Shown piece by piece: positions 1-64,000 of a stretch of DNA of 64,000 nucleotides. Under the pieces are notes generated by a model. That model did no database searches, was not told where the DNA came from, and was given only the letters and a program-made list of their open reading frames with translations. The stretch is taken from NCBI GenBank assembly GCA_030650845.1, contig JAUSDC010000209.1:1-64000 (forward strand). The letters are read 5' to 3'. The position numbers and the translations under genes are program-made. Origin of the DNA: Candidatus Methanoperedens sp. GTDB lineage: Archaea; Halobacteriota; Methanosarcinia; Methanosarcinales; Methanoperedenaceae. Position 1 is the first letter of the stretch. The number at the start of each line of letters is the position of its first letter.

Positions 1-312
1 CCCTTTTTTCAGCACTGTGAGCATTGCTGCAAGGTCTCCAGGGCGTTCTAACACAGGCCCTGATGTGGCTTTTATTTCTGTACCCATTTCATGTGCGATG
101 ATATGAGCAAGTGTTGTCTTCCCAAGTCCCGGGGGTCCTGAAAAAAGTATGTGATCGAGTGGCTCATCCCTTTTTTTCGAAGCTTCTATGAATATTTTAA
201 GGGCTTCCTTGAGCGAAGTCTGCCCGATAAATTCGTCAAGACTGGCTGGACGGATCGGGATTTCTTCGATTTCTTCCGTCTTCGATGTAGGAGCAATAAG
301 TCGTTCTTCCAT
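1..312 (-). CDS. ruvB: Holliday junction branch migration helicase RuvB, N-terminal part (runs off the left edge)
   Basis: The gene starts at the ATG at 312 and reads leftwards in frame to base 1, so 104 residues are visible. They carry the typical RuvB opening: a RPxxLDEFIGQ segment near residue 25, the Walker [13 protein letters not shown] near residue 60, then the [14 protein letters not shown] segment near residue 87. RuvB is the AAA+ motor that drives Holliday junction migration with RuvA in bacteria. Archaea normally use Hjc and Hel308, so RuvB is patchy in them and suggests old transfer from bacteria. Whether RuvA or RuvC lies further left cannot be seen. Confidence 0.9.
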
Positions 313-349
313 AATTCAAATTATTATACCCGGGTTATTATCATTAAAT

Positions 350-1618
350 TCACTTCTTCCCCATTACTTCACGCATCATCTTTATCGAGCAAAGCTCACC
401 GCACATGCTGCATGTATCTACGTTCTTGCTCCTTGCATGGATCTTTTTTGCTTTCTCGCTGTCGATCGCAAGTCCGAATTGCTTACTCCAGTCAAGCTCT
501 TTTCGAGCAAGCGCCATCTCCCTGTCAGCCGCCCTCGCTCTCTCGCTGACACCATCCTTTGTCAGGTCTGCTGCATGGGCTGCGATCCTCGTGACGATCG
601 TACCTTCCCTGATATCATCTTCATCAGGGAGCGCAAGATGTTCAGCAGGTGTTGTCATACATAGGAAATCTGCTCCATACATTCCAGCCACAGCCCCCCC
701 TATTGCTGCTGTGATATGATCATACCCTGGGGCGATATCTGTCACAAGCGGACCCAGAAGATAAAGAGGTGCATTTTCAGTGAGATGTTTCATCGCTGTT
801 ACGGAAAGTCCTATCTCATTTATGGGAACATGCCCTGGTCCCTCAACAAGAGTCTGTATTCCTGCTGTTCGCGCCCGTTTCACAAGTTCTCCGAGCTGGA
901 TGAACTCCTCGAATTTTGCCCTGTCCGAAGCATCATTTATGCACCCCGGACGCATGCCGTCCCCGAGGCTGATGGTCAACTCGTATTCACGCGCAATTTC
1001 AAGCAGGTAATCGTATTCCGCATAAAAAGGGTTCTCCTCGTAATTGTGTTTCATCCATGACAGCGTTAGCGCCCCGCCCCGGCTAACTACATCGAGTATC
1101 CTGTCGCTGTTCTTAAGGCGTTTGAATGATTCATGGTTCACGCCTGAATGGATGGTCACGAAATCAATACCGTCTTTTGCATGTTTGCGTACAGCATTGA
1201 ACATATCATCCGAAGTCATTGATTCTACCCCCTTTTCAACAGCCTGGTAAATGGGAACAGAACCCACAGGGATATTAACAGCATCAATGATCCTCTTTCG
1301 CACAAGGTCGAGGTCTCCACCCGTTGATAGGTCCATTATAGTATCAGCGCCGTATTTTTCTGCGATCATTGCTTTTCTGACCTCTGCCTCGATATCAACA
1401 TAATCCCTCGAAGTTCCTATGTTGGCGTTGATCTTTGTCCTCATCAATTTACCGATCCCTATAGGATGAGACTTGCTGTTAATGCTTTTTGGTATCACGA
1501 TATGCCCGAGAGCAAGATATTTCCTGACATCACCGGCATCTATTCCCTCATTAACAGCGACGCGCTTTATTTCATCTGTCACCAATCCAGCATGCGCTTT
1601 TTCCATCAGGGTCGTCAT
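350..1618 (-). CDS. thiC: Phosphomethylpyrimidine synthase ThiC
   Basis: A 422-residue radical SAM enzyme of the ThiC family, which rearranges aminoimidazole ribotide to the hydroxymethylpyrimidine phosphate moiety of thiamine. The whole family layout is present, including GTSRDYVD near residue 70, [10 protein letters not shown] near 95 and VEGPGHVP near 265. The cluster-binding cysteines sit at the very C-terminus (C403, C406, C410). The second gap has three residues, whereas the usual bacterial form is C-x2-C-x4-C. The ATG overlaps the TGA of herA upstream (ATGA), so the two genes are co-transcribed and probably translationally coupled. No TPP riboswitch can sit directly in front because herA occupies that DNA. 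Confidence 0.95.
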
Positions 1619-3378
1619 TTTTTCCTCGAACCGAACATTTTAGCATAAAGGCTTATATCATCCTTTTGCTTTTTTTTCTTTGGCGTTTCCTTTTTTGGTT
1701 CCTCTTCCTCTATTGGTGCTTCCTTTCCATATAGCAATTCGCCGGTTCGAATTTTCGGTTTTTTTTCCGGGGTTTTTTCCGGGGTTTTTTCAGAAATTTT
1801 CTCTGGCTTTTTAGCCTGTCCCTCAATTGTCTTTTGTTCCCCCATTATTTCCTTTGCAGTATCGATACCTTCGGAAACTTCTATGTTTATCTTTGTCGAA
1901 ATAGGCGGTTTGACGACAGGGACGCTTGCGCCACCATGCTTGCTTTTTCGAACCCTGATATCCACAAGCACAGGTCGTTCTATGTAGGTGCTGACGATCA
2001 TGGCAACCCCGGGAGAAAGGCGCTTGATATCATCAATAACTTCTGAACTTATTCCCTCAAGACCTTTGCTTATAGCCTGCAAGTCATTGGGGTTTGTCAC
2101 TTTCATTATTATCTGGGTATTGCACTGGGAAAGGATGTTCTTATCCACGCGGGCAGGTCGCTGTGAAACAACCATGAGGCCCAGACCGAATTTTCGTCCT
2201 TCTGATGCTATTGTACGAAGAATATCAGAGCTAACTGTTCCTCCGAATCCTTTTTCAGGACAGAAATTGTGCGCTTCCTCAAGCACGAGCATGCAGGGGG
2301 GCACAGTATTGAGCTTTCTTGCTTCAAAAAGATCTGCACAAAGCTTTGCGACGATCAAAGCCTGAAGGTCTGGATTTACGCCCTTCATATCGATTATCGA
2401 TGCCCTGCCGTCTTTTACAAGGTCGGAAATAGTTGTGGCTTTATCAGATAAAATGCCCGTCTCTTTCAATGTCTCAAGCTTGCTGATCACGTTCCATTTT
2501 ACCTTGCTTTTATTCTGACCTACCTCAAAAATAATATCTTCGATCGTATATTTTGTTTTTTCAACTTTGAGTTTCGATACAGCTTCGAAAAGAATACCTG
2601 TGTGATTCTGCGAGTGTTCATCAGAGAAGAACTGCATCAGGTCTTTTACTCCAAGGTTGATGCCGTTCAGCCTGAAAAGCAAGTCTGCAGTCGGGTTAAG
2701 CGTCTTACTGGCTGGCGTATATATTGTTACCCTGTCCCCGTAACCTTTTGGCGTTATACCGTATCTTTCGAACATCCCTGGTTTCTCCTGGTTGGGAACT
2801 TTTAGTGTACCGTATTCCCCGTGAGGGTCTATTATCAGCAGGGGAACGTCCTTTTCCAGAAGCTCTTCCAGTATCACACCGCTGGTATATGATTTTCCGG
2901 CTCCAGTCTTGGCAAGTATGCTGCAGTGCTTTTGCACAAGGTTGTTAGCGTCAAGATTGACCCGAATGTTTTGCCCCTCAAGCAGCCCGATGTACACATC
3001 ACCGCGCATGAGACCGAGTGTCTGTTTTATGAGCACCTCATCAGCCTTGAAAACCTTATCTCCAGGGCTGAATGGGGATTTAGGTATGCGAAGCGCCCCG
3101 TGTTTGTCCCTTGAACCAATAACCGCAGCTTCTGCGATTATCTGCTGGTCCATATCCCCTACCTTTGAAGCTCCTTCAGCCACATCTACGGCTTGCTCTA
3201 TGGAGAAGCCTTCGCTTGATCTCGTAATGGTGGCTACCTGAGCAAGCGTCCAGCCATCCACTTCGTGCCAGACCTTGACATAATCAGACCTCTTTGTTGC
3301 CGTACTGTCTGATACCGCGAACTTGAAATTAAGAGATTCGGTTTTTCCAAATATTACGCCTATTGAATCCTTCACCAT
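1615..3378 (-). CDS. herA: HerA-type hexameric DNA translocase/helicase
   Basis: A 587-residue FtsK/HerA ATPase. It has an N-terminal beta-barrel-like region (about residues 1-140), Walker A AKTGAGKS (about 156-163) and Walker [10 protein letters not shown] (about 365). In archaea HerA works with nuclease NurA and the Mre11-Rad50 pair in DNA end resection, but no nurA is adjacent here. The last 80 residues are a charged, low-complexity tail with repeated KTPEK units, probably disordered. The gene is first in a two-gene unit with thiC. Pairing of a repair motor with thiamine synthesis looks like chance operon assembly. Confidence 0.85.
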
Positions 3379-3462
3379 TATTAGTACCTGAATAATTCAG
3401 ATGAATATTATACTTTCCCTACCAAACCATTAAATACAGTCGTGTTCAATTAAGCCTCCGGC

Positions 3463-3569
3463 GCTCCGATAGTGTAGTCGGCCAATCATTCTGGCCTTTC
3501 AAGTTTTAAGCGTGTCTATCGCTAAAATAAAGATAGCCAGTGACTCGGGTTCAAATCCCGATCGGAGCA
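3463..3569 (+). tRNA. tRNA-Glu (anticodon UUC) with a 33-nt intron
   Basis: The acceptor stem GCTCCGA pairs with TCGGAGC, with discriminator A at 3569. The T stem is TCGGG/CCCGA with loop TTCAAAT. The anticodon stem CTGGC (3491-3495) pairs with GCCAG (3536-3540) once about 33 nt (3502-3534) are removed, leaving loop CTTTCAA with anticodon TTC at 3498-3500. The insertion is after position 37, the usual archaeal intron site cut by the tRNA splicing endonuclease. The intron holds its own short hairpin (AGCG/CGCT). Intron ends may be off by a base or two. CCA is not encoded. Confidence 0.93.
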
Positions 3570-4412
3570 TTAAATTCCAGGTTCAATTCGCTCATTTTTT
3601 GGCATTTCAATTATTTTAGACCGATCTTTATAATATTGAAAAAACCTTTTCCCCCAGGCAAGAGATTTATTGTCGAAACCAAATATCTGTTCAGTTAAAT
3701 CAAATAATATACCATCTTTTTTATATAAACCAAACGACAGAAAGTTTTCAGTGACCGTAGTGCCAACTCTAACATATTCTTCAGTGACCATTAATTTGAA
3801 ATTTGAAAATTTCATCATTTCATAATATTTTTCGATATAGGGTTCCTTATCCAATTTCATGAATAGATCCCCGGTAATCACAACCTCAACAGGAACTCCA
3901 TTTTCCAACATTTGAATTACAGCATCGATAAGTTCAATACTTGTCATGGATGAAACAACAAATGCCTGTCTGGATCCCTGTAAACATCTAAAATAGGTGG
4001 ACAATACTTTACTAACATCTTCAGTGGTTTCACTAATGATTTCTGAATCAATAAGGTCTCCTATATCTTTCAATAACGGTTCAGGAATTCCTCTGATGTG
4101 GTGTTTTGCCCAAAAATCCTTAAATTTGCAGAATACTCCAAAAGCCATAACGTAGTCATACATCTTGGATGTTAAGATATTTCCCATCGGTGTAAGACTA
4201 TAATTGTGGCCTTCTTCCTCCACAAATTGATTTAACTCCAATTTCCTGATTTTTGGAATAACTGCCTGAGAAGTACTTCCTGTTATTTCACGTAATTGTG
4301 AAAGATCTTTGTTTTCTTCCATTAAAGATAACAGAATTTGGGTCTGAAGCCTGGATCTGAAGATCGATTTAATCTCATCCTCTATTTCTCCATACACAGT
4401 TATTGATGACAT
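3570..4412 (-). CDS. FilR1-like transcriptional regulator (winged helix plus DUF1724)
   Basis: About 280 residues. The first 85 form an ArsR-like winged helix (LREITGSTSQAVIPKIRKL recognition region, then a wing ending SLTPMG). The rest matches the methanosarcinal FilR1 middle/output domain (DUF1724) in its hydrophobic pattern, including VEVVITGDLF and a C-terminal GILFDLTEQIFGFD segment. No ligand is known from sequence. I prefer the ATG at 4412, which has GGTGAG four bases upstream; an in-frame ATG at 4427 is also possible. A palindromic site sits directly upstream of the TATA box, suggesting autoregulation. Its stop codon touches the 3' end of the oppositely oriented tRNA-Glu. Confidence 0.8.
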   Translation of the reverse strand: MSSITVYGEIEDEIKSIFRSRLQTQILLSLMEENKDLSQLREITGSTSQAVIPKIRKLELNQFVEEEGHNYSLTPMGNILTSKMYDYVMAFGVFCKFKDFWAKHHIRGIPEPLLKDIGDLIDSEIISETTEDVSKVLSTYFRCLQGSRQAFVVSSMTSIELIDAVIQMLENGVPVEVVITGDLFMKLDKEPYIEKYYEMMKFSNFKLMVTEEYVRVGTTVTENFLSFGLYKKDGILFDLTEQIFGFDNKSLAWGKRFFQYYKDRSKIIEMPKNERIEPGI

Positions 4413-4462
4413 ATTTCTCACCAGCATGTTTTATTAATTTGTCTGTTATTTTCACGAATATG

Positions 4463-4496
4463 TTTATATTCATCGGTTTGATGAATGTTGTTCATC
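4463..4496 (-). promoter_or_regulatory. Promoter of the FilR1-like gene with a TTCATC/GATGAA operator candidate
   Basis: On the minus strand a TATA box (AATATAAAC, 4462-4470) lies about 50 bases before the gene. Immediately upstream is the dyad TTCATC-N5-GATGAA (4469-4485) with a third half-site TTCATC at 4491-4496. A symmetric site abutting the BRE/TATA is what an autoregulating winged-helix dimer would use. The rest of the 300-base gap to cobZ holds only AT-rich sequence and one copy of a GC-rich repeat (4621-4634). Confidence 0.5.
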
Positions 4497-4620
4497 GTGA
4501 TTAATATATATGATCAAATCAGATAGGAATAAAGTCAATGCCTCCAGAATTTATCTGCCAAGAAAATTCATTCATTGACATAATAATAGATTAGTCCAAA
4601 TTAATAACGGTGGTATAAAA

Positions 4621-4634
4621 GGCAGGTTGGGGAG
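4621..4634 (+). repeat. Short GC-rich repeat GGCAGGTTGGGGAG, copy 1
   Basis: This 14-mer recurs exactly, in the other orientation, at 42426-42439, and a shorter relative (GGCAGGTTGAGAGGC) lies at 49346-49360. All three are intergenic in AT-rich surroundings. Here it is flanked by two GGTGGTAT direct repeats (4610-4617 and about 4636-4643). Function unknown. Confidence 0.45.
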
Positions 4635-4720
4635 GGTGGTATCTTATAATTTGTTTTTCAACCTCAGTTATACAAAAGATCGACCACTTTACGAAAGGAT
4701 TAAAATATGAAAAGTAATCC

Positions 4721-5308
4721 ATGAAGCATATGAAATTATCAACCATAAAAGGAAAAAAGAAAAAAAACCAGCCAAAAGAAGTCAATAATAAGAAAGCAAG
4801 AAGCATAAAGAAAATCCTTGAAGATGAAGGTCTTTCAGAAGAAACGCTCTTATCAGCAGCCATGGAACTCTATGTCCCCCATCCTGGCGTTGAGAACAGG
4901 GACATAGCTGAAAAGGTGTTCAAAAGAGAACTGAAACTTGCCCTTTCAGACCCAAATCTTTGCATCCTGTTATATGCAGGCATTCTACTTGAAAAAGAAG
5001 GTGAAAAAGGAAAACTGCCTGGCATGAACAAGGAGACGTTCGATAAAGACCTGACCTATTTGATAGTGGATGAGGTTATTGGCATGAGTATAGCCAAATA
5101 CATCAGCGGCGACAAAGGTATCTTTGAGTACGTAAGGTTCGATAAATTAAAACCCGGTATCCTTGCAAAGCTCGGACCTTTCATGGACGATGTAATTGCT
5201 GGGCTCATAGGTGGGGCATCTGCCAATATGTATTCAAGAGGAAAAGATGACGGTGGTAAGGTGAAAAAGACCTTCCCCAGAAACAAGAAAACCGGATTTG
5301 CAGGATGA
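4721..5308 (+). CDS. cobZ: alpha-Ribazole phosphate phosphatase CobZ (PgpA-related)
   Basis: A 195-residue protein of the archaeal CobZ family, a non-orthologous replacement for bacterial CobC described in Methanosarcina. It removes the phosphate from alpha-ribazole phosphate (or the cobalamin phosphate) late in B12 assembly. After a basic N-terminal tail (GKKKKNQPK) the conserved core runs from about residue 45, with ILLYAGILLEKE near 86 and GLIGGASANMYSRGK near 165. It is first in a cobZ-cobS-cobY run and overlaps cobS by 4 bases (ATGA). ATG codons at 4721 and 4730 are both possible starts. Assignment rests on family resemblance and the strongly supporting neighbours. Confidence 0.82.
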   Translation: MKHMKLSTIKGKKKKNQPKEVNNKKARSIKKILEDEGLSEETLLSAAMELYVPHPGVENRDIAEKVFKRELKLALSDPNLCILLYAGILLEKEGEKGKLPGMNKETFDKDLTYLIVDEVIGMSIAKYISGDKGIFEYVRFDKLKPGILAKLGPFMDDVIAGLIGGASANMYSRGKDDGGKVKKTFPRNKKTGFAG

Positions 5309-6072
5309 AAGAACTTCTTTTTGCGCTGCGTTCAGGTTTTGGCTTCCTCACAACAATACCAGTGGGAATAAGCATGGAAGGCATCGAGAAGCTCATGAAG
5401 CATATCTATCTGTTCCCTGTCGTTGGCGCAATTGTCGGGTTACTGCTTGCGGGAGCAGGATATGCTTCTTCTGCAATACTTCCTCCAATACTGACTTCGT
5501 TCGTTATAATTAGTTTTATTTACTATCTTACAGGGATCAACCACATAGACGGGCTTGCAGATTTTGGAGATGGCGTGGCTGCCCACGGTACTCGGGAAAA
5601 AAAGATCGCTGCTATGCGGGATACTGCAGTAGGTACCGGAGGAATTGTCTTTTGTATGATCGCAATTCTTGGTTTATTTTCAGCCCTTGTTTCTATTGCT
5701 GAAAAAAAGGAGACTCTTCCCTATCTTCTTCCTTTTGCCCTGATAGCTGCTGAGACCTGCGCAAAACAGACCATGGTCACAGTGGCTGCTTTCGGAAAAA
5801 AGCTGCATGAAGGCTTCGGGGCGATGACCGTGGATAACACGAAGATTTCCGATCTTGTGATCGGTCTTGTTTTTACTGGGATAATTTGTTATCTCGCTCT
5901 TGGATCAATTGGCATTGGAGCGCTCATAGTATCACAGTTTTCAGGACTGCTAGTCCTAAATACTGCTAACCGACATTTCGGGGGAGTGAGCGGTGATATA
6001 GTGGGAGCATCCAATGAAATAGGCCGCCTGGCAGCTCTCATGTTCATCGGAGGGTATTTATGGATGCAGTAG
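5305..6072 (+). CDS. cobS: Adenosylcobinamide-GDP ribazoletransferase (cobalamin synthase) CobS
   Basis: A 255-residue integral membrane enzyme with about six hydrophobic segments that joins adenosylcobinamide-GDP to alpha-ribazole (phosphate), closing the lower nucleotide loop of B12. The diagnostic segment HIDGLADFGDGVAAHGT near residue 85-100 carries the acidic metal-binding residues, followed by KIAAMRDTAVGTGG. A C-terminal GGVSGDIVGASNEIGR segment is also family-typical. It overlaps cobZ by 4 bases and cobY by 13 bases, so all three are one transcript. Confidence 0.95.
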   Translation: MKELLFALRSGFGFLTTIPVGISMEGIEKLMKHIYLFPVVGAIVGLLLAGAGYASSAILPPILTSFVIISFIYYLTGINHIDGLADFGDGVAAHGTREKKIAAMRDTAVGTGGIVFCMIAILGLFSALVSIAEKKETLPYLLPFALIAAETCAKQTMVTVAAFGKKLHEGFGAMTVDNTKISDLVIGLVFTGIICYLALGSIGIGALIVSQFSGLLVLNTANRHFGGVSGDIVGASNEIGRLAALMFIGGYLWMQ

Positions 6073-6680
6073 TGATGGCTGGAGGGATAGGAAAACGCCT
6101 TGGGATCGAGGAGAAACCACTCACAATGATCCTTGGGAAACCAATGATATCTTATGTCCTTGAGGCGCTGCTTGCTTCAAAGAACATAGATCGCATATTT
6201 GTAGCTACATCTCCACGGGTCAATAGAACGAACCTATGGCTTCTTGATTTTATAAAACAGCATAAGAATTTAAGGATGATACAGACAAAGGGCGATGGGT
6301 TCGTGAACGATATGGCATCAGCGGTCGAGGAAGCTGGCATAACAGGGAGCGTATTAATTACAATGGCAGACCTGCCTCTTATAACGCCTGCCCTGATAGA
6401 CAGGACAATAGAAAAATACAAAGAGATTAACATGCCTGCCCTTTCGGTTCACATGAGGCTTGAGGTATGTACCCGGCTTGGTGTTCGACCTGATACTGTT
6501 TTTCATAAGAATGGCGGCTTCATCGTTCCGTGCGGGATAAACATTCTGGATGCATGTAGAATTCGTGAAGAACAGGAAGATTATAATTTCATCCTTGATG
6601 ATGAAGAGCTTGCGCTGAATGTTAATACCGCGGATGACCTGGCTGCGTGCGAGAGGTATTTGGAAGGAATGGATACTTGA
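6060..6680 (+). CDS. cobY: GTP:adenosylcobinamide-phosphate guanylyltransferase CobY
   Basis: A 206-residue nucleotidyltransferase of the archaeal CobY type, which replaces the guanylyltransferase activity of CobU and makes adenosylcobinamide-GDP, the CobS substrate. The N-terminus MDAVVMAGGIGKRLG is the NTP-binding signature, followed by EKPLTMILGKPMI. An acidic MADLPL motif near residue 100 binds metal. The start lies inside the end of cobS (13-base overlap). A short hairpin (6688-6706) and a larger inverted repeat (6743-6809) follow the stop and probably end the transcript. Confidence 0.92.
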   Translation: MDAVVMAGGIGKRLGIEEKPLTMILGKPMISYVLEALLASKNIDRIFVATSPRVNRTNLWLLDFIKQHKNLRMIQTKGDGFVNDMASAVEEAGITGSVLITMADLPLITPALIDRTIEKYKEINMPALSVHMRLEVCTRLGVRPDTVFHKNGGFIVPCGINILDACRIREEQEDYNFILDDEELALNVNTADDLAACERYLEGMDT

Positions 6681-6687
6681 ACCCAAG

Positions 6688-6706
6688 CTATGAATGGTGT
6701 TCATAG
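6688..6706. repeat. Short palindrome CTATGAA-N5-TTCATAG, copy 1
   Basis: A perfect 7-bp inverted repeat eight bases after the cobY stop codon. Seventeen bases of it (CTATGAATGGTGTTCAT) recur exactly in reverse orientation at 20806-20822, again right after a stop codon between convergent genes. Probably a terminator-like hairpin or a small dispersed element. Confidence 0.65.
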
Positions 6707-6742
6707 ACAACAATGAAAACGGGCAAAATAACGGACGTTTAC

Positions 6743-6809
6743 AACGAACTGTTACGAACTCGAACGAACTCCGGTAGCATGAGTTCGTATTAGTTCGTAC
6801 GAGTTGGTT
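6743..6809. repeat. AGTTCGT-family inverted repeat, copy 1
   Basis: Two 29-base arms (6743-6771 and 6781-6809) match at 23 of 29 positions around a 9-base loop. Each arm is built of three spaced ACGAACT (or AGTTCGT) units. It fills the gap between convergent cobY and the JAMM gene. A related structure lies at 27234-27284, also between convergent genes. Likely a bidirectional terminator or a small palindromic mobile element. Confidence 0.7.
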
Positions 6810-6814
6810 GTTTA

Positions 6815-7234
6815 TTACTGTGTTTTCACACCAGAATATTCCGTCATTTTCACAGCCTTTAAACCACTATCCCACACATACGCCCGCATCCCATCCGCAC
6901 CCGCAATAAGCCAAACAGAAGTGTCATTCTGCATGGTCTCCCTGTCCCACAACGAAGGAACAGCGGATGAAACGGGGTGAGTATGGTACACACCAACGAT
7001 CTCTTTACCTTTTTTCTCAGCCTCGTTCCATGCATCGTAATGTTCTTTCGGGTCAAGTTCAAAGCTTCTCCTGGTTCGCTTCGAATTAGTGATGGGTAAG
7101 GCTTTTTCTACGATCGCAATGCTTCCATTCAGTGTACCGATCAACACACCACAGGCTTCATAAGGTTTATGGGCTTCCAGTTCAGATCGTATCACAGTTA
7201 GATCCTTATGGAATATCTTGATTTCGTCGATCAT
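6815..7234 (-). CDS. JAMM/MPN+ metalloprotease
   Basis: A 139-residue protein with a complete JAMM zinc site: E26, then H84-x-H86, seven residues, S94, two residues and D97, in the segment VGVYHTHPVSSAVPSLWD. Archaeal relatives remove ubiquitin-like SAMP proteins or process sulfur-carrier proteins; bacterial Mec+-type members free cysteine from a sulfur carrier. No sulfur-carrier gene is adjacent, so the substrate is unknown. The gene stands alone, divergent from hemD and convergent with cobY, and has no signal peptide, so it is cytosolic. Confidence 0.85.
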   Translation of the reverse strand: MIDEIKIFHKDLTVIRSELEAHKPYEACGVLIGTLNGSIAIVEKALPITNSKRTRRSFELDPKEHYDAWNEAEKKGKEIVGVYHTHPVSSAVPSLWDRETMQNDTSVWLIAGADGMRAYVWDSGLKAVKMTEYSGVKTQ

Positions 7235-7315
7235 AAAAACGAACCAATATTAACCTCACCTTAACTTAAAATATATCAAACGTTAATAGTACTGTCTTCA
7301 GCTAAAAAGAGAATC

Positions 7316-8098
7316 ATGAAAGTAATAGCCATAATGAGACCTGCAAATTATCTTGCAGAGTCAATCAAACTTGCAAACTCAATGGGATTCAAAGCGATAA
7401 CAGCACCCATGATAGATGTAATTGACAAAACCGATACCGAATTTAAAGTATTCTTTGAACGCATAATGACCGGGGTCGTAGATTATGTTATTTTCACAAG
7501 CGCCAATGGCGTGGAGTTCACCCTCCTGAAACTGAATTCAACAGATGAGTTCGTCGATCAACTTAATCAGACACATGTGGTAGCGATCGGACCTAAAACA
7601 AAAGAAGCGCTCCTGAAAAACGGGATTATCGTTAGTCTTATGCCAGATTCATTCAGTTCAGTTGGCCTTGTTGAGATGCTTTCAGGAATTGATGGAGGAA
7701 TTGAAGGTTCTGTTATCGAGATAGCCCGCAGCAGCCACGGCGCACCTGAACTTGTTAAGGGGCTCCTCGAGAAAGGCGCAAAGGTGCATGAGACTCAGGT
7801 GTATGAGATAATACGTCCCAGGGATGAGAGGCATGAAAAGCTGATGAAAGAGGCGCTTGCCGGGAACATTGACATATTTGCTTTTACAAGTTCTATGATG
7901 GTAAGGAATTTCATGGCTATTGCAGAAGATATGGGAATAAAAGACGAGATCATATGTATAATGAATGAAAAGACCGTTGCTGCTATCGGGAAACCTACTT
8001 CAGAAACGCTTTCGGGGTTCGGGGTCAGGGTCGGGATAATGCCTGAGCGCTATACTTTTGAGGAACTGGTCAGGGAATGCAAAGAACATGATCCTTAG
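7316..8098 (+). CDS. hemD: Uroporphyrinogen-III synthase HemD
   Basis: A 260-residue two-lobed protein of the HemD family, which inverts ring D and cyclises hydroxymethylbilane to uroporphyrinogen III, the precursor of B12, F430, siroheme and heme. Family segments are VDYVIFTSANGVEF near residue 55, VVAIGPKTKEAL near 93, ETQVYEIIRP near 160 and DIFAFTSSMMVRNF near 185. A TATA-like TTAAAATATA (about 7264-7273) lies upstream. The gene precedes a YgiQ-type radical SAM gene by 20 bases and may be co-transcribed with it. Confidence 0.9.
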   Translation: MKVIAIMRPANYLAESIKLANSMGFKAITAPMIDVIDKTDTEFKVFFERIMTGVVDYVIFTSANGVEFTLLKLNSTDEFVDQLNQTHVVAIGPKTKEALLKNGIIVSLMPDSFSSVGLVEMLSGIDGGIEGSVIEIARSSHGAPELVKGLLEKGAKVHETQVYEIIRPRDERHEKLMKEALAGNIDIFAFTSSMMVRNFMAIAEDMGIKDEIICIMNEKTVAAIGKPTSETLSGFGVRVGIMPERYTFEELVRECKEHDP

Positions 8099-8118
8099 CT
8101 CAAGATACAACAGAATAT

Positions 8119-9924
8119 ATGAGTAAACAACCCCGCTTCCTCCCCATGTCCCTGAAAGAAGCGCAAGCTTTCGGAATAAGCGAGTTCGACGCTATCCTGA
8201 TAACCGGGGATGCCTATGTCGATCACCCCTCGTTCGGCGCTGCTGTGATAGGAAGGGTGCTCTGGGATGCGGGCTACAGCGTAGGAATAATAGCGCAGCC
8301 TGACTGTAAAACATATGCTGATCTTAAAAAACTCGGAAAGCCGCGCCTGTTCTTTGGAGTCACTTCAGGGAATGTGGATTCCCTGGTAAATAATTATACT
8401 GCGAACCTGAAAATAAGAAGTGATGATGTTTATTCACCTGGAGGAAAAGGGGGGCTTCGACCGAACAGGGCCGCTATAGTATATTCAGACAAACTTCATT
8501 CGATCTTTCCCGATACACCCATAGTTCTCGGCGGTATCGAGGCAAGCCTGCGCCGCTTTGCTCATTACGATTACTGGTCAGACTCTGTTCGACGATCAAT
8601 ACTTGCCGACTCACCGGCTGATATGCTGGTGTTCGGGATGGGAGAAAGGCAGATCGTCGAGATAGCATCACGCCTCTCAAAAGGCGAGAACATTAAAGAT
8701 ATTACTGACATCGCGGGCACTGTCATCAAGACTGAAATAAGTAACTGGCGCTCTGTGAGCCATGAAGGTTATGTGGAACTCCCCTATTTCACAGAAGTCT
8801 CACAGGACAAAATGCTCTATGCAAAAGCTTTCAACCTTCATTATCAGGAGCAAGATCCTGTGAGGGGAAGACCTGTGGTTCAGGTGCATCCAAAGACCGT
8901 TGTTATCCAGAATAAGCCTGCTCTGCCTCTGGACGGTGAAGAACTGGATCATGTTTATGAATTGCCTTATGCCAGAATGGCTCATCCGTCTTATAATAAA
9001 CCTATACCCGCGCTAGCCCCAGTAAAATTCTCTATAGTAAGCCACCGCGGATGCTTTGCATCATGCTCTTTTTGCACTCTGACGCATCACCAGGGGAGAA
9101 TTGTACAGAGCAGGAGCATTGGATCTATGGTTCGCGAAGTGCAAAGGATGACGAAAATGCAGGATTTTAAGGGCATCGTTCAGGATGTAGGCGGACCGAC
9201 TGCGAATATGTATTCGATGCACTGCGACCAGTGGGACTCATATGGCGCATGCGTTGATAAGATTTGTACCCATCCTTTATGCAAAAACCTTGATACATCC
9301 CATCAGAAACAGGTCGAACTCCTGCGGCGCCTGCGCGAGATACCCGGGGTGAAAAAAGTGTTCATAGGCTCAGGGATCCGCTATGACCTTGTGCTCGCAG
9401 ATAAGTCGGGTTATCTTTCTGAACTCTGCGAGCATCATGTTAGCGGGCAGCTCAAAGTTGCGCCGGAACATGTATCAGTTCAGATAACAGATATGATGCA
9501 TAAGCCCTCAAGGATCGTGTTCGATGAATTCAGGAGGAAATTCGCTTCTGAAAACAAGAAACTTGGAAAGGAACAATACCTCATTCCATATTTCATGTCA
9601 GGGCATCCCGGTTGTACAGTGGCGGACATGGTCGAACTTGCTGAGTATATTCGCGACAACAATCTTTACACAGAACAGGTACAGGACTTCACGCCCACGC
9701 CCATGACAGCATCTACGTGCATGTATTATACAGGTATCAATCCTTTCACGATGAAAGAGGTGCATGTTGCGAAAGGCAGGGAGAAGAGGATACAGCGGGC
9801 GTTGATGAGATATAAGGATGAAAGGAATTACGGGCTGGTGCTTGAAGGGCTGAAAATGGTTGGGAGGGAAGAGTTGATCGGCAGCGAAGGGAGGTGTTTG
9901 ATAAATAGGAGAAATGGAAGATAA
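8119..9924 (+). CDS. YgiQ family radical SAM protein
   Basis: A 601-residue radical SAM protein of the YgiQ/UPF0313 family. The N-terminal 300 residues hold the cobalamin-binding-like region (ITGDAYVDHPSFGAAVIGR) and the conserved GGIEASLRRFAHYDYW segment. The SAM-cluster site GCFASCSFCTLTHHQG (C-x3-C-x2-C) is near residue 315. A QDVGGPTANMY segment and further cysteines (near CDKICTHPLC) follow. The substrate of this family is not established. A C-terminal FTPTPMTASTCMYYTG segment is also conserved. Length is normal for the family. Confidence 0.88.
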   Translation: MSKQPRFLPMSLKEAQAFGISEFDAILITGDAYVDHPSFGAAVIGRVLWDAGYSVGIIAQPDCKTYADLKKLGKPRLFFGVTSGNVDSLVNNYTANLKIRSDDVYSPGGKGGLRPNRAAIVYSDKLHSIFPDTPIVLGGIEASLRRFAHYDYWSDSVRRSILADSPADMLVFGMGERQIVEIASRLSKGENIKDITDIAGTVIKTEISNWRSVSHEGYVELPYFTEVSQDKMLYAKAFNLHYQEQDPVRGRPVVQVHPKTVVIQNKPALPLDGEELDHVYELPYARMAHPSYNKPIPALAPVKFSIVSHRGCFASCSFCTLTHHQGRIVQSRSIGSMVREVQRMTKMQDFKGIVQDVGGPTANMYSMHCDQWDSYGACVDKICTHPLCKNLDTSHQKQVELLRRLREIPGVKKVFIGSGIRYDLVLADKSGYLSELCEHHVSGQLKVAPEHVSVQITDMMHKPSRIVFDEFRRKFASENKKLGKEQYLIPYFMSGHPGCTVADMVELAEYIRDNNLYTEQVQDFTPTPMTASTCMYYTGINPFTMKEVHVAKGREKRIQRALMRYKDERNYGLVLEGLKMVGREELIGSEGRCLINRRNGR

Positions 9925-9981
9925 TAAGTTTATATATTCCGACACACATTGTAATTTTATGATTATAATCAAGGTAAGAAA

Positions 9982-10185
9982 ATGAAAACTACTATAAAGA
10001 CCATGCAGAACCGGATAGATACTCTGGAAGTTGAACTTAAGGTTATGCGTCGGATGCTTGGTGCAGCGGCTGAGAAAAAGGATCCAAAAGCATGGGACAG
10101 ATTGCACATGGTTGGTAAAGAAATAAACCGTGATTGGAAAAGCGATAAACCAAGCTGGCAGTTAATCTCCGAATCCAGAAGATAG
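9982..10185 (+). CDS. Small coiled-coil protein, probable antitoxin of the PIN toxin
   Basis: A 67-residue protein starting at an ATG preceded by AAGG seven bases upstream. Residues 5-30 form a heptad-like helix (TMQNRIDTLEVELKVMRRML), followed by a basic tail ending KPSWQLISESRR. Its stop is one base from the start of the PIN-domain gene, the arrangement of type II toxin-antitoxin pairs. It shows no clear AbrB, RHH or Phd domain, so the antitoxin role is inferred from position and size. A TATA-like TTTATATATT lies about 45 bases upstream. Confidence 0.65.
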   Translation: MKTTIKTMQNRIDTLEVELKVMRRMLGAAAEKKDPKAWDRLHMVGKEINRDWKSDKPSWQLISESRR

Positions 10186-10186
10186 T

Positions 10187-10612
10187 ATGTATTGTTTAGA
10201 TGCCAGTGTGCTTACAAACTCTGAGATAGAAAGCGAGAGACTTCATGAGTATAGCCAGAAGCTAATGGAAATAATCAAAGAGCGCGGGATTACTATCGTT
10301 GTCCCGGAAATTGTCCTGCCAGAGATATCTTCCGCGATCTCAAGAGGTACGGACGATAATGAAAAGGCACTTGAGTTTATAAAAGAACTTAAACAGATCC
10401 CGAACATTATATTTATTCCTATAGACCGGGAACTCGCGGATGAAGCTGCGCGACTCGCAGCAGGTTACAGGCTGAGAGGGTGCGATGCAATTTATGTGGC
10501 AGTAGCATCTATGTTCGGTACAAAATTAATCAGCCTCGATAAACAACAGACTGAGAGAGCTGCGGAATGCGTAGAAGTGGCAACTCCAGAAGAAGAGCTA
10601 AAAAACCTGTGA
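10187..10612 (+). CDS. PIN-domain ribonuclease, VapC-like toxin
   Basis: A 141-residue PIN domain. The acidic metal-binding set is visible: D5 in CLDASV, E41/E46 in VPEIVLPEIS, D100 in RGCDAIYVA and D118 in LISLDKQ. VapC-type toxins cut tRNA or rRNA at specific sites and are neutralised by the small partner encoded just before. The one-base gap to the 67-residue gene supports a coupled pair. The target RNA cannot be read from sequence. Confidence 0.85.
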   Translation: MYCLDASVLTNSEIESERLHEYSQKLMEIIKERGITIVVPEIVLPEISSAISRGTDDNEKALEFIKELKQIPNIIFIPIDRELADEAARLAAGYRLRGCDAIYVAVASMFGTKLISLDKQQTERAAECVEVATPEEELKNL

Positions 10613-10659
10613 GGCTCCAATAATAGAATTACTTACTATTCCAAAACTTTCACAAATCA

Positions 10660-10667
10660 TTAAATAT
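10660..10667 (+). promoter_or_regulatory. TATA box of pheS (leaderless transcript likely)
   Basis: TTAAATAT lies 27 bases before the pheS ATG at 10694. Archaeal transcription starts about 25 bases after the TATA box, so the message probably begins at or next to the start codon. No Shine-Dalgarno sequence precedes the ATG. Confidence 0.55.
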
Positions 10668-10693
10668 CTCGCTGTTCATTGTAACGTTATTTT

Positions 10694-12157
10694 ATGTCCT
10701 CAATAAAAGAAGTTGCACTCACCAACAACGAGAAAAAGATCCTGCTCATTCTTCTTAAAAAACCAAAATTCACACCAGTTGAGCTTGCTTCTACTTCATC
10801 CCTCCCCATCGAAGCAGCCATGCAATCAGCCTTCCTCCTGGCTGAAAAAGGGCTCTGTGAGGTACAAGAAACCATAACTACCATCTACAACCTCACAAAA
10901 GAAGGCGAAACTTATGCAAATATCTCACTTCCTGAGCGCCAGATAATAAGTTCGCTAACAGCACCCATTTCTCTTGACGAACTGAAAAAGAAATTCCCGC
11001 CCCAGATGGTGGGTATTGCCCTGGGATGGCTTCGAAAGAAGAACTGGGCAAGAATAGAAGGGGATAAGATAATACCATCAGGAAAAGCGCAGCCAGGTGA
11101 AGACGAGAATATTCTTGAAAAACTCAAAGTTGGCCCACTTTCAGATATTGGAGAGGCGGTAAAGGATTTAATAAAAAGGAACCTTGTTGAAAAGACTGAG
11201 AAAAAAACAAGAATAATCAGGATCACAGATTCAGGAAAAACACTTGTTGCGTCAGGATTAACAATAGAAGAAGAGATCGCCCAGCTTACACCCACCATCA
11301 TCACAAGCGGGTCATGGAAAACTGCACGCATACGCCCATATAACATCAACACCCCGGTAAAACCGGTTTACGGCGCGAAAATCCACCCTTACCAGCGCCT
11401 TATAAACGAGATGCGCCAGATATTCTTAGAGATGGGGTTCACCGAGATAAAAGGCGATGTTGTACAGAGTTCGTTCTGGAACTTCGATGCGCTTTTCCAG
11501 CCGCAGGACCACCCTGCAAGAGAGATGCAGGATACCTTTCACCTTGCCACAGAATGCGACCTGCCTGAAGAATACATAGCACCCGTAAAGGAGATGCATG
11601 AAACGGGTGGCGGCATCTCAAGGGGCTGGGGAGGCAAATGGAGCGAAGATGTGTCACGAAAGCAGGTGCTTCGGACGCACACCACGGCAGTCACGATAAA
11701 ATACCTTGCCGACCATCCCGATCCACCTGTGAAAGCCTTTTGCATCGACCGCGCATACCGCCGCGAAGCGATCGACCCCACGCATACACCAGAGTTCGAG
11801 CAGCTTGAAGGCGTCGTGATGGACAAGGGCGTCAGTTTCAAGAACCTCCTGGGCTGCCTGACAGAATTCTATCACAGGATGGGCTTTGAAGAAGTCCGGT
11901 TCAGACCAGGTTATTTCCCATACACAGAGCCAAGCGTTGAACCTGAGGTCTATATAGAGAGCAGGGGCAAATGGGTGGAACTTGGGGGCGCAGGGATATT
12001 CAGGAAAGAAGTAACGCTGCCGCTTGGCATCAAGTACCCTGTGCTTGCCTGGGGGCTTGGAGTTAGCAGGGTTGCGATGCTCAGGCTCGGTTTAAAAGAT
12101 CTGCGGGAGCTTTATCAGAGCGATATTGACTGGCTTAGAAAGAGTACTGTTGTATAA
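10694..12157 (+). CDS. pheS: Phenylalanyl-tRNA synthetase alpha subunit
   Basis: A 487-residue archaeal/eukaryotic-type PheS. The first 190 residues hold winged-helix modules used in tRNA recognition. The class II catalytic core begins with [21 protein letters not shown] near residue 225, with [16 protein letters not shown] (motif 2 region) near 257 and a glycine-rich [13 protein letters not shown] (motif 3) near 460. PheS and PheT form an alpha2beta2 enzyme; pheT is not adjacent here. No shift in composition or sign of damage. Confidence 0.95.
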
Positions 12158-12171
12158 TTTGGTGCCTTTAA

Positions 12172-12432
12172 TTATTCACCATTTTCTTCGAATGAGTTCG
12201 TTATGTGCCTTGAGAACATAGAAAGCCACATCGAGTACTTACCACATGATAGCAATCCGCTGTTAGGGAAGGAATCTTTATTTATATAACTTGAATCCTG
12301 CCCAAGTTCTGCTGTATCTCCACAATATAATCCCATCTTTCCGGTTTCATCAAAACCAAGAGAGATATTCATCTGCTCAGTTTCCGGGTTCTGAACTGGA
12401 ACCGATGCGATATAACGGGGAATATCCTTCAC
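12172..12432 (-). CDS. Small hypothetical protein coupled to an upstream mini-gene
   Basis: An 86-residue protein, GTG start at 12432 overlapping the TGA of the upstream 46-residue gene (GTGA) with GAGG just before it. That coupling is the main reason to believe it. It has polar, mixed composition, two cysteines (C37, C62), no membrane segment and no domain I recognise. Together the two genes resemble a small toxin-antitoxin-like or regulatory pair, but nothing in the sequence proves it. Confidence 0.5.
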   Translation of the reverse strand: MKDIPRYIASVPVQNPETEQMNISLGFDETGKMGLYCGDTAELGQDSSYINKDSFPNSGLLSCGKYSMWLSMFSRHITNSFEENGE

Positions 12433-12569
12433 AATTCCTCGTTCTTGCAGTTCAAATAATGGTAAACTGCCTTTGAAATTGCCTCTTTGATCGAGGATTC
12501 TCCGGCCTTTTCCTTTAATGCGACTACATCTTCCTGTGGTAATACAGATTGAACGTGGACTATCTTCAT
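12429..12569 (-). CDS. 46-residue protein, DUF5371-like helix-turn-helix-sized protein
   Basis: The ATG at 12569 has a good GGAG eight bases upstream, whereas an earlier in-frame ATG at 12614 lacks one, so the short form is preferred. The product starts MKIVHVQSVLPQEDV and continues with two amphipathic helices (VALKEKAGESSIKEAISKAV), the size and shape of small RHH-like or antitoxin proteins known in Methanosarcinales (family name from memory). It overlaps the next gene by 4 bases. Confidence 0.6.
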   Translation of the reverse strand: MKIVHVQSVLPQEDVVALKEKAGESSIKEAISKAVYHYLNCKNEEL

Positions 12570-12904
12570 CTTGTTATCTCCTGCGTGAGTCGTTAAGTTA
12601 ATCATAGTCATCATACTTATGATAATGGTAATAATGTATATAGTTTTCTATTGTACCCCTGTAATAGAATGCATTAAATATAATATAATGTAATAATAAA
12701 ACATTAAAATCATAAAAATAGAAAAATGTAACTTATTATTTGTTTATATTATTTTTAATTAGTTATTAAAGTTTATTTTTGTTTTTAATTGATTATTATT
12801 TGCTTTTATTTACTAAAGGATAACATAAAATAATATCTTTTTTATTTCTTTTATGATTTTATATATAAAAATTAACGACATAAATGAACACATTATTAAT
12901 GTAA
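12570..12904. other. AT-rich intergenic region
   Basis: About 335 bases, extremely AT-rich, with no convincing gene. It holds the divergent promoters for the mini-gene pair (left) and the SdhA-like gene (right). Several TATA-like stretches occur, for example TTTATATATAAAA around 12860, so no single promoter can be assigned. Confidence 0.6.
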
Positions 12905-12946
12905 CATAGTCAAAGTAATACGAGAGATGCTCGTAGTATGACTATG
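12905..12946 (+). promoter_or_regulatory. Hairpin covering the start codon of the SdhA-like gene
   Basis: CATAGTCA (12905-12912) pairs with TGACTATG (12939-12946), and inside it TACGAG (12919-12924) pairs with CTCGTA (12930-12935) around loop AGATG. Both candidate start codons (12938 and 12944) lie in the 3' arm. In RNA this would hide the start site, which suggests control of translation. The asymmetric internal loop makes stability uncertain. A DNA-binding site is the alternative. Confidence 0.5.
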
Positions 12947-14617
12947 TTCAGGCACGACATCATCATCGTTGGTGCAGGTTTAGCGGGTTTGCGCGCCGCT
13001 CTGGCAGCCAGTGGCAACGATGTGGCTGTCATATCAAGGGTTCACCCCCTGCGCTCGCATTCAGTAGCAGCCCAGGGTGGAATAAATGCCGCGCTCGGAA
13101 AGACCGACCGATGGGAAGACCATGCCTTTGATACAATTAAAGGAAGTGATTATCTTGCTGACCAGGATGCTGTGGCTTTCCTGTGCCAGGATGCTCCGGG
13201 GTGCATCATTGAGATGGAGCGATGGGGAACACTTTTTTCAAGGACAGATGATGGGATGATCGCCCAGCGCCCATTCGGTGGCGCCGGATTTCCACGTACT
13301 GCATACGCAGAAGACAGGACAGGGCATGCGCTGCTGCATACATTGTATGAGCAGGCACTCAGGAACGACATCAAGTTCTATGAAGAATGGCTGGTAACCC
13401 GTCTTGTGGTCAATAATGGAAAATGTTCAGGTGTTGTCGGATATAACATCGCGGACGGACAAATTGAAGGTTTTCATGCTAAGTCAGTGATCTTTGCAAC
13501 GGGTGGTTATGGAAGAATTTACAAACGTTCAACGAATTCGATAATAAATACAGGATTCGGGTGCGCAGTTGCCTACCGAAGTGGCGCAGCGCTTGAGGAT
13601 ATGGAATTCGTGCAGTTCCACCCCACCACTCTTTATGACACGAATATCCTTATCACAGAGGGCGCGCGTGGAGAAGGGGGTATCCTGAAAAATAAAAACG
13701 GGGAACGCTTCATGGAACGATATTCCCCCCATTTGCTTGACCTTGCCCCGCGGGATATCGTGGCCCGTGCGATCCAGACAGAGATAAACGAAGGCAGAGG
13801 ATTTGAAGGGGGTTATGTGCAGCTTGACCTCACCCACCTGGGTGCGAAAAAGATCAATGAACGATTGCCAGGGATCAGGCAGATCGCTATGGATTTTGCA
13901 GACGTAGACCCAATTGAAGAGCCCATACCTGTGCAGCCAGGTCAGCATTATTCCATGGGCGGGATAGCTTCAAATAAGAACTGTGAGACCACGATCCCTG
14001 GATTCTTCGTGTGCGGAGAGTGTTCCTGCATCAGTGTCCACGGTGCAAACAGGCTTGGTGGGAATTCCCTTCTTGAGACCATAGTGTTCGGAAAGCTCGC
14101 TGGGGAAAATGCATTGAAGCACGCGAATTCATCTAACTTTGATAAACCAGATGCCCTTGAAAGATCGATGCGTGAGGAAACGCGGCGAGTTTCATCCTTG
14201 CTCAATAAAAAAGATGGTGAAATGTTCTTCAAGATCCGTGATGAGCTTAAAACGATCATGGATGAAAACGTGGGAATATTTAGAAATGAAGAAAAATTAA
14301 CTGCAGCTCTGGAAAATATCAGGTATTTACAGTTGCGTTATAAGAATGTGTATGTCAGGAACAAAGGCGCTGTTTTTAACCAGGAACTGGTGAACACGAT
14401 CGAGCTTGATGGCATGCTTGATATTGCAGAGGCAATATGTATCAGCGCTCTTGTTCGAAAAGAGAGCCGGGGTTCTCATTATCGTCTTGACTTTCGGGAA
14501 AGGGATGATAAGAACTGGCTCAAACATACGCTTGTTATTTGCACGCCTGAAGGACCAAAGATAAATCATAAGCCTGTGAATATCAAGATGTTCGAGCCGA
14601 AACCAAGAGAATATTGA
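12938..14617 (+). CDS. Succinate dehydrogenase/fumarate reductase flavoprotein paralogue without its own iron-sulfur gene
   Basis: A 559-residue SdhA/FrdA/TfrA-family flavoprotein. It has a Rossmann start [15 protein letters not shown]41 in [10 protein letters not shown] (covalent FAD histidine in this family), the dicarboxylate site segments [21 protein letters not shown] near 230 and [15 protein letters not shown] near 365, and HYSMGGI. No B subunit follows. The gene converges on tfrB, 56 bases away, so it could share that subunit or act with a distant partner such as NadB-like or soluble reductases. Its own tfrA-like neighbour (16245-17936) is a clear paralogue. The start region sits in a hairpin. 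Confidence 0.85.
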
Positions 14618-14673
14618 GTATACTGTGTATATTGAGTCTATAGAATCAGCAACCATATACCTCATTTGATTCA

Positions 14674-16248
14674 CTAAATGCTGTACGCTTCACTGAACAT
14701 CTCATAGAAATCTATTATCCTGAATCCCATTTTCTCACCCCTCTCTTCCTTCATCCCCAGCACCCTCTCGAACGAAAGTACGCAAAACGGGCAGTTAGTT
14801 ATGAGCGTATCCACTCCTGATTCCTTCGCTATCTCGATCCTGCGCACAGCAAGCCTGTCAGCAAGTTCAGGAAAAGCCGCTCTGACCCCTCCTCCGCCGC
14901 CGCAGCAGTAGCCTGACTTCGGGACTTTCACAAGCTCAACTCCTGGTATCCTCTGGATCAGGTCTATATAGATATCTTCAGCAAGACCGCTGGCTCTTAT
15001 ATGACAGGGATAATGATACATGGCTCTGATATTCGTCTTCTTCAGACCTTTGACGTTCAGCGCTATTTTTTCATACATGTATTCTCCAACATCAAATATC
15101 CTGAAGTTCATCGGTATATCGAACTCCTTTGCAAGCTTCGGGAAGTCGTGCCTGAATGTGGAATTACAGCCAGAGCAGCTCGTCACGACATCGGTTATTC
15201 CCCGTGCGGCGTAATCATTGAATATACTGAAATTCTTCTCCACGAAAGGACGCATGCTGTCCCTCTGACCTATTCTCATGAAAGGCGAACCGCAGCACGT
15301 CACCTTACCGGGCAGATGAACTGCAATGCGATTATTCTGAAAAATATTTATTATTGCAGCAGCAACATTCTGCTTTCTCCTGTTTATTATGCATCCCAGG
15401 TACAGCAGGACTTCTGCCTGAGGTTCGCCATCGAATTCTTTGATATATTCCGGGAACATTTCGGTGGCTGGCTTTGCCTTTACTGGTACGATCCCACCAG
15501 AGTCAAGCACTGAATTGATGAGCTTCTTATGTTCAGGCAGCGGAGCCAGTTCCTTTTGCACCGCAAGATATCTAAGCCTCTCGATCGCACCTCTTCGGAT
15601 ATTGATCTCCTTCGGGCAGGCAAATTCACACTCCTGGTCAACAGGACATTTGTAAAGCCCTAGTTCAACTGCCTGTGCCAGCCTGCCTTCATTATTATCC
15701 CTGGGATCGGATGCGAACCTCAATGTTTTTACAAGCGCCGCAGGTCCGCAGAAAGTGTTATCCACATCAAGAGTATTACAATCCGAAAAGCAGGAGCCAC
15801 ACAGGATGCAGTCTCTCAGGTTCTTTGCCTCTGCCAGGTCTTCAGGTTTGATCAGCATCTCCTTTGTGGTCATCGCAATTGTATTGTTCCTTACGAGGTA
15901 TGGCTGGATCTGCTTCATCCTTTCATAGAAGGGCTCAAGGTCAACAACCAGGTCTCTTATCACTTTATAATGATTCAGCGGGTCGATCGTGATCTCTCGC
16001 GTCTCTTCTCCAATCGTGGTTTTGCATGCCAGACATCCACGTTTTTCAATCCTTACCGCGCAGGAGCCGCATATTGCAGACCTGCATCCCTGCCTGAATG
16101 AGATGCTGCTGTCAATATTTTCCTTAATGTAGTTCAGGGCATCAAGTACCGTCAGCCTCTGCCGCCATGGAACAGTGTACGTTTCATAGTGAGGCTTTTC
16201 ATCTTTAGATGGATCGTACCTGAAAATAATGAGTTTGATTTCCGTCAA
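14674..16248 (-). CDS. tfrB: Thiol:fumarate reductase subunit B-like (SdhB fused to HdrB-like CCG domains)
   Basis: A 524-residue fusion. Residues 1-110 are an SdhB-type 2Fe-2S ferredoxin (C55, C60, C63, C75). Residues about 140-230 carry two 4Fe-4S sites ([23 protein letters not shown]). The C-terminal half has two CCG domains (LGCII...CCGSP; YHYPCH...CCGGGGG) like HdrB/HdrD, which hold noncubane clusters that handle thiol/disulfide. In methanogens TfrAB couples CoM-SH and CoB-SH oxidation to fumarate reduction. The ATG overlaps the stop of tfrA by 4 bases. It has no membrane segment, so the complex is soluble unless partners differ. Confidence 0.87.
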
Positions 16249-17936
16249 TATTTTCTCGCCTCCGGTTTGAATAAAGTTATCCTGACAGGTTCAAAGGTGA
16301 CCTGAGGCTTCCCGTCTTTAAAGGCAATTATGGTATGTGTAAGCCAGTTCTTATCATCCCTCTGTGGAAAATCAGTCCTGAAATGACTTCCCCTGCTTTC
16401 GCGTCTCAAAAGTGCGCCCTGTGCTATGAGTTCTGCATTGTCAAGCAGGAAACCAAGCTCTATAGCCTGCATCAAATCTGTGTTAAATATCCTGCAGCTG
16501 TCTTTTACTCCTGCATTTGAGTATCTCTTTTTTAGTGTTTTCACAGCCTTCAGAGCTTCGCGTGAGTCACTTTCATTCCTGAATATTCCCGCCCTTTCCC
16601 ACATGATATTCTGCAGCTCTTTTCGTAACTCTGGCACAGATTCGTCCCCGCTCCTGAAAAGATGGTTTATTCTTTCCTCTTCTTTCTCGGCAGCTTCTCT
16701 CTGGATTCCCGGGGTTCCCTTCTTCCGTATGTACTCAAGTGCTCTTTCTCCTGCGATCTTGCCAAATACAAGCGTCTCTGCAAGTGAGTTTCCGCCTAAC
16801 CTGTTGGCTCCATGAACTGACACGCAGGCGCATTCCCCGCATGCTAACAGCCCCTTTATCGAACTTTCACAATTGTTGTTCGTCCTAATGCCCCCCATGG
16901 TATAGTGCTGCGCCGACTGCACAGGGATGCAGTCCTGGGCTGCATCGACGTTGGCAAAATCCTTTGCAAGTTTATATACCTGCGGCAGTTTTTCCATTAA
17001 TTTCTCACTGCCCAGGCTTGTGAGGTCAAGCCAGACAAATTCCCCCCCGCTGATCCCTCGCCCCTTTTCTATCTCTGTCTGTATGCTTCTCACAACAATA
17101 TCCCTAGGCGCAAGTTCCTTTGCTGAAGGAGCATAAGATTCCATGAACCTCTTGTTCTCTGAGTTCATCAGAAATCCTCCTTCGCCCCTTGCTGCCTCTG
17201 ATATCAGAATGTTCGTCCCGACAAGAGTGGTGGGGTGGAACTGCACGAACTCCATATCGCACACCTGCGCGCCAGCCCTGTAAGCCATGGATATTCCATC
17301 CCCCGTGCTCTGGTGGGAATTCGTTGTCCGCTCAAAAACCCTTCCGCAGCCGCCAGTCGCGACGATGACCGCTTTTGATCGGAAGTATGCGGTTTCACCG
17401 GTCTTAAGGTTTATAGCAAGAACTCCTTTATATTCATTATTTTCAACCATAAGTGAAGTCGTGAGCCACTCTTCATAGACCCTTACGTTGTTTTTTATAA
17501 GCTGCTCATATAATGTGTTAAGCATCTCATGCCCGGTGGCGTCACCTGCATAGCATGTCCTTGGGAAACTCCCCCCGCCAAAAGGTCGCTGTGCAAGCCT
17601 GCCGTCAGGCATCCTGTCGAATATAGCCCCGAAATGATCTATCTCCACGATCCTTGAAGTTATATTCTTGCATAGAATTTCCACAGCGTCCTGGTCTGCA
17701 AGATAATCCGAACCTTTTGCAGTATCAAAAGCATGCTTCTCCCAGTCGTCATCACTTACATTGCCAAAGGACGCATTTATTCCACCCTGAGCTGCTCCTG
17801 AATGGCTTCTGATGGGATGTACCTTTGAAACGATCGCCGTGTCTGAGCTTTGCGAGGCAGCGAGCGCGGCCATCTGACCTGCAAGCCCGGCACCTATGAT
17901 TATTATGTCGTGGGTTATTATTTCCATAGTACCCAT
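16245..17936 (-). CDS. tfrA: Thiol:fumarate reductase/succinate dehydrogenase flavoprotein subunit A
   Basis: A 563-residue flavoprotein with [15 protein letters not shown]45 in [10 protein letters not shown] (covalent FAD site), [21 protein letters not shown] and [15 protein letters not shown]. It is first in the tfrA-tfrB operon (4-base overlap). The ATG at 17936 has AGGA five bases upstream and a TATA-like TTTATAAAG about 35 bases before it. The product would reduce fumarate, or run as succinate dehydrogenase, using electrons passed through TfrB. It differs from the lone paralogue at 12938 across the whole length, so the duplication is old. Confidence 0.88.
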
Positions 17937-18041
17937 TATTCCTTATATTATTGCGAGAACTTAATACTTTATAAATTGTCCAGAGCAATCCCAATACATT
18001 AAAATAGAATCCCTGCCAACTAAATATCAGGGTGAAGTGTC

Positions 18042-19514
18042 ATGCAGGAATACAACCTTTTTATAAACGGTGAATGGGTAGATTCAGAAACTGGCGAAAC
18101 GTTCGATGATGTAGATCCAGCCACACTTGAAACAATAGCACATCTCCAGATGGCATCTACCGGCGACGTCCAGAGCGCGGTGGATAGCGCAGTTGAAGCA
18201 TTTGATTCATGGAGCAGCACACCTGCACCCCTTCGCGGGAAGATCCTTTTCAGGGCTGCACGGATGCTTGAGGAACGAAAGGAGGAATTATCACGCTTCA
18301 TGACACAGGAGATGGGAAAGATATTGAAAGAGGCGCGCGGGGATGTGCAGGAAGCCATTGATATGACTTACTACGCTGCTGGTGAAGGCAGGCGGCTTTT
18401 TGGTGAGACCACACCTTCGGAACTGCCTGATAAATTCTGCTTGACAGTGCGAAGACCAATAGGCGTAGTTGGACTTATTACGCCCTGGAACTTTCCGCTC
18501 GCGATCCCTGCCTGGAAGATAATGCCTGCTCTTATCTCAGGTAATACCATCGTTTTCAAGCCAGCAAGCGATACACCGCTTCTTTCTATCGAGCTTGTAA
18601 AGATACTTACAGAAGCAGGGCTCCCTAAAGGTGTCCTGAACCTTGTGATGGGTGAGGGAAGCACGGTTGGAGCCGCGATCGTGCACAATAAAAGCATCAG
18701 AGCGATCTCATTTACAGGCTCTGTGGAAACTGGCAAATGGATACTCAAAGAAGCTGGAAAGGATATGAAGAGAGTCTCTCTTGAACTTGGAGGAAAGAAC
18801 CCCATTATTGTGATGGACGATGCGAATATTGAATTGGCCATAGACGGCGTGCTGTGGGGCGCTTTCGGAACTACTGGCCAGAGATGCACAGCTGCAAGCC
18901 GTGTTATAGTGCATGAGAAGATACTGCCCCTATTCCAGAAGAAGCTGATCGATAGAACAAGAAAGCTTAAACTCGGTAACGGTCTTGATGAAAACACAGA
19001 TGTGGGGCCGGTCATCAATAATTCACAACTCCAGAAAGTTTCAAAATATGTAGAAATTGGAAAAGAGGAAGGTGCAAAACTGGCACTTGGCGGAAAGATC
19101 ACAAGACCACTTCCCGGATATTTCTTTGAGCCCACAATATTTACTGGTGTATCTTCAGATATGCGAATAGCTCAGGAGGAGATCTTCGGCCCGGTTCTCT
19201 CTATAATAAATGCAGGAAACCTCGATGAAGCTATCGATATTGCTAACTCCGTTGTGTACGGGCTGTCGTCTTCCATTTATACAGAAAATATAAAAAATGC
19301 CTTCAAGGCAATTGAGAAGCTCGAAACCGGTATAACATACATAAACGCCCCCACAATAGGAGCTGAAATTCACCTTCCTTTTGGCGGTGTGAAATCAACA
19401 GGGAACGGAACGCGTGAAGCTGGCACCACTTCAATAGATGAGTTCACAGAAATAAAAACCGTCTATTTCGATTACAGTGGAAGGCTCCAGAAAGCGCAGA
19501 TAGATGTGGAGTAA
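18042..19514 (+). CDS. NAD(P)-dependent aldehyde dehydrogenase
   Basis: A 490-residue ALDH superfamily enzyme with all catalytic residues: N150 in TPWNF, K173 in FKPAS, E248 in LELGGK and nucleophile C282 in GQRCTA. It resembles succinate-semialdehyde and related semialdehyde dehydrogenases. The class III aminotransferase gene begins two bases after its stop, so a transaminase plus semialdehyde oxidation route (GABA, beta-alanine, lysine or ornithine type) is the natural reading. The exact substrate cannot be told. GGTGA precedes the ATG. Confidence 0.9.
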   Translation: MQEYNLFINGEWVDSETGETFDDVDPATLETIAHLQMASTGDVQSAVDSAVEAFDSWSSTPAPLRGKILFRAARMLEERKEELSRFMTQEMGKILKEARGDVQEAIDMTYYAAGEGRRLFGETTPSELPDKFCLTVRRPIGVVGLITPWNFPLAIPAWKIMPALISGNTIVFKPASDTPLLSIELVKILTEAGLPKGVLNLVMGEGSTVGAAIVHNKSIRAISFTGSVETGKWILKEAGKDMKRVSLELGGKNPIIVMDDANIELAIDGVLWGAFGTTGQRCTAASRVIVHEKILPLFQKKLIDRTRKLKLGNGLDENTDVGPVINNSQLQKVSKYVEIGKEEGAKLALGGKITRPLPGYFFEPTIFTGVSSDMRIAQEEIFGPVLSIINAGNLDEAIDIANSVVYGLSSSIYTENIKNAFKAIEKLETGITYINAPTIGAEIHLPFGGVKSTGNGTREAGTTSIDEFTEIKTVYFDYSGRLQKAQIDVE

Positions 19515-19516
19515 CT

Positions 19517-20803
19517 ATGAGAAAAATAACAAATATTTCCAGGGATATAATAGACCGGGATAATAAAGTCGTTTGCTCGCTCACACGACCATATGATCTT
19601 GTGGTAGATCGTGCCGAAGGCTCAACGATATATGATGTTGAAGGTAACAGTTACATTGATTTTGCAGCAAGCGTGGCTGTGATGAATATAGGATATAACT
19701 GTAAAGCTGTTAAAAAAGCTGTTTGTTCCCAGCTTGATAAGATGGTGCACTGTGGTTTTTCGGATTTTTATGCTGAAATACCAGTAAAACTTGCTGAGAA
19801 ACTCTGCGGGATGACAGGGTACGATAAGGTCTTTCTCTCAAACTCCGGCGCAGAGGCTGTGGAGGCGGCCATGAAGCTTGCTTTCTGGTACACAAAAAGA
19901 AGCAATATGATCGCATTCTACCGGGCTTTTCATGGCAGGACGCTTGGCGCTCTCTCCCTTTCAGGTTCAAAGAGGCGGCATAAAGAGCATTTCCCATCCC
20001 TGGGGGTCGTGCACTCACACTATGCTTACTGCTACCGTTGTCCTTTCAATCTTGAGTATCCGGGATGCGGGATCTATTGTGTTGAGGAGATCGAACGAAC
20101 CATCTTTAAAAGAGAGCTTTCACCCGAAGATACCGCAGCCATAGCCGTGGAACCCATACAGGGAGAAGGCGGGTTCATCGTCCCGCCGGTAGAGTTCCAT
20201 AAAGAACTGCGACGGATCTGCGATGAAAATGATGTTCTTCTTATCGCAGATGAGATCCAGAGCGGTGGATTCCGCACAGGGAAATTCATGGCTATGGAGA
20301 ACTTCGGGGTAAGGGCTGATATCGTGTGCATGTCAAAATCCATTGGCGGTGGGATACCTCTTGGAGCTACGCTTTCTACGGATAAAATAATGAGCTGGGA
20401 GCCAGGAGCGCATGCCAATACTTTTGGCGGGAACCTGCTTGCAGCAGCTGGCGGGCTTGCTACACTTGAATTTATGGAAAGCAGAAAGCTTGGGGAAAAG
20501 GCAGTTGAGAAGGGAAATTATATCATGAAGCGCCTGAACGAACTGAAAGATGATTTTCCTCTCATAGGTGATGTTCGTGGTATAGGTCTCATGATAGGAG
20601 CGGAACTTGTTGAAGAAAATAAGATACCGGCTGCGCAAAAGCGTGACACTATAGTTAAAAAGGCACTTGACGGAGGATTGATACTTCTGCCTGCTGGTGA
20701 CTCTGTTATCAGGTTCGTACCGCCGCTTATTATTTCAAGAACTGAGATAGATAAAGGCCTTGAGATATTTGAGAGTGCGCTCAAAAGTGTTCAGGATCTT
20801 TGA
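19517..20803 (+). CDS. Class III (omega) aminotransferase
   Basis: A 428-residue PLP enzyme of the ornithine/4-aminobutyrate aminotransferase group. Visible are SNSGAEAVEAAMK near 108-120, FHGRT near 138, D245 in IADEIQSG and the PLP lysine K274 in MSKSIGGGIPLGA. A Cys-rich insertion at 172-188 (CYRC...CGIYC) matches that seen in archaeal members. It is coupled to the aldehyde dehydrogenase, probably converting an omega-amino acid to the semialdehyde that partner oxidises. A short palindrome follows the stop. Confidence 0.88.
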   Translation: MRKITNISRDIIDRDNKVVCSLTRPYDLVVDRAEGSTIYDVEGNSYIDFAASVAVMNIGYNCKAVKKAVCSQLDKMVHCGFSDFYAEIPVKLAEKLCGMTGYDKVFLSNSGAEAVEAAMKLAFWYTKRSNMIAFYRAFHGRTLGALSLSGSKRRHKEHFPSLGVVHSHYAYCYRCPFNLEYPGCGIYCVEEIERTIFKRELSPEDTAAIAVEPIQGEGGFIVPPVEFHKELRRICDENDVLLIADEIQSGGFRTGKFMAMENFGVRADIVCMSKSIGGGIPLGATLSTDKIMSWEPGAHANTFGGNLLAAAGGLATLEFMESRKLGEKAVEKGNYIMKRLNELKDDFPLIGDVRGIGLMIGAELVEENKIPAAQKRDTIVKKALDGGLILLPAGDSVIRFVPPLIISRTEIDKGLEIFESALKSVQDL

Positions 20804-20805
20804 TA

Positions 20806-20822
20806 ATGAACACCATTCATAG
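20806..20822. repeat. Short palindrome, copy 2 (inverted relative to copy 1)
   Basis: ATGAACACCATTCATAG is the exact reverse complement of 17 bases at 6688-6704. It begins two bases after the aminotransferase stop and lies before the 3' end of the convergent Lon-like gene. It can form the hairpin ATGAA/TTCAT. Confidence 0.65.
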
Positions 20823-20835
20823 CTGTACTCTTTTT

Positions 20836-21633
20836 TTATTCTACCGCCAATCTCACCGCAGCCTCTATATCTGCAACTTCCCTCACTTCAATTCCCACAT
20901 CACCCACCTCGCTCAATTGCCCTTTTGGCACAAGGAACAAAACCGCCCCCGATCCTTTCGCAGCCAGCGCTTTTGCCCTGGCTCCGCCTATCCTGCCAAT
21001 AGTATGATCTTCATTGATCGTGCCTGTTATGTACACACCATTCCTGAACGACTTACCCTGAAGGGCAGTTATCACAGCAAGTGTAATTGCTGCGCCTGCA
21101 CTTCCTCCTGATATCGAGATCTTCTGCTCCTGAGCCTGAGCCTCTATGTTAATAAGAACATCCTTGTCGAACAGGTTTTTCCTTGAGACCTCACGGGCAA
21201 CAAGTACTGCTGTCTGCGCCGAAGATTGGAGGGTTTCATCCACAAGGACATTGGCCACATTGAGAAAGAGGTTGCCTTTGCCGCTTTTGATCACGACCTC
21301 AAGTGGTATCAAATGACCTTTTTCGTTCTCATCTACAGCAAGGACCGCATAATCGCTTTTTGCCACCATTGTAAGGTTAAAAATATCTTTTTCAAGCTTC
21401 AGCCTTGTCTGCGTTTCGTTTTTCAATAAATTTTCTGTTAGTGATAGATTTTGTTCCAGTTGAATGTTTTTTTGTTCAAGCTGTAGTATGGTCTCTTTTT
21501 GATTTTCTGAAATAGTTGAGAGAGCGCTGATCCTTTCTCCATTGAGTTTGATCTGCCCATATAATAACATGGATGAGCCGACAAGTAATATTGAAAGTAC
21601 AACAATGATTCTCAGTGGCCTGTTGTCTGTCAT
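20836..21633 (-). CDS. Membrane-anchored Lon-type (S16) peptidase without ATPase
   Basis: A 265-residue protein. Residues 8-27 are one transmembrane anchor, about 33-90 a glutamine- and leucine-rich coiled coil, and about 95-265 an S16 proteolytic domain. The catalytic serine sits in ISGGSAGAAITLA (near 178) and the lysine in RAKALAAKGSG (near 220), preceded by TGTINEDHTIGRIGG. Most archaeal LonB proteins are membrane-bound but keep an AAA+ domain; none is present here. With the N-terminal anchor orientation the protease is likely outside the membrane. Substrate unknown. Confidence 0.8.
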   Translation of the reverse strand: MTDNRPLRIIVVLSILLVGSSMLLYGQIKLNGERISALSTISENQKETILQLEQKNIQLEQNLSLTENLLKNETQTRLKLEKDIFNLTMVAKSDYAVLAVDENEKGHLIPLEVVIKSGKGNLFLNVANVLVDETLQSSAQTAVLVAREVSRKNLFDKDVLINIEAQAQEQKISISGGSAGAAITLAVITALQGKSFRNGVYITGTINEDHTIGRIGGARAKALAAKGSGAVLFLVPKGQLSEVGDVGIEVREVADIEAAVRLAVE

Positions 21634-21771
21634 ATCTATATTTTACATATAGATACCAATACTTAAATGACTTTTGAAGAGAAATAATCCTTTGACCAAA
21701 ACCTATTTAACGATTGATCATCAATGTATGTTCGTAAGAATGCGAACATTATAATAAGGTAAAAGAATACA

Positions 21772-22293
21772 ATGAGATCAGAAGATGCAAAAAAGAGGAC
21801 GAGCTTTCATGCAAGACTCGATAATTCAAAGACACTTGCTGATATCTTTGAGGTAGTGAAGGCTGCAGTATGGAATGATCAGAGAGCAAGCCGCGGCGGT
21901 CTCATGCTGGGTATTGCCAACCTGGGGAACCATCCGCAGGGATTTCTTGGAGCTTTCTACCCTGTGGGTACCAATGTGATCGTAATGAACAAAATACCTC
22001 TTGAGAGGATCAAAGAGACACGACCTGAGTTATACAAACCTTATATTTTCCATATTCTGCTTCATGAATACCTGCATACCCTGGGATATTTAGATGAAGG
22101 CGGGGTCAGGCAGATGGTGATCGAGATCACAAGGAATATGTTCGGAGAAGAGCATCTGGCTACTATGATCGCACGTGATACGAATCGATTTTTCAAGAAC
22201 CTTGTCTATCCTGATGTTACATGGCAGCCCGATGAAACAAAAATGGAACTTGTCGGTGGTTTTGACAGGGAAAGCGCAAGCTACTTCGGCTAA
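21772..22293 (+). CDS. Predicted zincin metallopeptidase-like archaeal protein
   Basis: A 173-residue cytosolic protein with the zinc-protease motif HEYLH (within HILLHEYLHTLGYLDEGG near residue 90-107). The downstream glutamate and the GG give a compact gluzincin/metzincin-like site. The N-terminal region is helical; LMLGIANLGNHPQGFLGAFYP is a distinctive segment. I do not recognise a characterised family. AAGGTAAAAG precedes the ATG. It stands alone between a convergent-free gap and purH, 94 bases before it. Confidence 0.65.
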   Translation: MRSEDAKKRTSFHARLDNSKTLADIFEVVKAAVWNDQRASRGGLMLGIANLGNHPQGFLGAFYPVGTNVIVMNKIPLERIKETRPELYKPYIFHILLHEYLHTLGYLDEGGVRQMVIEITRNMFGEEHLATMIARDTNRFFKNLVYPDVTWQPDETKMELVGGFDRESASYFG

Positions 22294-22387
22294 AGGTATT
22301 ATTGTATCTTCTTCCCAGCCAAAATAATGCAAAAACTACCAGAAAAGCTTAAGGCTTTCTTTTGCTATTTATATAAGGTGATGAATT

Positions 22388-23995
22388 CTGCCAAAAAGAG
22401 CTTTAATAAGCGTTTCTAATAAGACAGGCATAGTTGATTTTGCAGCACATCTAAAAAGGCTTGGTTTTGAGATCATTTCTACTGGTGGGACGTCCAGAGT
22501 TCTTAAAGAAGCTGGAATTAAGGTCAAAGACGTTTGCGATGTTACCGGGTTCCCCGAAATAATGGAAGGCAGGGTAAAGACGCTCCACCCAAAAATACAC
22601 GGCGGCATCCTGGCAGTCCGTGATAATCCGCTTCATGTGAAAGAAGCGAAAAACCAGGGTATTGAGTATATAGATATCGTGGCAGTTAACCTTTATCCAT
22701 TTGAGAGAATGATCGAAGATAAAAATGCAACGCTTGATGAAGCTATTGAGAACATCGACATCGGTGGACCCGCACTTGTGAGGGCGGCAGCAAAGAACTA
22801 TAGCCATGTGGCTGTAATAACAGACCCATTGGACTATCTCCCGGTGATAAGGGAACTTGAAAAAGGAGAAATTGACCTTAAGACAAAAGAGCGCCTAGCT
22901 GTGAAGGCTTTCAGGCGGGTCGCGGATTACGACTGCGCTATTGATAAATACCTCAGCGAGCGGCTTGCAAATGAAGATATCCTGCGTCTTTTGTTCGTTG
23001 AAGGTAGAACACTCAGGTATGGCGAGAACTGGCATCAGACCGCAAAATTCTATAAAGAACCTGGCGTGACCGAACCATCAATAGCAGACGCAAAACAGCT
23101 GCACGGAAAAGCGCTTTCGTACAATAACTATGTTGATGCAGAAAGTGCGTTGAACATCATACTTGAGTACAGGAATGATATTGCTGCAGCAGTGGTAAAG
23201 CACACGAATCCCTGCGGTTTTGCGACCGGAAAAACGATGATCGATGCGCTATCACGTGCATGGGATGGAGACCCGGTATCATCCTTCGGAAGCATAATAT
23301 GCCTTACCAGAAAACCTGAACTGGCGACCATGGAGTTCCTGAAAGGAAGGTTCGTGGAGCTGATAATAGCACCAGGATTTGATGATGATGCACTTAATTT
23401 CCTGAAAAACAAGAGCAAGGACATCAGGATCCTTGAACTTGCCCTGGATAATGGAGAACCTATTCCGAACACATACCATTATATTTCAGGAGGATTGCTC
23501 GTTCAATCGAGGAACAGGGGATTATATGAAAAATGGGATGTCGTCACAAAGGCTGCTTTCCCTGTAGAAAAACGAAAACTTGCAGAATTCGCTCTCGCCG
23601 CTTGCAAGCATACCAAGTCAAATGCCGTGGTAATTGCGAGGGAATATGAATTAGGCTTTTTCCAGATACTTGCTATCGGGGCAGGTCAGCCCAACCGCGT
23701 GGATGCTATTCGAAAACTTGCAGCCACAAAAGCTGTGGATAACCTCAAGTTGTTGTACAAACTGGAGAAACCCGGTATTAGCGAGGATGAATTCATCAGG
23801 AATATCATTAGCGAATGCGTTATGGCAAGTGACGCTTTCTTCCCGTTTGACGATAGCATCGTGTTCTCAGCAGAGAGTCACATCAGGTATATTGTATCAC
23901 CGGGCGGTTCAATACGTGATAAAGAAGTGATCGCAACTGCAGACAGGCTCGGGATTTCGCTTGTGTTTACCGGAATGAGGCATTTCCTGCATTGA
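22388..23995 (+). CDS. purH: Bifunctional AICAR formyltransferase/IMP cyclohydrolase PurH, with a non-standard start
   Basis: About 535 residues. Residues 1-200 are the cyclohydrolase (MGS-like fold: [28 protein letters not shown]) and the rest the formyltransferase ([18 protein letters not shown]). It performs the last two steps to IMP. The conserved N-terminus is in frame only back to two adjacent stops (22379-22384); the only codons left are ATT and CTG. CTG at 22388 has GGTGAT ideally placed upstream and yields the expected PKRALISVS start. Either CTG initiates or a one-base error hides an ATG. The next in-frame ATG (22562) would delete essential motifs. Confidence 0.88.
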
Positions 23996-24055
23996 TTTCA
24001 TTTCGTTAAGTTTAAGTAGCGGCATAATAATCCATCTATAAAAAGAGGTGGCAGT

Positions 24056-24325
24056 ATGACGGACAATAACGTGGTCTATGTCGGGAATAAACCGGTAATG
24101 AACTATGTTCTCGCTGTAGTCAAGGAATTCAACAACGGTGCAAACGAAGTTGTGATCAAGGCAAGAGGAAAGGCTATATCAAGAGCGGTTGATACTGCTG
24201 AGGTTTCACGGAACAGATTTTTAATGGATAAAAAGATTAATGGTATAACTATAGGTACAGAAAAAATGGTCTCAGAAGACAGAGCATCGAACGTTTCCAT
24301 TATTGAAATAGTGCTTGGAAAATAA
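24056..24325 (+). CDS. albA: Alba DNA/RNA-binding chromatin protein
   Basis: An 89-residue Alba protein. The lysine-containing loop [15 protein letters not shown] near residue 8-22 and the beta-hairpin [18 protein letters not shown] are the family signatures. It coats DNA and binds RNA as a dimer. A strong GAGGTG lies seven bases before the ATG. The gene is followed by two tiny membrane-protein genes that may share its transcript. Confidence 0.93.
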
Positions 24326-24416
24326 TAATATCCCAAGTACAACATCGCAAATTAAATCAGTTGCAAAAAAGATGAAGAAAAAGTGAGCGGGAAGAAAAGT
24401 AATATTATCTAAATTT

Positions 24417-24557
24417 ATGACAGGGATTAGAAAAGCGATTGGGTTTATATTGATAATAATAGGTATTCTATTAAGTTTATCGATATTTGGAGCAATTATC
24501 GGAATTCCTTTGCTCATCATAGGAGCACTATTATTCTTTGTTGGACATAAACAATAA
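24417..24557 (+). CDS. 46-residue hydrophobic membrane protein
   Basis: ATG at 24417 gives MTGIRKAIGF followed by two hydrophobic stretches (ILIIIGILLSLSIF and IIGIPLLIIGALLFF) around a GA-IG turn and a short polar end VGHKQ. It looks like a two-helix membrane hairpin. No strong ribosome site is visible. Function unknown; its position after alba and before another small membrane protein is the only context. Confidence 0.5.
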   Translation: MTGIRKAIGFILIIIGILLSLSIFGAIIGIPLLIIGALLFFVGHKQ

Positions 24558-24606
24558 TAATTATTTTATCATTTCAAAGATTCTGTATATTAAAAGGAGA
24601 TAATGT

Positions 24607-24846
24607 ATGTTAGAATTGTTAGAATTTATATTCATGTATGTGGTATATCTTCTTGCAGGATTCGCCGCTCTTGGAATTATCTATTATGTGGTTTTTGGAA
24701 ACCGCGAAGAAAAGAAAGAACCAACTTGTCAATACCATAGCGTTTGCAAACTACGAAGCATCAATGAAATGAATCGCACTCCTGTTGGTATGTTTTCTTA
24801 CAAAATGCAAGAATACTACAAGAAAAAATTCTCTGATGGAAAATGA
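24607..24846 (+). CDS. 79-residue single-pass membrane protein
   Basis: Preceded by AAAAGGAGATAATGT, a strong ribosome site. Residues 1-30 form one or two hydrophobic segments (FIFMYVVYLLAGFAALGIIYYVVF), followed by a charged cytosolic tail with C41 and C47 (CQYHSVC) and MQEYYKKKF at the end. I do not recognise the family. The good ribosome site and charged tail make it a credible gene. Confidence 0.65.
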   Translation: MLELLEFIFMYVVYLLAGFAALGIIYYVVFGNREEKKEPTCQYHSVCKLRSINEMNRTPVGMFSYKMQEYYKKKFSDGK

Positions 24847-25133
24847 GAAGGTTGTTTTTAATATGCAAACTGAAATGAGTAAGAAGAAAAAGAATTCTGT
24901 TTAGCAATTCGTGATTAATCGTGAAAAGTATCTAATATAGTGTTAATTCTTGTTTTGCGTAATGGTTTTTAGCATACCAAAAATTATATAATTACCTGGT
25001 TGCATCATTAAGGTTATGGCATATAAAACAGTTATAACGCATCTGATAAGGCTTATCTGTGGTTATAATGCATATGCTTAACCAAACAGTTAACAAAAAC
25101 TTAACGAATATTATATAAAATTCAGGTGTGATA

Positions 25134-25544
25134 ATGACAATAAAACTGGGATTCGTTGTTTCAGAATTCAATCGTGATTTGACAAGCCAGATGGAGATAC
25201 TCGGAAAAGAACATGCTGCTTTTTTGGGGGCTTCGGTTGATAAAGTGTTATATGTGCCCGGAGTTTTTGATATGCCCCTTGCAGTAAAAAAACTTGTGCA
25301 GGACAAGGGTATCGATGCTGTTGTTACGATCGGCTGCGTTATTCAGGGTTCGACGAAACATGATGAGATCGTGATTCAGCAAGCATCGCGAAAGATCACA
25401 GACCTTGCACTTGAGTTTGGGAAGCCAGTAACTCTTGGTATATCAGGTCCAGGTATGAGCAGGCTTGACGCCCATGAACGCGTTGAGTATGCGAAGCGTG
25501 CTGTGGAAGCTGCTGTAAAAATGATCAAAATGCTAAAAGAATAA
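25134..25544 (+). CDS. ribH: 6,7-Dimethyl-8-ribityllumazine synthase RibH
   Basis: A 136-residue archaeal lumazine synthase, which condenses the ribityl-aminouracil with dihydroxybutanone phosphate in riboflavin synthesis. It has GVFDMPLAVKKL, VVTIGCVIQGSTKHDEI (catalytic histidine in TKHDE) and KPVTLGISGPGMSRLDA. The ATG at 25134 has AGGTG five bases upstream; a GTG at 25128 overlaps that site and is unlikely. The same ribityl-aminouracil feeds F420 synthesis by CofH, whose gene lies at 40.1 kb. Confidence 0.93.
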   Translation: MTIKLGFVVSEFNRDLTSQMEILGKEHAAFLGASVDKVLYVPGVFDMPLAVKKLVQDKGIDAVVTIGCVIQGSTKHDEIVIQQASRKITDLALEFGKPVTLGISGPGMSRLDAHERVEYAKRAVEAAVKMIKMLKE

Positions 25545-25548
25545 ACTC

Positions 25549-25704
25549 TTAGCCGCAGGTAAACAGATCATGCATTGAGTAAGGATTAAGGGGCACTCCT
25601 TTTAATTCCTCGGGCTTTTTTTCATTGCATCCATTCAGAGTCAAGATGCACTGGCAGACCGGTCTAATACACTCAGGACAGCGTTTCCTGGTCATCGGGA
25701 TCAT
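25549..25704 (-). CDS. 51-residue Cys-rich protein (zinc- or cluster-binding candidate)
   Basis: ATG at 25704 reads MIPMTRKRCPECIRPVCQCI, then LTLNGCNEKKPEELKGVPLN and a C-terminal FTCG, ending at the TAA at 25549. Six cysteines occur in 51 residues, with spacing C-x2-C-x4-C-x-C-x6-C, typical of a small zinc or iron-sulfur site. It lies ten bases after the upstream 60-residue gene and converges on ribH with a four-base gap. The ribosome site is weak. No family recognised. Confidence 0.55.
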   Translation of the reverse strand: MIPMTRKRCPECIRPVCQCILTLNGCNEKKPEELKGVPLNPYSMHDLFTCG

Positions 25705-25714
25705 AGTTATAAGT

Positions 25715-25897
25715 TCACAGTTTGACTATTCCGGCGCTACTGCTGCTCTGTATTATTGCGTGGTACTCCTCAGGGAATATATCTCTCATATTCTGGAGCA
25801 AAAAAATGTTCCTTGTACAAAGCATAACCTTGTTCGCTGTTAATCTCTCTGGAGCGCAATTTTCCATCCACAGGACGACTTCGTTGGATTCACTCAT
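25715..25897 (-). CDS. 60-residue hypothetical protein, partner of the Cys-rich mini-gene
   Basis: Start MSESNEVVLW at 25897 with GGAG nine bases upstream; an earlier ATG at 25906 touches that GGAG. The middle NKVMLCTRNIFLLQNMRDIFPEEYH looks like a folded helix, and the tail SSSSAGIVKL is flexible. Two cysteines. The gene leads a two-gene unit with the Cys-rich protein. No family recognised. Confidence 0.5.
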   Translation of the reverse strand: MSESNEVVLWMENCAPERLTANKVMLCTRNIFLLQNMRDIFPEEYHAIIQSSSSAGIVKL

Positions 25898-26035
25898 CGT
25901 ATTCATCTCCTTCTTTATCCTCCTGTTTGCTCCTCATTATCATGATTATTATTATATGTATATATATGTTGCCATAGTTTTCCAAAATATAGAATTGAGT
26001 GTAATTTTTTTTCGTGATATTAGTTGTCAGAATGC

Positions 26036-26043
26036 CTTAAATA
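26036..26043 (+). promoter_or_regulatory. TATA box of the class I aminotransferase gene
   Basis: TTAAATAT about 29 bases before the ATG at 26072, with no Shine-Dalgarno sequence between, suggests a leaderless or nearly leaderless message. It also argues against the upstream in-frame ATG at 26024. Confidence 0.5.
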
Positions 26044-26071
26044 TCAGAAAAGAGTGTTTGAGCTATACATT

Positions 26072-27211
26072 ATGACCGCAAAAAGGCTTCAAAAGATCAC
26101 TGAATCCGCAACTCTGCGGATATCCAACCTTGCCAGCGAATTGAAAAGCCAGGGAAAAGATATTATAAGTTTCAGCCTGGGGGAACCGGACTTTGCCACA
26201 CCGTCACATATCGTCGATGCGGTGAAAGCATCGCTTGAACGCGGTGATACACATTATACCCCTTCACCAGGTATTCCAGAGCTACGAAAAGCGATAGCTC
26301 AGAAGCTGAAAAACGAAAATAATATAGAAGCAAAACCAGGCAACATAATCGTAACTCCGGGTGCAAAGCAGGCTATTTTTGAGGTCATGCTTTCTGTACT
26401 GCAAGAAGGCGATGAAGCCATCCTGTTTGACCCTGCCTGGGTATCATACGATCCTTGCGTGATGCTTGCAGGTGGAAAAACAGTGTGGGTCCCAACAGAT
26501 CCTGATAAAAGCTTTACACCTGTAAACGTAGCTGAATATATTACAAAAAAGACAAAAATTATCGTGGTGAACAGCCCGTGCAACCCAACAGGTGGAGTTT
26601 ACAGGAGGGAGACCTTAAAAGAGATAAGAGATATCGCTGTTGATAAGAATATACTGGTCTTATCAGATGAGATATATGAGAAGATAATCTATGATCAAGA
26701 ACACATAAGCATCGGCTCGATGGATGGGATGCAAGACCTTTCAATCACGGTAAATGGTTTTTCAAAAGCATACGCGATGACAGGATGGAGGCTGGGATAT
26801 GTCAGTGCGCCAAAGGAGATCTACGAACAGATGCTCAAACTTCATTCTCATTCAGTGAGCCAGGCTACTTCTTTTGTGCAGTATGCAGGAATAGCGGCGC
26901 TTCAGGGCGACCAGACCTGTGTTACTGATATGGTGCATGAATTCAGGGCACGAAGGGATCTTATCGTAAGGGGATTGAACAAACTCGGCATAAGATGCGC
27001 AATGCCTGAAGGTGCTTTCTATGCATTTGCAGATGTAAGCGAATACGGAAGCGGTGAGAAAGTAGCAGAACTATTGCTGAACAAAGCCTTTGTTGCGACA
27101 ACGCCAGGATCTGCTTTCGGTGAAGCAGGCAATGATTTTATCAGAATATCTTATGCTACTTCACAGGATCGCATCAGGGAAGCGCTGAAGCGAATAGAAT
27201 CTGTATTGTAA
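26072..27211 (+). CDS. Class I/II pyridoxal-phosphate aminotransferase (AspB family)
   Basis: A 379-residue fold-type I aminotransferase. Signatures are SLGEPDFATPSHI near 37, TPGAKQAIFE near 92, NSPCNPTGG near 170, LSDEIYEKI near 203, the PLP lysine in NGFSKAYAMTGWRLGY near 233, and the carboxylate-binding arginine in FIRISYATS near the end. It resembles aspartate/aromatic aminotransferases; the exact amino acid is uncertain. A repeat structure follows the stop, before convergent ribL. Confidence 0.9.
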   Translation: MTAKRLQKITESATLRISNLASELKSQGKDIISFSLGEPDFATPSHIVDAVKASLERGDTHYTPSPGIPELRKAIAQKLKNENNIEAKPGNIIVTPGAKQAIFEVMLSVLQEGDEAILFDPAWVSYDPCVMLAGGKTVWVPTDPDKSFTPVNVAEYITKKTKIIVVNSPCNPTGGVYRRETLKEIRDIAVDKNILVLSDEIYEKIIYDQEHISIGSMDGMQDLSITVNGFSKAYAMTGWRLGYVSAPKEIYEQMLKLHSHSVSQATSFVQYAGIAALQGDQTCVTDMVHEFRARRDLIVRGLNKLGIRCAMPEGAFYAFADVSEYGSGEKVAELLLNKAFVATTPGSAFGEAGNDFIRISYATSQDRIREALKRIESVL

Positions 27212-27233
27212 CCCCGGAAATCAGCAACTAACT

Positions 27234-27284
27234 CAACGAACTCGAAACGAAATCAATATGAGTGGAGTTCGTTCAAGTTCGTTG
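27234..27284. repeat. AGTTCGT-family inverted repeat, copy 2
   Basis: CAACGAACTCGAAACGAA (from 27234) faces TTCGTTCAAGTTCGTTG (to 27284) across an AT-rich loop. It uses the same ACGAACT/AGTTCGT unit as the element at 6743-6809 and again sits between convergent genes, its right arm running into the ribL stop codon. Confidence 0.65.
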
Positions 27285-27689
27285 TTGAATCTTTTTTATG
27301 ATCGCCGCGCTGCTGCACAGTTCGCACTTATCGAACGATTTGATTCTCACGACTTTCGCATTGATCCCGTGATCCTTCAATTGTTTTTCTAGATCACTCT
27401 CTTTAAAGAATTGATTCTGACCAAGCGCGATAATATCTGGTTTTATCTCCAGCAACGGCTCAAACATATCTTTTTCGCTTCCCAGCATTGCCTTATCCAC
27501 AATGCGCAGCCCCTGCACCATGGCTAACCTCTGTACCTCGGGTACGACGGGAATTGGCTTGTGCTTGATCATCGAGTCACGTGCCACTATCACATAGAGT
27601 TCATCGCCAAGTGATCTTGCTTCAGAAAGATAGCGCAGGTGTCCTGGATGAAGTATATCAAAAGTACCGGTTGCAAGGACTCGAACCAT
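27273..27689 (-). CDS. ribL: FAD synthase RibL (archaeal cytidylyltransferase type)
   Basis: A 138-residue nucleotidyltransferase with GTFDILHPGHLRYL (HxGH site) at 8-21, VARDSMIKHKP near 35 and two C-terminal cysteines in KCELCSSA. Archaeal RibL adenylylates FMN to FAD and depends on redox-sensitive cysteines. The family also contains glycerol-3-phosphate cytidylyltransferases, but the C-terminal cysteines favour RibL. Confidence 0.88.
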   Translation of the reverse strand: MVRVLATGTFDILHPGHLRYLSEARSLGDELYVIVARDSMIKHKPIPVVPEVQRLAMVQGLRIVDKAMLGSEKDMFEPLLEIKPDIIALGQNQFFKESDLEKQLKDHGINAKVVRIKSFDKCELCSSAAIIKKIQQRT

Positions 27690-27729
27690 CGACCTTAATA
27701 TTATTTTTGCCTGTTAAAAATGTTTGTAA

Positions 27730-28266
27730 TCAAACGTGTATGGTGCAGTCGATGTCCAGGTACATCACGCAGGTTTTTTTCTTTCCACCCCAGTTTTTTG
27801 GATCATCAACATCGACGGTAACACTGGGCAAATTCTTGACAGCGTTGACAAGATATTTGTTCATCTCAAGATTACATGATGGCAGACATATTATGTGGTC
27901 GCTCACCTGCCTGCAATCCATCAGTAGTTCGTAGAATGGATCCACGATCTGCCAGGCATAGTCGATCTCACTGCCCATGAACTCGCAGAACTCATCGTAA
28001 TTGCTCTTCTGGAAGGCCTCGCTAAAAGCATCTTTTTCAAGGAGTGCAGTATAGCACTGTATATACACGTCCTGAAATGATTTTGTCTTGAAGGGCAGGT
28101 TGAAGACATCGCAGCAGACGATTTCAAGACCCTGCTTTTTTGCCTGTTTGCACAGGTTCATGTTAATGTCTATTCCTACGAAAAGGTTCCACTCCTTGCC
28201 TTTTGTTTCATAGAGCTTTGAGTGATCCCCGCAGCTTATTTCAAGGATTGAGTTGGGTTTTATCAT
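27730..28266 (-). CDS. Class I SAM-dependent methyltransferase-like protein
   Basis: About 178 residues from the ATG at 28266. It shows a Rossmann methyltransferase start (SILEISCGDHS, then FVGIDINMNLC and VCCDVFNLPFKTKSF). The GxGxG loop is replaced by EISCGDHS, which may weaken SAM binding. The C-terminal half with several cysteines (IICLPSC) is unusual. It is cytosolic and lies upstream of ribL on the same strand with a 40-base gap. The substrate is unknown and catalytic activity is not certain. Confidence 0.6.
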   Translation of the reverse strand: MIKPNSILEISCGDHSKLYETKGKEWNLFVGIDINMNLCKQAKKQGLEIVCCDVFNLPFKTKSFQDVYIQCYTALLEKDAFSEAFQKSNYDEFCEFMGSEIDYAWQIVDPFYELLMDCRQVSDHIICLPSCNLEMNKYLVNAVKNLPSVTVDVDDPKNWGGKKKTCVMYLDIDCTIHV

Positions 28267-28354
28267 GATCAAATAATTGTATTATTACACCTATTGGAAG
28301 TATTTAAAAACTGTTGAACAGGAAGTTTTGGAATTGATGAAAAAATGATAGCCC

Positions 28355-28690
28355 TTAAACCTTGCTCCAGCCCCCGATTAGGTGGATATGAAGGTGAAAT
28401 ACTACCTGCCCTGCGCCCCTTCCCACATTTATTACAAGCTTGTAACCGCTATCCTTTATACCCAGTTCCTCAGCGATTTCCTTTGCCTTCAGTATCAACT
28501 TTGAAATGACGGCGCTATGGCGTTCTTCAAGCGCGTTGATGCTTTCGATGTGCTCCACAGGGACTATCAGCACATGCACAGGTGCGTCAGGTCTTATATT
28601 GTGGAATGCGATCAGATCATTGTCTTTATATACAAACTTAGCAGATGAATCGCCTTTGATTATCCTGCAGAAGATACAATCGTCGTTCAT
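28355..28690 (-). CDS. HIT family nucleotide hydrolase
   Basis: A 111-residue histidine-triad protein. N-terminal DCIFCRIIKGD holds the optional zinc cysteines, and the active-site triad is VFHLHIHLIGGW near residue 97-108. Members hydrolyse adenosine phosphoramidates and related nucleotides. It is a single gene between a methyltransferase-like gene and a divergent membrane-protein gene. Confidence 0.92.
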   Translation of the reverse strand: MNDDCIFCRIIKGDSSAKFVYKDNDLIAFHNIRPDAPVHVLIVPVEHIESINALEERHSAVISKLILKAKEIAEELGIKDSGYKLVINVGRGAGQVVFHLHIHLIGGWSKV

Positions 28691-28796
28691 TTTGGTTTGT
28701 TATAATCTGGAAACTTCTTAATTAAACTTTCCATTTCCGATATCGCACTTCAATAAGATTTAAATATATCAGTATTCAAATTATCAGCAGGATAAA

Positions 28797-29258
28797 ATGA
28801 AGCTCTGGATGTCTCTTTACACAATGATCTGGATCGTGCTTATCGAGTTCCTCCTCGCAATGACCCCTGGAGCCTCGCCTGTCCTGATTTACCTGCATGT
28901 CATCCTGGGCGCCGCCATTGTGGGCCTCGCCTTCTACAACTTCTCCGGGATCCGCATGTCCCGAGTTCCGGGTCGAGTGAAGCGCATCGCACAGGCGAGT
29001 TTCAACATCTCAGTGCTGGTGGCCATTCTCGGTGCACTGCTCTTCTTTGAGGTCGGCAAAGCATGGATCATACCGCTCATCAATATCTCATTTTATGGCT
29101 TCATTCTTTTCTTACATGTCGTCAATTCCTTCGCGATCATCACCCAGGCTGCAGCGGTCGCGATCGCGTACGATATGTGGGACGACAAAGAGTTCATAAA
29201 GGAGACGGAGCCTGGAATAGTGCCGCCCATGCCCATGCCGCAGAAAGATGCAGAATAA
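28797..29258 (+). CDS. Four-helix integral membrane protein of unknown function
   Basis: A 153-residue protein with four hydrophobic helices (about 6-22, 28-48, 70-88, 92-125) and a proline/methionine-rich cytosolic tail (VPPMPMPQKD). Histidines H34 and H107 fall in helices 2 and 4, which could ligate heme b, but that is only a possibility. A TATA-like TTTAAATATA lies upstream. It precedes the AbrB-arsM genes, from which it is separated by a palindromic promoter, so it is a separate unit. Confidence 0.6.
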   Translation: MKLWMSLYTMIWIVLIEFLLAMTPGASPVLIYLHVILGAAIVGLAFYNFSGIRMSRVPGRVKRIAQASFNISVLVAILGALLFFEVGKAWIIPLINISFYGFILFLHVVNSFAIITQAAAVAIAYDMWDDKEFIKETEPGIVPPMPMPQKDAE

Positions 29259-29280
29259 CTCATATACCATTAATTCAGTA

Positions 29281-29310
29281 TTTTCTGATTAATCAGAAAA
29301 GTATAAATAT
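29281..29310 (+). promoter_or_regulatory. arsM operon promoter with a 20-bp perfect palindrome
   Basis: 29281-29300 is a perfect 20-bp palindrome with half-site TTTTCTGATT. Directly next to it is the TATA box TATAAATAT (29302-29310). The AbrB gene begins at 29339, about 29 bases after the box, so the transcript is probably leaderless. A protein bound to the palindrome would cover the BRE and block TFB, so repression is likely. The adjacent AbrB protein or an ArsR-type sensor are candidates. Confidence 0.65.
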
Positions 29311-29338
29311 TCTAAACGTCATTACTGAATGACCAACA

Positions 29339-29617
29339 ATGACACGAAAAGATGAGAACAAATCCTGCTGCACAGCATCTGAACTGGGCTGCTGCAAAGT
29401 AGAATCAGTAATAAGCGTTGATGAGAGGGGGCAGATGGTGCTTCCAAAGGAAATAAGGGATAAAGCGAATATCCGTCCAGGGGATAAACTGGCTGTGATA
29501 AGTATGGAAAAAGACGGAGCTGTTTGCTGCATATCCCTGATTAAAGTCGAGAAACTCGAAGAGATCGTTAAGGGAATGCTCGGACCTGTGATGAAGGACA
29601 TTCTTGAGAAAAAGTAA
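29339..29617 (+). CDS. AbrB/SpoVT-type regulator with Cys-rich N-terminus (HgcC-like)
   Basis: A 92-residue protein. The N-terminal 20 residues hold two cysteine pairs (KSCCTAS, GCCKVES), followed by a swapped-hairpin AbrB domain (VISVDERGQMVLPKEIRDKANIRPGDKL) and another cysteine pair (VCCIS). Such Cys-rich AbrB proteins occur next to arsenic and mercury methylation genes. The paired cysteines could sense arsenite. It is 12 bases before arsM, in one transcript, and likely regulates it. Confidence 0.8.
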   Translation: MTRKDENKSCCTASELGCCKVESVISVDERGQMVLPKEIRDKANIRPGDKLAVISMEKDGAVCCISLIKVEKLEEIVKGMLGPVMKDILEKK

Positions 29618-29629
29618 AGGAGGGATAAG

Positions 29630-30457
29630 ATGAAACATAGTGATATTAAGAAAGTAGTTCGTGAAGGCTACGGCAAAATCGCAAAAACTAATAGCTCGTG
29701 TTGTGCCCCCACGTCATCATGCTGCGGAGGGAGCAGTGCGGATGATACAGGCAGGAAGATAGGATACACTGATGAAGAACTCTCTTCCGTGCCAGAAGGC
29801 GCAAACCTCGGTCTTGGATGCGGAAATCCGGTGGCGGTTGCATCACTGAAGAAAGGTGAGACGGTCATGGATCTGGGCTCGGGTCCTGGATTTGATTGTT
29901 TCCTTGCTGCAAATAAAGTCGGAAAGAGCGGGAAAGTCATAGGCATTGACATGACTCCAGAGATGCTTGACAGAGCAAGGGAGAACGCACGAAAAGGCAA
30001 TTATGAGAACGTGGAGTTCAGGCTCGGGGAGATAGAGAACCTGCCTGTAGCTGATAATTCTGTGGACGTCATCATTTCTAACTGTGTTATCAATCTCGCG
30101 CCAGATAAAAAGCGTGTTTTCGAAGAGGCATACAGGGTGCTAAGACCCGGAGGCAGGATCATGGTCTCTGATATGGTACTGATAAAAGAGCTTCCCGATG
30201 TCATAAAAAATTCTGTGGAAGCTTATATAGGCTGCCTTTCCGGCGCAATAAAGAAGGATGAATATCTTGAGGCAATAAAGAATGCAGGTTTCAGGGATGT
30301 AAAAATTTCTGACGAAGTTATTTTTCCAATAGAGTTGATAACGAACGACCCAACAGCAAGTGCGCTCATAGAGAATTTCAATATGTCGCAGGATGTGTTG
30401 AAAGATGTCGCAGAATCGATAGTCAGCATAAAAGTGCACGGAATTAAGAAAACTTAA
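29630..30457 (+). CDS. arsM: Arsenite S-adenosylmethionine methyltransferase ArsM
   Basis: A 275-residue methyltransferase of the ArsM family, which methylates As(III). Cysteine pairs C24-C25 (SSCCAPTSSCCGG region), the SAM motif VMDLGSGPGFDCFLAA near 80 and ISNCVINLAPDK near 145 give the conserved arsenite cysteines. A strong GGAGGG precedes the ATG. It follows the AbrB gene and probably serves arsenic detoxification. Confidence 0.9.
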   Translation: MKHSDIKKVVREGYGKIAKTNSSCCAPTSSCCGGSSADDTGRKIGYTDEELSSVPEGANLGLGCGNPVAVASLKKGETVMDLGSGPGFDCFLAANKVGKSGKVIGIDMTPEMLDRARENARKGNYENVEFRLGEIENLPVADNSVDVIISNCVINLAPDKKRVFEEAYRVLRPGGRIMVSDMVLIKELPDVIKNSVEAYIGCLSGAIKKDEYLEAIKNAGFRDVKISDEVIFPIELITNDPTASALIENFNMSQDVLKDVAESIVSIKVHGIKKT

Positions 30458-30541
30458 ATCTGATAAGGGTATTTATGTTTCCCAGCAAATCTTGCCGCAT
30501 CCATAACCAATTAATGCTATTAAGAAAAATGTGATAAAAAA

Positions 30542-30793
30542 ATGACCACAGTCGAACTCTACTATTCAGATACATGCCACAACTGCCACCAGCTCAGGGC
30601 TCTCATAATGGAGCTCCTCCCGAAAACCATGAAATTCAAAGAAATAAACATCTCCTATCCAGAAGGGAAGCAGCGAGCATCGGAACTGGGCATTATGTCT
30701 GTCCCCACCGTCGCTATTGACGGGGAGGTCGTGCTCGTGGGACGTGTATCAAGAGAGGAACTTTTAAGAGAGATCGCGTCGCGTAAGGGCTGA
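30542..30793 (+). CDS. Small thioredoxin/glutaredoxin-like protein
   Basis: An 83-residue thioredoxin-fold protein with redox motif CHNC at residues 12-15 and the cis-proline in MSVPTVAIDG near 55. Methanogen proteins of this type act as thiol-disulfide carriers. It is encoded two bases before sepCysS, so a role in delivering sulfur or reducing the SepCysS cysteines is an attractive but unproven idea. Confidence 0.82.
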   Translation: MTTVELYYSDTCHNCHQLRALIMELLPKTMKFKEINISYPEGKQRASELGIMSVPTVAIDGEVVLVGRVSREELLREIASRKG

Positions 30794-30795
30794 GC

Positions 30796-31983
30796 ATGGA
30801 CACTAATAAATACAAGAACATCACTCGCGGCGTTTCAGATACATATGTGAACGTGCATCCCATTCAGCGCGGCGGCGTGCTGACAGCAGAAGCAAGAAAA
30901 GCCCTGCTTGAGTTCGGGGATGGTTATTCTGTTTGCGATTACTGCTTTGAATCAAGGGTTGACCTGGTAGAAAATCCCCCTGTCCATGACCTGACCCAGG
31001 ACATTGCAGAGTTCCTGAACATGGACGACGTGCGGTTCACAGCCGGATGCCGACATGCAAAATGGGCTGCCATGCACATGGTATGCGAGCCAGGCGATAC
31101 AGTTGTCCTTGATGCGCTAGCTCATTACACTTCATATCTTGCAGCAGAAGCGAATAGGCTTAACGTGGTCGAAGTGCCGCACAACGGCTACCCCACATTT
31201 GAGATAGACATCGAAGGATATGCCAGGAAATTCGAGGAAGTAGAGAAAAAAACTGGAAAACTTCCGTCTATGGCAGTTCTTACGCATGTGGATTACAGGT
31301 ACGGCAATGTGGCTGATGCTGAAAAAGTAGGGCGCATCTGCAAGGAATACGGCGTCCCTTTCCTGTTAAATACAGCATATTCATCTGGTATAATGCCTGT
31401 TGATGGCAAAAAATTACATGTTGATTTCCTGTGCGGCTCAGGTCACAAGAGCTGGGCTGCATCAGCTCCAATGGGGATACTTGCGACCACATTCGAATGG
31501 ACCAACAAGGTTTTTAATAAATCAACTGTTCGCGGCGACTGGAGCGGCAGGGGATTCACGAAAAAAGAAGTCGCTCTTTTTGGCTGCTCACCAGTATTCG
31601 GAGCGCCTGTAGCCACGCTCATGGCATCGTTCCCTGCTGTCGTAGAACGGGTAAAACACTGGGACGAAGAAGTGAAAAAAGCCCAGTATTTCATAGGTGA
31701 GCTTGAGAAGATCGAAGGCTTCCATCAGATGGGAGTCAAACCAAAGCAGCATACGCTCATGAATTTTGAAAGCCTCGCGCTGCATGAAATTGCTGAAAAA
31801 GATAAGCGCAGGGGTTATTTCCTGTACCATGAATTGAAGAAGCGCAAGATCGTTGGGCTTCATCCAGGAATGAGCAAGAATTTCAAGATAAATACATACG
31901 GTCTTAAAATGGAACAGATAAAATATGTGGCTGATGCTTTCAAGGATATAGCTCGCATCAATGGAATAAAAGTTGAAGATTAG
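30796..31983 (+). CDS. pscS: O-phospho-L-seryl-tRNA:Cys-tRNA synthase SepCysS
   Basis: A 395-residue PLP enzyme that converts Sep-tRNA(Cys) to Cys-tRNA(Cys) with a sulfur donor. The PLP lysine is K218 in CGSGHKSW. The cysteines needed for sulfur transfer are in place: C47 and C50 (VCDYC) plus C264 (LFGCSP) as the likely third. Its presence means the cell uses the SepRS route for Cys-tRNA. It lies in a tight run between the thioredoxin-like gene and a DUF169 gene. Confidence 0.93.
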   Translation: MDTNKYKNITRGVSDTYVNVHPIQRGGVLTAEARKALLEFGDGYSVCDYCFESRVDLVENPPVHDLTQDIAEFLNMDDVRFTAGCRHAKWAAMHMVCEPGDTVVLDALAHYTSYLAAEANRLNVVEVPHNGYPTFEIDIEGYARKFEEVEKKTGKLPSMAVLTHVDYRYGNVADAEKVGRICKEYGVPFLLNTAYSSGIMPVDGKKLHVDFLCGSGHKSWAASAPMGILATTFEWTNKVFNKSTVRGDWSGRGFTKKEVALFGCSPVFGAPVATLMASFPAVVERVKHWDEEVKKAQYFIGELEKIEGFHQMGVKPKQHTLMNFESLALHEIAEKDKRRGYFLYHELKKRKIVGLHPGMSKNFKINTYGLKMEQIKYVADAFKDIARINGIKVED

Positions 31984-31993
31984 AGGATCCACA

Positions 31994-33007
31994 ATGAAAT
32001 ATTCAGAAAACTCCGACAAATTCAGGAAATTTTTCGAACTGCCTTCATCGCCTGTAGCAGTGAGAATACTCATAGACAGCTCCGAACAAAAAACAACCAC
32101 AAAACCCATGCGTTTCTGTGAAATGGTAAGAAAAAGTGCAATGTACGGTGAAAGCTTTGTTTTTGGCGTTGAGGAATTGACATGCACAAGCGGAGAGCTG
32201 GCATTGGGATTTACTGAACCTTCATATGGGGATGTATATCCTAGGATAAAACCAGCCAATACAAAACTTGTAAGTGTTTCCCCGCTTGAGAAGACAGAAA
32301 AAAAACCCGATGTGGTAGTGATTGTCGGCACGCCAAGAAAACTTATGAGAGTCTCAACCATCCTTGCTCAACTGCATGAAAAACAGCCAGTAGAAGCTAA
32401 ATTCAAAGGCGAGTTCGCGGTGTGCGGTGAGTGTACCGCTATCCCATACATGGAAAAAAAGGTTAACCTGTCTCTTCTTTGCAACGGCGCTCGAATGTTC
32501 TCAGGATACAGGGACGATGAGATGGTCATGGGATTCCCGTTTGACGATTTTATCCGTATTTCAGAAAGCACAGAGGAAAAAGAGATCACAAATGCGCTTT
32601 GCGGCTGCATAATGGATGATATCCCTGCGGGCGCGGTTGCGGCGATCGAAAAGATTGGTTTTGGTAAAGGCACTGACCAGTTCTTCGGAAGGTTCGGTGA
32701 AGAGATAATACGGCTCTATACTCCAAAAAGCAGTGATGGTAAGATCACATCCCTTACTCTACACGTTCCAGTTAAATTCAAGGACAGCGAGACTGCAGCT
32801 GAAATAAATGAAAAGGCACGAGAGTTCCTTCAGTCGCCTGTTCTTCACAGGGCTCGCGACAACTGGATCGATATAGCGATCCCTCTTGAGCTTGGAGAGA
32901 GTCTTAACAGAGCATGTATGCGAGGCGAGAAATTCGATGCGATCATCAAAGGTGGCATTGATACTATTTTAAAAGAAGTTGAGAAAGTTAAGCGAAAATC
33001 TGGTTAA
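31994..33007 (+). CDS. DUF169 protein
   Basis: A 337-residue member of DUF169, a family of unknown function common in methanogens and anaerobes. The start at 31994 has AGAGGAT seven bases upstream. Cysteines occur in conserved-looking segments (RFCEMV near 44, LTCTSGELALGF near 70, AVCGECTAIPYME near 148, LCNGAR, ALCGCIMD), suggesting a metal or cofactor site. The gene is ten bases after sepCysS and probably co-transcribed. No function should be assumed. Confidence 0.78.
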   Translation: MKYSENSDKFRKFFELPSSPVAVRILIDSSEQKTTTKPMRFCEMVRKSAMYGESFVFGVEELTCTSGELALGFTEPSYGDVYPRIKPANTKLVSVSPLEKTEKKPDVVVIVGTPRKLMRVSTILAQLHEKQPVEAKFKGEFAVCGECTAIPYMEKKVNLSLLCNGARMFSGYRDDEMVMGFPFDDFIRISESTEEKEITNALCGCIMDDIPAGAVAAIEKIGFGKGTDQFFGRFGEEIIRLYTPKSSDGKITSLTLHVPVKFKDSETAAEINEKAREFLQSPVLHRARDNWIDIAIPLELGESLNRACMRGEKFDAIIKGGIDTILKEVEKVKRKSG

Positions 33008-33067
33008 ATGACTGTTTTCTTGAAAATGCGAATGTGAATTTGGAAAAAAGAAAAAAAGAAGGAAATT

Positions 33068-34300
33068 CTACCTTCTTCTTGCCAGAACCACTACCAGTAT
33101 AGCAGATATCGCGAAAATCAATTCAAACCCGGGCGTCTTTGTGGATGCGGCGGATGATGTTGTTGTTTCTGCTATCTTTGTTGGATTATGAAGCGCACTG
33201 CTAAGGGTGATCTTGCTAAAATCCATGTCAACATGGCACGGTTTGCATGTAAGATCAGGATAGTTCGAGTATGGTTTTGCCAGCGAATAGTTGAACTCAT
33301 CATCTACCATGAAACTATGGCTCCTTTCATCCCACGCTGTCGCAGTCTTCCTGCTCTTTGCCATATGGCAGTCAAGACACACTGCATTTCCATGCTTCAT
33401 ATTTACTTTCTTAGCATCTGGATAAAGTTTGCTGATAGCTAAATGGCACATTTCGCATACAAGCTCAGTCGGCTTTAGATAGTCAGAGGTCATGGCATTG
33501 TTATCCGTTCCTTTATAATATGAGATAACTGCTGGTTTCATGATGGCTTGCGCATCTTTATCATATTTAGTTCCAAGATCTGAATAAGATGGATCTGTCG
33601 TCTCATGCGGATTATGGCAGTTGATGCAGCTTAATCCATTCTTGTATTTGGCACTATGGCTGAAATCGTTATATTGTACTCTATGTCTTCTTTTTGGGTC
33701 AAATGATGTTGTTGTAACTCCAATAGAAGCATCAGTTCTTCCGTGGCAGTCACCACATATTTCTGCAGTCCTGACGACCTTAATATTAGTTTTTGATGGA
33801 GCTATAACATGTTCGCTCCCTTCACCATGGCACCGTTCACATGTGACACCTGGCAATTTCCATGTCCCGCTCTTAAAAGCATTTGCTCCTGTGAACATCG
33901 TTCCAGCAGCATCATAACCGGTCGTGTGGCAGGGTCCGCAGTCGTATCCTACTGTCTTTCCTGATTCGTAAGCCACGAATTTCTTTTCTACTGCGTTGTA
34001 TTGTACTGCATCACCAGTTATCACATATCCGCTATTGTTAACCCATCTCACCTTCCATTTGCCAGGCCAGGTGAATTTAAGATCGTTCTGGTTGATGCCA
34101 TCTGGAACCGGGTATCCTCCTGCGATCGCAACTTTCGCATCCACAATGGATTTTGAATGCAGCGAATTCTCCCACTGCGCATATTTTTCCGAATGGCAAG
34201 TTTTACATTTTTCAGGCCCTACATAAGCTCCTGAAGCAATTGATGTCATGAAAACAAACATCAATATTACCGGAATTATTCCTTTTGATTTAATCCACAC
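33068..34300 (-). CDS. Octaheme cytochrome c with PGF-CTERM-like sorting signal
   Basis: About 410 residues with eight CxxCH heme sites: CKTCH, CGPCH, CERCH, CGDCH, CINCH, CEMCH, CLDCH and CKPCH. The best start is GTG at 34300, with GGTGAT seven bases upstream; it gives a short signal peptide ending near SIASGAYVG. The C-terminus ends TPGFELIFAISAILVVVLARRR-like in layout: PGF, one hydrophobic helix, then RRR, the signal cut by archaeosortase A. The protein would sit on the outer face, fixed to lipid, where it could carry electrons to partners or minerals. It stands alone. Confidence 0.88.
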   Translation of the reverse strand: MWIKSKGIIPVILMFVFMTSIASGAYVGPEKCKTCHSEKYAQWENSLHSKSIVDAKVAIAGGYPVPDGINQNDLKFTWPGKWKVRWVNNSGYVITGDAVQYNAVEKKFVAYESGKTVGYDCGPCHTTGYDAAGTMFTGANAFKSGTWKLPGVTCERCHGEGSEHVIAPSKTNIKVVRTAEICGDCHGRTDASIGVTTTSFDPKRRHRVQYNDFSHSAKYKNGLSCINCHNPHETTDPSYSDLGTKYDKDAQAIMKPAVISYYKGTDNNAMTSDYLKPTELVCEMCHLAISKLYPDAKKVNMKHGNAVCLDCHMAKSRKTATAWDERSHSFMVDDEFNYSLAKPYSNYPDLTCKPCHVDMDFSKITLSSALHNPTKIAETTTSSAASTKTPGFELIFAISAILVVVLARRR

Positions 34301-34490
34301 AATTATCACCTTTTTATTTTTCAACCAGTCCAACTGGATTATCTGATATTATGTCGTGTATGATATATATCTTTTCATAAGAATTTATTAATTACTGGAA
34401 GAATGCTTATCAGGCGTGATTTATAAAGTTAATTTAAAGGTAATATTTATTATGATATAGATAAATTACCGATAATGAGGCTTGAAGATT

Positions 34491-35387
34491 ATGGGAATGT
34501 TTGATACAATATATTTTGAAAAGCCGTATGAATGCCCTGTTTGCAATGGAAAGATCGACTCTGTTCAGGTCAAGGATTTTGAGAACATGCTGGAAAATTA
34601 TCATATTGGTGACTGCGTGGGGCATGCAGAAGATGTGAGGATCATTAAAGATGAACTTTATTGTGACAAATGCAAATTCACAGGACAGAATGTATTTATC
34701 GCAGTGGATAGGGGAATTCTGATTGGAACTTCTTTGAGACTTGATGAGGCAAGGAAGCTCCTGGACAGTATGGGTTTTGAAAAGCTCGCTCTGTGGTATC
34801 ATGATCTCTATAAAAGATTTATCAATGAACGAAATGAAAAAAATATATACTGGAGGTTTCTCAAAGACCTCAGGGAATGGTACGGTGAAAAACTGTACGA
34901 AAAACCGCCTACCGGGTTATCAGCATTGCATTTCTGGAATATGAGCGATCTTAAAGGGGCAAAAGATCCTGTTGAATCTATTGAAAGGTTCCTGTCTTAC
35001 AGAAATATAATAGAAGCTCTTAATGAACTCAGGGATGAGGGGCTTGAAGTTCTTGATATTTATTATCCTGAAGAAATGATGCCGGGGGAAGAGAGCTGGT
35101 CAGTGGATGTCTATAATGATGAACTAAATGAACGTTGTGACCTCAACTGGACATGGACAATCATCAACAAAAAGCAGCTTGAGGCAGAAGGTGAAAAAGA
35201 AGATGAACTGGCTGAGTGGAATATCGTGGTTGACGAGCCGTTCTCTGAAGCAGTGGTGGTGGAGGCTGTGAGGAAGTGGCTGGAGAACAGGCGCTATGAA
35301 TTCGGGGTAAGGATGGTTGAAATGGAGAAAGCAAGGGGATCCGGGCTTGTAAAGAAATTGCGGGAAAGATCAGAAGAGAAGAATTAA
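34491..35387 (+). CDS. Hypothetical protein with N-terminal zinc-ribbon-like cysteines
   Basis: About 298 residues from the ATG at 34491. The N-terminus has CPVC near 14, a CVGHAED segment and CDKC near 60, the layout of a zinc ribbon. The remainder is acidic and helical with tryptophan- and tyrosine-rich segments (WYGEKLYE, LNWTWTI) and a charged basic C-terminal helix. I do not recognise a family. It sits divergent from the cytochrome gene and convergent to the UbiA gene, overlapping that gene's end by 4 bases. Confidence 0.65.
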   Translation: MGMFDTIYFEKPYECPVCNGKIDSVQVKDFENMLENYHIGDCVGHAEDVRIIKDELYCDKCKFTGQNVFIAVDRGILIGTSLRLDEARKLLDSMGFEKLALWYHDLYKRFINERNEKNIYWRFLKDLREWYGEKLYEKPPTGLSALHFWNMSDLKGAKDPVESIERFLSYRNIIEALNELRDEGLEVLDIYYPEEMMPGEESWSVDVYNDELNERCDLNWTWTIINKKQLEAEGEKEDELAEWNIVVDEPFSEAVVVEAVRKWLENRRYEFGVRMVEMEKARGSGLVKKLRERSEEKN

Positions 35388-36265
35388 GGTATCGCCAGCA
35401 TCACATCCACCGCAGTAAAAACCAGCATGCTCAAACTCACCGCAGCATTCACATTAAAGAAAGCCACAGGAATGCTGGTAAAATTATCAGCTTTAACAAG
35501 CGTATGCTCAAACCATATCAGCGCAGCGATAACCACAATCCCAACCTTAAAAACAACCCCCAGATGCAGCACGAACATCAAACCGATAAGCAGCGCAAGC
35601 ATCAGGATATGCGACACGAACGAAAACAACAAAGCATTCTTGACTCCAAAAAATGAAGGCACTGAATATAGCCCCTCTTTCGTATCAAAATCAAGATCGA
35701 GCAGAGAATATATGATGTCAAATCCCCCTACCCAGAAAGTAACCGCAAAAAGCAGCAGCAGCATTGCGAATTCTGATGAGCCGAACGGAAAGTTGATAAT
35801 GCCCGTAACCGCAAGCCATCCTCCCACGGGCGCATATCCCAGGTTCAGCCCGAGCACGAAATGTGATACAGGACTGAACCTTTTGAGGTAGGGATATATG
35901 ATCGAAGTTATGGGGATAATGGGCGAAAGCAGGAAGCAGAGCCAGTTCAATTGATATGAGGAAAAGAACAACAGGAAATATGATACAATTATGATAATCC
36001 AAACCTCTTTCAAAGAGATCTTTCCCGAAGGCAATTCGCGACCTGCTGTCCTTGGATTTCTTGCGTCAATATCTTTATCGATTAGATTGTTCAATGCCAT
36101 GGCTGCACTCCTTGCCCCAAGGAACGCAAGCCCGACCCAGAGCAATATACGCAGTTCAGGCATGCCCCAACTTGCAATGAAAGCGCCAAGATACGCGAAG
36201 GGTATGGCGAACACAGTATGCTTGAGCACCACGAAATCCGAATATAGTTTAATTTTGGATAGCAT
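35384..36265 (-). CDS. mqnP: UbiA-family prenyltransferase, MqnP-like
   Basis: A 293-residue membrane prenyltransferase with about eight helices. The first aspartate motif NNLIDKDIDARNPRTAGRELPSG (near 60-82) and the second, GFDIIYSLLDLDFDTKEGL (near 185), match MqnP, the prenyltransferase of the futalosine menaquinone route, better than the ether-lipid or heme O members. That would mean this archaeon makes menaquinone, in keeping with cytochrome-based respiration. No other mqn gene is in the window, so the specific name is likely rather than certain. Confidence 0.8.
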   Translation of the reverse strand: MLSKIKLYSDFVVLKHTVFAIPFAYLGAFIASWGMPELRILLWVGLAFLGARSAAMALNNLIDKDIDARNPRTAGRELPSGKISLKEVWIIIIVSYFLLFFSSYQLNWLCFLLSPIIPITSIIYPYLKRFSPVSHFVLGLNLGYAPVGGWLAVTGIINFPFGSSEFAMLLLLFAVTFWVGGFDIIYSLLDLDFDTKEGLYSVPSFFGVKNALLFSFVSHILMLALLIGLMFVLHLGVVFKVGIVVIAALIWFEHTLVKADNFTSIPVAFFNVNAAVSLSMLVFTAVDVMLAIP

Positions 36266-36309
36266 CACAACTCTTTTCTCTGATCATCGATATTACTCCC
36301 CAGATACAA

Positions 36310-37074
36310 ATGATTAACCTTTACTTTATCGGCTCAGCAGGAAGCGGCAAGTCCACACTCACTGGCGCCTTCCTTGGATGGATGCAGGGACAGGGATTTG
36401 ATGCTGTAACAGTGAACCTTGACCCGGGCATCGAGAACGCGCCATACGTTCCTGATGTGGATATCAGGGATTGGATAAAGCTCAAGGAAATAATGGAAGA
36501 TTATGAAGTGGGACCTAACGGGGCTCAGATAATCGCCGCGGACATGCTGGCACTCAATATTGTTGAGATGAAAGAGATAATAGAAAGCTTTGAAACTGAT
36601 TACGTTATTTTTGACACTCCAGGTCAGATGGAACTTTTCACGCTCAGACAGTCAGGAAAAGTGCTTGTTGATTCTTTCGGCGCTGACAGATCCATAATCG
36701 GATACCTCTATGACCCGGTCATATCAAAAACACCCTCGGGTTTTATCACATTGATGCTTCAGGCAGCCTCTGTTCAGGTCAGGTTCAATGTCCCTTTCAT
36801 GGGTATTCTTACAAAATCCGATCTCCTGAAAGATGAGGAACGCAAAGAAATAATTGAATGGAGCCAGGACTTCATGGAACTTGACAGCGCTATACATGAA
36901 GAGATGCCAACGCTTCGCAATCAGTTAAACATAGAGTTCCTATCAGCCCTTATGTCATTCGATAAAGGGCAGAAATTGCTGCCATCTTCATCTACATATG
37001 GATCAGGTATGGAAGATATTTACAATACAGTCCAGCAGATATTTTATGGTGGCGAAGACCTGAGCCGGGATTAA
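36310..37074 (+). CDS. GPN-loop GTPase
   Basis: A 254-residue P-loop GTPase with Walker A IGSAGSGKST at 7-16, the family-defining GPNGA insert near 74, DTPGQMELF (switch II/Walker B) near 103 and the TKSDLL base-recognition motif near 168. Eukaryotic relatives assist RNA polymerase assembly; archaeal function is open. It is divergent from mqnP. Confidence 0.9.
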   Translation: MINLYFIGSAGSGKSTLTGAFLGWMQGQGFDAVTVNLDPGIENAPYVPDVDIRDWIKLKEIMEDYEVGPNGAQIIAADMLALNIVEMKEIIESFETDYVIFDTPGQMELFTLRQSGKVLVDSFGADRSIIGYLYDPVISKTPSGFITLMLQAASVQVRFNVPFMGILTKSDLLKDEERKEIIEWSQDFMELDSAIHEEMPTLRNQLNIEFLSALMSFDKGQKLLPSSSTYGSGMEDIYNTVQQIFYGGEDLSRD

Positions 37075-37193
37075 ATCGCTCCCTCAAATATAATTTAAAT
37101 CTCATAATCATCATAGAGACAACAGTTATATAATATAACGATTAAATGTTTCAATTACTGTAGTACGATACTATCTACAGATGGAGGAAACGT

Positions 37194-37409
37194 ATGAAGA
37201 TTAGACCCGTATCAGGTTGCGTCGTTGGCAAAGGAATTTTCGCATCTTTTGCCCATTATGAGAAAAACGACATCCTGCCCCTGCGCCTTGTGACCGAGTG
37301 CAGACAAAAATACTCAAAGAATTGCAGTATTGATCTCTGCCCGAGATTCAAATTCGGTCTACTGGGTTCGCACAATATTTCGTGGCAGAATGAAGGCGCC
37401 AGAATGTAA
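37194..37409 (+). CDS. 71-residue Cys-containing hypothetical protein
   Basis: ATG preceded by GGAGG at ideal spacing. Four cysteines (C9, C36, C44, C49) in CVVGKG, ECRQKYSKNC and DLCPRF suggest a small metal-binding domain. It is followed 65 bases later by the lipoate ligase genes and may be linked to them. I do not recognise the family. Confidence 0.6.
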   Translation: MKIRPVSGCVVGKGIFASFAHYEKNDILPLRLVTECRQKYSKNCSIDLCPRFKFGLLGSHNISWQNEGARM

Positions 37410-37474
37410 AAATTCTGCGCCTATATTTTTTTATATTATCACAACATCTTCTGCAATCAAAAGGAGCAACAGCT

Positions 37475-37765
37475 ATGGAAATATTGAAAACAAAACCCGG
37501 CATCCACAAAGCCAGAGGCGGACTTATCAGATCATTTGTATTTGTTGAAAATGGAATATTAAAAGACATAACTATCTCAGGGGATTTTTTCCTTTTCCCT
37601 GAAGAAGCGATCTTCAAGATACTTGAAAACCTGAAAGGAACACCTGTAAAGCGTGAGGAATTGCTGAAAAATATCGAAGATACTTATGCAAAAGAGAAGA
37701 TCCAGTCCCCCGGGACAGCACCTTCTGATTTCACTGAATCCATAATGAAAGCCCTGGAGGCGTAA
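37475..37765 (+). CDS. lplB: Lipoate-protein ligase accessory subunit (LplB-type C-terminal domain)
   Basis: A 96-residue protein matching the separate C-terminal domain of lipoate ligase, known in archaea as LplB. It has the family start KTKPGIHKARGGLIRSF and then SGDFFLFPEEAI, and ends with helices. LplB is needed with LplA for lipoylation. The gene is two bases before lplA, with GGAGG between. Confidence 0.87.
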   Translation: MEILKTKPGIHKARGGLIRSFVFVENGILKDITISGDFFLFPEEAIFKILENLKGTPVKREELLKNIEDTYAKEKIQSPGTAPSDFTESIMKALEA

Positions 37766-37767
37766 TA

Positions 37768-38511
37768 ATGGAACAATGGCGGTTCATAGATTTCGGGCTT
37801 GTGGACATACGCGACATGATGGCTATGGATGAGGCAATATTGAAGGGCGATGGGGACAACACCTTCTTTTTCTGGACTCCAAAAAAATCTATAATACTTG
37901 GTTTTTTCCAGAAAGCAGAAGTTGAGCTGGATCTTTCCAAATGCAAGGACTATACCATCACGCGGCGAATAAGCGGCGGCGGGATAGCGTTCTCAGATGA
38001 CAGGTGCAGGCAGATAAACTACGGCGTTGTTGGGACTATAGACAACGACCTTTTCCCGCTTGATATAATTGAATCGTATAAACAGGTATGCGGCGTTCTT
38101 ATTGATACGCTTGTGCATTACGGTCTTAATGCCGCTTTTCGTCCCATCAATGATGTCACCGTGGACAACAAGAAAATATCCGGGAACGCCCAGACGCGCT
38201 GGGAAGGAAAGCTGCTCCAGAACGGGACATTGCTGCTTGATTTTGACATTGAGGAAATGCTCAGGATCGCTAACATCCCAAAGGAAAAGTTCCTTGATAA
38301 AAAAATTGCTTCTATCAGGGAAGGGCTGACATGGCTTGACAGGGAACTTGGCGAACAGCGCGACATGGAAGAAGTCAGGAACGTAATGAAGAAAAAATTC
38401 GAAGAGCGTTTCCATGTAAGATTAAAAACTGGAACTCTAAGCAGTAATGAAAAAGAACTGACCAAGAATTTCCTGCCAAAATATTATTCCCCTGAATGGG
38501 TCTATCGCTGA
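37768..38511 (+). CDS. lplA: Lipoate-protein ligase catalytic subunit LplA
   Basis: A 247-residue biotin/lipoate A/B-type ligase with the lipoyl-AMP site RRISGGGIAFSD near 70 and the lysine segment INDVTVDNKKISGNAQ near 128-142. It charges lipoyl domains of glycine cleavage H protein or 2-oxoacid dehydrogenases. The TGA overlaps the ATG of the next gene (TGATG), so translation is coupled. Typical archaeal split arrangement with LplB. Confidence 0.9.
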   Translation: MEQWRFIDFGLVDIRDMMAMDEAILKGDGDNTFFFWTPKKSIILGFFQKAEVELDLSKCKDYTITRRISGGGIAFSDDRCRQINYGVVGTIDNDLFPLDIIESYKQVCGVLIDTLVHYGLNAAFRPINDVTVDNKKISGNAQTRWEGKLLQNGTLLLDFDIEEMLRIANIPKEKFLDKKIASIREGLTWLDRELGEQRDMEEVRNVMKKKFEERFHVRLKTGTLSSNEKELTKNFLPKYYSPEWVYR

Positions 38512-39545
38512 TGGAACATGACGTAATTGTCATAGGTGCTGGACCTGCGGGTTCTGTTACAGCTGCATTAGTAGCCAGCGCCGGTTATCGTGTGCTTGTG
38601 CTAGAAAAAAATACTTCCTGCAGGTCGCCCTGCGCGGGTTACATCAGCAATAACATCAATTTTGAAATCCCCGATAACAGTGTTGTACAGTCAAGGATCA
38701 CGAAAATGCGCACGTATTTTCCAGACCTATCTTTCCACGATTTTGAATTGAACGGGTTTGTGGTAAACAGGTCTTTGTTCGATATGGGGCTGGCCAGGAA
38801 AGCAATAGATGAAGGCGCTATTATAAGATGGGGTTCATCTCTTCAGGAACTTGTTACAGGAGGCGTAAAATTTCGAGAAGGTGTTGCCATGGGAAAAATT
38901 ATTGTGGGTGCCGACGGTGTTTTTTCAAAAACTGCATCACTTTCAGGATTTAAGAAGCAAAGATTCGCAGTTTGTGCTCAGTATCATTTGAAAGGAATAA
39001 ACCCGCTTTCGCATACATGTGAGATATTCTTTAACCAGGAATACGCACCCGGTGGATATGTCTGGATATACCCGACAGGCAAAGATTCTGCAAAAGTGGG
39101 GGTGGGGGTGACGCAGGGTTATCCGCGAGCGTATCTTGAAAAATTTATCAGCAGCACCCCTTTTTTAGAACGCCTTGGTGGAAGAAAGACCGAATATATC
39201 ACGGGTGCCCTGCCTATAGGGGGTCTTCGAGAGAAGCTCTGCTATGGGAATGTCCTGCTCGTGGGAGACAGCGCAGGAATGGCAGACCCTGTCACAGGCG
39301 CAGGTATCAATAATGCCATACTTGCAGGTGAGATAGCAGGTAAAACAATAATAAAAGCACTTGAAAGTAGTGATATGGAGATATTATCAGAATATGAAAC
39401 AAAGATAAGACGCCTTCTGGAAAGACCGTTTACCAGAGCGCTTGAGAAAAGAAAAATGCTTGATGTTTGTTATGCTTCCAACGAGCTATTGCAGGAAAAT
39501 CTGCCTGAACTCTGGGTAACGTTCAGGCAGTACTGGAATAATTAA
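38511..39545 (+). CDS. Geranylgeranyl reductase family flavoprotein
   Basis: A 344-residue FAD oxidoreductase with GAGPAGSVTAALVASAGY near 10-26, the SCRSPCAGYIS segment near 40, GADGVFSKTA near 145 and GDSAGMADPVTGAGINNAI near 270. The family reduces isoprenoid double bonds in archaeal lipids or in the menaquinone side chain; with mqnP nearby the second is possible. Start is the ATG inside the lplA stop (TGATG); an upstream ATG at 38496 is less likely. Confidence 0.83.
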   Translation: MEHDVIVIGAGPAGSVTAALVASAGYRVLVLEKNTSCRSPCAGYISNNINFEIPDNSVVQSRITKMRTYFPDLSFHDFELNGFVVNRSLFDMGLARKAIDEGAIIRWGSSLQELVTGGVKFREGVAMGKIIVGADGVFSKTASLSGFKKQRFAVCAQYHLKGINPLSHTCEIFFNQEYAPGGYVWIYPTGKDSAKVGVGVTQGYPRAYLEKFISSTPFLERLGGRKTEYITGALPIGGLREKLCYGNVLLVGDSAGMADPVTGAGINNAILAGEIAGKTIIKALESSDMEILSEYETKIRRLLERPFTRALEKRKMLDVCYASNELLQENLPELWVTFRQYWNN

Positions 39546-39913
39546 TACTTATATGAATCCGACTCTTCAGATATTTTTCGTTCTTTCTTCAGAGGTTCAT
39601 CTTTAACGTCAATATCCTGGCTAAGTTCATCACCAGCCTCCCTTATTTTGCCCATACCCTTAGCAATTTTATTCAGGGACTTCACAGTTTCCTTTGAGGG
39701 TTTTTTTGGCGGGGCTTTTTTCTCCTTTTTCCTCAACCTATATCCAGCCTGAGGCAATCCAGATTTCATTAATCCCAGCTCAACTTTTCGTTTATTGATA
39801 AGATCACGAATTGGCTGCCTTGCACTTTCAGGCATGCTTTCAAGCATTTTCTCAAGTTTATCAAGAGTTGCATCCTTCGGGGTAAGATTTTCAGGTATTA
39901 TTTCTTCAGTCAT
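39542..39913 (-). CDS. Charged hypothetical protein
   Basis: A 123-residue protein, about a third Lys/Glu. The N-terminal half has a helix (LDKLEKMLESMPESARQPIRDLI); the C-terminal half is low-complexity and basic then acidic. It overlaps the end of the convergent reductase gene by 4 bases. No family recognised; probably nucleic-acid associated or a scaffold, but this is a guess from composition. Confidence 0.5.
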   Translation of the reverse strand: MTEEIIPENLTPKDATLDKLEKMLESMPESARQPIRDLINKRKVELGLMKSGLPQAGYRLRKKEKKAPPKKPSKETVKSLNKIAKGMGKIREAGDELSQDIDVKDEPLKKERKISEESDSYKY

Positions 39914-39985
39914 TAATGGTGTAAATAACAGATGTTATTATAAAAGTTACGTTGCTTGCCAAAAAACAATATCTGTATAAAGAAT

Positions 39986-40075
39986 ATGAAATTCTTAAAA
40001 GAGGATATTGTGGGTGGATTATTAAATGCTGTAAGCTTGATCGGTTTGATAATTCTATATCTATACCACTTTTGA
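39986..40075 (+). CDS. 29-residue single-helix micropeptide candidate
   Basis: ATG at 39986 reads MKFLKEDIVG followed by a hydrophobic helix (GLLNAVSLIGLIILYLYHF). A TATA-like GTATAAAGA lies just upstream. The short length makes chance occurrence quite possible. Confidence 0.25.
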   Translation: MKFLKEDIVGGLLNAVSLIGLIILYLYHF

Positions 40076-40079
40076 TTTT

Positions 40080-41135
40080 TCAGACAGTCTGATAAAGCGT
40101 ATCGCGCTGCATGGGAATTCTGCCAATTCCCTTAATCAAACTCTTGAATTCCTCTGGCGCCATGTACTCTCCGTTCGAGGCACCAGCGCTTTTTGAAATA
40201 TTTTCCTCCATCAATGTCCCACCAAGGTCATTTGCTCCAAAATTCAGGGCTGACTGCGCCATTTTAGGGCCAAGTTTGACCCAGCTAACCTGAATGTTCC
40301 TGATGTAAGGGTATAGTATCACTCTTGCAAGAGCATGCATTTTCAAGTCCTCATTCTCATGCGAAACGCGATCACTTTCACCAAGGCGGTTATTTAAATG
40401 CATAAATGGAAGCGGGACGAATTCAGTAAACCCACCTGTTTTTTTCTGCATTTCACGGATTATGAACATGTGATCGATCCGCTCTTCAAGTGTCTCGATG
40501 TGACCGTACATCATGGTAGATGTCGTTGGTATCCCTGTTCTGTGTGCGGTCCTTACAACATCTATCCATTCATGCGTTGTGAGTTTGTCAGGACATATCT
40601 CTTCTCTCACCCTGTCAGAAAGTATCTCTGCTGCAGTCCCGGGCATAGAGTCAAGACCCGATCTTTTAAGCTGCGAAAGTGTTTCTTTAATGCTTATATT
40701 ACTGTTATGCGCTGCATGGAACACCTCCATGGGGGAAAAAGCATGTATATGCAATTCAGGGAATTCCTGCTTTATCGCTTCAAGTATCTCGCAATAGTTA
40801 TTGATATCCCAGTCTGGAAGAAGACCTCCCTGGATGCACACCTCGGTGGCATTGATATTTTTTGCATCTCTTACCTTATCCAGAATTTCCGGGATAGATA
40901 AAATGAATCCGTCATCTTTTCGAAAAGCACAGAACTTGCATGTCCCAACGCACCTGTTCGTAAAATTAATATTTCTGTTGATCACATAGGTAACAACGTC
41001 CCCGACTGCCTTTTTGCGAAGCATATCTGCAAGCGAAAAAAGATAGGGCGGATCGTTATAGAGGGTCAGAGCATCTTCCATCGTGCATTTCCCAACATCG
41101 ACTCGCCCGAGAATTTCATCCTGGAAGCTCTTCAA
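40080..41135 (-). CDS. cofH: 5-Amino-6-ribitylaminouracil--tyrosine 4-hydroxyphenyl transferase CofH
   Basis: A 351-residue radical SAM enzyme that, with CofG, forms F0, the core of F420. The cluster site NRCVGTCKFCAF (C-x3-C-x2-C) lies near residue 62-71, followed by CIQGGLLPDWDINNY near 98 and SMPGTAAEILSDRVR near 168. The likely start is a TTG at 41135 as no earlier ATG fits; its ribosome site is weak. It lies 44 bases downstream of cofG on the same strand. MqnC has a similar architecture, but pairing with cofG decides the name. Confidence 0.92.
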   Translation of the reverse strand: MKSFQDEILGRVDVGKCTMEDALTLYNDPPYLFSLADMLRKKAVGDVVTYVINRNINFTNRCVGTCKFCAFRKDDGFILSIPEILDKVRDAKNINATEVCIQGGLLPDWDINNYCEILEAIKQEFPELHIHAFSPMEVFHAAHNSNISIKETLSQLKRSGLDSMPGTAAEILSDRVREEICPDKLTTHEWIDVVRTAHRTGIPTTSTMMYGHIETLEERIDHMFIIREMQKKTGGFTEFVPLPFMHLNNRLGESDRVSHENEDLKMHALARVILYPYIRNIQVSWVKLGPKMAQSALNFGANDLGGTLMEENISKSAGASNGEYMAPEEFKSLIKGIGRIPMQRDTLYQTV

Positions 41136-41179
41136 TTTTTGTATAGTACCACCTGGATTTTTAAGTCTTAATGTAACAC

Positions 41180-42205
41180 TTATTTATAAGTTTTGCGAAA
41201 TCCTTCTGTGTCTGAAAGAGACCTTACAAGTGGAGCTATCTCGTCGCTGTACCATTTTTTTTTGATATATTGCGGATATATTGGAAGCCGCTCACGCAAT
41301 GGTACCCCTGCCATTGCATGGAGTTCAACTAGCGTTGGCCATGCAGATTCAGGATTTATGTGATCGATGGTCTCTGGTGAGATCCCGCCAAGGTCATTGG
41401 CGCCGCATTCCAGCAATTGTCCAGGTGAGATCAGGTTCGGGGATACCTGGACAGCAACGTCTCCTGGAAGTATTTTCCTTCCCAGCATTACGGTTTCTTT
41501 CATCGTTCTTATTTCTGGCTCAGGGTAAATGGACATCTTAGTTCCAGGCTTGGGGATAAAATTCTGGATTATTACCTCCTGGATATGACCGAATTCCCTG
41601 TGGGTGTCCCTTATTTTGCACAATGAGTGCAGCCGGTCAGCTGGCGTTTCCCCTATACCAACGAGAAGACCTGTGGTGAAGGGAATATTAAGTTCACCTG
41701 CTGCTCTGATGGTTTTAAGGCGCGCTTCAGGAACTTTTCCTGTGCAGTCTTTGTGAGCTTTAACAATGCCTGTAGTCTCAAGCATAAGCCCCATACTGGC
41801 ATTGCAGGGTTTGAGTTTTTCAAGCTCGTGTTTTTCAAGTATGCCTGGATTGCTGTGGGGGAGCAGTCCTTTTTGTATCGAGATGTGACACATGTCTATA
41901 AGGTAATCGATCATAGAATTGTATCCAAGCCCCTCGAGCTTTGGCATGAATCCTTCTACTTCTTCAGCATGTTCTCCGAATGTGAAAAGCGCTTCTGAGC
42001 ATCCTGCCCTGACTCCCCGATCAATGATCTTTTCAACTTCTGCGGGTGTAAGCAGATTTGCCTCGGGATGACCGATGTCGCGGCGGAAGCCGCAGTAACC
42101 GCACCTGTTCCTGCAGATGTTGGTAAGGGGGATGAATACGTTGCGGGAGAATGTGGCATATGTGGGCGGCATGATCTGGAATTGTCCCCGCTCGTACATA
42201 ACCAT
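41180..42205 (-). CDS. cofG: 7,8-Didemethyl-8-hydroxy-5-deazariboflavin synthase CofG
   Basis: A 341-residue radical SAM partner of CofH. The cluster motif CRNRCGYCGFRR (C-x3-C-x2-C) is near residue 31-38, with GERPE-like FTFGEHAEEV, GETPADR near 195 and ISPGQLLECGANDLGG near 262. Paired with CofH it joins tyrosine and ribityl-aminouracil into F0. Start at the ATG at 42205 (a second ATG two codons later is also possible). Confidence 0.93.
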   Translation of the reverse strand: MVMYERGQFQIMPPTYATFSRNVFIPLTNICRNRCGYCGFRRDIGHPEANLLTPAEVEKIIDRGVRAGCSEALFTFGEHAEEVEGFMPKLEGLGYNSMIDYLIDMCHISIQKGLLPHSNPGILEKHELEKLKPCNASMGLMLETTGIVKAHKDCTGKVPEARLKTIRAAGELNIPFTTGLLVGIGETPADRLHSLCKIRDTHREFGHIQEVIIQNFIPKPGTKMSIYPEPEIRTMKETVMLGRKILPGDVAVQVSPNLISPGQLLECGANDLGGISPETIDHINPESAWPTLVELHAMAGVPLRERLPIYPQYIKKKWYSDEIAPLVRSLSDTEGFRKTYK

Positions 42206-42258
42206 GTCGAATATACGTTAGATTAATGTAATCCAAGGGTTATTTAACGTGTCCCCAT

Positions 42259-42341
42259 GCGAGAGTATCCAAGCGGCCAAAGGAGTTGGACTTAAGATCC
42301 AATCGCGCAGGCGTCCGTGGGTTCAAATCCCATCTCTCGCA
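42259..42341 (+). tRNA. tRNA-Leu (anticodon UAA)
   Basis: The acceptor stem GCGAGAG pairs with CTCTCGC, with A73 at 42341. The anticodon arm TTGGA-CTTAAGA-TCCAA gives anticodon TAA. There is a long class II variable arm (TCGCGCAGGCG) and T arm GTGGG/CCCAT with TTCAAAT. No intron. CCA is not encoded. Confidence 0.95.
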
Positions 42342-42392
42342 TTCTTTCGATAGTTTTATATATCATGCTTTTGTTGTAGGAAAAAGTGTAAA

Positions 42393-42441
42393 GTGGCAGG
42401 TCAAACTTTTTTTACCACCAACCCACTCCCCAACCTGCCAC
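42393..42441 (+). terminator. T-run and inverted repeat after tRNA-Leu
   Basis: A run of seven T (42407-42413) follows the tRNA by about 65 bases. It lies between arms GTGGCAGGT (42393-42401) and ACCTGCCAC (42433-42441). The T-run is the usual archaeal termination signal; the stem contains copy 2 of the GGCAGGTTGGGGAG repeat in reverse (42426-42439). Confidence 0.5.
42426..42439 (-). repeat. Short GC-rich repeat GGCAGGTTGGGGAG, copy 2
   Basis: Exact reverse-complement match to 4621-4634. It forms part of the right arm of the stem that follows tRNA-Leu. Confidence 0.45.
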
Positions 42442-42502
42442 ATGCACTATACATTAAGCGAATATCTGACATTCTTGCGATAAGCAAGCATCTATATTCA
42501 TT

Positions 42503-44254
42503 ATGACCGTAAATATCGAAGACGCTAAAAGACTCCCAAGATCCCCTGGAGTTTACCTGATGAAAAACAGAGATGAAAAAGTCATCTATGTAGGAAAAGC
42601 ATCATCCCTCAAGGACAGGGTGAGCCAGTATTTCAGGGAGTCTGACTCGCCTAAAACCCGGATGCTCATGCGGAATATCGAAGAACTTGAGTATATCGTC
42701 ACAGGAACTGAAGTCGAAGCGCTTGTTCTGGAATCAAACCTTATCAAAGAGCATGCTCCGCGGTATAATGTTAAACTTCGGGATGATAAGGCATATCCTT
42801 TCATCAAGATAACGAACGAGGAATATCCCCGCATTTGCATTGCCCGGCGGCGGGAGCGGGATGGTGCGCATTACTTCGGTCCTTATCCAGGTTCAAAGTC
42901 TGTACGCGAACTCATAAAAATGGCATCAAGTCTGGGTATAAGAAGATGCAGGAAAAAATTACCCTGCCCAACGTGTCTCAACTATCATATTAAACAGTGC
43001 ATAGCTCCGTGCATAGGGGCAGTGACGAAGGAAGAATACCTTGGGATCATCAGAAATGTATCTGAACTCCTCAGGGGAAGAAGCAGCCAGTTGATCCAAT
43101 CGTTAACTCATGAGATGGAACTACTTTCAAAAGATCAGGAATACGAAAAAGCAGCACGGATCCGCGATCAGATCGATGCGCTGCGAGAACTTTCAGAAAA
43201 ACAGCGTGTGAACGTGCATGGGCTAAAAGAACAGGATGTTCTGGCTTATGCAATCGCCGGGGAAAAGGCAGCACTGCAGGTATTCCATGTGAACGAAGGG
43301 AAGCTCAGGGGTCGTGACACATTTACACTTTCCATGGCTGGCTCTGATGAGGAAGAGATGCTTTCAAGTTTTATAAAACAGTATTATCTTGACGTCATTC
43401 CACCACAGGAATTAATAATCCCGGTCGAGATAACGGATGGATCCATATCGTTATGGCTTGCCGATAAGGGTTCAAGGCTCAAGACACCAAAGAACGCAGA
43501 AGAGAAAGGTCTTATGAATTTTGCACAGGAGAACGCGCGAATGCTTCTTGGCCAGGAATTACTTCATGAAGGTAAGACAGAAGCGCTCCTGGCACTTCAG
43601 AAAGCACTAAATCTAACTGGCACGCCATCTATTATCGAGGCTTTTGACATCTCGAACATCAGCGGTACGGACGCCACGGGTTCACTTGTGGTTTTCGTTA
43701 ATGGGAAACCTTTCAAAAAGAACTACCGGCAATTTAAGATTAAGTCCGTGGAGGGTGCGGATGATTTTGCTATGATGGGAGAAGTTGTGGGGCGCGCTTA
43801 TGCCAGGAGAAAAGACGAAGGAAAAAATATGCCGGACCTTGTTTTAATTGACGGGGGAAAAGGACAGCTTGGAGCTGCACTTGCTGCGATGAGTGATCTG
43901 GGGCTCAATATCAATGTGGTTGCACTTGCCAAGGAATTCGAGCATATTTTCCTGCCGGATAGAGAGGACCCAGTGGTTTTACCTAAAGATTCACCTGCAC
44001 TCAAACTGCTCCAGAGTATACGGGATGAAGCACACAGGTTCGCACTGGGATATCACAGGAAATTGAGAGGGAAAAGGGTTACCCGGTCTGAACTTGACAT
44101 GATCCCAGGCATAGGTGAAAAAAAGAAACAGGCACTATTGAGGTATTTTGGGTCCGTGGAGAAATTAAGGGCAACCCATATTGAGGAGATAGCAAAGGTC
44201 CCAGGGATCAGGAAAAAAGATGCAGAAGAAGTTTGGAAATATTTCAGGAAATGA
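42503..44254 (+). CDS. uvrC: Excinuclease ABC subunit C
   Basis: A 583-residue UvrC. It has an N-terminal GIY-YIG nuclease (SPGVYLMKN...VIYVGKA at 14-35), a cysteine cluster CRKKLPCPTCLNYHIKQCIAPC near 150-170, a UVR helix pair near 215, an RNase H-like C-terminal nuclease (EAFDISNISGTDATGSLVVF near 380; LVLIDGGKGQL near 450) and helix-hairpin-helix repeats at the end (IPGIGEKKKQALL). UvrC makes both incisions in nucleotide excision repair. In archaea the uvr genes were gained from bacteria and are common in Methanosarcinales. uvrA and uvrB are not here. Confidence 0.95.
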   Translation: MTVNIEDAKRLPRSPGVYLMKNRDEKVIYVGKASSLKDRVSQYFRESDSPKTRMLMRNIEELEYIVTGTEVEALVLESNLIKEHAPRYNVKLRDDKAYPFIKITNEEYPRICIARRRERDGAHYFGPYPGSKSVRELIKMASSLGIRRCRKKLPCPTCLNYHIKQCIAPCIGAVTKEEYLGIIRNVSELLRGRSSQLIQSLTHEMELLSKDQEYEKAARIRDQIDALRELSEKQRVNVHGLKEQDVLAYAIAGEKAALQVFHVNEGKLRGRDTFTLSMAGSDEEEMLSSFIKQYYLDVIPPQELIIPVEITDGSISLWLADKGSRLKTPKNAEEKGLMNFAQENARMLLGQELLHEGKTEALLALQKALNLTGTPSIIEAFDISNISGTDATGSLVVFVNGKPFKKNYRQFKIKSVEGADDFAMMGEVVGRAYARRKDEGKNMPDLVLIDGGKGQLGAALAAMSDLGLNINVVALAKEFEHIFLPDREDPVVLPKDSPALKLLQSIRDEAHRFALGYHRKLRGKRVTRSELDMIPGIGEKKKQALLRYFGSVEKLRATHIEEIAKVPGIRKKDAEEVWKYFRK

Positions 44255-44387
44255 TATTCCGGACTCAACATTTCAGGACTATACATTTCAAGAAATAGAT
44301 AGAAAACTAAATAAGTAATAAATGAGCATTATCATAATAATATTTATCACATAAGTATCTATCTAAAAGAGGTTAAGTGGTCATTAC

Positions 44388-45866
44388 ATGATTCTCAGAA
44401 AAAATATTTCTCTAACTGATGATTATTTAAAAAAACTTGATCCTCTGATGCAAAAGCACAATGGTAATCTAAGTGCTGTTATCCGTGAGGTGATCGACCT
44501 TGCAGATGTAGCATTCCAGGATCCTGACTCTGTAAAAAAACTTATTTCAGGATTAAAAAAGGAGCAGAATCTGACGTCATCAACTATCGTATGGGCATTG
44601 AAAAATCTTGAAGGCAGACTTCCTGATGAAGAGACTGTTCACAACATCCTTGGCAATAACATTTCATCTCTTTCTGATCTGGAAAAACGCTTAAATGAAC
44701 TTGGGAGTGAAGTATATTGGGGAATGTCAATTAAGATCATTTCTGATAATAATTTCCAGCCAAAAAACGCTACCATTTCAATAGATGGAAAAAATCCTCA
44801 TGCGAACAGGTATATGGCTTCAGTTATTGCTTTATTAGCTGCAAAAAAGTATGATCTTGGTATTTCAGAGACCCGAAATATCAATGGATCTTTAGAAATG
44901 TTTTTGATAAATGGTGAAAAAAGTTGGATTCATAAAAAAATCCTGGAGAATTTTGGGTATATGGATGAGGTTTACACTGAATTACACAATAAACCTGATT
45001 TCTGGAATTTCCTGATACACCTTTATTCGAAGATGAACTACGATATGTCAGTAATGCCAAAACAACTTTTTGAAGAAATTCAGGGGGCAGGAATGACATA
45101 TAAGATCACTAACTGTATTGAGAGGTTTTGCGGTTCCCCCATAAATCAGATCCCTCAAGAAGATTTTTTGAAAAATTTGAAGGTTCTTTATAAAAATATG
45201 GGCTTCATAGAAGATATGGATATCAATAATGAGTCATTAATAATACATCATAAGTTCTCCAATCCTGTTGCTATTGGAAAGCTTGCTAATAATTTTGTAG
45301 AATTATTGCATCTTAATGGAAGTACTTACAGTTCCACAGCTGGAGAGAATCTCATAGTTCTCAAGCCACTTCCTGAAATTGGAAAGATCCTTATAAGAAT
45401 GGTAGAGGATATTAAAACAAGAGGGGAACCTGTTGCAAATTATTATACAGATCTGCTTAATATTTTAAAAATGCTAAAAAATGTGCCTTCAAATGATGAG
45501 TTCATAAGATCGATCGGCAACAAGTTCGGTACTAAAATAATTGAAAATTATAAACATAATAAAAAAATATCGGGCTGGGATCCCGGGACGTTTATGAAAT
45601 ATTTACAGGAAATGAGTGATATCCTTAAACAGGATTCAAAATGGTCAAATGTCAGTGAAAATATCATTTGCGGCAAAATTTCGAATTGTCCTTTAGTAAA
45701 AACTGATACCCAGATCAATAGTAATAATTGTATGTTCATTCAAAGCCTGTACGATATATGGATCTCGAATGCTTTCGGTGATCAAATTGAAAGAGTCCAT
45801 AATATATCAAAAAATACACTATCAGAAATTGAACCTTGTGAGATCTATATTGCATTAAAATCATGA
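44388..45866 (+). CDS. Ribbon-helix-helix protein with a large uncharacterised C-terminal region
   Basis: A 492-residue protein. Residues 1-40 (RKNISLTDDYLKKL and LSAVIREVIDLA) resemble a ribbon-helix-helix DNA-binding domain. The remaining 450 residues show two internally similar alpha/beta units (near 120-180 and 280-330) and a C-terminal part with CGKISNCPLV and CMFIQSLYDIW that is reminiscent of methanogen output domains. The gene is AT-rich compared with its neighbours. It lies just upstream of a membrane histidine kinase, so it may be its transcriptional effector. That role is inference. Confidence 0.6.
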   Translation: MILRKNISLTDDYLKKLDPLMQKHNGNLSAVIREVIDLADVAFQDPDSVKKLISGLKKEQNLTSSTIVWALKNLEGRLPDEETVHNILGNNISSLSDLEKRLNELGSEVYWGMSIKIISDNNFQPKNATISIDGKNPHANRYMASVIALLAAKKYDLGISETRNINGSLEMFLINGEKSWIHKKILENFGYMDEVYTELHNKPDFWNFLIHLYSKMNYDMSVMPKQLFEEIQGAGMTYKITNCIERFCGSPINQIPQEDFLKNLKVLYKNMGFIEDMDINNESLIIHHKFSNPVAIGKLANNFVELLHLNGSTYSSTAGENLIVLKPLPEIGKILIRMVEDIKTRGEPVANYYTDLLNILKMLKNVPSNDEFIRSIGNKFGTKIIENYKHNKKISGWDPGTFMKYLQEMSDILKQDSKWSNVSENIICGKISNCPLVKTDTQINSNNCMFIQSLYDIWISNAFGDQIERVHNISKNTLSEIEPCEIYIALKS

Positions 45867-45873
45867 AAAGTAA

Positions 45874-45928
45874 AGGTTGGCATAAAAGAAATCGGAGGGT
45901 TATAGAAGGTAGGAGATGTTGCCAACCT
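45874..45928. repeat. Inverted repeat AGGTTGGCA/TGCCAACCT
   Basis: Nine-base arms at 45874-45882 and 45920-45928, eight bases after the stop of the ribbon-helix-helix gene and before the kinase gene. The loop is purine-rich. It could be a terminator, a processing site or a regulator site. Confidence 0.45.
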
Positions 45929-46024
45929 CAATACATACAATTGCTGCACAATAACATAATAACAGTTGAGATTAACCGTGCTACTGAAATATATTATTGG
46001 AATGACAATGCAGGTAGGAATTGA

Positions 46025-48205
46025 ATGACTAAGATTAAACATGTTCTTCGACTTCTGATTATAATTGTTTCGATCATTATTATCGGGATCTTCCTTGAGC
46101 CGTTCAGGAACGTATCACCGTTATTGAAAGATTATTTCGAGGTAACAACCGAACTATTGCCTCTTGTAATGTCTTTTTCAATATTTGTGACGACCTGGTT
46201 CGCATATGATAAGAGCCGCGATGACAATTCGTTCTTTCTTGGCGCATCTTTCTTTGTAATGGGACTGATTCAGCTATTTCAGATGCTTTCTCATCCCTAT
46301 ATGCCAGATTTTATCACGCCAAATTCGATCGAAAAAGCCACAACTTTCAGATTTCTGCTGTGGCCGATATCGGTTCTATTATTTTATGTAAGTGCATATA
46401 TTTATCGGGATTCGCTTCCCGGGATAATAGGCAAATATGTCATGTTCACATCTGCAATTATTTTATCTTTGATTTCCGTGACACTGGTTTTATTTTATCC
46501 TCAAATATTGACTGAAGTGAATCCTATTAAAGGCGATATTTCCAGTGCATGGATATTAATGGCAGTTATCACTTCGATCTTCTTATTATATGCAAGCAAT
46601 CTGTACAACAAAAGACTTGAGTTCACCAAAGATAAGAATATAATTTGTTTAATTTATGGATTCATTATAATATATTCCAGTTTTTTTGTGGATTTCTTTT
46701 ATGTATATTCAGGAAATTTGCTTCAGGCAGCCGGGTTCTATTTTGTATATCTTGCAATGTTCAAATCATCTGTCGAGAAACCATATGAAAAACTGGCTAT
46801 TGCAGAGCACAGGATGCGGTATCTGGCAGAAGAGAAGTACATGAATCTTTTCGATAATGCCAATGATGCCATAGTAGTAACCGATACGCAGGACAGGATA
46901 CTTTCATGGAACAAAAGTGCTGAAAGTATATTCGGATGGAATGAAGAAGAATTGGCAGAAAAAAATCTCTTTGATGTGGTGGTGCCGAAGCGACTGCATA
47001 CCAGGCTCAACAATATCAAGAACGATGTTATTTCAGGCAGCAGAACGAGGGGTTTTGATCTAATAAATATGCATAAAAATGGAAGCGAGATAGATGTCAG
47101 CATGACCCTGTCTCCTTTGCTTGATTCTGATAACAAGATCATCGGAATGTCAAGTATAATCAGAGATATTACCCAGCAAAAACTTGCTGAAGAAGCATTG
47201 CGCAAGAGTGAAGAGAAATTCAGGTCGCTCATTGAGAACTCAACAGACATTATCACAATTCTTGGCGAAGCAGGGATCATATACTATCTCAGCCCTTCCA
47301 TCGAGAGATCTTTTGGATATAATACGCAGGAACTTGTTGGAAAGAATATTTCAGAAATCATCCATCCTGATGATATGCAGCGCTTTAATGATGTTTTTAT
47401 GGAAAAGATCAAGAACCCGAATATAACATCATCTATAGAAGTTCGAGCCCGGCATAAAGATAACTCCTGGCGTATTCTTGAATCCATTGGCAAAATGCTT
47501 CCTCAGGATCTGGTAGTCAAGGGTGTTGTTCTTAATTCCCGTGATATAACTGAGCGAAAGCAGGCTGAAGAACAGATCAGATCCTCACTGCATGAAAAAG
47601 AAGTGTTATTAAGAGAGGTTCATCACAGGGTCAAGAACAATATGCAGATAATCTCAAGTCTGTTGAGACTTCAGTCGGATTTCAGCAAAGATAAGAATAT
47701 TATCGAGATGTTCAATGAGAGCAGGAATAGAATAATTTCGATGTCTCTTATTCATGAAAAACTATATCAATCAAAAGACTTTTCAAAAATCGATCTTAAA
47801 GGATATATTGTTGACCTGGTCAATGGTCTATTCCAATCGTATGGGGTCAACATGAATAAGATCGCATTGAATATCAATGTTGAAAACATTCCGCTGGGTA
47901 TTGATTCTGCAATTCCATGCGGATTGATCATTAACGAGCTTGTAACTAATTCGTTAAAACATGCATTTCCAGGTGACAGGAAAGGTGAGATCAGGGTAAT
48001 TCTTCATTTGACCCCGGAAAAAATGATCGAACTTGTGGTTGGTGATAACGGCATCGGTCTCCCGGAAAACCTTGATTTAAAGAACATAAAATCATTGGGT
48101 TTGCATCTTGTTCCCATGCTGGCAGAAAATCAATTGATGGGGAGTCTGGATATTAGTAAGAATAATGGAACTGAATTTACAATAAAATTTAGAGGTGAAA
48201 AATAA
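46025..48205 (+). CDS. MASE3-PAS-PAS sensor histidine kinase (HisKA_2 type)
   Basis: A 726-residue kinase. Residues 1-245 form an eight-helix MASE3-like membrane sensor. Two PAS domains follow (about 275-390 and 398-515), then a HisKA_2 dimerisation domain with the phosphorylated histidine in VHHRVKNNMQIISSLLRL (about 533) and an HATPase with NELVTNSLKHAF and GDNGIGLP. The stop overlaps the ATG of the response regulator gene (AATAATGG), so the pair works together. The stimulus is unknown. Confidence 0.88.
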   Translation: MTKIKHVLRLLIIIVSIIIIGIFLEPFRNVSPLLKDYFEVTTELLPLVMSFSIFVTTWFAYDKSRDDNSFFLGASFFVMGLIQLFQMLSHPYMPDFITPNSIEKATTFRFLLWPISVLLFYVSAYIYRDSLPGIIGKYVMFTSAIILSLISVTLVLFYPQILTEVNPIKGDISSAWILMAVITSIFLLYASNLYNKRLEFTKDKNIICLIYGFIIIYSSFFVDFFYVYSGNLLQAAGFYFVYLAMFKSSVEKPYEKLAIAEHRMRYLAEEKYMNLFDNANDAIVVTDTQDRILSWNKSAESIFGWNEEELAEKNLFDVVVPKRLHTRLNNIKNDVISGSRTRGFDLINMHKNGSEIDVSMTLSPLLDSDNKIIGMSSIIRDITQQKLAEEALRKSEEKFRSLIENSTDIITILGEAGIIYYLSPSIERSFGYNTQELVGKNISEIIHPDDMQRFNDVFMEKIKNPNITSSIEVRARHKDNSWRILESIGKMLPQDLVVKGVVLNSRDITERKQAEEQIRSSLHEKEVLLREVHHRVKNNMQIISSLLRLQSDFSKDKNIIEMFNESRNRIISMSLIHEKLYQSKDFSKIDLKGYIVDLVNGLFQSYGVNMNKIALNINVENIPLGIDSAIPCGLIINELVTNSLKHAFPGDRKGEIRVILHLTPEKMIELVVGDNGIGLPENLDLKNIKSLGLHLVPMLAENQLMGSLDISKNNGTEFTIKFRGEK

Positions 48206-48906
48206 TGGCACAAAGTCGGATATTGGTCGTTGAAGATGAAGTCATTGTAGCTGATGACATCAGAAGAAGCTTGAAGAATCTGGGGTATGATGTCCCTTCA
48301 ATAGTATCTTCAGGAGAGGCGGCGATCAAAAAGGCGGAAGAGGATAGGCCGGATCTGGTGCTAATGGATATAATGCTTCAGGGTAAAATGGATGGAATTG
48401 AGGCTGCAGGCAATATAATATCCCGTTTTGATATCCCGGTAGTATATCTTACAGCATATTCTGATGAAAAGATCCTTGAAAGGGCAAAAATTACAGAACC
48501 ATTTGGATACCTGATCAAACCATATAAGGACAGGGAATTGGAAATAAATATTGAGATCGCCCTGTACAAACACAGGACTATGAAGGAATTAAAGGAGAGC
48601 AGGGAGTGGTTCCACGGGACGCTCAACAGCATAAGCGATGCCGTGATAGCTACTGATCCAAAGGGTTGCGTGCTATTCATGAACCCTCCTGCCCAGTCCC
48701 TGACCGGATGGACTTTAGAAGAAGCCCAGGGCAAACCCCTGAAAGATGTATTTAATATCACGAGCGAAGTGATAGAAGATCAGGGGGTGCAAACCATTCT
48801 TATGGATAAGAACAAAACGAAGATACAGATTCACAGCAGCAATAATATCATTAAGGATGACAGGGGGAATATTATCGGGATAGTTCTTGTTTTTCGTAAT
48901 TGCTAA
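48205..48906 (+). CDS. Response regulator receiver fused to a PAS domain
   Basis: A 233-residue protein. Receiver domain 1-120 has the acidic pocket E10/D11, phosphorylatable D55 in LVLMDIML and the lysine in GYLIKPY near 107. The second half is one PAS domain (about 130-233) that stops at VLVFRNC, exactly where a PAC motif normally continues to a further domain. No DNA-binding or kinase module follows. It is coupled to the MASE3 kinase and is probably its phosphate acceptor. The 3' end may be truncated. Confidence 0.82.
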   Translation: MAQSRILVVEDEVIVADDIRRSLKNLGYDVPSIVSSGEAAIKKAEEDRPDLVLMDIMLQGKMDGIEAAGNIISRFDIPVVYLTAYSDEKILERAKITEPFGYLIKPYKDRELEINIEIALYKHRTMKELKESREWFHGTLNSISDAVIATDPKGCVLFMNPPAQSLTGWTLEEAQGKPLKDVFNITSEVIEDQGVQTILMDKNKTKIQIHSSNNIIKDDRGNIIGIVLVFRNC

Positions 48907-49026
48907 TTTTTTCAGAGATATTTTGGTTATTTTCACTTCAGCCTATCTGGCTTTCAGCAAAATGTCATCTTTCTTATTCATGTTTCCCACCTGCAATCAG
49001 CAGCAGAATCACACTATCAGGAAGCT

Positions 49027-49155
49027 ATGGTTTCACCTGAAATACAGGATTCTTCTGGATTGATTGACATATTTAGAAATCTAAATCGTTACGATAAGAA
49101 TCATTTACAAAAAATACAAGATTATATGGTTAAGCATTCACACGTAAATGGTTAA
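49027..49155 (+). CDS. 42-residue small ORF, possible remnant
   Basis: ATG at 49027 with AGGAA just upstream. The product (start MVSPEIQDSS, then GLIDIFRNLNRYDKNHLQKI) has coding-like composition. It is in the same frame as the upstream response regulator gene, beyond its stop. It may be an independent micro-gene or the end of a broken larger gene. Confidence 0.3.
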   Translation: MVSPEIQDSSGLIDIFRNLNRYDKNHLQKIQDYMVKHSHVNG

Positions 49156-49345
49156 ACTATTTGCCTTGTTGCGATCGTGCTCTATAAACAGTTCTCAGGG
49201 CGCTTTGAACCCTAGCAACGAGATAAACACAAAAATCTTATCATCCTTACTATCATACTAACTATCATAAGTATTTTAGAAAGCTTTAAGTAATGAAAAA
49301 TCATTACGGCTCCTGATTGTGGTGAGCAATATGACCTAGAAAATA

Positions 49346-49360
49346 GGCAGGTTGAGAGGC
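49346..49360 (+). repeat. Short GC-rich repeat, diverged copy 3
   Basis: GGCAGGTTGAGAGGC shares its first nine bases with the other two copies. It lies about 30 bases before the two-helix membrane protein gene. Confidence 0.3.
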
Positions 49361-49390
49361 GAATAATTATGTTAAGATATCTGAGGATGC

Positions 49391-49819
49391 ATGTTGGAAA
49401 CTGCCGAACAAAGAGTGGAATTATTAAAAAAAGGTTTTTCTGGAAAAGAGATTGAGAAGCTTTATATTGAATATAATAATTTCAAAATAATCCGTTCCCC
49501 TATCCTTTTTGATGCATTTGAATTTGATTTCAATCAAAACACGAGTGCCTTAATAAGTCGTAAGGTTAGTATTGAATCTGCTCCCTCTTTATTCAAAAAT
49601 AAAAGAGAAACAAAATCAATATTGATATTAGCGATTTTTATATTAATTCTTGCTCTCCTTGTTCCTATTTCTACAATATTTTTAGGTTTGCTTCTGTTGT
49701 TTCTTTTTGTTCCTCCAATGTTAGCTTTAGTGATAATATTCATTGAGGGAATAGTTGTAATTTCAAAGGAATTGAATAGACTATCTCTACCGAACTATGT
49801 TTTCAATCTAGAGATGTGA
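49391..49819 (+). CDS. Hypothetical two-helix membrane protein
   Basis: A 142-residue protein with an acidic/basic N-terminal half and two long hydrophobic segments (about 80-102 and 104-126). The N-terminus (LLKKGFSGKEIEKLYIEYNNF) resembles a soluble helical domain. GAGG lies four bases before the ATG. No family recognised; its surroundings are AT-rich accessory sequence. Confidence 0.6.
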   Translation: MLETAEQRVELLKKGFSGKEIEKLYIEYNNFKIIRSPILFDAFEFDFNQNTSALISRKVSIESAPSLFKNKRETKSILILAIFILILALLVPISTIFLGLLLLFLFVPPMLALVIIFIEGIVVISKELNRLSLPNYVFNLEM

Positions 49820-49822
49820 TTT

Positions 49823-49993
49823 ATGCTCATTTCGAAAGTGCTTCTATTGAAGCATTTTTTGGATGTGCTGGAAATGGGAGATATGGACTTCAGCTATGTG
49901 GTCTTGCCTGAAGAAAAAGTTCCGGAGAGTTCCATCAAAATCTGGAAGCAACGTGGCTATGACCCTGCCTCTATCGGCACACTGTTCACGTAA
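49823..49993 (+). pseudogene. Possible C-terminal remnant of a conserved protein
   Basis: A 56-residue frame (start MLISKVLLLKHF, end RGYDPASIGTLFT) looks like a real protein end: VVLPEEKVPESSIKIWKQRG has balanced, non-random composition and higher GC than its flanks. There is no good ribosome site. It could be a fragment left by a deletion. The parent protein is not recognised. Confidence 0.35.
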
Positions 49994-50122
49994 AGTTTTC
50001 AAATAAGAGTCAGGAATACATATATCCATCTTACTTCTGGTCAGAATAAAGGTATCCAGCATTCATTTTCTTCACGGTATTTATGCCGGAGTTGGATAAT
50101 GCATCATTGGTCGTTGCAATAT

Positions 50123-52054
50123 CTAAATGTTCTTGTTTTTTGCTTTGATAGGCAGTGTAAAGGTAAATGTGCTTCCCACACCGTATCTGCTCTCTGCCGT
50201 TATACTGCCACCTATCAATTCCACAAGCTTCTTTGAGATCGCAAGTCCAAGACCTGTTCCTTCATATCTTCTTGCTATCCCGGATTCAAGCTGCTCAAAA
50301 CTCTGGAATATTCGCCGCATATCTTTATCTATGATCCCTATACCATTATCCGAGACTTTGAACTTCACCATATCCCCTTCTTTTTCTGCTGTTATCGTCA
50401 CAGTCCCGCCTTCAGGTTTGCTGAACTTCACCGCATTGTCAAGAAGGTTGTTGAGCACCTGCCTGAATCTGTTCGGGTCGGTCTCAATAAATTCAATGTC
50501 AGGAACTATCTGCTTTTTAATTATGATCTTATGGCTTGCTGCCTTTTCCTTCGTTACATCGACTATCTTGTTAATAGCATTCGGAACAGACATTTTCTCA
50601 ATAATTATTTCCATATTCCCGGACTCCGCGTTTGTGAGGTCAAGTACATCGTCTATTATGCCAAGAAGGTGCTTTCCGCTCGAATAGACATTGCCCGCAT
50701 AGCGCTGCTGCTTTTCATTCAGTTCTCCAGCACTTTTATTCTTAAGGAGTTCAGAGAACCCCATGATGGCGTTAAGAGGAGTTCGAAGCTCATGGCTCAT
50801 AACAGAAAGGAAATCATTCTTTGTCCTGTTAGCAAGTTCCAAACGCTCATTCTCGCGGTGCATCTCTTCATTCTGCCTGCGTTCTGTAACGTCCCTGAAT
50901 AGCCCCATATTATACAATTTCCCGGCGATGATCATTGTACTTGTGTTGATATCCGCATAAAAAACAGAACCATTTTTTCTTTTAACCGGAATGTTCTCGA
51001 CGAAAGAATTTTCTCCCTTCGCCTGTTTCTCGAACAATTCAATGATCCACGGTATATCCTTTTCTGGATGAAGATCCATGACCGAGAGATTTAATATTTC
51101 TTCAGAACTGTAACCCAGCATATTGCATATCTTTTTATTTGCCATATATTGTTTCTTTGTCTCAACATCTGCCAGCATGATGCCGTCTATCGCATTATCA
51201 AAAAGAGTCCTGAATTTTTCTTCGGATTCAGCCAGCATTTGCATACTCCGTTTGTGCTCTGTGATATCCCTCGCAGAAGCAAACACTCCCTGAACTTCTC
51301 CTGCAATATTTTTATAAACATGGGCATTATACAATACTTCTGTAACTTTACCTGAAGTGTGCTTAATGGCAAGCGGGTAATTCCTGACAAATCTCTTCGA
51401 AAATACCTGCCTGTATCCTTCTCTTGCTTTTTCAGCTTCGGTAAAATAGTCTGAGAAATCACTACCAATAATCTGGTCACGTGGCACTCCGGTCACAAGT
51501 TCCGTGGCCTCATTCACATCCATTATCTTTCCTGCTTTACTGATAGTAACAAGCGGGTCAAGGCTTGCCTCGATAAGACCGCGAGTGTATAAAGAAACCT
51601 CACGCAACTTTTCGTCTGCCATCTTGCTTTTTGTGATTTCCTGTTGAAACTGTTTATTGGTGTTTCTCAGTTCAGCAGTGCGTTCATTCACCATGTCCTC
51701 AAGGTGCTCCTGGTGTTTCCTGAGTTCCTCATTGACCTTATCAATTTTCTCACTCAATAAAACAACTAAAAAGGCAATAACCATGAACATAAAAGCCCGG
51801 AGGCCATCATCATAAGTTGGCGTCTCGTTTTTAATAAAAATGTTAGATAGAAGCAGCAATGTCGCTAAAAATATGGCAACAACCATGCCTTTTCTTTTCC
51901 ACCACAGGGCTGCCAGGATGATAGGGATATAAAAAAAGTGGGTAAAAACATTAGCTATCCTGAGTACCCCAAGAAAATAATAAGTGATAAAAGAAGCGAT
52001 AGCTAACAGGAAGACTATTATCAGAATCTTGTACTTTTCTTTTAATTCAGACAT
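50123..52054 (-). CDS. Membrane PAS-PAS sensor histidine kinase
   Basis: About 643 residues. Residues 8-110 hold several hydrophobic helices, followed by a coiled-coil linker (EELRKHQEHLEDMVNERTAEL), two PAS domains with PAC ends (SARDITEHKR, LFRDVTERRQ), HisKA with the H-box SVMSHELRTPLNAIMGFSELL and HATPase (NLLDNAVKFSK, DNGIGI, GTGLGLAI). The start MSELKEKYK at 52054 has AGGA eight bases upstream; an earlier ATG at 52123 abuts the TATA-like box and is unlikely to be transcribed. Confidence 0.88.
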   Translation of the reverse strand: MSELKEKYKILIIVFLLAIASFITYYFLGVLRIANVFTHFFYIPIILAALWWKRKGMVVAIFLATLLLLSNIFIKNETPTYDDGLRAFMFMVIAFLVVLLSEKIDKVNEELRKHQEHLEDMVNERTAELRNTNKQFQQEITKSKMADEKLREVSLYTRGLIEASLDPLVTISKAGKIMDVNEATELVTGVPRDQIIGSDFSDYFTEAEKAREGYRQVFSKRFVRNYPLAIKHTSGKVTEVLYNAHVYKNIAGEVQGVFASARDITEHKRSMQMLAESEEKFRTLFDNAIDGIMLADVETKKQYMANKKICNMLGYSSEEILNLSVMDLHPEKDIPWIIELFEKQAKGENSFVENIPVKRKNGSVFYADINTSTMIIAGKLYNMGLFRDVTERRQNEEMHRENERLELANRTKNDFLSVMSHELRTPLNAIMGFSELLKNKSAGELNEKQQRYAGNVYSSGKHLLGIIDDVLDLTNAESGNMEIIIEKMSVPNAINKIVDVTKEKAASHKIIIKKQIVPDIEFIETDPNRFRQVLNNLLDNAVKFSKPEGGTVTITAEKEGDMVKFKVSDNGIGIIDKDMRRIFQSFEQLESGIARRYEGTGLGLAISKKLVELIGGSITAESRYGVGSTFTFTLPIKAKNKNI

Positions 52055-52271
52055 AACTACTTTCCTTTTCAAGGCGTGTAACATAATTTGCTGGAACTCC
52101 CTACAATCATTTACATTTTTCATATTTATATATATGTATCCATTTGTTCATATTTTTCTGAATCTTGGAACATATCGAAACTGTACTGAAAGGAATATCA
52201 GGCTCTTCTTGAGTACAAAAATAGACATTACCGTCCGGTCTTTCCCGAATAATAATATCCCTTCATCAATT

Positions 52272-54935
52272 TTAGATATTTTTTTCTCCATTTCCTATCT
52301 TGATAGTACTTATTTTCGCCAATATCGGCAATAAGAATGTAAAGGTGGTGCCTTCACCAAACTGGCTCTCAGCCCAGATTTTGCCCCCATGCAGTTCCAC
52401 AAGTTGCTTTGTAATTGCAAGACCCAAACCCGTACCTCCGTATTTCTGGCTGATTCCCGATTCAAGCTGCTCGAACTTTTGGAAAAGTCTGCCAATATTT
52501 TCTTCCTTGATCCCGATGCCAGTATCAGAAACAGAAACCTTTGCCATATCGCCTTCTTTTTTGGTGGTTATGGTTACTGTCCCCCCTTCTTCCTTACTGA
52601 ATTTCACGGCATTGTTGAGTAAATTGAAAAGTATCTGCTTGAATCTCTGCTTGTCAGCCTCCATAAACTCAAGTTCCGGGTCAAATTTCGTTTTCAGAAG
52701 CACATTATGCTTCATTGCTTTTTCTTTTATGAGAGATAGCGTCTCTTTAATGGTTACAGGCACGGACATCTTATCGGACACAAGTTCTATTTTCCCGGCT
52801 TCTATCTTGGAGAGGTCAAGAATATCATTGATGAGGGTAAGCAGGAATTGATTGCTTGCAAGAATATTATCAACAAAATGTTTCTGTTTTTCGCTCAATT
52901 CTCCATCGCTGCCCTGTTTAAGAAGTTCAGAAAAACCAATGGATGAATTCAGCGGCGTGCGAAGTTCATGGCTCATGTTTGCAAGAAACTCTGATTTTGC
53001 TTGATCTGCTGCTGCAAGTCGCTCATTTTCAAAGCGTACTTTCTCAGCATACTTTCGTTCGGTTATATCCCGCAAAATGCCCGAATAAAATACTTTATCT
53101 CCCGTCTTCCATGAGGAAAGTGAAAGCTCTATTACGACTTCACTGCCATCTTTTCTCAGACCCGACAGTTCAACTGTCTTACCTATGACATGAGGTACTC
53201 CTGTGGCAAGTAGTCGTTCCATTCCCTCTTGATGAGCATCCCTGTATTTTTCAGGCATCAGGAATGTGAGATTCTTGCCTCTAACCTCCTCGTCCCGATA
53301 TCCAAAGAGTTTCTGTGCGCCATTGTTCCAGAAAATTATGTCTCCTTTGCTGTCCGCAGTAATGATAGCATCGGTCGCTGACTGTGTTATTGAACGGAAA
53401 CGCTCCTCACTTTCCTTGACAATTTCGACAATGCGTTTGTGCTCGGTGATATCTCGTTGAATTGCAAGAAATCCTATAATATTCCCCTTGTCATTCATGA
53501 TAGGATTTGCTGAACCCTCAATATTTAACAGACGCCCATCTTTGGTCTTATTGATTAATTCACCACTGACTACTTTCTTTGATAGAAGCGTATCCCAGAA
53601 TGGTTTATAAGACTCAGATGGAAGTAATCCTGATTTTATAATACGAGGTGTTTTTCCCAGCGTTTCTTCCCTGTTGAATCCGTAAAGGTTCTCGAAGGCA
53701 GGATTAATATAAATTATCGTACCATCGATATCGGTTATAAAAATTGCTTCATTCGACCTTTCGATTCCCAGTTTAAATTTAGATAGTTCATATTCTGCAA
53801 GTTTCCTTTTGGTTATGTCCTGCACAGTTCCGAACATTCTGATCGGATTGCCTTCTTCATCAAAATTAACTATTCCCGTGGCGTGAAGATAACAATCAGT
53901 ACCGTCAGGTTTTATTATGCGTATATCAATGTCATACTGTTTACCATGTAATGCTTCATCAATTGATTTTTTTACAAATTCCAAATCATCATGATGAATC
54001 GTATTCAAGAATCCTTCAAACGAAGGGCTGATTGTTGGGGACAGTCCAAAAATTTTGTAGTTTTCAGCAGACCAGTACAATTCATTTGTTTTCACATTCC
54101 ATTCCCAATTCCCAATATGTGCGATCCTCTGTGCTTCGGAAAGCCTGGCTTCACTTTCCTTATATCCTTGTTGAACTAGTATGCGCTTGGTGATGTCATG
54201 CATAAATACAAAGAACTTTCCACCCCCAGCCTTATTATAATTAACACTGGCTTCAATTTCAACAATTCTGCCATCCTTGCATTTGTGACGAGTTTCGAAG
54301 CGATCCCAGCCAACCTTTAAAATTCGATGAATGCGTTCGGCAATCATTTCCTCTGTTTCTATTGCTTCGATATCCCTTAGGTTCATATTTAGCAATTCTT
54401 CGCGACTATAACCTATCAGAGAGCAATAGGAATCATTGACATCCAAAATGCGCCCCTGCGAATCAGTAACATAAAAACCATCCATGGCGGAGTGGAGTAT
54501 AGTTTTATATTCTAACTGCATCCTCTTTCGCTCAGAAATATCTCTGCCTACCCCGCTGATGCCTTGAGGTTTACCATCGCAGTCCTTAAGCAGCGTCCCA
54601 GTAAACTCGTAATCGATATGCTCCCCATTCTTTGTGATCAACTCAGCTTCGACTCTCGTAGTTCCATTCTTCATCGTCATTTCTATAGCATTCGAGATGC
54701 GCTGGATATCTTCTCCCAGGAAAAAGTCTGTAGGTTCCTTTAAAGATATTTCTTCATCGCTATAGCCTGTAATAGCACTGAGTGATTTGTTCCATCTCAA
54801 TAATCTGCCATTCAAGTCAAATACATAAAATACATCTTGCAAAGAATTTAATGCACTTTCAGTGAACGCTTTTTCTTTTCTAAGTGCATCCTCTACCTCC
54901 GTGCGCTCAGTTATATCTCGTTGAATTGCCGCCAT
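52272..54935 (-). CDS. Soluble multi-PAS sensor histidine kinase whose N-terminus starts inside a PAC motif
   Basis: An 887-residue kinase with five full PAS domains (near 20-135, 140-255, 262-380, 385-505 and 508-630), HisKA with NMSHELRTPLNSSIGFSELL and HATPase (NLLNNAVKFSK, DTGIGI, GTGLGLAI). It has no membrane segment. The first residues AAIQRDITERTEVEDALRK are the end of a PAC motif with no PAS domain before it, and the protein repeats a very similar string near residue 500. It looks truncated at the 5' end by recombination between PAS repeats. AGGA precedes the ATG, so the short form is expressible. Confidence 0.87.
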   Translation of the reverse strand: MAAIQRDITERTEVEDALRKEKAFTESALNSLQDVFYVFDLNGRLLRWNKSLSAITGYSDEEISLKEPTDFFLGEDIQRISNAIEMTMKNGTTRVEAELITKNGEHIDYEFTGTLLKDCDGKPQGISGVGRDISERKRMQLEYKTILHSAMDGFYVTDSQGRILDVNDSYCSLIGYSREELLNMNLRDIEAIETEEMIAERIHRILKVGWDRFETRHKCKDGRIVEIEASVNYNKAGGGKFFVFMHDITKRILVQQGYKESEARLSEAQRIAHIGNWEWNVKTNELYWSAENYKIFGLSPTISPSFEGFLNTIHHDDLEFVKKSIDEALHGKQYDIDIRIIKPDGTDCYLHATGIVNFDEEGNPIRMFGTVQDITKRKLAEYELSKFKLGIERSNEAIFITDIDGTIIYINPAFENLYGFNREETLGKTPRIIKSGLLPSESYKPFWDTLLSKKVVSGELINKTKDGRLLNIEGSANPIMNDKGNIIGFLAIQRDITEHKRIVEIVKESEERFRSITQSATDAIITADSKGDIIFWNNGAQKLFGYRDEEVRGKNLTFLMPEKYRDAHQEGMERLLATGVPHVIGKTVELSGLRKDGSEVVIELSLSSWKTGDKVFYSGILRDITERKYAEKVRFENERLAAADQAKSEFLANMSHELRTPLNSSIGFSELLKQGSDGELSEKQKHFVDNILASNQFLLTLINDILDLSKIEAGKIELVSDKMSVPVTIKETLSLIKEKAMKHNVLLKTKFDPELEFMEADKQRFKQILFNLLNNAVKFSKEEGGTVTITTKKEGDMAKVSVSDTGIGIKEENIGRLFQKFEQLESGISQKYGGTGLGLAITKQLVELHGGKIWAESQFGEGTTFTFLLPILAKISTIKIGNGEKNI

Positions 54936-55094
54936 TCAATCCTTCAATCAATGATAATTATTATTATTATAGTATATCTATTATATATACTTTGCTTGAA
55001 ATAATCAAGAAAGCATCTACCTGGGCAATAAAAAGCTCGCAATTACGATGCCTTTGCATCATAAATAATCCTATCAGTAATTGTAACATATATT

Positions 55095-55165
55095 GAGGAA
55101 CCAAAAATAGAAATAATTTCGTTGGATAGGATAGGATGATACGAAATTTGGTGGTGCGGTTCCTC
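55095..55165. repeat. Nested two-stem inverted repeat
   Basis: The outer stem GAGGAACC (55095-55102) pairs with GGTTCCTC (55158-55165). The inner stem AATTTCGT (55115-55122) pairs with ACGAAATT (55141-55148) around an 18-base loop rich in GGATA. All 16 pairs are perfect. It could be a small RNA, a riboregulator or the terminal repeats of a tiny element. Confidence 0.6.
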
Positions 55166-55167
55166 TA

Positions 55168-55299
55168 ATGACAAAACATGTTCTAACATATAAATCAATT
55201 TTCCAAGATTATACCCAAATCATGCCCAAGAATCACACCGACATATTCCAGCAATTTTGTAGGTATGATTATGAAGAAACTCGATATTGGACAGCTTGA
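55168..55299 (+). pseudogene. 43-residue frame, possible mobile-element remnant
   Basis: ATG at 55168, right after the nested stem, reads MTKHVLTYKS and contains IFQDYTQIMPKNHTDIF and RYDYEETRYW. The aromatic, basic composition would fit the start of a transposase, but no full gene, target duplication or second end is visible. Weak call. Confidence 0.25.
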
Positions 55300-55369
55300 A
55301 AACCAGCAGAAAGAAGCGGTTGATGAGGCTCAGGCTTGAAAAACAAGGGCATAAACCAACCTTTTTTTG

Positions 55370-57070
55370 TTACTTATGCGTAAAATAAGCCACAACCTCA
55401 TCCCCGTTCACGCTATCAATCCTTACGAAGCCGAACCTCTCGAATTGAACGACCTTATCTACCTCTTTCTCCATCCCGCGCTCCCCGACACCGATAAATT
55501 CTCTCTCAGGAGATAAGACCCTTACCTTCAATCCATCAAGCGGAGCCCAGTGAATAATACGCGCCTTCTCCTTCTTCACAAGATCCATATCAGTCCCGAT
55601 AAACTTCACCTTTAGCGGAGAAATATCGGTCACTTCGATATTATACAGGTCTTTTAACCTCAGGCGCTCACCTATTTTGAGACTCTCCGCATCATTCCCT
55701 GTGATATAAACAGTTGTTCCTGCAGGTATCTCCCTGAGCCCTCCGCGGGTTGGATGAATCGGAGCTTTCGCTATTTTCGGTTCTGCATCTTCTACTTCAA
55801 GTTCGACAGGATCCCATACAAAGAAATACCTGTTCGCAACAGGATCGATGATCTTGCGATTTTCTGCATACAGAGTATCCAGACTGAGACTGATATCAGT
55901 TTCTCCAAGCCCAAGATCAAGCATGAACTTGCGTAGAGCCTCTGGGAGTATGCCCCTTCGCTTTATCGCCCTGATCGTTGGAAGGCGCGGGTCATCCCAG
56001 CCAGAGTACTGACCTTCTGCTATCGCTTTTTTGATCCCGCTCGTACTGAGTTTCCCGAACTCATGTATCTGGACCCGACCCCAGTGCATGGTTTCAGGGT
56101 ACGTCCAGCCCATGTATTTATAAACATACCTCTGACGCGTTTCGCTGTCTGTCAGATCTTTTCCACGTATGATCAATGTTGTCCCAAGAAGATGATCTTC
56201 CACTGCGCCTTCAAAATCCAGAAGCGGCCAGACGCAGTATTTGTCGCCCACTTCAGGCCTGGGATGCGGGGTCTTTATTATTCGAAATGCCACCCAGTCG
56301 CGGATTGCCGGATCTTTGTGAGCTATATCGGTCTTGATGCGCAGCACTGCTTCCTGCTCTTTGTATTCACCTTCAAGCATCTTTTTCCAGGATTCAAGGT
56401 TCTTTTGCGGTTTTTCATTCCTGTGCTGACATGCTTTCTTCTCATCCTTCAAAGCTTTGAACACTTCCTGCTCGCAGAAACAGACATAAGCCCCGCCCCT
56501 TCGTATAAGTTCTTCAGCTACCTCATAATATTCAGGTATCCTGTCAGATGCAATAACCACTTCATCCGGCTTTGCTCCCAGCCATTCGCAGTCCTCAAGA
56601 TACCATGTATAAGCTTCAAGCATCGGGCGCTTGGTCGCAGGATCTGTATCGTCAAAACGGATAATCAGTTTGCCATTATACTTCTTCGTGTATTCGGAAT
56701 TTACCACTATCCCGCGCGCACTTCCAAGCGTTGGAGGACCATTGGGATTTGGCGCGAACCTCATGACAAGAGCGCCTTTGATTTCAAGCGGAGGCAAACC
56801 TTTCTCTGGCTCTTTCTTTTCTTTCAGTTCTGCGATGAGTTCAGGCGCAATCTTATTCAATTCCTCCCCCCGCGCTTCAGGCGACATTTGATCAATCTCA
56901 GCGAGGACTTCGTTAACAAGAACAGTGATCTCTTTAGCCATGGAACGAAGTTCAGGCTGCGCCATGACTTTACCCATAACTGCTCCAGCCTGTGGTGTCT
57001 TGTTATATTTGACAGCGTTTTGCAGGGCATATTTCTTTATGATAAGTTTGATATCTTCTGTGGATGGCAT
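55370..57070 (-). CDS. gltX: Glutamyl-tRNA synthetase (archaeal type)
   Basis: About 566 residues. After an N-terminal helical region the class I catalytic site RFAPNPNGPPTLGSARG appears near 105; the usual HIGH motif is degenerate here (TLGS). KLSTSG near 350 is the KMSKS equivalent. FDDTDP and RGKDLTDS are conserved. The C-terminal half is the archaeal/eukaryotic beta-barrel anticodon domain. It charges tRNA-Glu, whose intron-bearing gene is at 3.5 kb. Start MPSTED at 57070 has AGG at good spacing; an upstream start at 57094 is less likely. Confidence 0.93.
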   Translation of the reverse strand: MPSTEDIKLIIKKYALQNAVKYNKTPQAGAVMGKVMAQPELRSMAKEITVLVNEVLAEIDQMSPEARGEELNKIAPELIAELKEKKEPEKGLPPLEIKGALVMRFAPNPNGPPTLGSARGIVVNSEYTKKYNGKLIIRFDDTDPATKRPMLEAYTWYLEDCEWLGAKPDEVVIASDRIPEYYEVAEELIRRGGAYVCFCEQEVFKALKDEKKACQHRNEKPQKNLESWKKMLEGEYKEQEAVLRIKTDIAHKDPAIRDWVAFRIIKTPHPRPEVGDKYCVWPLLDFEGAVEDHLLGTTLIIRGKDLTDSETRQRYVYKYMGWTYPETMHWGRVQIHEFGKLSTSGIKKAIAEGQYSGWDDPRLPTIRAIKRRGILPEALRKFMLDLGLGETDISLSLDTLYAENRKIIDPVANRYFFVWDPVELEVEDAEPKIAKAPIHPTRGGLREIPAGTTVYITGNDAESLKIGERLRLKDLYNIEVTDISPLKVKFIGTDMDLVKKEKARIIHWAPLDGLKVRVLSPEREFIGVGERGMEKEVDKVVQFERFGFVRIDSVNGDEVVAYFTHK

Positions 57071-57116
57071 CTGGTGCCTTATTAATATGACCATAATATT
57101 AAACTTCTGTATTTCA

Positions 57117-57172
57117 GACAGGATTTACAGGATCGACATGATGGGATCAAAAATTATCCTGTAAATCCTGTC
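57117..57172. repeat. 17-bp perfect inverted repeat
   Basis: GACAGGATTTACAGGAT (57117-57133) and its exact reverse complement (57156-57172) flank a 22-base spacer. It lies in the divergent gap between gltX and the PRC-barrel gene. Similar ACAGGATTTACAGGAT palindromes are, from memory, dispersed in many bacterial and archaeal genomes, so this may be a mobile palindromic element. Confidence 0.7.
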
Positions 57173-57287
57173 GATCCGGTCGAATCGGCGCCTCTGCCCA
57201 TAATTTTTTATAAAAACAAATGTTTTTTGCTTGAAAAATCAATAAACTATATATTGCTATCATTCATATTCAAGTCAAGGTGATTTG

Positions 57288-57584
57288 ATGCAGGCAGAAG
57301 TTTCAACGATGTTCGGTTTGAATGTTTATACAGACAGAGGGATATATATCGGTAAAGTAAACGATGTTGTCCTTGAAGTGAACGAGAGAAAAGTGGCGGG
57401 ACTGGCGGTTTCACGATTGAACCCGGAAATGTTCGATGCTGCAAAAAATGGAGTTGTAATTCCATACAGATGGGTTACTGCGGTGGGCGACGTTGTTATC
57501 ATCAGACATGTAAAAGATCAGTTCAAAAAAGAAGAACCAGCTGCAGAAGAATATGAGATCCCTGATGAAGACGTAGAACAATAG
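57288..57584 (+). CDS. PRC-barrel domain protein
   Basis: A 98-residue protein with the PRC-barrel fold (MFGLNVYTDRGIYIGKVNDVVLEV and GVVIPYRWVTAVGDVVII), and an acidic C-terminal tail. In archaea such proteins are often associated with RNA metabolism or division (CdpB-like), without a settled role. AGGTGAT precedes the ATG at 57288. It is three bases before thg1 and is probably co-transcribed. Confidence 0.85.
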   Translation: MQAEVSTMFGLNVYTDRGIYIGKVNDVVLEVNERKVAGLAVSRLNPEMFDAAKNGVVIPYRWVTAVGDVVIIRHVKDQFKKEEPAAEEYEIPDEDVEQ

Positions 57585-57587
57585 ATC

Positions 57588-58340
57588 GTGAGTGATGTTT
57601 TTTCAGACAGGGAGATGAAGGAAAGAGAAATTTACTCTGACCTTCGGGTTTTCCCTCCTTTCGCTGTCAGGATCGATGGCAGGGGGTTTCGTCATGCCCT
57701 TTCAGACTTTAAAAAGCCATACGATGAAAGATTTGCAAAAGCAATAACAGATTGTGTGGAACGCTTCTTCAGGGATAGCGGGTTAAATCCCATATTGGCG
57801 TTCACTTTTTCGGATGAGATCAGTCTTTTTTTTTCTGAAATGTCGTACAATTACAGGATAGAGAAAATAGATTCTATTATCCCGAGCTTTTTTTCCTCAG
57901 CGCTTGCTATAGAACTTAAGATGGAAAAACCGATCTCATTTGATTCGCGCATAATTCCGCTTGGAAAAGAGGACATCTACAGGTACCTGGTATGGAGACA
58001 GGCTGAGACCTGGAGAAATCATGTAAGCTCATACGGCTATTATACTCTTCGAAAGACCGGCCTATCTGAGAACGAAGCTGCCATGAAACTCAGGAACATG
58101 AAAGCAAGCACGATCCATGAGCTTGTATTCCAGCATGGGGTCAATCTTGCAGAAACACCTGCATGGCAAAGATGTGGTGTTCTGGTCTTTCGGGAAATAT
58201 ATGATAAAACAGGATTTGATCCAGTAAAAAACATTGATGTAACGACCCTACGGACAAAGATAGTTCAGGAGTGGGACTCACCGATATTTAATACTGATAA
58301 AGGCAAAGAGCTTATAAACCGGTTGTTATCCAGCATGTAA
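57588..58340 (+). CDS. thg1: tRNA(His) guanylyltransferase-like 3'-5' polymerase Thg1
   Basis: A 250-residue Thg1-family enzyme. The metal-binding palm is clear: FAVRIDGRGFRHAL near 24-37 and FTFSDEISLFF near 65-75, followed by PSFFSSALAIEL and WRQAETWRNHVSSYGYY. Archaeal members add nucleotides to 5' ends of tRNAs and can act as repair polymerases using a template. GTG start at 57588; an ATG nine codons later follows a GGGAG immediately. Translation is probably coupled to the PRC-barrel gene. Confidence 0.9.
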   Translation: MSDVFSDREMKEREIYSDLRVFPPFAVRIDGRGFRHALSDFKKPYDERFAKAITDCVERFFRDSGLNPILAFTFSDEISLFFSEMSYNYRIEKIDSIIPSFFSSALAIELKMEKPISFDSRIIPLGKEDIYRYLVWRQAETWRNHVSSYGYYTLRKTGLSENEAAMKLRNMKASTIHELVFQHGVNLAETPAWQRCGVLVFREIYDKTGFDPVKNIDVTTLRTKIVQEWDSPIFNTDKGKELINRLLSSM

Positions 58341-58407
58341 TGATCGAGACTATTTTTGCCTGTATCATTACATTTTAAATAATATCATATGATTTGAGGA
58401 AGCCATA

Positions 58408-59382
58408 ATGATCACTCAGTTATTCGCTTATTTAGTCGCAATTTTCATGGGACTGAATATTGGCGGAAATAATGCAGCTGCAGCAATGGGTGCTGCGTAT
58501 GGCGCAAAGGTCAGGACCAAGAACCAGGCAGTCTTATTGATTGGCGTCTTTTCCCTTCTAGGAGCTGTGCTTAGCGGCGGGGCAGTGATAAAAACGCTCG
58601 GGAACGGAATCCTTGCTCCAGGAACCATACTGCTTACAGGCGCCATTGTAGCAGTGGCAGCATCAGGTATAACTGTATTTCTTGCCAACCTGTTGCGGAT
58701 CCCCATTTCCACAAGCCAGGCTGCCGTGGGTTCAGTGGTCGGGATAGGGATTTTCTATGGCTCATCAACAATAAATCTGCCCCTTCTCGGATATATTGTA
58801 AGCTGGTGGGTAGTCACGCCGATCCTTGCATGGCTCCTTGCATACATTCTTGGAAAATATTTCTACACTGACATTCTCCTGTGGCTTGCTGATCACAGCA
58901 AATCAGAAGCATCAATAAAGAAATTTCTCTATCTGATGCTCACTATATCAGGCTGCTATGTAGCATACTCAGCTGGAGCGAACAATGCAGCAAATGCAGT
59001 GGGACCATTTGTGGGAGCAGGTCTCATTGATCCGTTTTGGGGCTCAGTCCTGGGCGGTATAACGATCGGTTTTGGAGCACTGATCATGGGCGGCAGGGTT
59101 CTTGATACCGTAGGAAAAGAGATAACCGAACTATGCATCATCCGCGCCACATTTGTTGAGTTCACATCAGCTATCATAGTCCATGTGGCATCAATACTGG
59201 GAGTCCCGGTCTCTCTGGGTGAGATAGTGTCTGCTGGGATCATTGGCATTGGGTGTGCCAACAGCGGGATGCATATTGTAAGAGGTGAAGTTGTAAAGAA
59301 GATACTGATCGCGTGGTTAATATCTCCGCTTCTTGCAGGAGTGGTGGCGCTGGCTTTAATGAACCTGATCCAGGTATTCTAA
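58408..59382 (+). CDS. pit: PiT-family phosphate (or sulfate) permease
   Basis: A 324-residue membrane protein with about ten helices and the two PiT signature repeats: GLNIGGNNAAAAMGAAYG near 16-33 and YSAGANNAANAVGPFVG near 190-207. It imports inorganic phosphate with a cation. There is no PhoU-like gene next to it. Its 3' end overlaps the convergent histidine kinase by 27 bases. Confidence 0.9.
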   Translation: MITQLFAYLVAIFMGLNIGGNNAAAAMGAAYGAKVRTKNQAVLLIGVFSLLGAVLSGGAVIKTLGNGILAPGTILLTGAIVAVAASGITVFLANLLRIPISTSQAAVGSVVGIGIFYGSSTINLPLLGYIVSWWVVTPILAWLLAYILGKYFYTDILLWLADHSKSEASIKKFLYLMLTISGCYVAYSAGANNAANAVGPFVGAGLIDPFWGSVLGGITIGFGALIMGGRVLDTVGKEITELCIIRATFVEFTSAIIVHVASILGVPVSLGEIVSAGIIGIGCANSGMHIVRGEVVKKILIAWLISPLLAGVVALALMNLIQVF

Positions 59383-61713
59383 TTTCGGTATCTCCACTAT
59401 AAAAACAGCTCCACCTTTTGGATTGTCTTCAACTCCAATACCACCTTTATGCAGTTCCACAACTTTTTTTGCAATTGCCAGTCCCAATCCAGAACCTTTT
59501 ACCCCTTTCTTATCCAGTCTGCAGAACCTGTCAAAAATAACCGTCTTGTCGATTTGTCTTAAGCCTTCCCCGAAATCAATTATCATTATATTCCAGAATG
59601 GGTCTCGGTCTTCTGCTTTTACAATGATCTTCTTGCCATTCTGTGCATATTTTATCGCGTTAGAAATTAGGTTGGAAAAGACCTCTTCGATTATTCTATT
59701 TGCTTTTACAGGCATGCTTCCGGATATCGTGTTTTCGATTTCCATACCAGCTTTTTGTGCCGAAGGACGCAGATTTTCTATGACTTCATTGATCACTTCA
59801 GTCAGATCCAGATCGCTGAACTCAATACGGTCAAGACTGTCGATCCTGGAAAATCTGGTTGCGCATTCGATAAGATCCATGGCTTTTAAAAGGTTTTTCT
59901 CAATGGTCTCAATATACATTATATTGCAGTCCTCATCATCCTTTAGAAGTTCGGCAAAACCGCTGGCAGTGGCAAGTGGATTCATAAGGTCGTGATGCAT
60001 TATGTCAATGAACAATTCTTTCATGCGGTTTGATTCTTCAAGCTTTCTATTGTATTTTTTTATCGATTCTTCTATTCGCTTGCGCTCAGTGATATCAATA
60101 ATTGAAACGATCCTCCGGGAATATGTTTTTTCATAACCTGGCGCTACCGACCATTTCAGGAATACATTCAACACGTCCCCTGCAAGAGTTCTGACAAAAT
60201 CCTCTCCTTCAAACCAGGTTATACCATCTGCAATTGCAGCAAGTTCTTCTCTGAATACATCAAAAGAATGCTCGGTAAATATCTTGTGTATACCTCGGAG
60301 AAGTTCTTCTTTGCTCTGCGCCTTGAAAATGGAAAGTGAGGCTTTGTTGACGTTCACGACTTTCACCATTTTTGCGCAGCGTTCGACGTCCTCTGGATGC
60401 GACTCGAAATATGTTCTGAAATCCTTCACTCCTTTATTCTGTAAATCATCAATATATTTTTTGACCTGTGAGCTATCTTCCTCCCAGAGCGAGACCGGGG
60501 ATGCCTCAAAAAGACTTCGATACTGTTCCTCGCTGTCTTTCAGAGCTTTTTCAAATAGCATGCGCTCTGTCATGTCCCTGATGATACCGACCATTGCTAT
60601 CGGTTTACCTTCACTGTCCTTAACCATTGAAGTATTCAATAAGATCGGAAATGCATACCCACCCTTATGTTTTACCATTAATTCTCCGACCCAGTGCCCG
60701 GTCTCCATTATTGATGGTAAGATAACTCTGCCCGCAAACTCAGGATCAACGTTCATGTCATTCACATGCTTTCCCAAAAATTCCTCCTGAGTGATCCCGT
60801 ATATTTCTTCAACAGCCCTGTTGGAGTAGGTTATAAATCCATTAAGGTCTACGATCTGAACGCCATCAGGCGCTTCTTCAACAGCTTCTGAAAACAACTT
60901 ATACCTCTCTTCTGTTTTCTTTCGATCTGTGATGTCACGCACATGTTCTATAACTCCTTTCATCTCCCCTGTGGATGTGTCTATCCATGGGAAACTATTG
61001 ATTTCTATCCATCCTACTTTGTTACCATCCTTATCATGTTTGGGGACAATATCGAAAGCTGATGCCCCAGTCTTGAGTGTTCTTAAGGAAGGGCATATCT
61101 CGCATGGCTCGCCCCTTGCGTGAAATGCTTCGAAACATTTTTTTCCAATAAATGATGAAGTTTCAGGATACCACTTATGAGCTGTCTGATTTACCCTGAC
61201 AATATTCATATCTTTGTCAATAACACCAATGCCATCCTGGATACTGGCAAAGATACTTTCCATGAATTGCTCATTCTCCTTTAGCCCCTCTTCCGCACGC
61301 CTTCGTTCTGAAACATCTCTGATAACTTTGATTCCTGCAATTATCTTTCCAGTAGGATCCCTTAAAGGTGATGTCGTAAATTCATAATAAAAATTTTCGT
61401 GATCCCTAACAACCTTTTTTTCAGCATTATGAATTTCTCCATCCCTGAATGACAATTCAAGAGGGCATCCTTCGCATATCTCGCCGCTGCCATATATTTT
61501 ATAACAGTATTCACCAACTTTGTCCCCATATTGATCCTTATGGATATGATTTTGATAAAGGATCTTATAATCAATATCCTGGATCATTATACCGTCACCA
61601 ATGGCTTGAATGATCGCTTTTGATCGGTTATAATCTACTTCTAAAAGCTGACGCTCTCCCTTCACCACCTTTTTCTTATCTTTCATATCCGATTTACCGT
61701 TTTTATTACCCAC
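59356..61713 (-). CDS. Cytosolic multi-PAS sensor histidine kinase
   Basis: A 785-residue kinase without membrane segments. Four PAS domains span about 25-540; the first two carry cysteines (CYKIYGSGEICEGCPLE near 70; CFEAFHARGEPCEICPS near 190) that may bind a metal or cluster. HisKA has the variant H-box DIMHHDLMNPLATASGFAELL, and HATPase has NLISNAIKYAQ and GSGLGLAI. GTG at 61713, three bases after aksF stop, is the likely start; an ATG nine codons later is possible. Its end overlaps the convergent pit gene by 27 bases. Confidence 0.87.
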   Translation of the reverse strand: MGNKNGKSDMKDKKKVVKGERQLLEVDYNRSKAIIQAIGDGIMIQDIDYKILYQNHIHKDQYGDKVGEYCYKIYGSGEICEGCPLELSFRDGEIHNAEKKVVRDHENFYYEFTTSPLRDPTGKIIAGIKVIRDVSERRRAEEGLKENEQFMESIFASIQDGIGVIDKDMNIVRVNQTAHKWYPETSSFIGKKCFEAFHARGEPCEICPSLRTLKTGASAFDIVPKHDKDGNKVGWIEINSFPWIDTSTGEMKGVIEHVRDITDRKKTEERYKLFSEAVEEAPDGVQIVDLNGFITYSNRAVEEIYGITQEEFLGKHVNDMNVDPEFAGRVILPSIMETGHWVGELMVKHKGGYAFPILLNTSMVKDSEGKPIAMVGIIRDMTERMLFEKALKDSEEQYRSLFEASPVSLWEEDSSQVKKYIDDLQNKGVKDFRTYFESHPEDVERCAKMVKVVNVNKASLSIFKAQSKEELLRGIHKIFTEHSFDVFREELAAIADGITWFEGEDFVRTLAGDVLNVFLKWSVAPGYEKTYSRRIVSIIDITERKRIEESIKKYNRKLEESNRMKELFIDIMHHDLMNPLATASGFAELLKDDEDCNIMYIETIEKNLLKAMDLIECATRFSRIDSLDRIEFSDLDLTEVINEVIENLRPSAQKAGMEIENTISGSMPVKANRIIEEVFSNLISNAIKYAQNGKKIIVKAEDRDPFWNIMIIDFGEGLRQIDKTVIFDRFCRLDKKGVKGSGLGLAIAKKVVELHKGGIGVEDNPKGGAVFIVEIPKLEYLDQVH

Positions 61714-61716
61714 ACT

Positions 61717-62718
61717 CTAATAAGTTTTAAGAACACTTATATTTTTTGATATCGCTTCTGATACATCCTTTGTTGAATAAGACCCACCAAGGTCAGGGGT
61801 AACTATGCCTATGGCAATGACTGAATCAACAGCTTTTTTGAGAATTTCAGCTTCGGTCTCATACCCCATCCATTGAAGCATCATCCTTACGCTCAAAATA
61901 GAAGCTATCGGATTTGCGATCCCTTTTCCTGCAATATCAGGAGCGCTGCCGTGTATTGGCTCAAAGAGCGCATATCTGTCCCCGATGTTGGCGCTCGGAC
62001 AAAGACCAAGCCCTCCTGATACGGCTGCAGCCACATCGCTCAGGATATCCCCAAAAAGATTTGTGGTCACCAACACATCATACTTTTCGGGCCGAAGTAC
62101 AATGTCGTACGCCATTGCATCGACCAGCATTTCAATGTATGATACTCCGTTCCTGTTTGCAACACCTTTGCAGACATCTCGGAAAAATGAATCTGATTTC
62201 ATTACATTGGCTTTATGAACAATCGTAACCTGGTTTTTTCTCTTTTTTGCTATTGTGCAGGCGGTTTGCGCTATTCTCTCGCTTCCTTTTCGGGTAATGA
62301 CCCTTGTAGTATAAGCCGCGTCTTCATGCAGTTCTTCAACACCAGAATACATGCCTTCAGTATTTTCCCTGACAATAACAAGATCGAACACTTTTTTATT
62401 GCACGGTAATTTGACGTTCGCCAGGGGTGAAAATGGACGGATGTTCGCATATAGATCAAGTTCCTTGCGAATTCGTAACAGCACGCTTTTATAATTCGGA
62501 TCAGGAGGAGTTGTGATTGCTCCAAATAGCACACAATCACAGTCTTTTATTATGCTGATATCCTCGTCTGTCAGCGCGCTTCCAGTGCGCTCCCATTTTC
62601 CATACCCGATCTCGATTGGTATCTGTTCCATATCGAGACCAAAAGCATCAAGCACTGACAGCGCCGCTGGCATGACCTCTTTGCCAATGCCGTCACCGGG
62701 TACAACAGCAAGCTTCAT
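61717..62718 (-). CDS. aksF: Isocitrate/isopropylmalate dehydrogenase family, AksF-like (homoisocitrate) or LeuB
   Basis: A 333-residue NAD-dependent decarboxylating dehydrogenase. It starts LAVVPGDGIGKEVMPA and has the substrate helix LLRIRKELDLYANIRP near 82-97, ENTEGMYSGVE near 118 and the metal aspartates in TNLFGDILSDVAAA near 218. The family covers isopropylmalate (leucine), homoisocitrate and higher homologues (coenzyme B). The partner gene at 63578 has the loop YLRT of homoaconitase small subunits, which favours AksF. ATG overlaps the stop of the gene before it by 4 bases. Confidence 0.82.
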   Translation of the reverse strand: MKLAVVPGDGIGKEVMPAALSVLDAFGLDMEQIPIEIGYGKWERTGSALTDEDISIIKDCDCVLFGAITTPPDPNYKSVLLRIRKELDLYANIRPFSPLANVKLPCNKKVFDLVIVRENTEGMYSGVEELHEDAAYTTRVITRKGSERIAQTACTIAKKRKNQVTIVHKANVMKSDSFFRDVCKGVANRNGVSYIEMLVDAMAYDIVLRPEKYDVLVTTNLFGDILSDVAAAVSGGLGLCPSANIGDRYALFEPIHGSAPDIAGKGIANPIASILSVRMMLQWMGYETEAEILKKAVDSVIAIGIVTPDLGGSYSTKDVSEAISKNISVLKTY

Positions 62719-63581
62719 TTCACACCATTTTTATCGTTATCTGAATTTCCTTTAAGAACCCTGACCAGCATCCTTATCGCATCCACGATATCATACTCTG
62801 ACGCACCCCAGTGAACCACAGCGCCGTCTATGCCATTTATGTTTACCATACCTGATTTTTTGCTCTGGCAGCACCTTGTGATAAACGGCTTTGAGGGCAT
62901 GTACAGTTCAGCCTTGAGAGGGCACATGTTGATATGTTTATACGTGAGCCCGGGGAACCTCAGCTCGAATATCTGTTTTGAGATATCGCATCCCACAAGT
63001 TCTGAGTTATCCTCGATATCAATATCAGTGTCAAGGTATTTTCCTTTAAGTTCTGAAGCATAACATGGGAAGACGGTCTTATCCCCTTCGAACTGCCGCA
63101 GGTCGATAAGTTTCTTTGTGAACCTTATGTTCAGTTCGCCAAGTATGCCGCTCAGGACGAGCCTGTCTATCGCAGAAGCAAGCCACGGAGGCTCAGGGGG
63201 CATGATGTCAATTATTTCAATCTCCATGACTTCATGAAGACTTGGTTCGTGCACGAAAGTGATATGCCTGTCCATACCTTCAAAAATTATTGTGCTCAAT
63301 GTGCTTTTGCACATCGTAAGAGCAGATACTATAAGCCTCGTCCTGTCATGTGCATCAAGTTTTTCACTGAATTTTTTGATCTGGTTCCCTTTGGCTAACA
63401 ATTCAAGTGAGACCAGCCTGCGCAGCAGCCCTTCACCCTCGCTTTTTGCTTTATATATGGAATAACCTGAAGGCAGGTCGGCAATAAGGTATTCCGTTGA
63501 AAAATAAATCGGGCAACCTATTCTCTCAAAAGGGTCCGTCCTCGTAACGCCGACACTTTTGTAATCCGCAGGAAATATCAC
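62715..63581 (-). CDS. Conserved archaeal protein of unknown function between aksE and aksF
   Basis: A 288-residue protein overlapping both neighbours by 4 bases (ATGA), so it is tightly coupled to this pathway. Cysteine-containing segments include IGCPIYFS near 23, [14 protein letters not shown] near 173, [10 protein letters not shown] near 222 and [25 protein letters not shown] near 240. I do not recognise a characterised family. The C-terminal cysteines and the operon suggest an assembly or maturation factor for the iron-sulfur hydro-lyase, but this is inference. Confidence 0.7.
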
Positions 63582-64000
63582 TGTATCACCTTCTTTTTGT
63601 GGTGTTCCACAAGCCCTCCATCTGCCAGTATCTCTCGCAGGAAATCGGGAATTTTCGTTCCTGTATATGACGCATATTTAGTTTTGATAATTCCATTCTC
63701 AAAGTCAATATCGACGATTTCCCCCTCTTCACATTCTATCTTTGCCTCAATTATGGGCAGTCCCACGTTTATGGCATTCCTGAAAAATATCCGTGCGAAG
63801 GATTCAGCGACGATACATGCCACTCCTGCATGTTTTAGAGCAAGTGGCGCCTGTTCTCGTGATGATCCGCAGCCGAAGTTCTTGCCTGCCACGATGATGT
63901 CGCCTTTTTTCACTTTCTTTGAGAATCCGGGATCAACTCCTTCCAGGACATGTGATGCAAATACGCTCATGTCAGTGGTGCGCAGGTATTTTCCCGGAAT
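63578..64000 (-). CDS. aksE: Homoaconitase/isopropylmalate isomerase small subunit, AksE- or LeuD-like (runs off the right edge)
   Basis: The visible 140 residues run in frame to base 64000; an internal ATG at 63970 is not the true start because the frame upstream reads the family-typical [10 protein letters not shown]. Catalytic-domain features are [18 protein letters not shown] near residue 60 and NVGLPIIE. The loop YLRT is the form reported for methanogen homoaconitase, versus a hydrophobic form in isopropylmalate isomerase, so coenzyme B synthesis is favoured. It is first in the visible operon and overlaps the next gene by 4 bases. Confidence 0.83.

Follow-up and report, generated by a model that had tools for sequence, protein, structure and literature searches.

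A 9-bp-phased TCWGA array at hgcC promoters: a candidate operator for arsenic and mercury methylation genes in Archaea and Bacteria

When a long perfect palindrome lies against the TATA box of an arsenite methyltransferase operon, is it the operator, and which protein would read it? The question is raised by the arsM operon of the window, by which we mean the whole 64,000-nucleotide stretch of Candidatus Methanoperedens DNA analysed here. An earlier note on this DNA had described a perfect 20-bp palindrome ending one base short of a TATA box, with an AbrB-type gene and then arsM downstream, and each of these elements is in place (Table 1): TTTTCTGATTAATCAGAAAA, with arms TTTTCTGATT and AATCAGAAAA and no spacer, is followed by a G at 29301 and then by the TATA box TATAAATA at 29302-29309. 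No other perfect palindrome of at least 16 bp was found in the window, and chance would yield a mean of 0.03 perfect palindromes of at least 20 bp per 64-kb first-order Markov sequence, or 0.0007 of the same class per 100 bp of sequence of local composition. A search for a second copy of the 20-mer, allowing up to three mismatches, returned nothing elsewhere in the 3.4-Mb genome.

Table 1. Features of the hgcC-arsM promoter region and operon, in window coordinates.
Feature	Position	Strand	Remark
Palindrome	29281..29300	.	Spans boxes 2 and 3 with AT-rich flanks
Box 1, TCAGT (4/5 match to TCWGA)	29275..29279	+	Register reads TCAG- in most archaeal arsM relatives
Box 2, TCTGA	29284..29288	+	
Box 3, TCAGA	29293..29297	+	Purine-rich AAAAG next, in a BRE-like position
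Register 4, the TATA box, TATAAATAT	29302..29310	+	
Register 5, degenerate box TCTAA	29311..29315	+	TCTGA/TCAGA in most relatives
hgcC, regulator gene, 92 aa, HgcC family (NF040962), AbrB/SpoVT-MazE fold	29339..29617	+	Proposed array binder
Codons of Cys63-Cys64	29525..29530	+	Conserved Cys-Cys pair, proposed part of a metal(loid) site
arsM, arsenite methyltransferase (NF008823)	29630..30457	+	12 bp behind hgcC; presumed regulated

The first gene encodes a member of the HgcC family, to which we return below. Regions upstream of HgcC genes were gathered from genome contigs and by a phylum-wide search, leaving 133 after removal of redundancy. On inspection the palindrome was not general among them: its exact sequence occurs otherwise only at L033, a close relative, and perfect palindromes of at least 20 bp are present in 4 of the 133 regions. 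What recurs is TTCTGA/TCAGAA elements. TCWGA itself is counted 312 times in the set, where dinucleotide shuffles give 68.9 +/- 7.9, and the boxes are separated by 9 bp (90 pairs), 18 bp (61), 27 bp (43), 36 bp (10) or 45 bp (9), with at most 4 pairs at any other distance; in the shuffles, distances of 9, 18 and 27 reach 2 at most. Comparable phasing was not seen with other self-complementary 5-mers in the same 133 regions, and an array with an 8-bp period (3-base spacer), taken as a spacing control, was met at four places in 394 genomes, none of them an HgcC locus. The periodicity also emerges when the boxes are ignored altogether. Comparing sequence identity lag by lag, 9, 18, 27 and 36 are the top-ranked lags for arsM in both the archaeal and the bacterial group; for archaeal hgcA they are among the five highest.

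The conserved unit is the TCWGA box, repeated in tandem at strict 9-bp steps, and not the palindrome, which is the most symmetrical stretch of a longer 9-bp-phased array running from 29275 to 29315. Of the 90 neighbouring pairs of boxes, 47 are inverted, 34 direct and 9 everted, so that symmetry of the pair is dispensable; and since TCWGA is its own reverse complement, neighbouring boxes centred on T and on A automatically form a palindrome. With its exact sequence shared by L033 only and its inverted arrangement found in 47 of the 90 pairs, the palindrome loses the role of functional unit that the earlier note had given it; an element upstream of orthologous operons does exist, as a 9-bp TCWGA array and not as a 20-bp palindrome. 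One might still hold the palindrome to be an operator by itself, or an inverted repeat that arose by chance, without relation to anything conserved, its exact form being confined to the window genome and L033; we give this next to no credence, as its two boxes match the conserved array register by register in scores of relatives. As sole explanation it is refuted by the conserved 9-bp array and, as described below, by the linkage to HgcC and by the Dehalococcoidia hold-out.

Do these boxes mark a wider regulon? In the window genome the three-box pattern, allowing one mismatch, occurs at four other places, with no convincing second site among them: the matches on contigs C227 and C229 fall within coding sequence or abut it, and those on C167 and C220 are intergenic with no evident TATA box. 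The same genome carries three near-identical TNTGAATTTTCTGATNNTTCAAA sites (C167:12815, C167:13732 and C220:9328), at least two of them intergenic without an evident TATA, which are possibly a small repeated element. In eight HgcC genomes that contain a perfect three-box array, it is the sole perfect site and lies at the HgcC promoter; these genomes were picked for carrying a perfect site, and it is only the absence of a second one that is informative. Twenty genomes without HgcC gave four scattered matches to the three-box pattern, in three of the genomes.

The placement of the array differs between the two domains of life. In Archaea the consensus reads TCAGwwwwT-TCTGATTwT-TCAGAAAAG-TTTAAATAT-TCwGAA, with a TATA-like element that begins exactly at +27 from box 1, the fourth register, in 47 of the 67 arrays scored, and with boxes that go on downstream of TATA. 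In Bacteria, TTGACA (-35) is found just upstream in nearly all cases, and the boxes lie over the -10/start region in a phase that is not fixed; at the bacterial loci L083 (TATCAGTGTATTCTGATTTATCAGAATACACTGATA) and L093 the array takes the form of long palindromes. This would make the array a rare operator common to archaeal TATA/BRE and bacterial -35/-10 promoters. In the window, the proposal that the site is positioned to block TBP and TFB still holds, now for the array as candidate operator, since it overlaps the core promoter. To be sure, an array upstream of TATA could also recruit TFB, HgcC then acting as an activator, and AbrB-fold proteins include the chromatin-like Sso7c4 (PDB 2l66/5itj; PMC5222340), which brings to mind an architectural protein setting promoter shape. 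Yet boxes past TATA in Archaea and over the -10/start in Bacteria fit occlusion better, and we regard an activating or architectural role as unlikely; our choice of repression over activation is read from the position of the array. The hgcC start codon of the window is located about 30 bp 3' of the TATA box, and therefore the transcript leader is presumably very short. An outer inverted repeat, ATTCAGTA/TACTGAAT (window 29273-29280 and 29323-29330), flanks the array and the TATA box; its downstream arm is also present in L032 and L033.

Which protein, then, would bind such boxes? The product of hgcC belongs to NCBIfam NF040962 (HgcAB-associated protein HgcC), with 123.9 bits for a cut-off of 70 (124 bits in the genome search), and it also matches the AbrB domain TIGR01439 (44 bits, cut-off 28.3) and PF04014 (Pfam MazE_antitoxin, 35.7 bits, cut-off 24.7). 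An ArsR winged-helix domain (PF01022) was sought in this first gene, with no match. A profile of 41 relatives matches SpoVT and archaeal AbrB structures (hmmsearch, SpoVT 8.6e-5), and the AlphaFold (AF2) model, a monomer built with 41 sequences, has a confident core, with blocks between residues 21 and 70 scoring about 90 pLDDT, and a tail (residues 1-17) that is disordered. All top Foldseek matches of this model are SpoVT/AbrB, with a probability of about 1 and E-values (0.01-0.1) that are weak, as one expects when a domain is this small. By its sequence signature and its predicted fold, the window HgcC is a member of the AbrB/SpoVT swapped-hairpin superfamily. The family has the conserved thiolate ligands looked for in a metal(loid)-responsive repressor: among 143 aligned members, residue 63 is Cys in 130 and residue 64 in 140, and at least two Cys are found in the 18 residues ahead of the core in 115 of the 118 members linked to arsM or hgcA. 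The Cys-rich AbrB-type product of the first gene, which the earlier note suggested could bind its own promoter, remains the best candidate binder. Arsenite sensing is plausible in view of the conserved cysteines; the effector need not be arsenite, however, because in other archaea hgcAB stands behind this same regulator and array. An HgcC subfamily (f9, L169-L191) has K in place of R before GQ; its genes adjoin neither arsM nor hgcA within the stretch read, and their upstream regions show degenerate, weaker boxes (TNAGAAAAT) still tending to 9-bp steps.

Array presence follows HgcC, not the target gene. Arrays are found upstream of HgcC genes in Methanoperedens, Methanothrix and other archaea, and also in records whose labels name about a dozen bacterial phyla. 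The pair of array and HgcC heads arsM; in other archaea, further Methanoperedens among them, it heads hgcAB instead. When hgcA and arsM were searched independently of HgcC, 1.1 kb of upstream sequence being taken and an array being called at a score of at least 57, the array was present at 23 of 26 hgcA loci with HgcC and at none of 34 without it (the latter include L213 and L214, where hgcA comes further down rows with arsM); for arsM the corresponding figures are 15 of 18 and 1 of 52. Pooled, this amounts to 38 of 44 loci with HgcC, the other 6 being below threshold, against 1 of 86 without, with a Fisher p of 2.6e-25 that overstates independence, since the loci are related. The lone array scored as without HgcC, L342, has a divergent HgcC gene (G396) lying 5' of arsM. 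As a natural control, in Methanoperedens genome G012 hgcA stands behind an ArsR gene (PF01022, 49.5 bits) and the array is absent there, while the hgcC-arsM operon of the same genome has it. Dehalococcoidia served as a hold-out, with the motif fixed beforehand: the array is present in 26 of 30 HgcC upstream regions, and in 22 of the 25 that were new to the analysis, for a rate of 0.001 in shuffled sequence; arsM is the next gene in 28 of the 30. We infer the binding of HgcC to the array, and this gives some room to a different trans-encoded factor, for example ArsR/SmtB, with HgcC as passenger or co-regulator, the more so as ArsR regulates hgcAB in Pseudodesulfovibrio mercurii ND132, according to a citation in PMC10349881. 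But the array is missing without HgcC and where ArsR is the adjacent regulator, it stays with HgcC even in the divergent arrangement of L342, and its occurrence in two domains only beside HgcC would demand an unseen factor of identical distribution, which makes such a factor improbable.

The genes that HgcC would control vary. Behind HgcC comes arsM in nearly all relatives of the first set and hgcA in Methanomicrobia-type genomes; several Methanoperedens relatives have HgcC-HgcA-HgcB in a row (HgcA and HgcB confirmed with curated models), and one locus (L045:5001-7532) has HgcC-ArsM-HgcA-HgcB in one row, so that arsenic and mercury methylation apparently share one operon behind one array. At L213 and L214 a nitroreductase-like gene is inserted between ArsM and HgcA. 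Two more arrangements were seen: a 221-aa UbiE/ArsM-like methyltransferase between HgcC and HgcA, in the place that arsM has in others (L041:541-1206), and a tandem of two HgcC copies, both with an array of their own, where one copy heads arsM and the other hgcAB (L035:3223-5273), homology of the arsM-heading copy to the query stopping at residue 53. In total hgcA is present in 10 of the 31 Candidatus Methanoperedens genomes searched (L035, L039, L041, L045 and L054 among the loci), with hgcB confirmed in two, and we found no report of mercury-methylation genes in Methanoperedens in the open-access literature. The window genome has no hgcA, only a CdhD-level match to HgcA (E 1.3e-9, 30%); the neighbour of its hgcC is arsM and not the hgcAB implied by NF040962, and the name HgcC suits the family, not the window locus.

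In a further reading, HgcC would be an antitoxin partnered with a toxin, and the array a classical operator of toxin-antitoxin type (Zhang et al., 2023, PMC10349881), in keeping with the Pfam domain name MazE_antitoxin and with the COG/KEGG labels PrlF/AbrB in that paper. We find it very improbable. The annotated window neighbours of hgcC (arsM, a thioredoxin-like gene, SepCysS, a HIT protein and a 153-aa protein without family) include no toxin family, an adjacent toxin after the fashion of MazEF or PrlF-YhaV is not there, the gene paired with hgcC in the various phyla is arsM or hgcA, and the best structural relatives are SpoVT/AbrB regulators. After arsM, window positions 30542-33007 hold the thioredoxin-like gene, the Sep-tRNA:Cys-tRNA synthase (SepCysS) gene and a DUF169 gene; of the loci read, L034 is the one that retains the order HgcC-ArsM-Trx-SepCysS.

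We consider it quite probable that HgcC, once bound to the array, covers the core promoter and so represses the operon to which it belongs, and that a thiol-reactive metal(loid) relieves this repression. The hgcC-arsM pair would be an autoregulated operon with the palindrome as part of its operator, made of TCWGA boxes, each a small dyad, placed every 9 bp through the core promoter; the TATA box would take the fourth register of this 9-bp grid in Archaea, and in Bacteria the array would sit on the -10/start behind the TTGACA -35. HgcC, presumably a small dimeric DNA-binding protein of AbrB/SpoVT type, would occupy the array and exclude TBP/TFB or sigma-RNA polymerase, so that hgcC and arsM (hgcAB in other genomes) stay silent. 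A step of 9 bp falls short of a full helical turn, so adjacent dimers would not be on one face of the DNA. A thiol-reactive metal(loid) bound to the conserved cysteines of the N-terminal tail and the Cys-Cys pair would then free HgcC, and arsM or hgcAB would be made. What we observe is a periodic array that is placed on promoters of two unrelated types and linked to HgcC, together with conserved cysteines; from these observations we infer binding, repression and a ligand that may be As(III), Hg(II) or another thiophile. A broader proposal, towards which we lean slightly, is that HgcC and the 9-bp TCWGA array form a portable regulator-operator cassette, a type of metalloregulator distinct from ArsR, controlling the biological methylation both of arsenic (arsM) and of mercury (hgcAB), its operator grammar the same in Archaea and in Bacteria although their core promoters are unrelated. 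If true, arsenic and mercury methylation would be tied to one sensor family.

Part of this was already known, namely a regulator gene near hgcAB; we found in the open-access literature no description of an operator, be it for HgcC or for the regulator of McDaniel et al. (2020), nor any of an AbrB-arsM operon. For the control of hgcAB, the methylmercury genes, in archaea, the open-access literature offers a gene that is either unnamed or likened to toxin-antitoxin systems, but no binding site. McDaniel et al. (2020, PMC7438021) found that in 112 genomes hgcAB is preceded by a putative regulator without a name. It resembles HgcC in being conserved, small and directly upstream of hgcAB, and is mentioned beside arsM/ArsR links; its family is not named in the text, and promoter and operator are not analysed there. 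For HgcC, the 'HgcAB-associated protein' of NCBIfam, Zhang et al. (2023, PMC10349881) proposed regulation of toxin-antitoxin type. It is the same family, with a small AbrB-type gene directly upstream of a metal-methylation gene; in the window, by contrast, the partner is arsM and hgcA is absent from the genome, and the paper neither describes an operator nor gives the arsM link as the main association. With AbrB/SpoVT and MazE swapped-hairpin regulators, HgcC shares fold and signature (TIGR01439, PF04014; PDB 2w1t, 1yfb, 5itj). The mycobacterial MazE6 operator was dropped as a parallel, MazE6 being a ribbon-helix-helix protein. To our knowledge, a Cys-Cys pair in the core is no part of the AbrB/SpoVT and MazE family definitions, and we know of no 9-bp TCWGA array for these regulators. 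Finally, ArsR/SmtB operons, including the ArsR-hgcAB operon of P. mercurii ND132, likewise have a small Cys-bearing repressor as first gene and an operator on the promoter, although HgcC is not an ArsR homologue and the 9-bp TCWGA array is absent at the ArsR-hgcA locus L221. By analogy, the mechanism proposed for HgcC would work like ArsR autorepression, and with a defined regulator and operator, the swap within one genus between HgcC with array and ArsR without it makes the control of hgcAB directly testable.
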